47,286 bases of DNA from Gammaproteobacteria bacterium (lineage in GTDB: Bacteria; Pseudomonadota; Gammaproteobacteria; Natronospirales; REEB76): the NCBI GenBank assembly GCA_036383255.1, contig DASVOS010000009.1, positions 1-47,286 of the forward strand, read 5' to 3'. The notes beneath the pieces are model-generated. The model was not told the DNA's origin. It made no database searches and was given only the letters and a program-made list of their open reading frames with translations. Positions within the stretch are counted from its first letter, which is position 1. Each line of letters begins with the position of its first letter. This document shows positions 1-47,286 of the stretch, in pieces. The position numbers were made by a program, and so were the translations under genes.

Positions 1-32
1 CTGGGTGCGCAAGCTGTAATTTTTATGTGATT

Positions 33-96
33 TGCTCCTGCGCAGGCAGGAGCCCCGTTGAAACGGCGGAACTGGGCTCCTGCCTGCGCAGGAGCA
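33..96. repeat. 23-bp perfect inverted repeat
   Basis: Arms at 33-55 and 74-96 are exact reverse complements (23 of 23), separated by 18 bp. Each arm is itself partly palindromic around the centre CTGCGCAG. There is no T-run on either side that would make it a normal intrinsic terminator. It looks like a dispersed intergenic palindrome (REP-like) ahead of the monooxygenase gene. Nothing similar was noticed in the rest of the window. Confidence 0.85.
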
Positions 97-157
97 CGGT
101 GATTTTAAGGTGGGCTTAAACTTCCCAATCCCGCGCCAACCGCCTAGATAGACCCTC

Positions 158-1366
158 ATGCAACGCTTCGACGTCGTCATTCTGGGTGGGGGCCTTGTCG
201 GCCTGACCCTTGGTATCGCGCTTTCCGGCCATGGCGTTCGCTGCGCCGTGATCGATCCGGCGGACCCGGTGGAAACCACGGCGGCGGGCTTCGACGGGCG
301 CGTTTCGGCGATCTCCTCGACCAGCCACGCCATGCTTTCCGCCATCGGCGTCACCGCCTTTCTGGAGGGCAAGGGCTGTCCAATCGACCGTATCTGGGTC
401 AGCGACGGACTGGAGCCGGGTGCTCTCGACTTCGCGCCGGACGCAGACGACGGCGTCATGGGCATCATGTTCCCCAATCGCGACCTGCGCGTGGCCTTGC
501 GGCAGGCGGCGGAGAAGGCGGATAATCTCACCCGCTTCCAGCCCGACCGCGCCACCCATGTCGATCGCAACGCCGATGGCGTAACGCTGACGCTGGCGAG
601 CGGACAGACGCTCCATGGCGCGCTGCTGGTCGCGGCGGAGGGCCGCAACAGCCCGACCCGCGAGACGGCGGGCATCCGCACGACGCGCTGGCAATATAAG
701 CATGTCGCGATGGTGACGGCGATCGACCATGAAACGTCCCACGCCAATACGGCTTATGAGATTTTCTACCCCGGCGGCCCGTTCGCGCTGCTGCCCATGT
801 TGCCCGGAACCCGCTCCGCCATCGTGTGGACCGTGCCGACCGAGCAGGCGCCGGCAATGATGAAATTGTCCGAACGCGCCTGGCTGGCCGAGGCGCAAAA
901 GCGCATGGGCGGCTTCCTGGGCGAGATTTCGCTGGCGGGGCCGCGCTCCTCCTATCCGCTTGGGTTCCACCATGCGGCGCGCATCACCGACACGCGGCTC
1001 GCGCTGGTGGGCGACAGCGCGCACGCCATCCACCCGATCGCGGGACAGGGGCTGAACCTGGGCTTCCGCGATGTCGCCGCGCTGGTGGAAGTGCTGGTGG
1101 AGGGCATGCGCCTCGGCCTCGATCCCGGCGATGCGCAGCTGCTCGCGCGCTACCAGCGCTGGCGCGGTCTCGATGCGATGATGACCAGCGTGGCGATGGA
1201 CGGGCTGGTCCGGCTGTTCGACGTGCCGGGCAAAATTCCCTCCCTGATCCGCCGCGCAGGGCTGGCCGCCGTGCAGCGCACGCCGATGCTCAAGGATCGG
1301 TTCATGGGCGAAGCGCGCGGGGAATCGGGCGCGCTGCCCAAGTTGCTGATTGGTGAGATGGTTTAG
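158..1366 (+). CDS. UbiH/UbiF/VisC-family FAD-dependent monooxygenase, sphingomonad-like
   Basis: A 402-residue flavoprotein of the ubiquinone-biosynthesis hydroxylase family, which hydroxylates the aromatic ring of polyprenylated ubiquinone precursors at the inner membrane. The N-terminal dinucleotide-binding motif VVILGGGLVGLTLG lies at about residues 6-19. The second FAD motif, GDSAHAIHPIAGQGLNLG, sits at about residues 286-303, and a C-terminal helical region follows. Length is normal for the family. Family membership is clear, but which ring position it modifies cannot be read from sequence, so no ubiH/ubiF symbol is given. Its wording and flanking repeats resemble sphingomonad (alphaproteobacterial) genes, while everything after about 1500 is gammaproteobacterial. 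It may therefore belong to another genome joined here, or be acquired. No good Shine-Dalgarno is seen before the ATG. Confidence 0.85.
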   Translation: MQRFDVVILGGGLVGLTLGIALSGHGVRCAVIDPADPVETTAAGFDGRVSAISSTSHAMLSAIGVTAFLEGKGCPIDRIWVSDGLEPGALDFAPDADDGVMGIMFPNRDLRVALRQAAEKADNLTRFQPDRATHVDRNADGVTLTLASGQTLHGALLVAAEGRNSPTRETAGIRTTRWQYKHVAMVTAIDHETSHANTAYEIFYPGGPFALLPMLPGTRSAIVWTVPTEQAPAMMKLSERAWLAEAQKRMGGFLGEISLAGPRSSYPLGFHHAARITDTRLALVGDSAHAIHPIAGQGLNLGFRDVAALVEVLVEGMRLGLDPGDAQLLARYQRWRGLDAMMTSVAMDGLVRLFDVPGKIPSLIRRAGLAAVQRTPMLKDRFMGEARGESGALPKLLIGEMV

Positions 1367-1376
1367 GGTTCTTTCC

Positions 1377-1454
1377 CGTCATTCCAGCGCAAGCTGGAAT
1401 CTCAGGAGAGGGCGCGCAACATGGCCTGAGACCCCAGCTTGCGCTGGGGTGACG
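1377..1454. repeat. Paired palindromic repeat between ubiH-like gene and acs
   Basis: Two 30-bp units, 1377-1406 and 1425-1454, are near-perfect reverse complements of one another. Each unit is also an internal palindrome (left core TTCCAGCGCAAGCTGGAA, right core CCCCAGCTTGCGCTGGGG). The AT-rich ends of one core are replaced by C/G ends in the other, and both keep full self-pairing. Such CAGCGCAAGCTG palindromes are familiar as dispersed intergenic repeats in sphingomonads (from memory). The unit lies in the 129-bp gap between the convergent ubiH-like gene and acs and could act as a bidirectional transcript end. Confidence 0.8.
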
Positions 1455-1495
1455 GTTTCATTGAGACTTCGCCTTCCACCCCACCGGGCCGCCGC

Positions 1496-3436
<1,941 letters not shown>

Positions 3437-3603
3437 TGGGGCCTCGGGCTGGATTCTTGGGAGAATTCTTCGGTCGGCCTTACCTTAGTACAGCTAATGG
3501 TGGGCTCCAACGAAGCGTGAAGTAAATCGGGTCAATACCTCAGGAAATCAAGATAGAGTTCCTTATATAACAATGGGATACCTTGGATTCATCACTGAAA
3601 TTC

Positions 3604-4494
3604 TCAGTCAATCCGCAGCTGCCTCAGGCCCTTGAGCGTGCCCGGCTGCCAGTTGGCTCGAGCCCAGGCCCAGACCTCTTCTATAGATGCGTGCTGGAGC
3701 GATTGAGGCGGCAACTGACGCAGTTGTGCCAGGGCCTGCCACAGGGTCGAACCCGGCCGGGAAAGGTCCAGGGGCGCCGCCTGGGTCTGTTTGCTGAGCT
3801 TCTCGCCGGCCTGGTTCACCGCCACCGGCAGGTGCATATAGATAGGGTGCGGCAGGCCTAGCAGGGTCTGTAGATGGAGCTGCCGGGGAGTGGAGAGCAG
3901 GAGGTCCGCACCCCTCACCACGTGGTTGACGCCGGACCAGGCGTCGTCCAGCACCACCGCCAGCTGGTAGGCATGGCAGCCGTCGGCCCGGCGCACGATG
4001 AAGTCGCCGATGTCGCGGCTGAGGTCCTGGCAGATGCGTCCCTGCAGCCGGTCCTCGAAGCAGATGTCGCCGGCGGGCACCTTGAGGCGCAGCGCCCGGG
4101 CACGGCGGCCTTCCGGCAAGCCGCCACGGCAGGTACCGGGATAGACGGGGCCCTCGATGCCTGCCAGGGCGCTGTCGGCGATCTCGCTACGGGAACAGGC
4201 GCAGGGGAAGGCCGCGCCGTCCTGGACCAGTCTTGCCAATGCTTCCTCATAGGCCTCGGACCGGCCGCTCTGGTAGAGCACCGCCCCATCCCACTCAAAA
4301 CCCAGCAGTGTCAGCGCCCGCAGGATCTCGTCGGCGGCGCCAGGCACTTCCCGCGGGCCGTCCAGGTCCTCCATGCGCAGCAGCCAGCGCCCGCCGTGGG
4401 TGCGGGCATCCAGGCAGCTGCCGAGGGCCGCCAGGAGGGAGCCGGAATGGAGGGGGCCGGTTGGGGAAGGGGCGAAGCGCCCGACGTAGGTCAT
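3604..4494 (-). CDS. gluQRS: Glutamyl-Q tRNA(Asp) synthetase
   Basis: A paralogue of glutamyl-tRNA synthetase lacking the anticodon-binding domain. It attaches glutamate to queuosine in tRNA-Asp. The 296 residues include the N-terminal FAPSPTGPLHSGSLLAALGS (HIGH-type signature), zinc-type cysteines in CACSR followed by YPGTC, and EKLSKQ in place of KMSKS near residue 234. The length matches the family (~300) and excludes a full GltX (~470). It lies directly downstream of dksA, the common pairing in gammaproteobacteria, but two terminator-like hairpins separate the genes. QueF, which makes the queuosine precursor, is encoded just beyond dksA. No Shine-Dalgarno is evident, and a TACTAT box lies 7 nt before the ATG. 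Confidence 0.93.
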   Translation of the reverse strand: MTYVGRFAPSPTGPLHSGSLLAALGSCLDARTHGGRWLLRMEDLDGPREVPGAADEILRALTLLGFEWDGAVLYQSGRSEAYEEALARLVQDGAAFPCACSRSEIADSALAGIEGPVYPGTCRGGLPEGRRARALRLKVPAGDICFEDRLQGRICQDLSRDIGDFIVRRADGCHAYQLAVVLDDAWSGVNHVVRGADLLLSTPRQLHLQTLLGLPHPIYMHLPVAVNQAGEKLSKQTQAAPLDLSRPGSTLWQALAQLRQLPPQSLQHASIEEVWAWARANWQPGTLKGLRQLRID

Positions 4495-4508
4495 GCGACT
4501 GATAGTAC

Positions 4509-4538
4509 TAAAAGAAAAAGAGCGGGCCGCAGAGCGGC
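4509..4538 (-). terminator. Terminator-like hairpin just upstream of gluQRS
   Basis: Read on the minus strand: stem GCCGC, loop TCT, stem GCGGC (4526-4538), then a short C/G spacer and a T-rich tract (4509-4520). It sits 15-44 nt before the gluQRS ATG, beyond the main dksA terminator. A further 7-bp hairpin lies at 4543-4561. It could attenuate read-through from dksA into gluQRS. Confidence 0.45.
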
Positions 4539-4592
4539 GAACGGGCTGCCAGGAGCAGCCCAGGTCATTCGGGACGCTTAAACCTAACCCTC

Positions 4593-4624
4593 AAAAAGAA
4601 AAAGGCCCTAGAAGGGCCTCTTTC
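4593..4624 (-). terminator. Intrinsic terminator after dksA
   Basis: Minus-strand stem AGGCCCT / AGGGCCT (4603-4609 with 4613-4619, 3-nt loop), followed by a T-rich run at 4593-4602. It begins about 14 nt after the dksA stop. It is flanked by A/T on both sides, so weak activity on the other strand is possible. Confidence 0.85.
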
Positions 4625-4637
4625 TATCCGGTGGCTT

Positions 4638-5183
4638 TTAGCCTCCCATTTGCTTTTCTCGAATCTCATCCAGCTGCTTGCAGTCGATGCACTGGGTGGC
4701 GGTGGGGCGCGCCTCCAGGCGGCGGATGCCGATCTCGACGCCGCAGGTCTCGCAGAAGCCGTAGTCGTTGGCATCCAGGTTGCCCAAGGCCTCATCGATC
4801 TTCTTGATGAGCTTGCGCTCGCGGTCGCGGGTGCGCAGTTCCAGGCTGAACTCGGATTCCTGGGTGGCCCGGTCGTTCGGATCCGGGAAGTTGGCGGCCT
4901 CGTCCTGCATGTGGTGCACGGTACGGTCCACTTCCTCCATCAGCTCGCGCTTCCAGCCCTGCAGGATGTTGCGGAAGTGCGCCCGCTGAGCGTCGTTCAT
5001 GTACGGCTCGCCCTTCTTGAGGGGATAGGGCGTGAAGCCGCGGAACATGTCGCCGGCGCCGCGGGAGGCGGTCTTCCGGGGGGCGGGCTTGGCCGGAGCT
5101 TTCTTGGCAACCGCCTTCGGCGCCGCCTTGGGGGCGGCCTTCTTGGCGGGCTTGGCGGGGGCGGCTTTCTTCTTAGCCGGCAT
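4638..5183 (-). CDS. dksA: RNA polymerase-binding transcription factor DksA with Lys/Ala/Pro-rich N-terminal tail
   Basis: DksA inserts a coiled coil into the RNA polymerase secondary channel and, with ppGpp, reprograms transcription in the stringent response. Residues ~55-180 match the family. The coiled-coil tip carries DPNDRA (the DxxDxA motif), and the four-cysteine zinc finger is CETC then CIDC near residues 146-170. The protein has 181 residues against ~151 in E. coli. The excess is an N-terminal tail of about 43 residues made mainly of Lys, Ala and Pro. Start ATG at 5183 has a good AGGAG upstream, and a sigma70-like promoter is visible. It is followed by a strong terminator and then gluQRS. 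Confidence 0.96.
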   Translation of the reverse strand: MPAKKKAAPAKPAKKAAPKAAPKAVAKKAPAKPAPRKTASRGAGDMFRGFTPYPLKKGEPYMNDAQRAHFRNILQGWKRELMEEVDRTVHHMQDEAANFPDPNDRATQESEFSLELRTRDRERKLIKKIDEALGNLDANDYGFCETCGVEIGIRRLEARPTATQCIDCKQLDEIREKQMGG

Positions 5184-5219
5184 TGGGGGGCTCCTGGGCC
5201 TGATTAAAAAGCGGGCGGT

Positions 5220-5248
5220 GTTATACCGGATTGGCCGGGGGGCCGCAA
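5220..5248 (-). promoter_or_regulatory. Putative sigma70 promoter of dksA
   Basis: On the minus strand, -35 TTGCGG (5243-5248), a 17-nt spacer and -10 TATAAC (5220-5225) precede a GC-rich discriminator. The expected start is about 30 nt before the dksA ATG, and an AGGAG ribosome site lies between. GC-rich discriminators are typical of ppGpp/DksA-controlled promoters, so self-control is possible (inference). Confidence 0.6.
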
Positions 5249-5259
5249 GTTTACCGGTT

Positions 5260-5649
5260 CTAGGGCAGGGCCACCGCGGGCGGGGCCTGCCAGCCGGGGG
5301 CGCGGTGCTCCGCCACCACCGTGGTGAAGATCCCGCCGCGCACGTTGAACTCCGCGCTGAGGCGCATGAACTTGGGCGACAGGGTCCGGGACAGGTCGTC
5401 GAGGATACGGTTGGTCACGTCCTCGTGGAAGTGGCCCTCGTCACGGAAGCTCCACATGTAGAGCTTGAGCGCTTTCAGCTCCACGCAGAGCTTGTCGGGG
5501 ACGTACTCCAGCAGCATCTCGGCGAAGTCCGGCTGCCCGGTCTTGGGACACAGGCAGGTGAACTCAGGCACGCGGATGCGGATGGTATAATCCCTTCCTT
5601 CGCGCGGGTTGGGAAAAGTCTCGAGTTCTTTGCTGGGTCGGGTGGTCAT
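5260..5649 (-). CDS. queF: NADPH-dependent 7-cyano-7-deazaguanine reductase, short type
   Basis: QueF reduces preQ0 to preQ1 on the route to queuosine in tRNA. The 129-residue length marks the short, unimodular (YkvM-like) type rather than the ~280-residue E. coli type. The catalytic signature [15 protein letters not shown] (about residues 29-43) holds the nucleophilic cysteine and the aspartate. The substrate-binding stretch VELKALKLY and the later FHE follow. Start ATG at 5649. The gene is divergent from smc, with 89 bp between them. Queuosine-related gluQRS is two genes away. Confidence 0.94.
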
Positions 5650-5738
5650 CAGGGGCCATCTGGCTCTGCGTTTCCGGGGCGGCGATACTTTACACTACCC
5701 GCTCAATACTGGCCATTTTTGCAGCACCGGCGAGGCAC

Positions 5739-8700
5739 ATGCGGCTCTCCAAGATAAAGCTCGTGGGGTTCAAATCCTTCGTGGATCCCACCCTGATCCA
5801 TTTCCCCAGCAACCTCGTGGGCATCGTCGGCCCCAACGGATGCGGCAAGTCCAACGTCATCGATGCGGTGCGCTGGGTGCTGGGCGAGACCTCCGCCAAG
5901 AACCTGCGCGGCGACTCCATGGCGGACGTGATCTTCAACGGCTCCTCCGCCAGGAAGCCGGTGGGCACCGCGTCCATCGAGCTCATGTTCGACAACTCGG
6001 ACGGCGCGCTCGGCGGCCAGTACGCCAACTACGCGGAAGTGTCGGTGCGCCGCGAGGTGGTGCGCGACGGCACCTCCAACTACTACCTGAACGGCGTGCG
6101 CTGCCGCCGCCGCGACATCACCGACCTGTTCCTCGGCACCGGCCTGGGTCCCCGCAGCTACGCGATCATCGAGCAAGGCACCATCTCGCGCCTCGTCGAG
6201 TCCAAGCCGGATGAGCTGCGCGTGTTCCTGGAGGAGGCCGCCGGCATCTCCAAATACAAGGAGCGCCGCCGCGAGACCGAGAACCGCATCCACCACACCA
6301 AGGAGAACGTGGAGCGGCTCAACGACCTGCGCGACGAGGTGGAGAAGCAGATCGAGCGGCTGCAGCGCCAGGCGCGCGCCGCCGAACGGTATAAGGAGCT
6401 GAGCGAGGAGAAGCGCAAGACCAAGGCCGAGCTGCAGGCGCTCAACTGGAAGACCCTCGACGCCGACGTGGGGCAGAAGGACTCCATCATCCGCGAGCGT
6501 GAGACCTCGCTCGAAGCGGCGGTGGCCGAGCAGCGCTCCATCGAGAGCGACATCGAGAAGGCGCGGGTGCGCCATGACGAGTCAACCGACTCCTTCAACC
6601 AGGTGCAGGGCCGCTTCTACGAAGTGGGCGCCGCCATCGCCCGTGCCGAGCAGGCCTTGCAGCACGCACGCGAGCTACGCAAGCGCCAGCAGTCGGAACT
6701 GGAGCAGACCGAGGCCCAGTGGCACGAACTGAACGGCCACATCACCCGCGACAAGCAGCAGGTGGAGACCCTCGGCGCAGAGATCACCGGCCTCGAGCCC
6801 GCGTTCGATGCGGCCAAGCAGGCCGAGAGCCGCGCCGCCGAGGCGCTGGCCCAGGCCGAGAAGGCCATGCAGGACTGGCAGACCAACTGGGAAGCCTTCA
6901 ACAAGGGCGTGAGCGACCACACCCAGACCGCCGAGGTGGGCCGCGCCCAGGTGGAGCAGCTCGAGCGCCAGCTCATGCAGATGCTGCAGCGCCGCGAGCG
7001 CGTCGAGGCTGAGCGCAAGCAATACGCCGCCGACCAGCAGCAACAGGCCCTCACCAACCTCGAGGGCGAGGCGCAGGCGGCGGAAGCGAAGCTGCAGCGC
7101 CTGCAGAGCGAGCTCGCCGAGATCCTGAAGGACCTGGAGGCGCGCCGCGCGCAGGAGCAGCAGGCGTCCCGCGCGCTGCATGAGCTGCGCAGCAAGCTGG
7201 AGGACAACCGCGGCCGCGTGGCGTCCCTGGAGGCGCTGCAGCAGGCTGCGCTGGGCAAGAGCCGTGAGCAGGTGAACGCCTGGCTCAAGCAGAAGCGACT
7301 GGATTCCTCACCACGCCTGGCCGAGAGGCTGAGCGTGGACGCGGGCTGGGAGCGCGCCGTGGAGACGGTGCTGGGATGGCACCTGGAAGCGCTGGTGGTG
7401 AGCGAGTCCGCGCCCAAGCCGGAAGAGCTGGCCGGCCTCACCGCCGGTTCCATGACCTTCATCGAGACCGCTGAGCAGGCGGCGCCCGGCCAGGGCCTGA
7501 TGCAGAAGGTGAAGGGCCCCGCGGCATTGACCGATTTCCTGCGGGGCGTGCAGGTGGCCGACTCCCTGGCGGAGGCGCTGCAGCAGCGCTCGCGCCTGGG
7601 TGAGGGCGAGTCCGTCATCACCCGCGACGGCATGTGGCTCGGGCGCCACTGGCTGCGCGTGATCCGCGACAACGACGAGCGCGCCGGCGTGCTGGCCCGC
7701 GAGCAGGAGCTGCGCAACCTCAAGCAGCAACTCACCGACAACGAGAAGGCGGCCGCGGAACTCGCGGCGAAGCTCGACGGCCAGAAGGCCGACATCAAGG
7801 AGCTGGAGACCCGCCGCGAGCTCCTGCAGATGGACGTGAACCGCGCCAACCGCGAGGCCGCGGACGCGCAGGCCAAGTTCAAGGCCGCGCGCTCCACCCA
7901 GGAGCAGATCGCCGCGCGCCTCAAGACCCTGGAGAACGAGGCGGCGGAGATCGCCGGGCTCGTGTCCCAGGCGGAGCAGGACATCAAGGCCGCCCGCGGC
8001 CGGGTCGAGAGCGCCCTCAAGGCGCTCCAGGAGCTGGAGAACAAGCGCACCGGCATCACCGGCGAGCGCGATGCCTTGCGCGCGAAGCTCGATGGCGAGC
8101 GCCAGAAGTCCGCCCGGGAGCGCGACGCGGCCCACGAGGCGGCCCTGAAGCTGGAAGCGCGCCGCTCGCAGAAGGCCTCCACCGAGCAGGGCATGGTGCG
8201 CATGCAGTCGCAGGTGGCGCAGCTCGACCAGCGCCGCACCGAGCTCAAGCGCTCCACCGAGGAAGCGCTGCAGCCCATGCACGTTCAGGAGCAGGAACTG
8301 AAGGGCATGCTCGACAAGCGCACCCGCGTGGAGGCGGAGCTGGCGGAAGCCCGCCGCGCCGTGGAAACGGTGGCGGAGCAGATGCGCCAGCTGGACCAGG
8401 CGCGCATGGTGCGCGAGCGCAAGGCCGAGGCCCTGCGCGAGGAGGTGCAGCGCCTGCGTCTCGACAGCCAGGAGGTGCGCGTCAGGCGCGAGACCATCGT
8501 GGCGCAGCTCAAGGAAGACGGCTTCGAGCTGCAACAGGTGCTCGAGGGCACGGCCGAGGGCGCGGAGGTCGGCGCCTGGGCCGAGAAGCTGGCGGAGACC
8601 GAGCAGCGCATCGCGCGTCTCGGCGACATCAACATGGCCGCCATCAGCGAGTACGCCGAGCAGTCCGAGCGCAAGCAGTACCTGGATGCGCAGCTCGCCG

Positions 8701-9233
8701 ATCTCACCGAGGCGCTCACCATCCTCGAGGACGCGATCAAGCGCATCGACCGCGAGACCCGCACCCGCTTCAAGGAGACCTTCGACAAGGTCAACTCGGG
8801 ACTCTCCGCGAACTTCCCCAAGCTCTTCGGCGGCGGCCACGCCTACCTGGAGCTGACCGGCGAGGAGCTCCTGGATGCCGGCGTGGCCATCATGGCGCGC
8901 CCGCCGGGCAAGCGGAACAGCAGCATCCACCTTCTGTCGGGCGGCGAGAAGGCGCTCACCGCGGTGGCGCTGGTGTTCTCCATCTTCGAGCTCAACCCCG
9001 CGCCGTTCTGCATGCTGGACGAGGTGGACGCGCCGCTGGACGAGGCCAACATCGGCCGCTTCTGCGACATGGTGCGAAGCATGTCGGACCGGGTGCAGTT
9101 CATCTTCATCAGCCACAACAAGAGCACCATGGAGATGTCGAACCAGCTGATGGGCGTCACCATGCACGAGCCGGGGGTGTCGCGGCTGGTGGCTGTGGAC
9201 GTGGAAGAAGCCGTGCGCATCGCCGCCATGTAA
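5739..9233 (+). CDS. smc: Chromosome partition protein Smc
   Basis: Smc is the condensin ATPase that folds and segregates the chromosome with ScpA and ScpB, both encoded ~8 kb downstream. Its 1164 residues follow the SMC plan. Walker A GPNGCGKSN lies at 31-39, a long coiled coil follows, and a hinge occupies about 511-645. The returning coiled coil leads to the signature LSGGEKAL near 1066 and Walker B FCMLDEVDAPLD near 1090. The start ATG at 5739 has GGCGAGG before it. An in-phase ribosome site, TAAGGAGG, overlaps the stop codon and serves zipA. The smc-zipA-ligA order is the Pseudomonas-type arrangement. Confidence 0.97.
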   Translation: MRLSKIKLVGFKSFVDPTLIHFPSNLVGIVGPNGCGKSNVIDAVRWVLGETSAKNLRGDSMADVIFNGSSARKPVGTASIELMFDNSDGALGGQYANYAEVSVRREVVRDGTSNYYLNGVRCRRRDITDLFLGTGLGPRSYAIIEQGTISRLVESKPDELRVFLEEAAGISKYKERRRETENRIHHTKENVERLNDLRDEVEKQIERLQRQARAAERYKELSEEKRKTKAELQALNWKTLDADVGQKDSIIRERETSLEAAVAEQRSIESDIEKARVRHDESTDSFNQVQGRFYEVGAAIARAEQALQHARELRKRQQSELEQTEAQWHELNGHITRDKQQVETLGAEITGLEPAFDAAKQAESRAAEALAQAEKAMQDWQTNWEAFNKGVSDHTQTAEVGRAQVEQLERQLMQMLQRRERVEAERKQYAADQQQQALTNLEGEAQAAEAKLQRLQSELAEILKDLEARRAQEQQASRALHELRSKLEDNRGRVASLEALQQAALGKSREQVNAWLKQKRLDSSPRLAERLSVDAGWERAVETVLGWHLEALVVSESAPKPEELAGLTAGSMTFIETAEQAAPGQGLMQKVKGPAALTDFLRGVQVADSLAEALQQRSRLGEGESVITRDGMWLGRHWLRVIRDNDERAGVLAREQELRNLKQQLTDNEKAAAELAAKLDGQKADIKELETRRELLQMDVNRANREAADAQAKFKAARSTQEQIAARLKTLENEAAEIAGLVSQAEQDIKAARGRVESALKALQELENKRTGITGERDALRAKLDGERQKSARERDAAHEAALKLEARRSQKASTEQGMVRMQSQVAQLDQRRTELKRSTEEALQPMHVQEQELKGMLDKRTRVEAELAEARRAVETVAEQMRQLDQARMVRERKAEALREEVQRLRLDSQEVRVRRETIVAQLKEDGFELQQVLEGTAEGAEVGAWAEKLAETEQRIARLGDINMAAISEYAEQSERKQYLDAQLADLTEALTILEDAIKRIDRETRTRFKETFDKVNSGLSANFPKLFGGGHAYLELTGEELLDAGVAIMARPPGKRNSSIHLLSGGEKALTAVALVFSIFELNPAPFCMLDEVDAPLDEANIGRFCDMVRSMSDRVQFIFISHNKSTMEMSNQLMGVTMHEPGVSRLVAVDVEEAVRIAAM

Positions 9234-9242
9234 GGAGGCCGC

Positions 9243-9875
9243 GTGGAGCTGCGCCTCATCCTGGTCCTCATCGGCGCGGTCATCATCGCGGCCATCTGGC
9301 TGTTCTCGAAGCAGCGCGCGCCGGCGGCCCAGGACCGGTCCGCGCCGCGCTCCGCGCCCACGCTGGGCGAGGGATCCTTCCCCGAGGACGAGTTCCCCTC
9401 CGAGACCGTGCCGGGCAGCTCCGCCAAGAGCGCGCCGGTGCGCGAGCAGGGCGAGCAGCTCATCCTCGCGCTGCACGTGATGCCGCGCGCGGCGGCGCGC
9501 TTCCCCGGTGCCGCGCTGCGCCAGGCCTTCGATGCCTGCAACCTGAAGTTCGGCCGCTACCATGCCTTCCACCGCCTGGAAGGCGGCGAGTCGGTGTTCA
9601 GCGTCGCCAACGTGGTTGAGCCCGGCACCTTCGATCCCGGGACGCTGGACGCCAACGAGTATCCGGGCCTCACCCTGTTCATGCTGCTGCCGGGCCCGCG
9701 CGGCGGAGTGGCGTCCTACGCCGACATGCTCGCCACCGCGCGGCAGCTTGCCCAGGCCCTGGACGGCGAGGTGCTGGACCAGGAGCGCAGCACGCTGACG
9801 CGCCAGACCGCGCGCCACATCCGCGAGCGCATCATCACCTTCGAGACCCAGCGCAAGCTCCGCCGTCCTTCCTGA
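9243..9875 (+). CDS. zipA: Cell division protein ZipA, short linker
   Basis: ZipA is an inner-membrane protein that tethers FtsZ through its C-terminal domain. The GTG start at 9243 is chosen because AAGGAGG lies 3-9 nt before it and the frame opens with the N-terminal transmembrane helix (residues ~3-20). A short charged/Pro linker (about 20-70) follows, and then the globular FtsZ-binding domain from ILALHVMPR onward (about 76-205). The total of 210 residues is well under E. coli ZipA (328). The missing part is the long Pro/Gln-rich linker; the FtsZ-binding domain appears complete. It follows smc by 9 bp and is clearly co-transcribed. Confidence 0.93.
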   Translation: MELRLILVLIGAVIIAAIWLFSKQRAPAAQDRSAPRSAPTLGEGSFPEDEFPSETVPGSSAKSAPVREQGEQLILALHVMPRAAARFPGAALRQAFDACNLKFGRYHAFHRLEGGESVFSVANVVEPGTFDPGTLDANEYPGLTLFMLLPGPRGGVASYADMLATARQLAQALDGEVLDQERSTLTRQTARHIRERIITFETQRKLRRPS

Positions 9876-9894
9876 GCGCCGCCGCCGCAGGTAG

Positions 9895-11988
<2,094 letters not shown>

Positions 11989-12035
11989 GCCGGGTGTTGC
12001 TAGAATGAACCCGACTTAATCCACGCGAGCTAGGG

Positions 12036-12566
12036 ATGTCCCCATACCGGAACCTGCGATGGCACTGGCTGCTGGCGGCGCTGCCGCTGCTCCTGAGCGC
12101 CTGTACCGGTCCGCTCTCGCCCGACTACGGGCCGCGCGAAGGCAAGCTCCCCGCCTGCCAGCCGAACCAGGATTGCGCCTCCAGCCAGGAGGCGGACCCC
12201 AAGCTCTACATCGCGCCGCTGCGCTACAAGCCGAGCCACGTCAATTCGCAGGTGGACCGTGATCAGGCACACGCGGACCTGGTGGCTGCAATCAACGCAG
12301 TAGGCACCGCGCGCATCGTCTCCAACCACCGGCACTACGTGCGCGCCGAGTACCCGGCCGCTAGCCACGACCAGCGCGACACCAATTACTACTACCAGCC
12401 CGATGCGGCGGTGGACGAGGTCCAGTTCTATCTCTCGCCCACGGACTACAGCATCGACATGTACTCAGTGGTGAAGCTCGGCATCCTGGACAGCGGCGAG
12501 AGCCGCGAGCGCCTGGAGAAGATCCGCGCCTACTTCGAGAAGCTGCAGCAGCATCCGCGCAACTGA
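12036..12566 (+). CDS. DUF1499-type lipoprotein of unknown function
   Basis: A 176-residue protein with a signal peptide ending in a lipobox (LLLSAC, Cys at about residue 23), so probably an outer- or inner-membrane lipoprotein. The mature part contains the Cys-rich stretch CQPNQDCASSQ followed by the aromatic/aspartate-rich body, which resembles DUF1499 proteins. No catalytic function is known for that family. A TAGAAT box at 12001-12006 could be its own -10, and GGG just before the ATG is a weak ribosome site. It is convergent with the parvulin gene, with a shared terminator hairpin between them. Confidence 0.8.
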   Translation: MSPYRNLRWHWLLAALPLLLSACTGPLSPDYGPREGKLPACQPNQDCASSQEADPKLYIAPLRYKPSHVNSQVDRDQAHADLVAAINAVGTARIVSNHRHYVRAEYPAASHDQRDTNYYYQPDAAVDEVQFYLSPTDYSIDMYSVVKLGILDSGESRERLEKIRAYFEKLQQHPRN

Positions 12567-12570
12567 TCCC

Positions 12571-12604
12571 AAAAAAAGAGACGGCCGGTTCATCACCGGC
12601 CGTC
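12571..12604 (-). terminator. Strong intrinsic terminator for the parvulin-bolA-yciI-yciB group
   Basis: A 10-bp perfect GC-rich stem GACGGCCGGT / ACCGGCCGTC (12580-12589 with 12595-12604), 5-nt loop. On the minus strand it is followed by seven T (12571-12577). On the plus strand the 3' side is not T-rich, so it mainly ends the minus-strand genes; it may still protect the 3' end of the DUF1499 mRNA. Confidence 0.9.
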
Positions 12605-12628
12605 CCGTCCCAACACTTCAGCTTCTAT

Positions 12629-13498
12629 TTATTTCGCGGGCGCCGCGGTGGCCGGAGCCGGTGCGCTGGCGGCCGCGGGGGCCGCGATCACGACCTTGGC
12701 GCCGTCGTTGAGCTGCTTCAAGTAGTCGTCCACCGCCTTGCGCTGCATGTCGTTCATGATCTGGGCGCGCAGCTGGTCCAGGCCCGGCGGCGTCACGTCG
12801 CGCACGTCCTCGAGCTGGATCACGTGCCAGCCGTACTGGCTCTGCACCGGCCGCTGAGTGACCTCGCCCTTCTTGAGCTTGGACAGGGCGCCGGTGAACT
12901 CCGGCACCATGCGGCTGCCCGGGAACCAGTCGCCGAGCTCACCGCCCTGGGCCGCGCTGCCGCGATCCAGCGAGTGCTGCTTGGCGAGCTTCGCGAAGCT
13001 CGCGCCCTTGCCGAGCTGCGCGATGATGTCCTTGGCCTCGGATTCGTCCTTCACCAGGATGTGGCGCGCCTTGTACTCGTGGCTGTCCATGGACTTGATC
13101 CGCTCGGCATAGGCGGCCTTGATGTCGTCCTCGGTGGCCGCGTGCTGCTTGAGGTAGTCCTGGATGAACATCTGGGCCAGGATGCTGTTGTTGCTGACCT
13201 GCAGGTCCGCCTGGACCTCGGGCTTCTTGTCCATGCCTGACTTGCGGGCCGCCTGGGCCAAGAGCTCCATGTTCACCAGCGTCTTCACCACGCTGGCTTT
13301 CTGGACGGGGTTCAGCACGGGCTCCTGCCCGCCGGTCTGCTCGCGCACGAAGGCGCGCAGGTCGCCGTTGGTGATGGCAGTGCCATTCACGGTGGCGAGC
13401 ACTTGGGCGTCCGCGCCGTCGCCGGCGGGCTTCTTGCCGCAGGCGAGGATGCCGGCGGCCAGGAGCGCGATGAGCATGAGTCGGGATACGGTTCGCAT
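12629..13498 (-). CDS. Parvulin-type peptidyl-prolyl cis-trans isomerase lipoprotein
   Basis: A 289-residue PrsA/SurA-like periplasmic foldase that isomerises prolyl bonds in exported proteins. The signal peptide ends in a lipobox with Cys20 (ILAC). A SurA-N-like helical region covers about 35-135, and one parvulin (PpiC) domain about 140-235 (HEYKARHILV ... GELGDWF ... YGWHVIQLEDV). The tail is an Ala/Pro-rich extension. E. coli SurA has two parvulin domains and no lipobox, so this is not SurA. It heads nothing further downstream; a strong terminator follows. It lies after bolA, from which it is separated by 19 bp. Confidence 0.88.
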   Translation of the reverse strand: MRTVSRLMLIALLAAGILACGKKPAGDGADAQVLATVNGTAITNGDLRAFVREQTGGQEPVLNPVQKASVVKTLVNMELLAQAARKSGMDKKPEVQADLQVSNNSILAQMFIQDYLKQHAATEDDIKAAYAERIKSMDSHEYKARHILVKDESEAKDIIAQLGKGASFAKLAKQHSLDRGSAAQGGELGDWFPGSRMVPEFTGALSKLKKGEVTQRPVQSQYGWHVIQLEDVRDVTPPGLDQLRAQIMNDMQRKAVDDYLKQLNDGAKVVIAAPAAASAPAPATAAPAK

Positions 13499-13517
13499 AC
13501 GGGTTCCTTGAGGTGGG

Positions 13518-13787
13518 TTATCCGATTTCTTCCGGGGTCAGTGCCGAGATGCTGAGGGCATGGACGTCGCTCTGCATGAGCTCGCCCACAGCGGCGTACA
13601 CCATGCGGTGCCGTTGCACCCGGGTATGGCCGGCGAAGGCGGAGGACACCACCCGCACCGTGAAGTGGCCGCGGCCGTCCCGCGCGCCGGCATGGCCCGC
13701 GTGCAGCGCGCTGTCGTCGCGCACGTCCAGCTCCAGCGGAGCGAAACGCTCGCGCAGGCGGCTGGCGATGGCGGCGGGGCGGTCCAT
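13518..13787 (-). CDS. bolA: BolA family protein
   Basis: A small (89-residue) BolA-fold protein. Such proteins partner with monothiol glutaredoxins in Fe-S cluster handling, and in E. coli BolA affects morphology. The start ATG at 13787 is chosen over longer open frames because MDRPAAIASRLRERF matches the family N-terminus. Conserved features are GHFTVRVVSSAFAG, RHRMVY (the invariant histidine) and the C-terminal HALSISALTPEE. It directly follows yciI with almost no gap, so it is translationally coupled. Confidence 0.9.
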   Translation of the reverse strand: MDRPAAIASRLRERFAPLELDVRDDSALHAGHAGARDGRGHFTVRVVSSAFAGHTRVQRHRMVYAAVGELMQSDVHALSISALTPEEIG

Positions 13788-13788
13788 G

Positions 13789-14088
13789 TCAGGGCAAGGT
13801 CTTGCGGAACGGCTTGACGGTGACGCGGGCGAACACGCCCGCCTCGACATAAGGGTCCGAGTCGGCCCAGGACTGGGCTTCGGCGCGGCCGGGGAACTCC
13901 GCCACCACCAGGGTGCCGGTGAAGCCGGCTGCGCCCGGGTCCTCGGCGTCGATGGCCGGGTGCGGACCGGCCAGCAGCAGCCGGCCCTCGCGCTTGAGCT
14001 GCTCGAGCCTCGCCAAGTGGGCGGGGCGTGCGCCGAGGCGCTTGGGGAGGGAATCCTGCACGTCTTCACAGATGATCGCGTACCACAT
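13789..14088 (-). CDS. yciI: YciI family protein
   Basis: A 99-residue ferredoxin-like-fold protein. It opens [13 protein letters not shown] and keeps the family's His/Asp pair, with the His in [10 protein letters not shown] and the Asp in SWADSDPY. The biochemical role is not established in most species. The start at 14088 is set by a TGATG overlap with the yciB stop. The yciB-yciI-bolA order is common in gammaproteobacteria. Confidence 0.9.
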
Positions 14089-14624
14089 CACTTGTCCTCT
14101 TTCGGCATATGGCGCGCCAGGTACAGGCTCTGCAGCACCGCGAACGCGATGAGCAGGCCGGTGACGCCCCAGACCTTGAAACGCACCCAGGCATCGGTGC
14201 TGAACGCATAGATCACATAGACGTTGAGGGTGCCCAGGAACAGGAAGAACAGGCCCCACATGAGGTTGAGCCGGGTCCACACCGGATCCGGCAGCTGCAC
14301 CTTCTCTTCCAGGGCGCGGCGGATGAGCGGCTTACCGCCCACGAACCGGCTGCCGAGGAACACGAGGCCGAGCAGCCATTCCACCACCGAGAACTTCCAC
14401 TTGATGTAGACCGGGTCGTGCAACAGCAGCGTGACGCCGCCGAACACCAGCGCCGCGACCGCCACCATGAGCGGCAGCGTCTCGACCTTGCGGGTGCGCC
14501 ACCAGGAGGTCGCCAGCACCAGCACGCTGCCCACCATGATGACGGCGGTGGCGGTGTAGATGCCTTTCCAGAGGTAGCTCAGGAAGAACGCGGCGAGCAG
14601 GAGGAATTCGAGCAGCGAGGACAT
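14088..14624 (-). CDS. yciB: Inner-membrane-spanning protein YciB (septation protein A family)
   Basis: A 178-residue, highly hydrophobic protein with about five membrane segments, linked to envelope integrity and septation. The start ATG at 14624 ([17 protein letters not shown]) is chosen over longer reading because it matches the family N-terminus. Family stretches include [17 protein letters not shown] and [16 protein letters not shown]. It is divergent from yciO; overlapping -10-like boxes (TATGAT on minus, TATCAT on plus, 14655-14661) lie in the 73-bp gap. Confidence 0.92.
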
Positions 14625-14697
14625 GTCTTGGGTGCCAGGGAGGCGGGGCGCGGCTATCATAGCGTATCTGCGCCCGGAGGGCGCGAGCGCCCGGTCA

Positions 14698-15321
14698 ATG
14701 AGCCAGTATTTCAGCCTCCATCCGGTCAACCCGCAGCTTCGCCTCATCCGCCGCGCCGTCGAGATCCTGCGCGCCGGCGGCGTGGTGGTGTACCCCACGG
14801 ACTCCTGCTACGCGCTGGGCTGCCACCTGGGGGACAAGGACGCCATGGAGCGCATCCGCCGCATCCGCCAGGCGGACAAGGATCACAACTTCACGCTGGT
14901 GTGCCGCGACCTCTCCGAGATCGCCACCTATGCCAAGGTGGACAACCCGACATTCCGGCTGCTCAAGGCCTGCACGCCCGGACCCTACACCTTCATCCTG
15001 GAAGCGACCCGCGAGGTGCCGCGCCGGCTGCAGCATCCCAAGCGCAAGACCATCGGCATCCGCGTGCCGGACCATCCGGTGCCGCGCGCCCTGCTGGAGG
15101 AGCTGGGCGAGCCGGTGATGAGCTCCACGCTCATCATGCCGGGCGAGGACATGCCGCTGACGGACCCGGAGGAGATGCGCGCGCGGCTCGAGCACCAGGT
15201 GGACCTCATCCTGGACGCCGGTCCCTGCGGTTCCGATGCGACCACGGTGGTGGACCTGTCGGGGGAGGCGCCGCGGGTGTTGCGGGCCGGAAGAGGGGAC
15301 CCGGCGCCCTTCGGCGGCTGA
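14698..15321 (+). CDS. yciO: YrdC/Sua5-fold protein YciO
   Basis: A 207-residue member of the threonylcarbamoyl-AMP synthase superfamily. The start MSQYFSLHPVNPQ is nearly the E. coli YciO N-terminus. Later stretches YPTDSCYALGC, RIRQADKDHNFTLVCRDL and KRKTIGIRVPDHP also match YciO rather than TsaC. YciO is related to the t6A enzyme TsaC, but its cellular role is less clear. In E. coli the PHP-domain nuclease gene rnm/yciV precedes yciO; here no such gene is present. A site-2 protease homologue and trpS follow. Confidence 0.9.
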   Translation: MSQYFSLHPVNPQLRLIRRAVEILRAGGVVVYPTDSCYALGCHLGDKDAMERIRRIRQADKDHNFTLVCRDLSEIATYAKVDNPTFRLLKACTPGPYTFILEATREVPRRLQHPKRKTIGIRVPDHPVPRALLEELGEPVMSSTLIMPGEDMPLTDPEEMRARLEHQVDLILDAGPCGSDATTVVDLSGEAPRVLRAGRGDPAPFGG

Positions 15322-15330
15322 ACGGGCCTG

Positions 15331-15336
15331 TATAAT
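15331..15336 (+). promoter_or_regulatory. Perfect TATAAT -10 box seven nt before the site-2 protease ATG
   Basis: TATAAT at 15331-15336 is followed by six bases and then the ATG at 15343. Transcription starting ~7 nt after the box would begin at or next to the ATG, giving a leaderless mRNA. No Shine-Dalgarno is present. No convincing -35 is seen at 17 nt (CCTTCG). Confidence 0.45.
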
Positions 15337-15342
15337 GCGCGC

Positions 15343-16002
15343 ATGCCGGAATTCAGCCTGGTCCAGAAGATCCTACTCATGGGTATCCCCATCCTGTTCG
15401 CCATCACCGTGCACGAGGTGGCGCACGGCTGGGTGGCCAACAAGCTCGGGGACCCCACGGCGCGCATGCTGGGCCGTCTGACGCTCAACCCCATCAAGCA
15501 CATCGACCCGGTCGGCACCCTCCTGATACCCGCGCTGCTGCTGCTGGTCGGCACGCCGTTCCTGTTCGGCTGGGCCAAGCCCGTGCCGGTCACCGCCCAG
15601 AACTTCAAGAAGCCCCGCACCGGCATGGCCTGGGTGGCCGCCGCGGGGCCCGCCTCTAACCTGCTGATGGCGCTGATCTGGGTCGGCGTGGCCTGGTCCG
15701 CCGCCACCTTCGGCGGCGCGGTGCCCTACATCCTGCCGCTCTACTGGATGGGCATCTACGGCGTGATCGCGAACGTGGGTCTGGGCGTGCTGAACCTGTT
15801 CCCGCTGCCGCCGCTGGACGGCAGCAAGGTGCTGGCGGGACTCCTGCCGGCGCGCGCCGCCCGCGCCATGTACCGGATCGAATACATGGGACTGCTGCTG
15901 GTCGCCATACTGTTGATGACCGGCGTGCTCGGCCGGCTGCTGAGCCCGATCATCCTCTACCTGGTCAACCTGTTGCTGGCCCCCGTGCCGGAGCTCCATT
16001 GA
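15343..16002 (+). CDS. Site-2 protease (M50) family membrane protein
   Basis: A 219-residue multi-pass membrane protein. The zinc-metalloprotease motif HEVAHGW lies at residues 24-30, and the second metal-ligand motif PLPPLDGSK carries Asp159. Several hydrophobic segments lie between. This is the compact S2P form found beside trpS/scpAB in many proteobacteria. Its substrate is unknown. Both metal-binding motifs are intact, so it is predicted to be active. Its stop codon overlaps the trpS start (TTGA). Confidence 0.9.
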   Translation: MPEFSLVQKILLMGIPILFAITVHEVAHGWVANKLGDPTARMLGRLTLNPIKHIDPVGTLLIPALLLLVGTPFLFGWAKPVPVTAQNFKKPRTGMAWVAAAGPASNLLMALIWVGVAWSAATFGGAVPYILPLYWMGIYGVIANVGLGVLNLFPLPPLDGSKVLAGLLPARAARAMYRIEYMGLLLVAILLMTGVLGRLLSPIILYLVNLLLAPVPELH

Positions 16003-17216
16003 ACGCAGTCATCCCCGGCAACCACCGAGTGCTCTCCGGCATGCGTCCGACCGGCCGCATGCACCTCGGCCATTACCACGGCGTGCTCAAGAACTGGCTG
16101 AAGCTGCAACATGAGTACGAATGCTTCTTCTTCGTGGCCGACTGGCACGCGCTCACCACGGGCTACGAGGACGTGCGCGGCATCGAGGACGCGGTGTGGG
16201 ACATGCTGGTGGACTGGTTCGCGGTGGGCGTGGACCCGGGCCGCGCCAACCTGTTCATCCAGTCGCGCGTGATCGAGCACGCGGAACTGCACCTCCTGCT
16301 CTCCATGATCACGCCGCTCGGCTGGCTGGAGCGGGTGCCGACCTACAAGGACCAGCAGGAGAAGCTCTCCGACAAGGACCTCTCCACCTACGGTTTCCTG
16401 GGCTACCCGGTGCTGCAGGCCGCCGACATCCTCATCTACAAGGCCGGCTACGTGCCGGTGGGCGAGGACCAGGTGCCGCACGTGGAACTGACGCGCGAGA
16501 TCGCGCGGCGCTTCAACTTCGTGTTCGGCCGCGAGCCGGACTTCGAGGCCAAGGCCGAGGCGGCGGTGAAGAAGCTCGGCAAGAAGAACGGCAAGCTCTA
16601 CTCCGACCTGCGCAAGCGCTACCAGGAGCAGGGCGATACCGAGGCGCTGCAGGCCGCGGCCGCCATCGTCACCGGCAACCAGAACCTGACTCTCGGCGAC
16701 CGCGACCGACTGATCGGCCACCTGGAGGGCGGCGGCCGCCCGATCCTCACCGAGCCGCAGCCGCTCCTCACCGAGGCCGCGCGCATGCCGGGCCTGGACG
16801 GGCAGAAGATGTCCAAGTCCTACGGCAACACCATCGGCCTGCGCGAGGATCCCAAGCAGGTGGAGCAGAAGCTCAAGACCATGCCCACCGATCCCGCGCG
16901 GGTGCGGCGCAGCGACCCCGGCAACCCCGAGAAGTGCCCGGTGTGGGAGTTCCACAAGGTATATTCCGACCAGTCGACCCGCGACTGGGCCTGGAAAGGC
17001 TGCACCACCGCCGGCATCGGCTGCCTGGACTGCAAGAAGCCGGTGATCGAAGCCGTATTGAAGGAGCTCGCGCCGATCCGCGAGCGCGCCCAGGAGATCG
17101 AGGCCAACCCCGAGGCGGTGCGCGCCGCGGTGGCCCAGGGCTGCGAGGCGGCGCGTGCGGTGGCACGGGACACGATGGACGAAGTACGCCAGGCCGTGGG
17201 CCTGGCCCAGCGGTAA
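15999..17216 (+). CDS. trpS: Tryptophan-tRNA ligase with four-cysteine insertion
   Basis: Class I synthetase charging tRNA-Trp. The HIGH-type motif is MHLGHYHG and the KMSKS motif is KMSKSYGN. It has 405 residues, against ~334 in E. coli. The extra length is in an insertion near residues 180-260 and in a C-terminal region with Cys313, Cys335, Cys342 and Cys345 (C-x21-C-x6-C-x2-C). This closely resembles the [4Fe-4S] motif described for Thermotoga maritima TrpRS (C-x22-C-x6-C-x2-C, from memory). The start is taken as TTG at 15999, overlapping the previous stop; GTG at 16029 is possible but leaves few residues before the Rossmann strand. scpA follows after 5 bp. Confidence 0.95.
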   Translation: MNAVIPGNHRVLSGMRPTGRMHLGHYHGVLKNWLKLQHEYECFFFVADWHALTTGYEDVRGIEDAVWDMLVDWFAVGVDPGRANLFIQSRVIEHAELHLLLSMITPLGWLERVPTYKDQQEKLSDKDLSTYGFLGYPVLQAADILIYKAGYVPVGEDQVPHVELTREIARRFNFVFGREPDFEAKAEAAVKKLGKKNGKLYSDLRKRYQEQGDTEALQAAAAIVTGNQNLTLGDRDRLIGHLEGGGRPILTEPQPLLTEAARMPGLDGQKMSKSYGNTIGLREDPKQVEQKLKTMPTDPARVRRSDPGNPEKCPVWEFHKVYSDQSTRDWAWKGCTTAGIGCLDCKKPVIEAVLKELAPIRERAQEIEANPEAVRAAVAQGCEAARAVARDTMDEVRQAVGLAQR

Positions 17217-17221
17217 ACGAG

Positions 17222-18115
17222 ATGCAGAACGAAGAGAACAAGCTTATCGGCGCCGAGCCTGCCCCCGAGCAGGCGGAGATGCCCTTCGCCATCGTGCAGG
17301 GCACGCCCTACACCACGCTGCCGCGGGACCTCTACATCCCGCCGCAGGCGCTGGAGGTGTTCCTGGAGGCCTTCGAGGGCCCGCTGGACCTCCTGCTGTA
17401 CCTCATCCGCCGCCAGAACCTGGACATCCTCGACATCCCCATCGCCGAGATCACCCGGCAGTACATGGAATACATCGAGGTGATGAAGGAGATGCACCTG
17501 GAGCTCGCCGGCGAGTACCTGGTGATGGCCGCGATGCTGGCCGAGATCAAGTCGCGCATGCTGCTGCCGCGCCCCCCCATCGAGGAGGGCGAGGAAGTGG
17601 ATCCGCGCGCCGAGCTGGTGCGCCGCCTGCAGGAGTACGAGCGTTACAAGCAGGCGGGCGAGGACATCGACGCCATGCCGCGCGTGAACCGCGACGTGTA
17701 TCCGGCCCAGGCCGAGGTGCATGAGAACCGCGCCGTGCAGCTGGTGCCGGACGTGACCATGAAGGAGCTCCTGGTCGCGTTCAAGGAGGTGCTGCACCGC
17801 GCCGACATGTTCTCGCACCACCACGTGGGACGCGAGCAGCTCTCGGTGCGCCAGCGCATGTCCGACGTGCTGGCCGGCCTGCAGGGCGTGGACTTCCGCG
17901 AGTTCACCAGCCTGTTCACGCCGCAGGAAGGGCGCCTGGGCGTGGTGGTCACGTTCCTGGCGCTGCTGGAACTCATCAAGCAGCACCTCATCGAGCTGGT
18001 GCAGGCCGAGGCCTTCGCGCAGATCCACGTGAAGGCGTCTGCGGGGGTGCACGAGGTGGATTTGGAGAAGATCGAGATCGACGTGGACGGGGAGGAGTCG
18101 GCCCATGAAGCCTGA
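17222..18115 (+). CDS. scpA: Segregation and condensation protein A (kleisin)
   Basis: ScpA bridges the Smc heads and binds ScpB. It has 297 residues, slightly longer than Bacillus ScpA because of a ~40-residue N-terminal lead-in before the kleisin core. The core starts LEVFLEAFEGPLDLLLYLI, the family hallmark. A middle acidic/linker region and a C-terminal winged-helix segment (VVVTFLALLELIKQHLIEL) follow. Start ATG at 17222, 5 bp after trpS; the 3' end overlaps scpB by 11 bp. Its partner smc is ~8 kb upstream. Confidence 0.95.
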   Translation: MQNEENKLIGAEPAPEQAEMPFAIVQGTPYTTLPRDLYIPPQALEVFLEAFEGPLDLLLYLIRRQNLDILDIPIAEITRQYMEYIEVMKEMHLELAGEYLVMAAMLAEIKSRMLLPRPPIEEGEEVDPRAELVRRLQEYERYKQAGEDIDAMPRVNRDVYPAQAEVHENRAVQLVPDVTMKELLVAFKEVLHRADMFSHHHVGREQLSVRQRMSDVLAGLQGVDFREFTSLFTPQEGRLGVVVTFLALLELIKQHLIELVQAEAFAQIHVKASAGVHEVDLEKIEIDVDGEESAHEA

Positions 18116-18779
18116 GCAGAAGAAAGACCTGAGGAACATCGTCGAAGGCGCGCTGCTGGCCGCCGGGCGTCCGCTCACGCTGGACGAGCTCATGGCGGTA
18201 TTCCCGGACGACAGCCGCCCCGACCGCGGCGAAGTGCGCAAGGCGCTGGAGGCGCTGCAGCAGGAGTTCGAGGGCCGCGGCATCGAGCTGAAGGAGGTCG
18301 CCTCCGGATTCCGCATCCAGGTGCGCAAGGAGCTGGCCTCCTACATGGGTCGGCTGTGGGAGGAGCGCCCGGCTCGCTACTCGCGCGCGCTCTTGGAGAC
18401 CCTCGCGCTGGTGGCCTACCGCCAACCCATCACCCGCGGCGAGATCGAGGAGGTGCGCGGCGTGACCGTCAGCACCCACATCATCCGCACCCTGCAGGAC
18501 CGCAACTGGGTCCGCGTGGTGGGCCACCGCGACGTGCCCGGCCACCCGGAGATGTTCGGCACCACCAAGGAGTTCCTGGACTACTTCAGCCTGAAGAGCC
18601 TGGACGAACTGCCGACGCTCGCGCAGCTGCGCGACATCGAGAGCATCAACGCCGAGCTCGACTTCGGCACCGAGACGCCGGCGCTCGCGGCGGTGCCGGT
18701 GGCCGCGCCGCGGCTGGCGGAGGACGAGGCCTCGAACATGGACGATGACGGCGGCGAAGCCGGCGTCACCACCCACTGA
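18105..18779 (+). CDS. scpB: Segregation and condensation protein B
   Basis: ScpB dimerises and binds ScpA in the condensin complex. The 224 residues hold two winged-helix domains: IVEGALLAAGRPLTLDEL in the first, and SRALLETLALVAYRQPITR with TVSTHIIRTLQDRNWVRV in the second. The C-terminal ~35 residues are Ala/Asp-rich and probably disordered. It starts inside scpA and ends in a TGATG overlap with rluB, so all three are coupled. Confidence 0.95.
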   Translation: MKPEQKKDLRNIVEGALLAAGRPLTLDELMAVFPDDSRPDRGEVRKALEALQQEFEGRGIELKEVASGFRIQVRKELASYMGRLWEERPARYSRALLETLALVAYRQPITRGEIEEVRGVTVSTHIIRTLQDRNWVRVVGHRDVPGHPEMFGTTKEFLDYFSLKSLDELPTLAQLRDIESINAELDFGTETPALAAVPVAAPRLAEDEASNMDDDGGEAGVTTH

Positions 18780-19609
18780 TGGACAAGGACGCAGCAGCCG
18801 GTGAGCGCCTGCAGAAGGCGCTGGCTGCCGCCGGCCTGGGTTCACGCCGCGAGATCGAGGGCTGGATCGCCGCCGGCCGGGTGACGATCAATGGCAAGCC
18901 CGCCAAGCTCGGCGACCGCATCCAGCCCACCGACCGCGTCGGCGTGGACGGCAAGCTGGTGAAGGCGCTGGAGCACGTCGGCGACATGCGCCGCCGCGTG
19001 ATTCTCTACCACAAGCCAGAAGGCGAACTGACCACCCGCAAGGACCCGGAAGGACGCCCCACGGTGTTCGAGGCGTTGCCGCGCCTGCGGGGCAGCCGCT
19101 GGGTCTCGGTGGGACGCCTGGACACCAACACCTCGGGCCTGCTGCTCTTCACCAACGACGGCGCACTCGCCAACAAGCTCATGCACCCCTCCGCCGAGGT
19201 GGAGCGGGAGTACGCGGTACGGGTACTGGGCAAGGTCAGCGACGAGCAACTCCTGGCCCTGAAGCGCGGCGTGAGCCTGGAAGACGGCATGGCCAAGTTC
19301 GACGACATCCGCGAGGCGGGCGGCGAGGGCGCGAACCACTGGTACCACGTGATCCTGAAGGAAGGCCGCAACCGTGAGGTGCGCCGGCTCTGGGACGCGG
19401 TGGGCCTGACCGTGAGCCGCCTGATCCGTGTCCGTTACGGCGCACTCAGCCTGCCGCGCAACCTGCCGCGGGGCGCGTGGCGGGACGCTACGGAAGAAGA
19501 AACCCATGCCTTGCTGGCGACGGCGAAGATGCCGGTAGAGAAGAAGGCGGCGCCCAAGGCGCCGCGCAAGAGACTCACCCTATCAAAGCCGAGACGCTCA
19601 CCCCGCTGA
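18779..19609 (+). CDS. rluB: 23S rRNA pseudouridine synthase RluB
   Basis: RsuA/RluB-family enzyme that makes pseudouridine in 23S rRNA (E. coli position 2605). It has an N-terminal S4 RNA-binding domain (ERLQKALAAAGLGSRREIE, about residues 8-60) and a catalytic domain with GRLDTNTSGLLLFTNDG, whose Asp is the nucleophile. EGRNREVRRLWDAVG follows. The C-terminus is a basic Lys/Pro/Arg tail. The RluB assignment over RsuA/RluF rests on sequence feel and the scpAB-rluB context. The gene is convergent with yciK with one base between stops. Confidence 0.92.
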   Translation: MDKDAAAGERLQKALAAAGLGSRREIEGWIAAGRVTINGKPAKLGDRIQPTDRVGVDGKLVKALEHVGDMRRRVILYHKPEGELTTRKDPEGRPTVFEALPRLRGSRWVSVGRLDTNTSGLLLFTNDGALANKLMHPSAEVEREYAVRVLGKVSDEQLLALKRGVSLEDGMAKFDDIREAGGEGANHWYHVILKEGRNREVRRLWDAVGLTVSRLIRVRYGALSLPRNLPRGAWRDATEEETHALLATAKMPVEKKAAPKAPRKRLTLSKPRRSPR

Positions 19610-19610
19610 A

Positions 19611-20363
19611 TCACTGGGCGTCGAACTGCTGCCCCGTCACGCCCTTGCTGTCCGGCCCCAACAGATACAGATAAGTCCCCACGATGCTCTCGGGCGTCGC
19701 GAGCTTCTCCCGGTCTTCCGCCGGGAAGGCCAGGCGGCGCATCTCGGTCTTCACCGGTCCCGGGTTGAGGCTGTTGACCCGCAGGGTCTTCCGGAACTCC
19801 GTCTCGTCCGCCAGCATGGCCGAGAGGCTCTCGATGCCAGCCTTGGACACGGCGTAGGCGCCCCAATAGGCGCGCGGCTTGCGAGCCACGCCGGAGGAAG
19901 TGAACACCACCGAGGCGTCCGGCGACTTGTAGAGGAGTTCGAGGCAAGCCTTGCTCAGCATGAACGGCGCCGTGAGGTTCACCTGCAGCACCTGCTGCCA
20001 GATGTGAACCTCGTGGTGCTCGATGGGGGAGCGCTCGCCTAGGATGCCGGCGTTATGCAAGAGGCCATCGAGCCGGCCGTACTCCTTGTCCAGCACGCCG
20101 ACCATGTCCTCGTAGTCCTTGTAGCGGGCGCCCATGAGGTCCATGGGGTAGATGCCGGGCTTGGGCGCGCCCGCCGCCACCAAGGCATCGTAGGTCGCTT
20201 CCAGCTTCTTCACGGTCTTGCCGAGCAGCACCACCGTGGCGCCGTGGGCGCCCAGCGCCACGGACACAGCGCGGCCGATGCCGTCGCCGGCGCCGGTCAC
20301 CAAGATCACGCGGTCCTTCAGTAGATCCTTCGCGGGAGAGTAATCGCGCTTGTTCTCGGCCAT
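19611..20363 (-). CDS. yciK: YciK family short-chain dehydrogenase/reductase
   Basis: A 250-residue SDR oxidoreductase. Visible are the cofactor motif VTGAGDGIG (TGxxxGxG), NAG in LLHNAGILG, the catalytic Ser in VFTSSG, and YAVSK (catalytic Tyr and Lys). Whole-length resemblance to E. coli YciK, including the C-terminal TGQQFDAQ, supports the name. The substrate is unknown. In Pseudomonas yciK lies with ubiG and mupP, as here. It is the last gene of the minus-strand cluster, and no T-rich terminator is visible before rluB's end. Confidence 0.9.
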   Translation of the reverse strand: MAENKRDYSPAKDLLKDRVILVTGAGDGIGRAVSVALGAHGATVVLLGKTVKKLEATYDALVAAGAPKPGIYPMDLMGARYKDYEDMVGVLDKEYGRLDGLLHNAGILGERSPIEHHEVHIWQQVLQVNLTAPFMLSKACLELLYKSPDASVVFTSSGVARKPRAYWGAYAVSKAGIESLSAMLADETEFRKTLRVNSLNPGPVKTEMRRLAFPAEDREKLATPESIVGTYLYLLGPDSKGVTGQQFDAQ

Positions 20364-20370
20364 GAGTGCT

Positions 20371-21201
20371 CTATCTCGATTTGCGCGCGGTGTTCCAGGC
20401 AGTGAACAGCGCAGACAGGGGGTGCAATTCTACGGGCTCCGCCGCGCGGCTGGAACCCGCATGCTCCTGCTTGCGCTCGCGCTTCAGGGCCAGTGTGCTG
20501 CGGATACGCCAGGGGATGAGCGCATGACGCTCGCCCACGGGCGTGCTGCGGATCGCGTCCGCGTGCATGGCCCGGGCGCGGTCGCCGTAATCTTTCACCA
20601 AGGCGAGCACCGCGGGATCGCCCTGGGTCTCCCCGTGGATGTGCTTGTCGATGCCGTGCAGGCGCAGGTCCTCGGCGGCGAAGAGCAAACGGCCCTGCAG
20701 CGCCTGCGCCACGCCGCGGCTGGCGATGTCCGCGAGGCAGGCGGCGTTGCCCAGGAGCCGCGCCGAGAGCAGGGCTGCCTCTGAACCAGCGCCGGCCAAT
20801 AGGGCTGACAGTTCCGATAGGGCTCCGGAATGGCGGTAGCTGTAGCGCTTCACGTCCTCGAAGGCCGGCAAGCCGGCACCTGCGATGTCCATGCGCGCAC
20901 CGGTGACGAGGTCCAGGAACGCCTGCTGGCAGCCCTTGAGGGCAGCCATGTAGGGCATGAGCGCCTGGGTGAGGGGGTGGCGCGCCTTGCCGGCGTAGAG
21001 CAGGGCGATCTCTTCTTCCCACCAGCGCAGCTTCACGTCCGCCACGCCCGGGTCCCGCACTTCCCGCGGCACCTCACGCAATTCCAGATAGACCGCATGC
21101 AGTGCCGTCTGGGCGGCGCGCTGCCCAGGGGAGATGAAAGTGAGGGAAAGGCGGAAGTCTAGAGGAGCGGTCGCGAGCTTCGCTTCAGCCTGGGTGCTCA
21201 T
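20371..21201 (-). CDS. Squalene/phytoene synthase-like protein with degenerate active site
   Basis: A 276-residue all-helical protein of the trans-isoprenyl synthase head-to-head group. The family stretch VADVKLRWWEEEI (about residues 53-65) is kept. Around residues 34-50, where active enzymes carry a DxxxD motif within a sequence like YxFCRxxDDxxD, this protein reads AVYLELREVPREVRD. At the second motif (about 150-185) it reads LADIASRGVAQALQGRLLF, without the paired aspartates. It is therefore probably not a squalene or phytoene synthase. Mitochondrial NDUFAF6, a complex I assembly factor, is a known degenerate relative. The start overlaps the rmuC stop (ATGA). Confidence 0.75.
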   Translation of the reverse strand: MSTQAEAKLATAPLDFRLSLTFISPGQRAAQTALHAVYLELREVPREVRDPGVADVKLRWWEEEIALLYAGKARHPLTQALMPYMAALKGCQQAFLDLVTGARMDIAGAGLPAFEDVKRYSYRHSGALSELSALLAGAGSEAALLSARLLGNAACLADIASRGVAQALQGRLLFAAEDLRLHGIDKHIHGETQGDPAVLALVKDYGDRARAMHADAIRSTPVGERHALIPWRIRSTLALKRERKQEHAGSSRAAEPVELHPLSALFTAWNTARKSR

Positions 21202-22394
21202 GCGTCCGGCTTCTTGCCGTCGGTGATGCGTGCCGCGGTCTCTACCGGCTCCAGCTCCGGCATCTCCTTCTTGGACTGCACGCCGAGTTCGGTGAAGCGG
21301 CGCGCCGCCGGCAGCACCTGCCGCTCCAGGGAGCCCACCGCGTTGTTGAAGTGCTGCACGCTGTTCTCCAGGGCGCCGCCGATCTTGGCCATGTGCTCCG
21401 CGAAGGTGGCGATGCGCTGGTGCAGGGTCTCGGCGTGTTCGCGGATGCGCTCGGCGTTCTCGGCGAGGGCCACCTGGCGCCAGCCGTAGGCCACGGCCTT
21501 CAGCAGCGCCACGAAGCTCGTGGGCGTCGCCAGCATCACCTTCTGCCGCAAGGCTTCTTCGATCAGGCCGGGTTCCCGGTCCAGCGCTGCCGAGAGGAAC
21601 TGGTCGCCGGGGATGAACAGGATCACGAAGTCCGGGCTGGTCTTGAACTGGTCCCAGTAGCGCTTGCCCGCCAGCTCCTTGATGCGTTCCCGCACCTTGC
21701 GGGCGTGGCCGGCGAGGTGGGTGTCCCGCGCCTGGACGTCGGCGGCCTCGATGGCGGAGATGTAGCTGTCGAGGGAGGTCTTGGCGTCCACCACCAGCTC
21801 GCGGTTGTCCGGCAGGCGGATCACCATGTCCGGGCGCAGCGCGCCATCCTCGGTGCCGGTATGCAACTGCTCGACGAAGTCGCAGCGCTCCACCATGCCG
21901 GCGAGTTCCGCGAGGCGCTTCAGCGTCATCTCACCCCAGCGGCCCCGCACCTCGGGACGGCGCAGAGCGTTCACGAGGTTGCGGGTCTCCTGGCCGAGCT
22001 GCGACTGGCCTTCGGACATGAGCTTGAGCTGGGTGGAGATGCTGCCGAAGGATTCCTTGCGCTCCTTCTCGATCTCGCGGATCTGCTCCTCGGTCTTCTT
22101 CAAGGTCTCGTTGATAGGCTTGATGAGCTCGGCGAAGGCTTGCTGCTTCTTGTCCAGTTCGCCCCGGGCCTCGGCCTGGTAGCGGCTGAGGTTCTGGTTC
22201 GCGAGTTCCAGGAAGGCCTGGTTGTTGCCCTTGAGGGCATCGCTCGCCAGCGCCTTGAAGGTGGTCTCAAGATCCGTGCCGGCCTCGGCCTTGGCCTTGT
22301 AGGCGGCGTAGCGGGTGGCGGCGATGGCATAGCCCACCGCGAGCCCGGCACCCAGCACCACGACGCCGATTAGGACCAGCAGAGCCGGGCTCAT
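21198..22394 (-). CDS. rmuC: DNA recombination protein RmuC
   Basis: A 398-residue protein with one N-terminal membrane helix (MSPALLVLIGVVVLGAGLAV), a coiled coil (about 45-150) and the RmuC nuclease-like domain. That domain includes RGRWGEMTLKRLAELAGM, VVDAKTSLDSY and FVILFIPGDQFLSAAL. RmuC limits inversions and other rearrangements in E. coli; its direct activity is uncertain. The start at 22394 fits the membrane helix and the ATGA overlap with the preceding mupP stop. Confidence 0.93.
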   Translation of the reverse strand: MSPALLVLIGVVVLGAGLAVGYAIAATRYAAYKAKAEAGTDLETTFKALASDALKGNNQAFLELANQNLSRYQAEARGELDKKQQAFAELIKPINETLKKTEEQIREIEKERKESFGSISTQLKLMSEGQSQLGQETRNLVNALRRPEVRGRWGEMTLKRLAELAGMVERCDFVEQLHTGTEDGALRPDMVIRLPDNRELVVDAKTSLDSYISAIEAADVQARDTHLAGHARKVRERIKELAGKRYWDQFKTSPDFVILFIPGDQFLSAALDREPGLIEEALRQKVMLATPTSFVALLKAVAYGWRQVALAENAERIREHAETLHQRIATFAEHMAKIGGALENSVQHFNNAVGSLERQVLPAARRFTELGVQSKKEMPELEPVETAARITDGKKPDA

Positions 22395-23083
22395 GCGCCC
22401 GCTCCCGCCGCGGCACGGGGCGCGGGCTGGGTGGCGAGCCAATCCAGGAGCTCGCTCGGGTGCTTGATGCTGTGGTCGGGCTTCCACACGTCGGGCCGTT
22501 CCTCCTCGCCGAGGTAGCCGTAGAGCGCCACCACCGCCAGCATGCCGGCGGCATGGGCGGACTGCACGTCCCGCTCCGCGTCACCCACGTACACGCCTTG
22601 GGCGGCGGGCAGGCCGCAGAGGCCGGCGGCGTGGAGCAGGGGATCGGGGTGCGGTTTGCGCCGGGCGAGGGTGTCGCCGCTCACCACGCAGGCGGCGCGC
22701 TGGCGCACCCCGCAGGCTTCCAGCAGCGGTTCCGTGAGCCAGCCCGGCTTGTTGGTGACGATGCCCCACGTACGGCCCTGGCACTCAAGCGCGTCCAGCA
22801 CCTCAGGCATGCCGTGGAACAGGTGCGTCTCGCGGGTGAGCCTGGCCTCGTAGAGGGCGAGATAGCGGGTGCGCATCTCGGAGAAGCGGGCGTCCTGGGG
22901 CTGGATACCGAAGCCGAGCTTGAGCAGGCCCATGGCGCCATGGGAGACCCAGGGGCGGATGCGGTCCGCCGTGAGGGGCGGCAGGTTGTGCTCGGCCCGC
23001 AGCTCGTTGAGCGCCGCGCCCATGTCCGGCGCGGTATCCATGAGAGTGCCGTCCAGGTCGAAGAGCACGAGGTTCAGGTCCAT
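22391..23083 (-). CDS. mupP: HAD phosphatase, probable N-acetylmuramic acid 6-phosphate phosphatase MupP
   Basis: A 230-residue haloacid-dehalogenase phosphatase with a helical cap. Motif I is LFDLDGTLMDT (nucleophile Asp), motif II lies in GIVTNKP, motif III is RKPHPDP, and motif IV is VGDAERD. Sequence alone could be read as phosphoglycolate phosphatase (gph). Its position between ubiG and rmuC/yciK is that of Pseudomonas MupP, which dephosphorylates MurNAc-6P in cell-wall recycling, so mupP is preferred. The partner genes amgK and murU are not in this window. The start ATG overlaps the ubiG 3' end by 10 bp. Confidence 0.75.
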   Translation of the reverse strand: MDLNLVLFDLDGTLMDTAPDMGAALNELRAEHNLPPLTADRIRPWVSHGAMGLLKLGFGIQPQDARFSEMRTRYLALYEARLTRETHLFHGMPEVLDALECQGRTWGIVTNKPGWLTEPLLEACGVRQRAACVVSGDTLARRKPHPDPLLHAAGLCGLPAAQGVYVGDAERDVQSAHAAGMLAVVALYGYLGEEERPDVWKPDHSIKHPSELLDWLATQPAPRAAAGAGA

Positions 23084-23787
23084 GCCGCCTTGCTGAAATG
23101 CATGAAGTAGTTCACGTCCAGGCCCGGGGCCATGCGATATCCCCGGGTGAGGGGATTGTAGTGCAGCCCGGTGCTGTGCCGGAGCGTGAGCCCCGCTTCC
23201 CGCGCCCAAGCATCCAGCTCCGAGGGCCGGATGAACTTGGCGTACTCGTGGGTGCCGGGCGGGATGAGCCTAAGCAGGTACTCGCCGCCCAGGATCGCCA
23301 GGGCGAAGGCCTTGGGCGTGCGGTTGAGGGTGGAGAACACCACTTGGCCGCCGGGCTTGAGCATCGTGGCGCAGGCACGGATCACCGAGCCCGGGTCCGG
23401 CACGTGCTCCAGCATCTCGAGACAGGTGACCACGTCGAAGGCGCCGGGCCGTTCCGCTGCCAGCGCTTCGGCGCTGATGTGCAGGTACTCCACCTGCCGG
23501 CCGCTCTCCTTGAGGTGGAGCTTCGCCACCTTGAGCGCGCCCTCAGAGAGGTCGATGCCCGTGACCTTCGCGCCGCGGCCGGCCATGCCCTCGGCCATCA
23601 GGCCGCCGCCGCAGCCGATGTCCAGCACGGTGCGGCCGGCGAGGGGAGCGCACCGGTCGACATAGTCCAGGCGCAGCGGATTGATGGCGTGCAGCGGCTT
23701 GAACTCGCCGCCCGGGTCCCACCAGCGCGCGGCGATGGCATCGAACTTGGCGATCTCATCTGCGTCGAGATTGGCATGCATGGTCAT
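23074..23787 (-). CDS. ubiG: Ubiquinone biosynthesis O-methyltransferase UbiG
   Basis: SAM-dependent methyltransferase acting on two hydroxyl groups in ubiquinone synthesis. It has 237 residues. The N-terminus HANLDADEIAKFDAIAARWWDP is diagnostic of UbiG, followed by SAM motif I VLDIGCGGGLMAEGMA and the later TCLEMLEHVPDP. The start ATG at 23787 is chosen because it makes an ATGA overlap with the mtaD stop. An alternative ATG at 23781 drops two residues. Confidence 0.96.
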   Translation of the reverse strand: MTMHANLDADEIAKFDAIAARWWDPGGEFKPLHAINPLRLDYVDRCAPLAGRTVLDIGCGGGLMAEGMAGRGAKVTGIDLSEGALKVAKLHLKESGRQVEYLHISAEALAAERPGAFDVVTCLEMLEHVPDPGSVIRACATMLKPGGQVVFSTLNRTPKAFALAILGGEYLLRLIPPGTHEYAKFIRPSELDAWAREAGLTLRHSTGLHYNPLTRGYRMAPGLDVNYFMHFSKAAWT

Positions 23788-25124
23788 GCGCTCCGGGCCG
23801 CGGCCGGGCCCGCGCCGATACGCCCGCACCAGTCGTCGGCGCGATTGAGGATCGCCGGCAGGTCCATGCGCGTGAGGCGCCGTTCCTGCAGCAGGCGCTT
23901 GCCCGCCACCCACACGTCACTGACCTGCTCGCGACCCACGGCGTAGACCAGCGTCGAGACCACGTCGTGCACCGGCTGGGTCTCGGCCCCGCCGAGATCC
24001 AGTGCCGCCATGTCTGCCCATTTGCCGGGCGTCAGGGAACCCAGGTCCTTGTCGAGTCCCAGGGCGCGGGCACCGTTGAGCGTCGCCATGCGCAGGGCCG
24101 TAGCGGCGGGTACCGCGGTGGGGTCACCGGCGACGCCCTTGGCCAGGAGCGCCGCAGTCTTCATCTCCGCGAACATGTCCAGGGTGTTGTTGCTGGCGGC
24201 GCCGTCGGTGCCGAGCGCCACGTTCACGCCGGCCCCGAGCAGCTTCGCCACCGGGCAGAAGCCGGAGGCGAGCTTGAGGTTGGAAGAGGGGCAGTGCACC
24301 ACGCTGATGCCGTTCTTCGCGCCCTCGGTGATCTCCGCGTCGTCAAGCTGGGTCATGTGCGCCGCCAGCAGCGAGGGCGTGAACAAGCCGAGACCCGCCA
24401 AGCGCGCGATGGGCCGCATGCCGTGCCTGGCTTCGCTGTCCGCCACCTCGCCCGCGGTCTCGTGCAGGTGGGTGTGCACCGGCAGGTCCAGTTCATCCGC
24501 CAGGGTGCGGATCTTCACCAGCCAGGGATCCGAGACGGTGTAGGGCGCGTGGGGTGCCAGGGTGAAGCTGAGCAGGGGGTCGTTCTTGTGCTGGTCCCGC
24601 AGGGCGAGGCCCTTGGCGATGTATTCCTCGGGGCCGCTGCCCCAGGAACTGGGGAAATCGAACACCACGAGCCCCAGCGCCGCGCGCATGCCGGCCTGGC
24701 GTACCGCCTGGGCCGCCGTCTCCGGGAAGAAGTACATGTCGCCGAAGCAGGTGGTGCCGCCGCGCAGCATCTCGGCCACGGCGAGCTCGACGCCATCGCG
24801 CACGAAGTCGGCGTTGGCCCAGCGGTTCTCCACCGGCCAGATGTGGTCCTTGAGCCACTGCATCAGCGGCAGGTCGTCCGCGAGGCCGCGCAGGAGCGTC
24901 ATGGCGGCATGGGTGTGGGCGTTCACGAGGCCGGGGATGAGCGCGTGGCGCTCGAGCATCACTTCCTCGGCGGCCTCGAAGCGCGCGCGCGCCTCGGCGG
25001 AGGGGAGCAGCGCGACGATGCGGCCGTGTTCGACGGCCACCGCGTGGTTTTCCAGCACGCGGCCTGCCGGCTCCACCGGTACGACCCAGCGGGCATGGAC
25101 CAGCGTCTCGACCGTCTGCATCAC
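23784..25124 (-). CDS. mtaD: 5'-methylthioadenosine/S-adenosylhomocysteine deaminase (TRZ/ATZ family)
   Basis: An amidohydrolase of 446 residues that removes the amino group from methylthioadenosine or SAH. Metal ligands are visible in NAHTHAAMTLLRG, HLHETAGE, LAAHMTQLDD and GTDGAASNN. In Pseudomonas the same enzyme feeds a deamination-based methylthioadenosine salvage route, and its gene also precedes ubiG. It is first of the minus-strand cluster, divergent from gyrA. The start is at 25124 or the next codon, 25121. Confidence 0.88.
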   Translation of the reverse strand: MMQTVETLVHARWVVPVEPAGRVLENHAVAVEHGRIVALLPSAEARARFEAAEEVMLERHALIPGLVNAHTHAAMTLLRGLADDLPLMQWLKDHIWPVENRWANADFVRDGVELAVAEMLRGGTTCFGDMYFFPETAAQAVRQAGMRAALGLVVFDFPSSWGSGPEEYIAKGLALRDQHKNDPLLSFTLAPHAPYTVSDPWLVKIRTLADELDLPVHTHLHETAGEVADSEARHGMRPIARLAGLGLFTPSLLAAHMTQLDDAEITEGAKNGISVVHCPSSNLKLASGFCPVAKLLGAGVNVALGTDGAASNNTLDMFAEMKTAALLAKGVAGDPTAVPAATALRMATLNGARALGLDKDLGSLTPGKWADMAALDLGGAETQPVHDVVSTLVYAVGREQVSDVWVAGKRLLQERRLTRMDLPAILNRADDWCGRIGAGPAAARSA

Positions 25125-25437
25125 AAGGGATCCATCGTGCGACCTTGAGCCGCTAGTCTATAGAAATGCCGCTGCGGTCGCTGTGTGCGTGCACGAGCCG
25201 CGCACAACACGCTCGAAAATGACCGCTTCGGATGCAGGGCGATGCACGCCTTGGCGGCGGTCCGAGGGGCGCGGAAAGCGGCCATGAAACCGGGCAAAAA
25301 TCCGCCGGTTTCCGGGGCAAATACCCGCACGGAAGTATTTGAAACCGCTCGATAAATCGGCCTTTTGTGGTAACATATTCGTTCTGATTTTCCCGCCCCC
25401 GGCGGCTCAAAAAAACCCTTAGAAATCCAGCTCTTGC
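25125..25437. promoter_or_regulatory. 313-bp divergent mtaD/gyrA control region with two inverted repeats
   Basis: No gene is visible here. It contains two adjacent perfect inverted repeats: GAAACCGG/CCGGTTTC at 25286-25293 and 25305-25312, and CAAATAC/GTATTTG at 25318-25324 and 25335-25341. TTGAAA at 25339-25344 could be a -35, and TAACAT at 25371-25376 a -10, but they are not at standard spacing, so the gyrA promoter is not assigned. The ~95 bp before gyrA is the most A/T-rich part of this half of the window. There is no clear ribosome site for gyrA. Confidence 0.5.
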
Positions 25438-27964
<2,527 letters not shown>

Positions 27965-27984
<20 letters not shown>

Positions 27985-29086
27985 CAAGCCCGGCACGCTG
28001 GTGGAAGGGCGCGGCTACAACTTCGGCGCCGGCCCGGCGATGCTGCCGACCGAGGTCATGCTGGAGCTGCGCGAGGAGCTCCTCGACTACCGCGGCACCC
28101 GCCAGTCGGTGATGGAGATGGGCCACCGCACGCCCATGTTCGAGCCGATCGCCGCCGACTGCGAAGCCACGCTGCGCTCGCTTATGGACATCTCCGAGGA
28201 CTACGTGGTGCTGTTCCTGCAGGGTGGCGCCGCCACCCAGTTCGGCATGGTGCCCTTGAACCTCGCGCCGGCGCCGGAAGGCAAGGCGGACTACGTGGTC
28301 ACCGGCCACTGGTCGAACCGGGCCTGGCAGGAAGGGCAGAAGCTCGCCCAGGCGAGCCTCGCCGCCGACGCCAAGGACTCCGACTACAAGGACATCCCGC
28401 CGGTGTCCTCCTGGAAGGTGCGCCAGGACGCCGCCTACCTGCACTACACCGTGAACGAGACCATCGGCGGCGTGGAGTTCCTCTCCATCCCCGAGGTCGG
28501 CGTGCCGCTCGCGGCGGACATGACCTCCATGATCCTGTCGCGGCCGGTGGACGTGGACAAGTACGCGCTGATCTACGCCGCCGCCCAGAAGAACCTCGGC
28601 ATCGCCGGCCTCACGGTGGTGATCGCGCGTCGCGACAGGCTGAAACCCATCGCGCCCGGCATCCCGACCATGATGGATTACCGTGCCCACGCCGAGCAGC
28701 ACTCCATGCTCAACACGCCATCGGTGTACCCGTGGTACGTGTGCGGCAAGATGCTGCACTGGATCAGGAAGGAGGGTGGCGCCGCCGCCATGGCCGAGCG
28801 CAACAAGCGCAAGGCGGAACTGCTGTACGCGCGGGTGGACCGCACCGGCTTCTACTTCAACAAGATTGCCAAGCCCGTGCGCTCCATCATGAACGTGCCG
28901 TTCAACTGCGCCGACAAGGCGCTGGAGCCCAAGTTCCTGGAGGGTGCGGAGGCCGCGGGCCTGCTCAACCTCAAGGGCCACCGCTTCGCCGGGGGCATGC
29001 GCGCCAGCATGTACAACGCCATGCCGGAAGAGGGCGTGCGGGCCCTGATCGCGTTCATGGACGACTTCGAACGCCGTCATGGCTGA
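27965..29086 (+). CDS. serC: Phosphoserine aminotransferase SerC
   Basis: PLP enzyme making phosphoserine from 3-phosphohydroxypyruvate; it also serves the pyridoxal-5'-phosphate route. It has 373 residues. Features are [11 protein letters not shown] at the N-terminus, [15 protein letters not shown], and the PLP lysine in [12 protein letters not shown]. The start ATG at 27965, inside the gyrA end, has GAGGG nearby and is preferred over an upstream in-frame TTG (27947). In Pseudomonas serC is followed by pheA; here it overlaps hisC directly by 8 bp. Confidence 0.96.
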
Positions 29087-30212
29087 GTTCGACCCGCTCC
29101 AGTTCTGCATGCCGGGCGTGCGGGCGCTGCACCCCTACGAGCCCGGCAAGCCCATCTCGGAGCTCGAGCGCGAGCTCGGCATCACCGGCATCATCAAGCT
29201 CGCCTCCAACGAGAATCCGCTCGGCACCTCGCCCAAGGCGCTGGTGGCGATGCGCGCCGCGCTGGACGATACCGCGCTCTACCCCGACGGCAACGCCTTT
29301 GCGCTCAAGCGCGCGCTGGCGGAGCACCACGGCACCGGCACCGCGAACATCCTGGTGGCGACGGGCTCCGACCATATCCTGGAGATGGTGGCGCGGGCAT
29401 TCCTGGGCGCCGGCCGCTCGGCGGTGATCTCCCGCTACGGTTTTGCGGTGTACTCCATCGTTTCCCAGGCGGCAGGCGCGGAGCTCATCGTCGCCGATGC
29501 GCTGCCGGCGGACCATCCGAAGCAGCCTTACGGCCACGACGCGGCGAAGATGGCGGCGGCCATCCGCCCCGACACCCGCGTGGTGTTCATCGCCAACCCC
29601 AACAACCCCACGGGCACGTGGCTGGACAAGCGCGAGCTCGCCGCGCTCCTGGAGAAGGTGCCGAAGGACTGCCTGGTGCTGTTGGACGAGGCTTACTTCG
29701 AGTTCGCCTCGGACTTCACGCAGGACTACCCGGACGGCAGCACGCTGCTGGCGCGCTTCCCGAACCTCATCGTGATGCGCACCTTCTCCAAGATCTACGG
29801 CCTCGCAGGCGCGCGCGTCGGCTACGCGCTCGCGCATCCGAAGCTGGTGGAGCTCTTGAACCGCGTGCGCCTCTCGTTCAACCCCAACAGCATCGGCCAG
29901 GCGGGTGCCGTCGCGGCGCTGGGCGACCAGGACCACATCCGCGAGACCCTCGAGCTCAACCGCACGGAATTGCCGAAGCTGGACGCCGGTCTAAAGGCCA
30001 TGGGCCTCAGGACCATCCCTTCCATCTGCAACTTCGTCACCGTGGACGTGGGTCGCCCCGGCCGCGCCGTGTTCCAGGCGCTGCTCAAGGAGGGCGTGAT
30101 CGTGCGTCCCCTGGACGGCTACGGCATGCCGGACCATCTGCGCATCAGCATCGGGCTCGCGGAACAGAACACGCGCCTCCTCACGTCCCTGAAGAAGGTC
30201 CTCGGCGCCTGA
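29079..30212 (+). CDS. hisC: Histidinol-phosphate aminotransferase HisC
   Basis: PLP aminotransferase of histidine synthesis; related copies also act on aromatic precursors. It has 377 residues. Motifs are KLASNENPLG, IANPNNPTGTW, DEAYFEF and the PLP lysine in FSKIYGLAGARVGY. The context between serC and aroA matches Pseudomonas hisC2, so an aromatic amino acid role is plausible beside or instead of histidine synthesis. It overlaps serC and is followed by aroA after 2 bp. Confidence 0.93.
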   Translation: MAEFDPLQFCMPGVRALHPYEPGKPISELERELGITGIIKLASNENPLGTSPKALVAMRAALDDTALYPDGNAFALKRALAEHHGTGTANILVATGSDHILEMVARAFLGAGRSAVISRYGFAVYSIVSQAAGAELIVADALPADHPKQPYGHDAAKMAAAIRPDTRVVFIANPNNPTGTWLDKRELAALLEKVPKDCLVLLDEAYFEFASDFTQDYPDGSTLLARFPNLIVMRTFSKIYGLAGARVGYALAHPKLVELLNRVRLSFNPNSIGQAGAVAALGDQDHIRETLELNRTELPKLDAGLKAMGLRTIPSICNFVTVDVGRPGRAVFQALLKEGVIVRPLDGYGMPDHLRISIGLAEQNTRLLTSLKKVLGA

Positions 30213-30214
30213 GC

Positions 30215-31531
30215 ATGGCACCGCGGCTGGACTACACGGTCACGCCGGGCGGCTCGCTGCAGGGGAAGCTGCGGCTGCCGGGCGACAAGTCCATCTCCCA
30301 CCGCGCGCTCATGCTGGGCGCCATCGCCGAGGGCGACACCGAGATCGAGGGCTTCCTCACGGGGGCCGACTGCCTGGCGACGCTCGCAGCCATCCGCGCC
30401 ATGGGCGTGCAGGTGGACGAGCGCGGCCCTTCGCATCTCGTGGTGCATGGACGCGGGCTGCACGGCCTCAAGCCGTCTCCCAAGCCCATCGACCTCGGCA
30501 ACTCCGGCACCGCCATGCGCCTCTTCATGGGCCTCTTGGCGGGGCAGGGTTTCGAGGCCACCCTCACGGGCGATGAGTCCCTGAGCAGGCGGCCCATGAA
30601 GCGCGTGATCCATCCGCTCATGGCCATGGGCGCCAGCATCGAGTCGCGCAACGGCTTCGCGCCCATCACGCTGCACGCCATCCAGCCGCTGGAACCGGCG
30701 CGCCACGTGCTCAAGATCGCCAGCGCCCAGGTGAAGTCGGCGCTCCTGCTCGCGGGCCTCTACGCAGGCGGCTACACCTGGCTCAAGGAATCCGGCCCGA
30801 GCCGCGACCACACCGAGCGCATGTTTCACAGCTTCGGCGTGCACGTGTTGCGGGAGAGCGGCTGGCTGGGTGTCCACGGCGGCGAGATCCTGCGCGGCAC
30901 GCGCATAGAAGTACCGGCTGACCTGTCCTCGGCGGCGTTCTTCATGGTGGGCGCGGCCATGACGCCCGGCAGCAAGCTCGTCTTGGAGGGCGTGGGCGTG
31001 AACCCGACCCGCGACGGAGTGATCCGCATCCTGCGCCTCATGGGCGCCCACATCGAGATCCACCACTCGCGCTTGGGCGGTGGTGAACCGGCGGCGGACA
31101 TCCTGGTGCAGGGCGGCAGGTTGCGCGGCATCGATGTCACTCCTGAGCTCGTGGCGCTCGCCATCGACGACATCCCCGCGGTGCTGGTGGCGGCCGCCTG
31201 CGCCGAGGGCATCACCCGCGTGCACGGCGCCGGCGAGCTCCGGGTGAAGGAGAGCGACCGGCTGCAGGCCATGCAGGCGGGCCTCGAGGCTCTGGGTGTG
31301 ACGGTGAATTCGGGTCCCGATTACATCAATGTGAACGGGACGCCGCGCCTCAAGGGCGCCGAAATCCGGAGCGAAGGCGACCATCGCATCGCCATGGCCT
31401 TCGCCGTGGCGGGCCTGCGCACGGAGGGCCCGCTGCGGGTGCAGGACTGCGCGAACGTGGACACCTCCTTCCCGGGTTTCGTGGCCATGGCCCGGGAAGC
31501 CGGCTTGCAGATCACGGAGCAGCGTGCATGA
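30215..31531 (+). CDS. aroA: EPSP synthase (3-phosphoshikimate 1-carboxyvinyltransferase) with class II motifs
   Basis: Shikimate-pathway enzyme and target of glyphosate. It has 438 residues from ATG 30215; the reading frame is open further upstream, but that part overlaps hisC and is not family-like. All four class II EPSP synthase motifs are present: GDKS (23-26), SAQVK (170-174), RDHTE (197-201) and NPTR (263-266). The PEP-site loop is GNSGTAMR with Gly98, not the Ala found at the same place in tolerant CP4. There is no fused tyrA domain, unlike Pseudomonas. The stop overlaps the cmk start (ATGA). Confidence 0.95.
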   Translation: MAPRLDYTVTPGGSLQGKLRLPGDKSISHRALMLGAIAEGDTEIEGFLTGADCLATLAAIRAMGVQVDERGPSHLVVHGRGLHGLKPSPKPIDLGNSGTAMRLFMGLLAGQGFEATLTGDESLSRRPMKRVIHPLMAMGASIESRNGFAPITLHAIQPLEPARHVLKIASAQVKSALLLAGLYAGGYTWLKESGPSRDHTERMFHSFGVHVLRESGWLGVHGGEILRGTRIEVPADLSSAAFFMVGAAMTPGSKLVLEGVGVNPTRDGVIRILRLMGAHIEIHHSRLGGGEPAADILVQGGRLRGIDVTPELVALAIDDIPAVLVAAACAEGITRVHGAGELRVKESDRLQAMQAGLEALGVTVNSGPDYINVNGTPRLKGAEIRSEGDHRIAMAFAVAGLRTEGPLRVQDCANVDTSFPGFVAMAREAGLQITEQRA

Positions 31532-32211
31532 GCATCCCGGTCATCGCCATCGACGGCCCCAGCGGTTCCGGCAAGGGCACCATCGCCCGCGCCGTGGCGG
31601 CACGCCTGGGGTGGAGCCTCCTGGACAGCGGCGCTCTCTACCGGCTCCTGGCCATCGCGGCGGAGGAGGCGGGGGCGGGCATCGAGGCGCCCGCCAGGCT
31701 CGGGCAGCTCGCCCGGTCCCTGCGCATCGAGTTCAGCCAGGACGCCGCCGGCGGCGAACGCATCCTCATGGACGGCAAGGACGTGAGCCTCCAGGTGCGG
31801 GCCGAGGCCACCGGCGAAGCGGCCTCGCGCCTCGCGGTGATCCCGGAAGTGCGGGCGGGTCTTCTGGACCTGCAGCGGGGTTTTCGCCGGGCGCCGGGCC
31901 TCGTGGCGGACGGCAGGGACATGGGGACGGTGGTCTTCCCCGACGCCGGGCTCAAGATCTTCCTCACGGCGAGCGTGACCGAGAGGGCCCAAAGACGTTA
32001 TAACCAGTTGATAGAGAAAGGATTAACTGCTAACCTTGACGGCCTTTTTCGTGACATAAGTGCCCGGGACGAGCGGGATAGGACCCGCGCCATCTCCCCC
32101 CTGGAGCCCGCCGCCGACGCGGTGCGGCTGGATACCACCGGAGTGGGTATCGGCCAGGTGGTGGCACGTGTCATGGAACTGGCCGGCGAGCGCTTGGGAC
32201 TCACCGGTTAA
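31528..32211 (+). CDS. cmk: Cytidylate kinase
   Basis: Phosphorylates CMP and dCMP. It has 227 residues. The P-loop is DGPSGSGKGTIARAVA, the start region is IPVIAIDGPSG, DGRDMGTVVFPDA is the conserved middle segment, and RDERDRTRAISPL lies near the C-terminus. The cmk-rpsA order is almost universal in proteobacteria. A terminator-like hairpin follows the stop and precedes the rpsA leader. Confidence 0.97.
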   Translation: MSIPVIAIDGPSGSGKGTIARAVAARLGWSLLDSGALYRLLAIAAEEAGAGIEAPARLGQLARSLRIEFSQDAAGGERILMDGKDVSLQVRAEATGEAASRLAVIPEVRAGLLDLQRGFRRAPGLVADGRDMGTVVFPDAGLKIFLTASVTERAQRRYNQLIEKGLTANLDGLFRDISARDERDRTRAISPLEPAADAVRLDTTGVGIGQVVARVMELAGERLGLTG

Positions 32212-32222
32212 CGACTGACGAA

Positions 32223-32254
32223 GGGCAGGACAGGACGTCCACCGCCCATTTTTT
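32223..32254 (+). terminator. Terminator- or attenuator-like hairpin between cmk and rpsA
   Basis: Stem GGGC..GGAC / GTCC..GCCC (32223-32231 pairing with 32237-32247, with an internal bulge) is followed by A then six T (32249-32254). It lies 12 nt after the cmk stop and about 80 nt before the rpsA ATG. It is suited to separating cmk and rpsA levels by partial termination. Confidence 0.5.
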
Positions 32255-32267
32255 AAACAACCCGTCA

Positions 32268-32320
32268 GCCCGAAGGATCGGGCGCGGTGCAACAACCACA
32301 GGTGCCCCTCGCGAGGGGGG
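32268..32320 (+). promoter_or_regulatory. Structured rpsA leader (putative S1 autoregulation site)
   Basis: Two hairpins are visible. GCCCGA / TCGGGC (32268-32273 with 32278-32283) has an AGGA tetraloop. CCCCT / AGGGG (32305-32309 with 32314-32318) is part of a 14-bp palindrome. The G-rich run that could serve as a ribosome site is inside the second stem, 15 nt from the ATG. Gammaproteobacterial rpsA leaders are known to lack a normal Shine-Dalgarno and to be repressed by S1 itself. Confidence 0.55.
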
Positions 32321-32335
32321 TGTAAACAACTCAAC

Positions 32336-34015
32336 ATGACCGAATCATTCGCACAACTTTTCGAAGAGAGCATCAGCAAGAAGCAGATGCAGTCAGGGTC
32401 GATCCTCAAGGCCCTGGTGGTGGAAATCCGGCCCGATGTCGTCATCGTCAATGCCGGTCTCAAGTCGGAAGGGGTCATCCCCGCCGAACAGTTTTACAAC
32501 GAACAGGGTGAGCTGGAAGTCGCCGTGGGCGACGAGGTCGAAGTCGCGCTCGATGCATTCGAGGACGGCTTCGGCGAGACGCGCCTGTCGCGCGAGAAGG
32601 CCAAGCGCGCCCGTTCGTGGACCCGTCTCGAGGATTCCTTCAACAAGGGCGAGATCGTCAAGGGCTTCATCACCGGCAAGGTGAAGGGCGGCTTCACCGT
32701 CGAGATCGACGGCGTGCGCGCGTTCCTGCCCGGCTCGCTGGTGGACGTGCGCCCGGTGCGCGATCCCGTGTACCTGGAAGGCAAGGAGCTCGAGTTCAAG
32801 GTCATCAAGCTCGACCAGCGCCGCAACAACGTGGTGGTCTCCCGCCGCGCGGTCGTCGAGCAGGAATACAGCGCCGAGCGCGAAGAGCTGCTCACCAAGC
32901 TGCAGGAAGGCGCGGTGGTCAAGGGCGTGGTCAAGAACCTCACCGAGTACGGCGCGTTCGTCGACCTCGGCGGCATCGACGGCCTGCTGCACATCACCGA
33001 CATGGCCTGGAAGCGCGTCAAGCACCCGTCCGAGGTGGTTGCCGTGGGCCAGGAGATCGACGTCAAGGTGCTCAAGTTCGACCGCGAGCGCAACCGCGTC
33101 TCGCTGGGCCTCAAGCAGCTGGGCGAGGACCCGTGGGTCGACATCGCGCGCCGCTACCCGAACGGCACCCGCCTGTTCGGCAAGGTCACGAACCTGGCCG
33201 ACTACGGCTGCTTCGTGGAGATCGAGCCGGGCGTCGAGGGCCTGGTGCACGTCTCCGAGATGGACTGGACCAACAAGAACATCAACCCGGCCAAGGTCGT
33301 CCAGGTGGGCGACGAGACCGAGGTGATGGTGCTGGACATCGACGAGGAGCGCCGTCGCATCTCGCTCGGCATGAAGCAGTGCAAGCCGAACCCCTGGGAC
33401 GACTTCGCCGCCAGCCACGAGAAGGGCGACCGCATCAAGGGCAAGATCAAGTCCATCACGGACTTCGGCATCTTCGTGGGCCTGGACGGCGGTATCGACG
33501 GCCTGGTGCACCTCTCCGACATCTCCTGGGACATGCCGGGCGAAGAGGCGGTGCGCAACTACAAGAAGGGTGACGAAGTGGAAGCGGTCGTGCTGGCGGT
33601 GGACGCCGAGCGCGAGCGCATCTCCCTCGGCGTCAAGCAGATGGAGAAGGACCCCTTCTCCAACTTCCTGGCCGACCACCCGAAGGGCAGCATCGTGAAG
33701 GGCAAGGTCACGGCTGTCGACGCCAAGGGCGCCAACATCGACCTGGGCAACGGCATCGAGGGCTACCTGCGTGCCTCCGAGCTGTCGCGTGACCGCATCG
33801 AGGACGCGCGCACCGTGCTGAAGGAGGGCGACGAGATCGAAGCCCGCTTCACCGGCGTGGACCGCAAGAACCGCACCCTGAGCCTGTCCGTGAAGGCGAA
33901 GGAGATGCAGGAAGAAGCCCAGGCCATGGAAGACTATGGCCGCGGCGGCCAGGGCGGCACCACCGCCCTCGGCGACCTGCTCAAGGAGCACATGGGCGGT
34001 TCCAAGGAAGACTGA
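32336..34015 (+). CDS. rpsA: 30S ribosomal protein S1
   Basis: S1 brings mRNAs to the 30S subunit. Its 559 residues contain six S1 domains in series, recognisable by repeated patterns such as [41 protein letters not shown] and [21 protein letters not shown]. The first two domains bind the ribosome. Length and domain number equal the E. coli protein (557). It is transcribed from the structured leader described above and followed by a strong hairpin and ihfB. Confidence 0.98.
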
Positions 34016-34022
34016 TGATGAA

Positions 34023-34056
34023 TCGGCGCCCGCGGATTTGACACCGCGGGCGCCGA
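34023..34056 (+). terminator. 13-bp perfect GC hairpin after rpsA
   Basis: Stem of 13 bp (34023-34035 with 34044-34056), 8-nt loop ATTTGACA, starting 7 nt after the rpsA stop. No T-run follows, so it may be a 3'-end stabiliser or partial terminator rather than a classical one. Confidence 0.55.
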
Positions 34057-34118
34057 CTTCATGACGAAGCGTCAAGAAACGGGGTCAGGGGCTAAACTCG
34101 TTCGGCACAAGGCAGGGC

Positions 34119-34421
34119 ATGACAAAGTCTGAGCTGATCGAACTGATATCGCGCAAGCAGAGCCACCTCGCCGCCAAGGACATCGAACTGGCGGTGAAGA
34201 TGATCCTGGAGCGCATGAGCACGGCGCTCTCCACGGGCCGGCGCATCGAGATCCGCGGCTTCGGCAGCTTCTCGCTGCACTTCCGCCCGCCGCGCATGGG
34301 GCGCAACCCCAAGACCGGCGACGCGGTAGCGCTGCCGGGCAAGTACGTGCCGCACTTCAAGCCGGGCAAGGACCTGCGTGACCGAGTCAACAGCGACGAA
34401 GATGCCACGGCCGAAGCCTGA
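34119..34421 (+). CDS. ihfB: Integration host factor subunit beta
   Basis: DNA-bending nucleoid protein that works as a dimer with IhfA. It has 100 residues. [13 protein letters not shown] at the start, [13 protein letters not shown] in the middle and the beta-arm sequence [15 protein letters not shown] are typical. The rpsA-ihfB-lapA-lapB order is conserved in gammaproteobacteria. An AAGGCAGGG ribosome site precedes the ATG. Confidence 0.97.
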
Positions 34422-34449
34422 GCAATTCCGCCGGCGGCGGTGAACCACC

Positions 34450-34743
34450 ATGCTCCGCTGGATCACCCTCATCTCCCTGGTCTCACTGTTCATCGTGGCG
34501 CTGTTCCTGGCCTACGCCAACGGCGTCATGGTGCAGCTCGACTACCTCGTCGGCAGCGACGAGGTGCACCTGTCATCCGCGCTCCTGGGCGCCGCGGTGC
34601 TGGGCTGGCTGCTCGGCCTCGCCAGCGCCTTCGGCGTGGTGTTCCGCCTGAAGCGGGACATGCGCCGTCAGCGCCGCAGCCTGGAAGAGGCCGAATCCGA
34701 GATCCGCAACCTGCGCAGCGTGCCGCCCCGCGATGAACGCTAA
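34450..34743 (+). CDS. lapA: Lipopolysaccharide assembly protein LapA domain protein
   Basis: A 97-residue inner-membrane protein with two transmembrane helices (about residues 4-24 and 41-61) and a charged cytoplasmic tail (LKRDMRRQRRSLEEAESEIRNL) that looks helical. LapA acts with LapB in controlling LPS synthesis. It overlaps lapB by 11 bp, implying coupled translation. Confidence 0.9.
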   Translation: MLRWITLISLVSLFIVALFLAYANGVMVQLDYLVGSDEVHLSSALLGAAVLGWLLGLASAFGVVFRLKRDMRRQRRSLEEAESEIRNLRSVPPRDER

Positions 34744-35947
34744 CGCCGGCGCCATCGCCTTCACGCTGATCGTGGCCGCCGGCTTCGGCGGCTGGTTCCT
34801 GGCGCGCTGGACCCGCGCCGGGCAGCGCCACCTGCCGGCCAAGTTCGCCAGCGCCGAGTACTTCAAGGGCCTGAACTTCCTGCTCAACGAGGAGCCGGAC
34901 AAGGCCATCGAGGTGTTCATCCGCATGGCCGAGGTGGACTCGGACACGGTGGAGACGCATTTCGCGCTGGGCAGCCTGTTCCGCCGCCGCGGCGAAGCGG
35001 ACCGCGCCATCCGCATCCACCAGAACCTGATCGCGCGGCCGAACCTCAGCCGCCAGCACCGCGCCGACGCGCTCTACGAGCTGGCGCAGGATTACCTGCG
35101 CGCGGGCCTGATGGACCGGGCCGAGACCATCCTGCTCGAGCTCCTGGACGCGCCGTCCTACACCGAGCAGGTATTGCACAGCCTGGTGACGCTGTACGAG
35201 ATGCAGCGCGACTGGGAGCAGGCCATCGCCATGCGCAAGCGCCTGGAGTCCCTCACCACCGATCCCGAGAACAAGATCATCGGCCAGTACTACTGCGAGC
35301 TGGCGCAGTCGGCGCTGCTGGCACAGGACGTGACGCTCGCCCACAAGTACCTGAAGAAGGCCCAATCCCAGGACAAGGACTGCGTGCGCGCGCACCTGAT
35401 GCTGGCGCAGATGGCGGAGAACGCCTCCGATTGGGGCGAGAGCCGCCGCCAGTACCAGTCGGTGCTGGAGCACGAGATCCGCTATGCCACCGAGGTGCTG
35501 CCGGCGCTGTCGCGCATGGTGCGCCGCCAGGACGGCGACGTCGCTTTCGCGGAGCTGCTGCAGAAGCTCAAGGGCTCTTCCCCGAAGGCAGTGCGCTACA
35601 TCGGCCTCGCCGCCATCATGGACGACAGCCTGGACGACCCGCTTTCCCGCGAATGCGTGACCGAGTACCTGCGCACCGAGCCGACGCTGCAGGGTTTGTA
35701 CCAGATGCACGCGGCGCTGGCCGCGCGCCACGGCGGCCAGGCCGCTGCCGACGTGGAGCCGCTGCGGGTGGCGGTGCGCAACCTCATGAAGAACGGACCG
35801 CGCTACCGCTGCGAGGAGTGCGGCTTCCGCAGCCGCACCCTGTACTGGCAGTGCCCCACCTGCAAGACCTGGGACAGCACCGTGCCGTTCCACGAGGTGC
35901 TGCTCTCCGGCCCCGGCCAGAGCGTGCATCCCAAGCCGATGATCTGA
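34733..35947 (+). CDS. lapB: Lipopolysaccharide assembly protein LapB (YciM)
   Basis: LapB is a membrane-anchored TPR protein that, in E. coli, helps FtsH degrade LpxC and so limits LPS synthesis. It has 404 residues: an N-terminal membrane helix, about nine TPR-like helix pairs (residues ~45-330), and a C-terminal rubredoxin-like metal site. That site is formed by Cys360, Cys363, Cys374 and Cys377 (CEECGF ... CPTC). All parts needed for function are present. Confidence 0.95.
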   Translation: MNANAGAIAFTLIVAAGFGGWFLARWTRAGQRHLPAKFASAEYFKGLNFLLNEEPDKAIEVFIRMAEVDSDTVETHFALGSLFRRRGEADRAIRIHQNLIARPNLSRQHRADALYELAQDYLRAGLMDRAETILLELLDAPSYTEQVLHSLVTLYEMQRDWEQAIAMRKRLESLTTDPENKIIGQYYCELAQSALLAQDVTLAHKYLKKAQSQDKDCVRAHLMLAQMAENASDWGESRRQYQSVLEHEIRYATEVLPALSRMVRRQDGDVAFAELLQKLKGSSPKAVRYIGLAAIMDDSLDDPLSRECVTEYLRTEPTLQGLYQMHAALAARHGGQAAADVEPLRVAVRNLMKNGPRYRCEECGFRSRTLYWQCPTCKTWDSTVPFHEVLLSGPGQSVHPKPMI

Positions 35948-35977
35948 AGAACCTTAAAGGTTAAAGAGGCGAACTCA

Positions 35978-36877
35978 ATGTCCACCCCCCGCATCCGCAA
36001 AGCCGTGTTCCCCGTGGCGGGGCTCGGCACGCGCTTCCTGCCTGCCACCAAGGCTTCTCCCAAGGAGATGCTGCCGGTGGTGGACAAGCCGCTGATCCAG
36101 TACGCGGTGGAGGAGGCGGTGCAGGCGGGCGTGGAGGTGCTGGTGTTCGTGACCAGCCGCACCAAGCGGCCCATCGAGGACCACTTCGACAGCGCCTACG
36201 AGCTCGAGACCGAGCTCGCGCGCCGCGGCCGCAAGGCCGAGCTGGAGATGGTGCAGAGCATCGTCCCGCCGCACGTGACCTGCGTCTACATCCGCCAGGC
36301 GGAGGCGCTGGGACTAGGCCATGCCGTGCTCTGCGCCGAGGCGGCGGTGGGCCATGAGCCCTTCTTCGTGATCCTGGCGGACGACCTCATCGACGGCGGC
36401 AAGCGCTCGGCACTGCAGCAGATGGCGGACGTGTACGCCAAGCACCAGTCCAGCGTGGTGGGCATCGAGCGGGTGAAGCCCGATGAGACGCAGCGCTACG
36501 GCATCATCAGCCCCCGCGACGTGGGACCTCGCTTGCACGAGGTGCAGGCCATCGTGGAGAAGCCGAAGCCCGAGGTGGCGCCCTCGAAACTGGGGGTGGT
36601 GGGACGCTACATCCTCACGCCGCGCATCTTCGAGCTCATCAAGAGCACCGGCCGCGGCGCCGGCAACGAGATCCAGCTCACCGACGCCATCGCCGCGCTG
36701 CTGGAGTTCGAGAAGGTCTACGGCTACGAGTTCGAGGGCGTGCGCTACGACTGCGGCAGCAAGCTCGGCTACCTGCGCGCCACCGTGGAGTTCGGCTTGA
36801 AGCACACGGAACTCGGCGACACGTTCCGCGATTACCTGAAGATGATCGGTTCCGACCTCACTTCCGGCAGGAAATAA
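35978..36877 (+). CDS. galU: UTP-glucose-1-phosphate uridylyltransferase
   Basis: Makes UDP-glucose for envelope polysaccharides. It has 299 residues. The nucleotide-binding start is [35 protein letters not shown] follows, and the catalytic-metal Asp lies in ILADDLID. It sits downstream of lapAB after 30 bp and overlaps the gdx start by one base (TAATG). AGAGGCG precedes the ATG. Confidence 0.96.
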
Positions 36878-37209
36878 TGATGAGTCCGGCCCAAGCCTGG
36901 GCCCTGCTGGTCGTCGCCGGCCTGTTCGAGGTGGCCTGGGCCATCGGCCTCAAGTACACGGAAGGGTTTACCCGGACAGTCCCCACGACGCTCACCTTCG
37001 CAGCCATGCTCGTGAGCATGGGCCTGCTCGGACTCGTGACCCGGCAGCTTCCCATCGGCACTGCCTACGCGGTGTGGACCGGCATCGGCGTGTTCGGCAC
37101 CGCGGTGCTGGGCATGTATCTATTCGGGGAGTCAGCGGCGATGATCAGGCTTGTGAGCTTGGCGTTGATTTTGACGGGAATCGTCGGTCTCAAGCTGACG
37201 ACCGCTTAG
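36877..37209 (+). CDS. gdx: Small multidrug resistance transporter, SugE/Gdx (guanidinium exporter) type
   Basis: A 110-residue (or 109 from ATG 36880) four-helix inner-membrane antiporter. The proton-coupling glutamate is in [15 protein letters not shown]. The GLKYT ending fits the Gdx/SugE group that exports guanidinium rather than EmrE. Many gdx genes are controlled by a guanidine riboswitch, but here the start lies on the galU stop, so there is no room for one unless it is inside galU. The 3' end overlaps the convergent glycosyltransferase gene by 3 bp. Confidence 0.88.
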
Positions 37210-38054
37210 CGCTCTTTCGGGTTCTTGACGGCCTCATCGGCCTCTTTCTCCGCCGCCCGGATGAGCTTGCGCAGGTTCTTGAACCCGCGCAGGTAGAGCC
37301 GCAGGCGATAGGTGAACACCGTCCAGGCGGAGAAATGCTTCTTGGCGAACATGAGCTCGCAGAAGTAATAGGACTGCTCGAAGAAGTTGTTGCGTACCCC
37401 CGTGCCCACGCCGCCGCTGGCGCTGCGGTGGTGGAAGAGGGCGGCGGAGGCGGAGAACTTGAAGGTCAGCCCAGCCTTGAAGGCGCGCCGGGCGTAGTCG
37501 CTCTCCTCGCGCACCGATACGCCCCGGAAGTTCTCGTCGAAGTAGCCGATGCGCTCCACCACCTCGCGGCGGATGGAGAAGTTGCAGCCGGTGATGTTGT
37601 TGGTGGCGCCGTCCCGGTCGTAGTTGTCGCCGCCCTTGAAGCGCAGCGAATCCGTGAGCCAGGTGGGCTGGGCCGGGCGCTTGGAACCGTGCTCCGTGAC
37701 CCGGCCCTGCACCACGTGGGTTCCGTCGGCATGGGCGGCCACGTGCTTGGCGATGAAGTCCGGCTCGAAGCTCACGTCGTCATCCGTGAACACGATGACC
37801 TGCCCCCTGGCCCGGCGCAGACCCTCGTTGCGGGCCTTGGTGACCGAGGCGAAATCGGGACGGACGTGGGTGAAGCGGCCCTGGTTCGCCTCCAGGAACG
37901 CCTGGGTCTCCGGGTTGTGAGCCTTGGTCTGGTCGATGACCAGGATCTCCAGGTCCGGGCAGTCCTGGGCGAAAGCGCAGCGCAGGGTGCCCACCAGGAG
38001 CTCCTCGCGGTTGTAGGTGGGGATGACGAGGCTGGCTGCGATGCGGTCCGACAT
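37206..38054 (-). CDS. Family 2 glycosyltransferase
   Basis: A 282-residue GT-A fold enzyme. [14 protein letters not shown] marks the N-terminal nucleotide-binding fold, the metal-binding motif is [13 protein letters not shown], and [11 protein letters not shown] fits the catalytic/acceptor region. There is no clear membrane segment. The sugar and acceptor are unknown. It is a lone gene beside tRNA-Asn and overlaps gdx convergently by 3 bp. Base composition and codon use look like its neighbours, so recent transfer is not suggested. Confidence 0.88.
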
Positions 38055-38075
38055 GCCTTGCGGGCCCTGTTTTCA

Positions 38076-38104
38076 TTGACCCCTGTGGGGTGCTTGATTA
38101 AACT
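38076..38104 (+). promoter_or_regulatory. Promoter of tRNA-Asn
   Basis: -35 TTGACC (38076-38081), 17-nt spacer, -10 TAAACT (38099-38104), then a GC-rich discriminator. The expected start is ~10 nt before the mature tRNA. It is divergent from the glycosyltransferase gene. Confidence 0.75.
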
Positions 38105-38120
38105 ATGCGCCCTTCGAGAT

Positions 38121-38195
38121 TCCCCGGTAGCTCAGTGGTAGAGCAGTCGACTGTTAATCGACTGGTCGCTGGTTCGAATCCGGCCCGGGGAGCCA
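38121..38195 (+). tRNA. tRNA-Asn (anticodon GTT)
   Basis: Full cloverleaf: acceptor TCCCCGG / CCGGGGA with discriminator G and encoded CCA. Anticodon stem GTCGA / TCGAC encloses loop CTGTTAA (anticodon GTT). The T arm is GCTGG TTCGAAT CCGGC. It is a single-gene unit with its own promoter. No integrase or attachment repeat is seen nearby. Confidence 0.97.
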
Positions 38196-38222
38196 CTTTC
38201 CAGCCTTCCTCCACCTGATACT

Positions 38223-39413
38223 TCAGCCCGCCTTCTCCAGGAACGCGGCGATGCGGCCCATGGCGCCCTTGAGGTTGTCCATGCTGGTGGCGAAGGATAT
38301 GCGCAGGTGCCCGGGCGCGCCGAAGGCCGAGCCCGCCACCGCTGCCACGCCGCCCTCCACCAGGAGCTTCTCCGCCAGTACGTTGTCGTCCTTCAGCTTC
38401 AGGCGGGTGATGACCTTGGAGAAATCCGCGAAGGCGTAGAACGTGCCGTCCGCCGGCAGCATGGAGACCCCGGGCATGGCGGTGAGCGCCATGTGCACGT
38501 AGTTGTGGCGCTCGCGGAAGGCCTTGCACATCATCTGCACGTATTCCTGGCCGCCGTTGAGCGCCGCTTCCGCGGCCGCCTGGGAGATGGAAGAGGGGTT
38601 GGATGTGCTCTGGGACTGCATGTTGCCCATGGCCTTGATGACGGGTTCCGGGCCGCCGGCATAGCCGATGCGCCAGCCGGTCATGGCGTAGGCCTTTGAG
38701 CAGCCGTTCAGGACGAGGGTCCTCTCATACAGGTCCGGACAGGCCATCACGATGTTGCAGAAGGGCTCGCCGTGCCAGATGAAGGGCTCGTACATGTCGT
38801 CGGTGGCGATGAGCACCTTGGGGTGCCTGCGCAGCACCTCGCCGAAGGCCAGGAGCTCCTTGCGCCGGTAGGCCATGCCCGTCGGGTTGGAGGGGCTGTT
38901 GATGACCACGAGCCGGGTACGCTTCGTGATGCTCTTCTCGAGCTGCTCCGGCGTGAGCTTGTAGTGCTGCTCGGGGCCGGCATAGGGCATCACCGGCGTG
39001 CCATCGGCGATGGCCACGATCTCGGGATAGGACACCCAGTAGGGCGCCGGCACCACCACCTCGTCGCCCTTGCCGATGACGGCCTGGCAGAGGTTGAAGA
39101 AGCTCTGTTTGCCCCCAGATGAGACCAGGATCTGGGACGGCGTGTAGGTCAGTCCGTTGTCGCGCTTGAATTTCTCGACCACCGCCTTGCGCAGGGCCAG
39201 CGTGCCCTCCACCGCGGTGTACTTGGTCTGGCCGGCGCGCATGGCGCGGATCGCGGCCTCCTTTACATGTTCCGGCGTGTCGAAGTCCGGCTCGCCGGCG
39301 CCGAGGCCGATGATGTCCTTGCCCTCGGCCTTGAGGGCCGCGGCACGCGCCGTGACGGCGAGCGTGGGCGAGGGCTGAAGACGCCGGGCGCGTTCAGAGA
39401 GTTCGATGTCCAA
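38223..39413 (-). CDS. Class I (subgroup Ib-like) aspartate/aromatic aminotransferase
   Basis: A 396-residue PLP aminotransferase. Motifs are GLGAGEPDFDTP, INSPSNPTGMAY, the PLP lysine in NGCSKAYAMTGWRIGYAGG, and an Arg in GHLRISFA that would bind the substrate carboxylate. TTG at 39413 is chosen as start because it gives the normal N-terminus (DIELSERARRL) with GGAG just before it; no in-frame ATG lies nearby. Subgroup Ib enzymes include aspartate aminotransferases and bifunctional aspartate/prephenate aminotransferases, and sequence reading cannot separate these. It is divergent from uvrB with 62 bp between starts. Confidence 0.88.
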   Translation of the reverse strand: MDIELSERARRLQPSPTLAVTARAAALKAEGKDIIGLGAGEPDFDTPEHVKEAAIRAMRAGQTKYTAVEGTLALRKAVVEKFKRDNGLTYTPSQILVSSGGKQSFFNLCQAVIGKGDEVVVPAPYWVSYPEIVAIADGTPVMPYAGPEQHYKLTPEQLEKSITKRTRLVVINSPSNPTGMAYRRKELLAFGEVLRRHPKVLIATDDMYEPFIWHGEPFCNIVMACPDLYERTLVLNGCSKAYAMTGWRIGYAGGPEPVIKAMGNMQSQSTSNPSSISQAAAEAALNGGQEYVQMMCKAFRERHNYVHMALTAMPGVSMLPADGTFYAFADFSKVITRLKLKDDNVLAEKLLVEGGVAAVAGSAFGAPGHLRISFATSMDNLKGAMGRIAAFLEKAG

Positions 39414-39475
39414 GGAGAGGCTCCATCCAGGCGGGCGGGGCGGTATCATCATAAAGGAAAGGCAGAACCAGCACC

Positions 39476-41500
39476 ATGAGCGACGGATTCCGCATCGCAT
39501 CCGACTACAAGCCCGCCGGCGACCAGCCGCAGGCCATCGCCACGCTCACCGCGGGCCTGAAGGACGGGCTCGCGCGCCAGACGCTGCTCGGCGTCACGGG
39601 CTCCGGCAAGACCTTCAGCATCGCGAACGTCATCCAGAACCTGCAGCGCCCGGCGCTGGTGCTGGCGCCCAACAAGACCCTGGCGGCGCAGCTCTACGGC
39701 GAATTCAAGACCTTCTTCCCCGACAATGCCGTGGAGTACTTCGTCTCCTACTATGACTACTACCAGCCGGAGGCCTATGTCCCCTCGTCGGACACCTATA
39801 TAGAGAAGGACGCCTCCATCAACGAGCACATCGAGCAGATGCGGCTGTCCGCCACCAAGGCGATCCTGGAGCGCAAGGACACCATCATCGTGGCCACGGT
39901 GTCCGCCATCTACGGCCTGGGCGACCCCAACTCCTACCTCAGCATGGTGCTGCACATCAGCCGCGGCGAGAAGATCGACCAGCGCGCCATCCTGCGCCGG
40001 CTCGCCGAGATGCAGTACACCCGCAACGACCTGGACTTCTCCTCCGGCACCTACCGGGTGCGGGGCGAGATCATCGACATCTTCCCGGCGGAATCGGACC
40101 GGGAAGGCTTGCGCATCGAGCTCTTCGACGATGAGGTGGAATCGCTCACGCTGTTCGACCCGCTCACCGGCGCCAGCATAAGGCCGGTGCCGCGCTACAC
40201 CGTGTATCCCACCAGCCACTATGTGACGCCGCGGGGCACGCTGCTCGAGGCCATCGACAAGATCAAGGCCGAGCTCAAGCCGCGCCTGGATGAACTGCGA
40301 CAGGCCAACAAGCTCGTCGAGGCCCAGCGCCTGGAGCAGCGAACCCTGTTCGACATCGAGATGATGGCGGAGATCGGCTACTGCAGCGGCATCGAGAACT
40401 ACTCGCGGCACCTGTCCAACCGCAAGGCTGGCGAGCCGCCGCCCACGCTGTTCGACTACCTGCCTCCGGAAGCGATCCTGGTGATCGACGAGAGCCACGT
40501 GACCGTGCCGCAGCTCGGCGCCATGTACAAGGGCGACCGCTCCCGCAAGGAGACGCTGGTGGAGTACGGGTTCCGCCTCCCTTCGGCCCTGGACAACCGG
40601 CCGCTGCGCTTCGAGGAGCTGGAGGCCCGTTCGCCACAGACCGTGTTCGTCTCGGCCACGCCGGGTCCCTACGAGAAGCGCACCGGCGACCAGACGGTGG
40701 AGCAGGTGGTCCGTCCCACGGGGCTCGTCGACCCCCGGGTCGAGGTCCGGCCGGCCCGCACCCAGGTGGACGACCTGCTGTCGGAGGTGAAGCAGCGCGC
40801 AGAGCGCAAAGAGCGCACCCTCGTCACCACCCTCACCAAGCGCATGGCCGAGGACCTGACCGAATACTTCGCCGAGCACGGCGTGAAGGTGCGCTACCTG
40901 CATTCCGACATCGAGACCGTGGAACGCACCGAGATCATCCGCGACCTGCGCCTGGGCGTGTTCGACGTGCTGGTGGGCATCAACCTGCTGCGCGAGGGCC
41001 TGGACCTGCCGGAAGTCTCGCTGGTGGCGATCCTGGACGCGGACAAGGAGGGTTTCCTGCGCTCCGAGGGCTCGCTCATCCAGACCATCGGCCGCGCCGC
41101 CCGTAACGTGAACGGCATGGCCATCCTCTATGCCGAGCGCGTCACCGGCTCCATGCAGCGGGCCATGGATGAGACCGACCGGCGCCGCCAGAGACAGGAG
41201 GCCTACAACCAGGCCCACGGCATCTCCCCCCAGGGCATCCAGAAGGCGGTGGCGGACGTGATGGAGGGAGCGCGGGCCTACGCCGCCGGCGTGCGCGCGC
41301 CGCTGCCCAAGGCCGCCGACGAGCGGGCCCGTTACGAGGCCATGGGACCCGAGAAGCGCCTCAAGCTCATCAAGCAGCTGGAACTCGAGATGCAGAAGCA
41401 TGCCCGCAACCTGGAGTTCGAGGAAGCGGCGCGGGTGCGGGACGACATCCGGCGTCTGCGGGAGATCGACATGGGTCTGCCGGACGTGAAGGCCGGCTGA
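39476..41500 (+). CDS. uvrB: Excinuclease ABC subunit B
   Basis: Damage-verifying helicase-like subunit of nucleotide excision repair. It has 674 residues. Walker A VTGSGKT lies at 40-46, the beta-hairpin is [16 protein letters not shown]-type DESHV and helicase motifs TIGRAARN follow, and a C-terminal UVR domain ([22 protein letters not shown]) binds UvrC. An ATG start at 39476 follows AAAGG. It is divergent from the aminotransferase gene. Confidence 0.97.
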
Positions 41501-41512
41501 GCAGAGGAGAAC

Positions 41513-41881
41513 ATGATGGAACCCACGTTGGGCAACGGCAAGATCTGCTACATCGAGATCCCCGCCACTGACGTGGCACGGTCGGCGGATTTCTACGCCA
41601 AGGTGTTCGGCTGGCGGACCCGCAAGCGCGGCGACGGTCACCTGGCCTTCGACGACGGCGTGGGGCAGGTGAGCGGCAGCTGGGTGAAGGGACGTCCGCC
41701 CCAGGGTGGCCCCGGCCTCCTGGTCTACATCATGGTGGATGACGCCGCCGCCATGCTGGAGGCCATCGTGGCCAACGGTGGCGAAGTGGTACAGCCCATC
41801 GGCGCCGATGCGCCGGAGATCACCGCGCGCTTCCGTGATCCGGCGGGCAACGTGTTCGGCCTCTACCAGCAACCCGCCTGA
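41513..41881 (+). CDS. VOC (glyoxalase/bleomycin-resistance fold) family protein
   Basis: A 122-residue single vicinal-oxygen-chelate module: ICYIEIPATDVARSADFYAKVFGW at the start and ITARFRDPAGNVFGLYQ at the end. The metal-ligand pattern is incomplete, so activity is uncertain. AGAGGAG lies before the ATG (41513 or 41516), 12 bp after uvrB, so the two are probably co-transcribed. No substrate can be assigned. Confidence 0.85.
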   Translation: MMEPTLGNGKICYIEIPATDVARSADFYAKVFGWRTRKRGDGHLAFDDGVGQVSGSWVKGRPPQGGPGLLVYIMVDDAAAMLEAIVANGGEVVQPIGADAPEITARFRDPAGNVFGLYQQPA

Positions 41882-41916
41882 AAGATACGCGCATAGCGGC
41901 TAAGTAGCCGGAAACC

Positions 41917-41945
41917 TTGCTGTTTTTAGCCCATTCCGGTATCGT
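41917..41945 (+). promoter_or_regulatory. Putative promoter of tRNA-Val and thrS operon
   Basis: -35 TTGCTG (41917-41922), 17-nt spacer, -10 TATCGT (41940-41945), then a GC-rich discriminator. It ends 17 nt before tRNA-Val. Both boxes are only partial matches to consensus. Confidence 0.5.
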
Positions 41946-41962
41946 TACGCGCTGAATTCAGT

Positions 41963-42039
41963 AGGCGTGTAGCTCAGCTGGTTAGAGCACCACCTTGACA
42001 TGGTGGGGGTCGTTGGTTCGAGTCCAATCACGCCTACCA
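41963..42039 (+). tRNA. tRNA-Val (anticodon GAC)
   Basis: Cloverleaf: acceptor AGGCGTG / CACGCCT, discriminator A and encoded CCA. Anticodon stem CCACC / GGTGG encloses loop TTGACAT (anticodon GAC). The T arm is GTTGG TTCGAGT CCAAT with one mismatch-tolerant pair. It lies 78 nt upstream of thrS with no terminator between, so it may be cut from the thrS transcript. Confidence 0.97.
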
Positions 42040-42078
42040 ACACATACGAGAGTTTGTCTTTCCGACAACCCGAAGCAC

Positions 42079-42099
42079 GCGGCCCCTCGTATAGGCCGC
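42079..42099 (+). promoter_or_regulatory. Putative thrS translational operator: anticodon-mimic hairpin
   Basis: A perfect 6-bp stem GCGGCC / GGCCGC (42079-42084 with 42094-42099) encloses a 9-nt loop, CCTCGTATA. Seven of these bases, CTCGTAT, read as a tRNA anticodon loop with U33, anticodon CGU and A37. CGU is a threonine anticodon. It lies at -30 to -28 from the ATG, 6 nt before the AAGGAG ribosome site. In E. coli, ThrRS binds a similar CGU-loop hairpin (-33 to -31) on its own mRNA and blocks translation. Confidence 0.7.
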
Positions 42100-42117
42100 C
42101 ACTGTAAGGAGAAGCGC

Positions 42118-44043
42118 ATGCCCGCCATCACGCTGCCTGACGGTTCCAAACGCGAATTCCCCAACCCGGTCACGGTCGCCGAGGTGGCTGCCAGCATCGG
42201 CCCCGGCCTCGCCAAGGCCGCGCTCGCCGGCAAGGTGGACGGTAAGGTGGTGGACACCTCGTTCACGATCGATCACGACGCGCCGCTCAGCATCGTCACC
42301 GAGCGCGACGCGGAAGGCCTCGACGTCATCCGCCATTCCACGGCGCACCTCCTGGCCCAGGCGGTGAAGCAGCTCTTCCCGGAAGCACAGGTCACCATCG
42401 GTCCGGTGATCGAGGATGGCTTCTACTACGACTTCGCCTTCAGCCGGCCCTTCACGCCCGAGGACCTGGCCGCCATCGAGAAGCGCATGGAGGAACTCGC
42501 GGGGCAGGACCAGAAGGTCACCCGCAGCGTGATGCCCCGCGACGAAGCCGTGAAGTTCTTCCGCGACATGGGCGAGAAGTACAAGGCCGAGATCATCGCC
42601 AGCATCCCCAGCGCCGAGGACATCTCCCTCTACCGCCAGGGCGACTTCATAGACCTGTGTCGAGGCCCCCACGTGCCGAGCACCGGCAAGCTCAAGGCCT
42701 TCAAGCTCATGAAGGTGGCCGGCGCCTATTGGCGCGGCGACTCCAAGAACGAGATGCTGCAGCGCATCTACGGCACCGCCTGGACCGACAAGAAGGCCTT
42801 GCAGGCCTATCTCACGCGCCTGGAAGAGGCCGAGAAGCGCGACCACCGCCGCATCGGCCGCGAGCTGGACCTGTTCCACACGCAGGAAGAAGCGCCGGGC
42901 ATGGTGTTCTGGCATCCGCGCGGCTGGGCGCTGTGGCAGCAGGTGGAGCAGTACATGCGCCGTGTGTACTCCTCCAGCGGCTACCAGGAGGTGCGCGGCC
43001 CGCAGATCATGGATAAGACCATCTGGGAGAAGACCGGCCACTGGCAGAACTTCCGCGACAACATGTTCGTGACCCACTCGGAAGAGCGGGACTTCGCCAT
43101 CAAGCCCATGAACTGCCCAGGCCATATCCTCATCTACAAGCACGGGCTCAAGAGCTACCGGGACCTGCCGCTGCGCTTCGGCGAGTTCGGAGCCTGCCAC
43201 CGCAACGAGCCCTCCGGCGCCCTGCATGGCCTCATGCGGGTGCGCGGCTTCACCCAGGACGACGGCCACATCTTCTGCACCGAGGACATGATCCAGGCGG
43301 AATGCGCGGCCTTCACGGCCCTGCTGCAGAAGGTCTATAAGGACTTCGGGTTCACGGACATCATCTACAAGGTGGCCACCCGTCCGGCCAACCGGGTCGG
43401 CGAGGACGCCCTCTGGGACCGCGCCGAGAAGGCCCTGATGGATTCCCTGACGGCCTCCGGCTGCGAATTCACGGTGTCACCGGGGGAGGGGGCGTTCTAC
43501 GGCCCCAAGATCGAGTATTCCCTGAAAGACGCCATCGGCCGGGTCTGGCAGTGCGGCACCATGCAGGTGGACTTCAACATGCCCGGCCGCCTGGGGGCCG
43601 AGTTCGTGGGGGAGGACGGGGCCAAGCACGTCCCGGTCATGCTGCATCGGGCCATCGTAGGGTCCATGGAGCGTTTCGTGGGCATCCTCATCGAACACTT
43701 CACCGGCCGCTTCCCGGCCTGGCTGGCCCCGGTCCAGGCGGTGGTCCTCACCATCACCGACCGGCAGGCCGGATACGCCCAAAACGTGGTCGAGACCCTG
43801 AAATCCCATGGAAATCAGGGATTTCGGGTGGAATCCGACTTGAGGAACGAGAAGATAGGCTTTAAAATACGCGAACATACGCTCCAGCGCGTCCCCTACC
43901 TCCTGGTGGTGGGCGACAAGGAGATGGAAACAGGTTCCGTGGCGGTGCGCACCCGCGAAGGCCAGGACCTGGGCAGCCTCAAGCTCGAGGATTTCGCCCG
44001 GCGTCTTGAAGCCGAGGTGGTCAGCCGCGGAGTGGCAGCCTGA
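42118..44043 (+). CDS. thrS: Threonine-tRNA ligase
   Basis: Class II synthetase of 641 residues (E. coli 642). The domains in order are TGS (1-61), then the editing domain with [16 protein letters not shown] and [11 protein letters not shown]. The catalytic core has zinc ligand Cys in [13 protein letters not shown] and motif 2 [12 protein letters not shown]. The C-terminal anticodon-binding domain includes [16 protein letters not shown]. Start ATG at 42118 with AAGGAG 7 nt before it. The gene is followed by infC in the conserved thrS-infC-rpmI-rplT-pheST order. A likely autoregulatory operator precedes it. Confidence 0.98.
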
Positions 44044-44100
44044 ACCGCGTCCCGTATGCGTTGAGGGGACGGGTTCAGGTTTATTTTTGGAGGATCAGGT

Positions 44101-44619
44101 ATCAGCTCTGAGAAGCGCGCCCGGCGAAACGGGGAGATCACGTCGCCCAAGGTCAGGGTCATCGGCCCGGACAACCAGCAGATCGGAATCATGTTCACCC
44201 GCGAGGCCGTCCGCTACGCCGAAGAGGCGGGACTGGATCTCGTGGAGGTGTCGCCCACGGCGGAACCGCCGGTCTGCCGCGTGATGGACTTCGGCAAGTA
44301 CCTGTTCGAGGTCAACAAGAAGCAGCAGGTCGCGCGCAAGAAGCAGAAGCAGATACAGGTCAAGGAAGTGAAGTTCCGTCCGACCACGGACGAGGGCGAC
44401 TACCAGATCAAGCTGCGCAACCTGACGCGCTTCCTCACGGAAGGCGACAAGGCGAAGGTGACCCTGAGGTACCGCGGGCGCGAGCTGCTGCACCAGAACA
44501 TCGGTGTCGAGATCCTGGAGCGCATCAAGAAGGATCTGGAGGAAGTGGGGCAGATCGAGCAGTTCCCGCGCCTCGAGGGCAAGCAGATGGTGATGATCAT
44601 CGGCCCGAAGAAGAAATGA
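44101..44619 (+). CDS. infC: Translation initiation factor IF-3, AUC start
   Basis: IF-3 checks start codons and prevents subunit joining. Residues from [21 protein letters not shown] onward match the family, but a first in-frame ATG (44191) would remove 30 N-terminal residues including the [17 protein letters not shown] stretch needed for the fold. GGAGG at 44089-44093 lies 7 nt before ATC at 44101, which opens [13 protein letters not shown]. The gene therefore most likely starts at AUC, giving 172 residues. Rare infC starts (AUU in E. coli) allow IF-3 to repress itself. Confidence 0.93.
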
Positions 44620-44651
44620 GTTTCCAGCGCTAAGAAGTCGATGCAACAAAA

Positions 44652-44711
44652 GTGACGGCCCAAGCGTCACCCCTGGCGAACACCTCAACGCCGCTTCTGA
44701 GCGGGGCCAGG
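44652..44711 (+). promoter_or_regulatory. Structured infC-rpmI leader (candidate L20 autoregulation site)
   Basis: Hairpin 1 is GTGACG / CGTCAC (44652-44657 with 44665-44670). Hairpin 2 is nested: outer CCTGGC / GCCAGG (44672-44677 with 44706-44711) encloses CCGCT / AGCGG (44691-44695 with 44700-44704) with a TCTG tetraloop. It sits in the 120-nt gap between infC and rpmI, where L20 binds to repress rpmI-rplT in E. coli. Confidence 0.55.
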
Positions 44712-44739
44712 CTACCAGTAACAATCAGGAGTTTCAGTC

Positions 44740-44937
44740 ATGCCCAAGATCAAGACCAACCGGGCAGCCGCGAAGCGCTTCCGCGCCACCGGCACCGGCA
44801 AGTACAAGCGTGGCCAATCGCACAAGCGCCACATCCTCACCAAGAAGAGCAGCAAGCGCAAGCGTCAGTTGCGCGGCTCGACGCTCGTGGTCCCCCAGGA
44901 TCACTTCCGCGTCAAGCAGATGCTGCCCTGGTCGTAA
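44740..44937 (+). CDS. rpmI: 50S ribosomal protein L35
   Basis: A 65-residue, very basic protein. Family pattern: [20 protein letters not shown], then [20 protein letters not shown]. Start ATG at 44740 with AGGAG upstream. It is 15 bp before rplT; translation is likely coupled and controlled by L20. Confidence 0.97.
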
Positions 44938-44952
44938 GGAGAGGATAGAAAC

Positions 44953-45309
44953 ATGGCACGCGTAAAACGTTCAGTCACCAGCCGGGCCAAGCACAAGAAG
45001 GTCATCGGCAAGGCCAAGGGCTATTACAACGCCCGCCGTAAGAACATCCGCACCGTCAAGCAGGCGGTGATGAAGGCAGGCCAGTATGCCTACCGCGACC
45101 GTCGCGACAAGAAGCGCGACATGCGCGGCATCTGGATCGCCCGCATCAACGCCGCGGCGCGCCTCTCGGGGCTGTCCTACAGCCGCTTCATGAACGGCCT
45201 GAAGAAGGCGAAGATCGAGCTGGACCGCAAGGTGCTGGCCGACATCGCCGTGTTCGACAAGGCCGGCTTTGCGGCCCTCGCCGAGAAGGCCAAAGCCAGC
45301 TTAGCCTGA
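44953..45309 (+). CDS. rplT: 50S ribosomal protein L20
   Basis: A 118-residue basic protein needed early in 50S assembly and, in E. coli, for repression of its own operon. Features: [24 protein letters not shown] opening, [18 protein letters not shown] in the core. AGGAGAGG precedes the ATG. A strong terminator lies in the gap before pheS. Confidence 0.98.
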
Positions 45310-45351
45310 GACGAATGATGGCCCGCTGAGGGGCTTTCAATCAGAGCAAGT

Positions 45352-45390
45352 GGGGGAAGGCCGCACAACGGTCTTCCCCCTTTTCTTTTT
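45352..45390 (+). terminator. Strong intrinsic terminator/attenuator between rplT and pheS
   Basis: A 12-bp stem GGGGGAAGGCCG / CGGTCTTCCCCC (45352-45363 with 45369-45380; one G-U pair), 5-nt loop, followed by TTTTCTTTTT. It occupies the place of the E. coli pheST attenuator. The only short frame just before it, ATG ATG GCC CGC TGA (45315-45329), has no Phe codons, so a pheM-type leader peptide is not seen. Confidence 0.9.
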
Positions 45391-45418
45391 GGGGTACACG
45401 GGGTAATAAGAACGTCCC

Positions 45419-46444
45419 ATGAGCACCGACCTCGACAAGCTGATCACCGAGGCTGAGTCCAAGGCCGCCGCCTGCACCACGCTCGCGGCCCTGGATGAGG
45501 TACGCGTGCACTACCTCGGCAAGAAGGGCGTGATCACCGCCGAACTGCAGACCCTCGGCAAGCTGCCGGGCGCCGAGCGCGCCGCCGCCGGCCAGCGCAT
45601 CAACGTGGTGAAGCAGGCGGTCACTGAACTACTGGATGCGCGCAAGACCGAACTGGAACAGGCGGATCTCGCCGCCAAGCTCGCCAGCGAGGCGGTGGAC
45701 GTGAGCCTGCCGGGACGCGGCCAGGAGGCTGGCGGCCTGCACCCTTCCACCCGCATCATCGAACGGATCCAGACGCTCTTCGAACGGCTGGGCTTCAGCA
45801 TGGAATCCGGTCCCGAGATCGAGGACGAGTTCCACAACTTCGACGCGCTGAACTTCAAGGCCGACCACTCGGCCCGCGCCGAGATGGACACTTTCTACCT
45901 GAAAGACAGGCCTTTCCTGCTGCGCACCCATACCTCGCCCGTGCAGATCCGCTCGATGCTGAAGCACGGCGCGCCGATCCGGGTGATCGCCGCCGGCCGC
46001 ACCTACCGCCACGATTACGACATGACCCACACGCCCATGTTCCACCAGGTGGAGGGCCTCTTGGTGGACGAGAACGTGAGCATGGCGCATCTGCGCGGCA
46101 CGCTCACGGACTTCATGCAGCGGTTCTTCGAGCAGGAGGACCTCAAGCTGCGCTTCCGCCCGTCCTACTTCCCGTTCGTGGAACCGGGCGCGGAGGTGGA
46201 CATCAGCTGCGTGTTCTGCAGGGGCGCCGGCTGCCGCGTGTGCAAGCATACCGGTTGGCTGGAGGTGCTGGGCTGCGGCATGGTGCACCCGAACGTGCTC
46301 AAGGCCTGCAAGATCGACCCGGAGCGCTACACCGGCTGGGCCTTCGGCATCGGCGTGGAGCGCCTGGGGATGCTGCGCTACGGCATCGACGACATCCGCA
46401 TGAACTACGACAACGACCTGCGCTTCCTGCGCCAGTTCCGCTGA
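45419..46444 (+). CDS. pheS: Phenylalanine-tRNA ligase alpha subunit
   Basis: Class II catalytic subunit of 341 residues. It has an N-terminal coiled coil (about 1-95), motif 1 region [16 protein letters not shown]-like (here [16 protein letters not shown]), motif 2 [18 protein letters not shown], and motif 3 [17 protein letters not shown]. It also contains a four-cysteine knuckle, Cys264, Cys267, Cys272 and Cys275 (C-x2-C-x4-C-x2-C), which E. coli PheS lacks but several other lineages have. It is followed by pheT after 7 bp. Confidence 0.97.
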
Positions 46445-46451
46445 GGCACCC

Positions 46452-47286
46452 ATGAAGATCAGCGCGAACTGGCTCAAGGAATTCGTGAAGCTCCAGGACG
46501 ATGCCCAAGGCATCGGCCGCAAGCTCGGCTCGGGCGGCGTGGAAGTGGCGTCCGTGACGCCATCCATCCCGGCCTTCGAGAAGGTGTGCGTGGGCCAGGT
46601 GAAGAGCCTGGAGAAGCACCCCTCGGCGGACAAGCTGAACGTCTGCCAGGTGGACATCGGCGACGGCAAGCTGCACCAGATCGTCTGCGGCGCGCCCAAC
46701 GTGCAGGCGGGCATGAAGGCGCCGGTGATCCTGCCGGGCGGCAAGTTGCCGGACGGCACCGTGATCAAGCAGGCCGCCCTGCGCGGTGTGGATTCCTCCG
46801 GCATGCTGTGCTCCGCCCGCGAGCTCGGCCTCTCGGAAGAGGCCTCGGGACTCTTCGCGCTGCCGGCGGATGCGCCCGTGGGCAAGGACCTGCGTGAGTA
46901 CCTGGGCGGTGGGGACTGGCTCATCGAGATCGAGATCACGCCCAACCGCGGCGACTGCCTCAGCATCCTGGGCGTGGCGCGCGAACTCGCGGCGCTCTAC
47001 GGCAAGCCGCTGGAGAAGACCGAGGTGCCGCCGGTGAAGGCGGCCATCAAGGACGTGTTCCCGGCGGAGATCCAGGCGGAGAAGGCCTGTCCCGTGTTCG
47101 CTACCCGCGTCATCAAGGGCCTGCGCGCCGACGCCGTCACGCCGCTGTGGATGCGCGAGCGCCTGCGTTCCGCGGGCTTGAAGCCGATCCACCCGGCGGT
47201 GGACGTGACCCAGTACGTGATGCTGGAGCTCGGCCAGCCCATGCACGCCTACGACCTGAAGCGCCTGGACGGCGGCCTCACCGTGC
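46452..47286 (+). CDS. pheT: Phenylalanine-tRNA ligase beta subunit (3' end beyond window)
   Basis: The first 278 residues of a protein usually ~800 long; the frame is open to the last base. MKISANWLKEFV is the typical start. The tRNA-binding (EMAP II-like) OB domain follows, with HPSADKLNVCQVDIG and QIVCGAPNVQ, then the B3/B4 editing domain region (EITPNRGDCLSILGVARELAAL). It forms the heterotetramer with PheS and edits Tyr-tRNA-Phe. Upstream GAGG lies 9 nt before the ATG. Confidence 0.97.
   Translation, partial: MKISANWLKEFVKLQDDAQGIGRKLGSGGVEVASVTPSIPAFEKVCVGQVKSLEKHPSADKLNVCQVDIGDGKLHQIVCGAPNVQAGMKAPVILPGGKLPDGTVIKQAALRGVDSSGMLCSARELGLSEEASGLFALPADAPVGKDLREYLGGGDWLIEIEITPNRGDCLSILGVARELAALYGKPLEKTEVPPVKAAIKDVFPAEIQAEKACPVFATRVIKGLRADAVTPLWMRERLRSAGLKPIHPAVDVTQYVMLELGQPMHAYDLKRLDGGLTV

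Follow-up and report, generated by a model that had tools for sequence, protein, structure and literature searches.

The hairpin that precedes thrS in the 47,286-nucleotide stretch of gammaproteobacterial DNA analyzed here (the window) is very probably an operator to which threonyl-tRNA synthetase (ThrRS) would bind in order to repress translation of its own mRNA, as in Escherichia coli. The operator of that species is a textbook example of tRNA mimicry, and, as judged from sequence, the hairpin in the window is homologous to its domain 2. The element is of a known kind; the genome comparisons indicate that it is found in many families across the class, always with one of the four threonine anticodons on show. 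The features of the locus are listed in Table 1.

Table 1. Position of the thrS leader element and neighboring features in the window.
Feature	Start	End	Strand	Basis or remarks
Probable promoter TTGCTG-N17-TATCGT	41917	41945	+	Upstream of tRNA-Val
tRNA-Val (GAC)	41963	42039	+	ARAGORN and Rfam; directly upstream of the thrS leader
Lower helix, 5' strand GCA	42075	42077	+	3 bp with 42103-42105; geometry common to E. coli and relatives
Internal loop, single 5' base	42078	42078	+	
Stem, 5' strand GCGGCC, anticodon-arm-like	42079	42084	+	Sequence; covarying stem, 99 distinct relatives
9-nt loop CCUCGUAUA	42085	42093	+	U33 42087; C34-G35-U36 42088-42090; A37 42091
Stem, 3' strand GGCCGC	42094	42099	+	Sequence; covarying stem
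3' internal loop CAC (42100-42102), then UGU of lower helix (42103-42105)	42100	42105	+	
Shine-Dalgarno AAGGAG	42106	42111	+	Abuts lower helix, starts 7 nt past the stem; sequence, inference
thrS, threonyl-tRNA synthetase, 641 aa	42118	44043	+	Presumed repressor; phmmer

The loop CCTCGTATA is enclosed by a perfect 6-bp stem (42079-42084/42094-42099), this hairpin being the local minimum-free-energy fold, and, counted from the thrS ATG (42118), its CGT (42088-42090) occupies -30 to -28. A previous, sequence-only reading of this DNA had proposed the perfect stem at 42079-42099, the U33/CGU/A37 register with CGU at -30 to -28, and a placement just before the ribosome site. Sequence and coordinates bear out all of this, with the Shine-Dalgarno (42106-42111) abutting the lower helix; that reading recognized the hairpin but overlooked what lies below its stem, an internal loop (1x3) and a lower helix of 3 bp.

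The 34 nt around the hairpin form a gapless alignment with domain 2 of the operator in E. coli, the thrS leader reading GTAT GTGATC TTTCGTGTG GGTCAC CACTGC in E. coli and GCAC GCGGCC CCTCGTATA GGCCGC CACTGT in the window, with compensated exchanges of stem pairs between them. Both have the same place in the thrS leader (with CGU at -33 to -31 in E. coli), a 6-bp stem, a 9-nt CGU loop, a 1x3 internal loop ending in CAC and a 3-bp lower helix. The resemblance to E. coli that had been noted from the near-operator position turned out to be this gapless homology, while the 9-nt loop, taken then as a departure from E. coli, is none, as the E. coli loop TTTCGTGTG also has 9 nt between Watson-Crick pairs. 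The likeness includes a full-length ThrRS with the N-terminal and anticodon-binding domains, both of which are present in the window protein: phmmer gave full-length alignments with 6vu9 and with E. coli 1qf6 (E 3e-259, residues 1-639 aligned), and its C-terminal core matches the chain of 1kog, the E. coli ThrRS-operator complex. There are also differences. The E. coli operator has a second anticodon-like arm (domain 4) that the window leader lacks, and E. coli has a long leader with no tRNA gene in the 400 nt upstream of thrS, whereas in the window only 78 nt separate the ATG from tRNA-Val (GAC), with which thrS is probably cotranscribed. In the sequence-only reading the domain-2 part of the parallel was correct, while the absent second arm and the adjacent tRNA-Val had escaped attention. 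Because the second arm, a defining feature, was looked for and is absent, we file the element as a variant of the E. coli-type operator and not as a plain member.

Folding of the whole leader was about as stable as that of shuffled sequences (z of -0.8 and +0.14 in two calculations), and with values so near zero thermodynamic folding alone is uninformative for this leader. Dinucleotide shuffling of the 78-nt leader (20,000 replicates) produced a 9-nt loop with NGU in this register on a Watson-Crick stem of 6 bp in 0.055% of cases, a frequency that makes a chance origin of the hairpin unlikely from the single sequence alone. Whether the hairpin is real or due to chance is settled by comparative evidence.

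Three covariance models were used for this comparison. The first, R1, was built from 14 sequences with NGU loops and run over whole genomes of the order, the class and the phylum. Whole-genome and locus scans gave 135 strong matches, every one directly upstream of a ThrRS gene, and in the phylum scan the 40 positives all belonged to the window's class. For further analysis 136 loci were fetched, i.e. the R1 matches plus L082, a weak match added by hand; the ThrRS reading frame starts directly downstream in all of them and the triplet has a median position of -31. R1 favors NGU loops, having been built from them, a bias eased by scores far above threshold and by a loop-masked model, R2, made as a loop-blind control. 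In the class scan R2 had matches in 34 of 369 genomes, a count not to be read as prevalence given the low sensitivity of the model in multi-genome scans, where it missed the window genome, while locally it found the window at 1e-7. Every R2 match that was re-examined at the sequence level displayed NGU and stood before thrS/ThrRS. For the third model, R3, 18 sequences were used, all from outside the window's family; over the whole 2.6-Mb genome its sole significant match was 42075-42108 (41.9 bits, E 5.1e-9), the next best having an E value of 4.4.

Loop statistics were obtained from 129 distinct leaders. All 129 have G at position 35 and U at position 36, while at position 34 C is found in 80, G in 37, U in 6 and A in 6, so that each of the four threonine anticodons is represented. 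U occupies position 33 in 114 leaders, position 37 holds A in 110 and G in 19, and the 3' internal loop is CAC in 126 leaders and CTC in the remaining three. These leaders amount to a natural mutagenesis record in which G35-U36 is kept and position 34 is exchanged among the four bases. From evolution alone, this record gives the rule by which ThrRS would be expected to recognize its target. The window genome encodes tRNA-Thr with CGU (loop UUCGUAA), GGU and UGU anticodons, according to ARAGORN run on tRNA regions, and the core UCGUA of the operator is identical to the loop core of its tRNA-Thr(CGU).

Covariation was evaluated in 99 distinct aligned matches, with an alignment that was fitted to the structure and yet is almost gap-free. 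Of the cells, 94.3% pair, and 79 changed on both sides, compared to a mean of 29 after shuffling, with none of 500 shuffles reaching as high a value; sliding the partners destroyed pairing. The outermost pair of the lower helix appears as AU, UA, CG, GC, GU or UG, but is unpaired in 44/96 cells and constitutes the weakest part of the structural model. The element is present in 10/10 members of the window's family with a readable leader, seven of them (window included) with CGU and three (G007, G008 and G011) with GGU; G004 and G005 have the compensated stem GCGACC/GGTCGC and G007 a single A-C mismatch. Two checks had been proposed with the sequence-only reading. Covariation of the stem was found in the double changes just described, and the expected invariance holds for G-U in all 129 leaders but not for CGU to the letter, given the three GGU loops. 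Under the refuting condition proposed with that reading, a loop CGU that close relatives do not conserve, these three loops would literally count against it. The exchange of CGU for GGU in close relatives nevertheless strengthens the reading of the loop as a putative anticodon mimic, since the change is to another threonine anticodon.

In E. coli, ThrRS binds the anticodon-like arms, and its N-terminal domain, on whose deletion control is abolished, clashes with the 30S subunit; tRNA-Thr competes for the enzyme, and changing the operator anticodon to that of methionine moves control to MetRS (PMC7373986, PMC11088916, PMC9976931). Since that mechanism is established, the window encodes a full-length ThrRS and the element abuts the Shine-Dalgarno, we consider self-repression to be very likely here too. 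When in excess over tRNA-Thr, free enzyme would dock its anticodon-binding domain on the NGU loop and overhang the adjacent Shine-Dalgarno, stopping 30S loading and repressing its own translation, and rising tRNA-Thr would compete it off the operator. Against this stand the absence of the second arm, contributory in E. coli, and the leader folding energy, no better than shuffled. In the lineage of the window the operator is of the one-arm type, and its mRNA 5' end probably derives from 3' maturation of tRNA-Val.

The missing arm might mean that the hairpin is a relic and that this lineage no longer represses thrS strongly. The 35 nt that separate the element from tRNA-Val, a poorly conserved and only partly U-rich segment (in E. 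coli, domain 3 is a single-stranded linker for ribosome loading), showed no second anticodon-like arm equivalent to domain 4; this gap spans 10-47 nt in relatives, leaving no room for such an arm in the window's lineage, and several lineages have lost the element altogether. We nevertheless regard the relic as improbable, as the window's family strictly preserves the stem, the loop and the internal loop, down to a compensated pair and the CGU/GGU exchange, and the one-arm form recurs in many families. The single-arm form is a test of whether one arm suffices for control.

Leaders with more than one arm do exist. An upstream second arm of the NGU type was present in 21 leaders, compared to 1-11 for the other 15 dinucleotides, with L078, L207, L217 and L200/L202 as convincing cases and seemingly three arms in L082. 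Tandem threonine anticodon-like arms, two or three in number (L078, L082, L207, L217, L200, L202 and L270), are a natural counterpart of the two-arm E. coli operator and sometimes differ in anticodon, L078 combining GGU and AGU. In one family (L227-L239) a hairpin CCTGCC-(ACTGTGA or GCTGTAA)-GGCAGG, with a UGU loop, is located upstream of the operator at about -95 and is likely the equivalent of domain 4.

The tRNA-Val gene, whose 3' end (42039) is 35 nt before the lower helix, offers a different explanation, namely that the hairpin serves RNA processing or stability or is a tRNA-trailer structure, with CGU being incidental. A tRNA-Val is indeed upstream in 78/136 loci, but in the other 58, with no tRNA found within 420 nt, the leader keeps the hairpin at the same distance from thrS; moreover, G35-U36 is invariant while N34 varies, and in L086 tRNA-Val has a terminator of its own and the operator follows as a separate element. 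We find this explanation very improbable. Judged from sequence, the probable promoter upstream of tRNA-Val probably also drives thrS, since the gap contains no terminator; TTGC and the TATCGT-like box hold their position in ten out of ten family loci, the relatives within the order having TTGACA...TAAAAT. The mRNA would then probably owe its 5' end to 3' maturation of the tRNA-Val transcribed with it, a linkage that raises a possible coupling of tRNA maturation to thrS expression.

That the hairpin is an intrinsic terminator or a transcription attenuator is scarcely credible, short, GC-rich and perfect as it is and with a real terminator at that spot in Betaproteobacteria, because it is followed by CACTGTAAGGAG and not by a U tract, lies immediately ahead of the Shine-Dalgarno with a loop conservation unexpected for a terminator, and Rfam finds neither a T-box nor an attenuator. 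Overall, Rfam 15 returned no relevant family in the window or the E. coli leader at gathering or permissive thresholds. A T-box leader was considered and discarded, as the specifier loop and antiterminator had no Rfam match in either leader. T-boxes have in common with the element the tRNA-responsive control of aminoacyl-tRNA synthetase genes, but they show a codon and bind tRNA directly, whereas the window loop shows an anticodon, so that a protein is the expected ligand. In yeast, synthetases such as AspRS and HisRS likewise recognize anticodon mimics within the mRNAs that encode them (PMC6542539), although these are different enzymes and eukaryotic mRNAs, and no homology of sequence or structure is claimed.

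The extent of the operator within the class was evaluated in a sample of around one genome per family, in which 130 genomes had ThrRS. The full element adjoins thrS in 46 of them, by comparison of coordinates with the R1 scan. Reading of 60 leaders with no full match, done partly by eye, revealed about nine with a hairpin-only version that has NGU and no CAC; one of these, L270, has two arms. Operators of this hairpin-only kind, lacking the CAC internal loop (L263, L266, L271, L277, L289, L291, L311 and L317), often abut the Shine-Dalgarno directly. Betaproteobacterial thrS loci, retrieved by protein similarity, gave no match to the element; in many of them (L033-L111) tRNA-Val is kept before thrS and followed by an intrinsic terminator, with no operator. 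The sampled betaproteobacterial relatives, whose lineage has the ThrRS most similar in sequence to that of the window, have lost the element.

In the openly available literature that we searched, the element was described for E. coli only, and its conservation in near relatives of E. coli may well have been reported elsewhere. Taking these data together, we lean towards a broader view in which the thrS operator would be an RNA family of ancient origin, spread across the class and missing from Rfam, its basic form being a single anticodon-mimic arm by the ribosome site in which all four threonine anticodons have been exchanged. Second and third arms would have been added in some lineages, as in E. 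coli, while in that of the window the operator would have become fused behind tRNA-Val, with tRNA 3' maturation setting the mRNA 5' end.

A further observation concerns infC, the next gene after thrS. At its start region (44089-44103), none of the usual start codons ATG, GTG and TTG is found close to the Shine-Dalgarno GGAGGA. A rare start codon in infC (AUU in E. coli) is tied to self-control by IF3. In the window, AUC (44101) is the probable start of the IF3 reading frame, which fits this habit.
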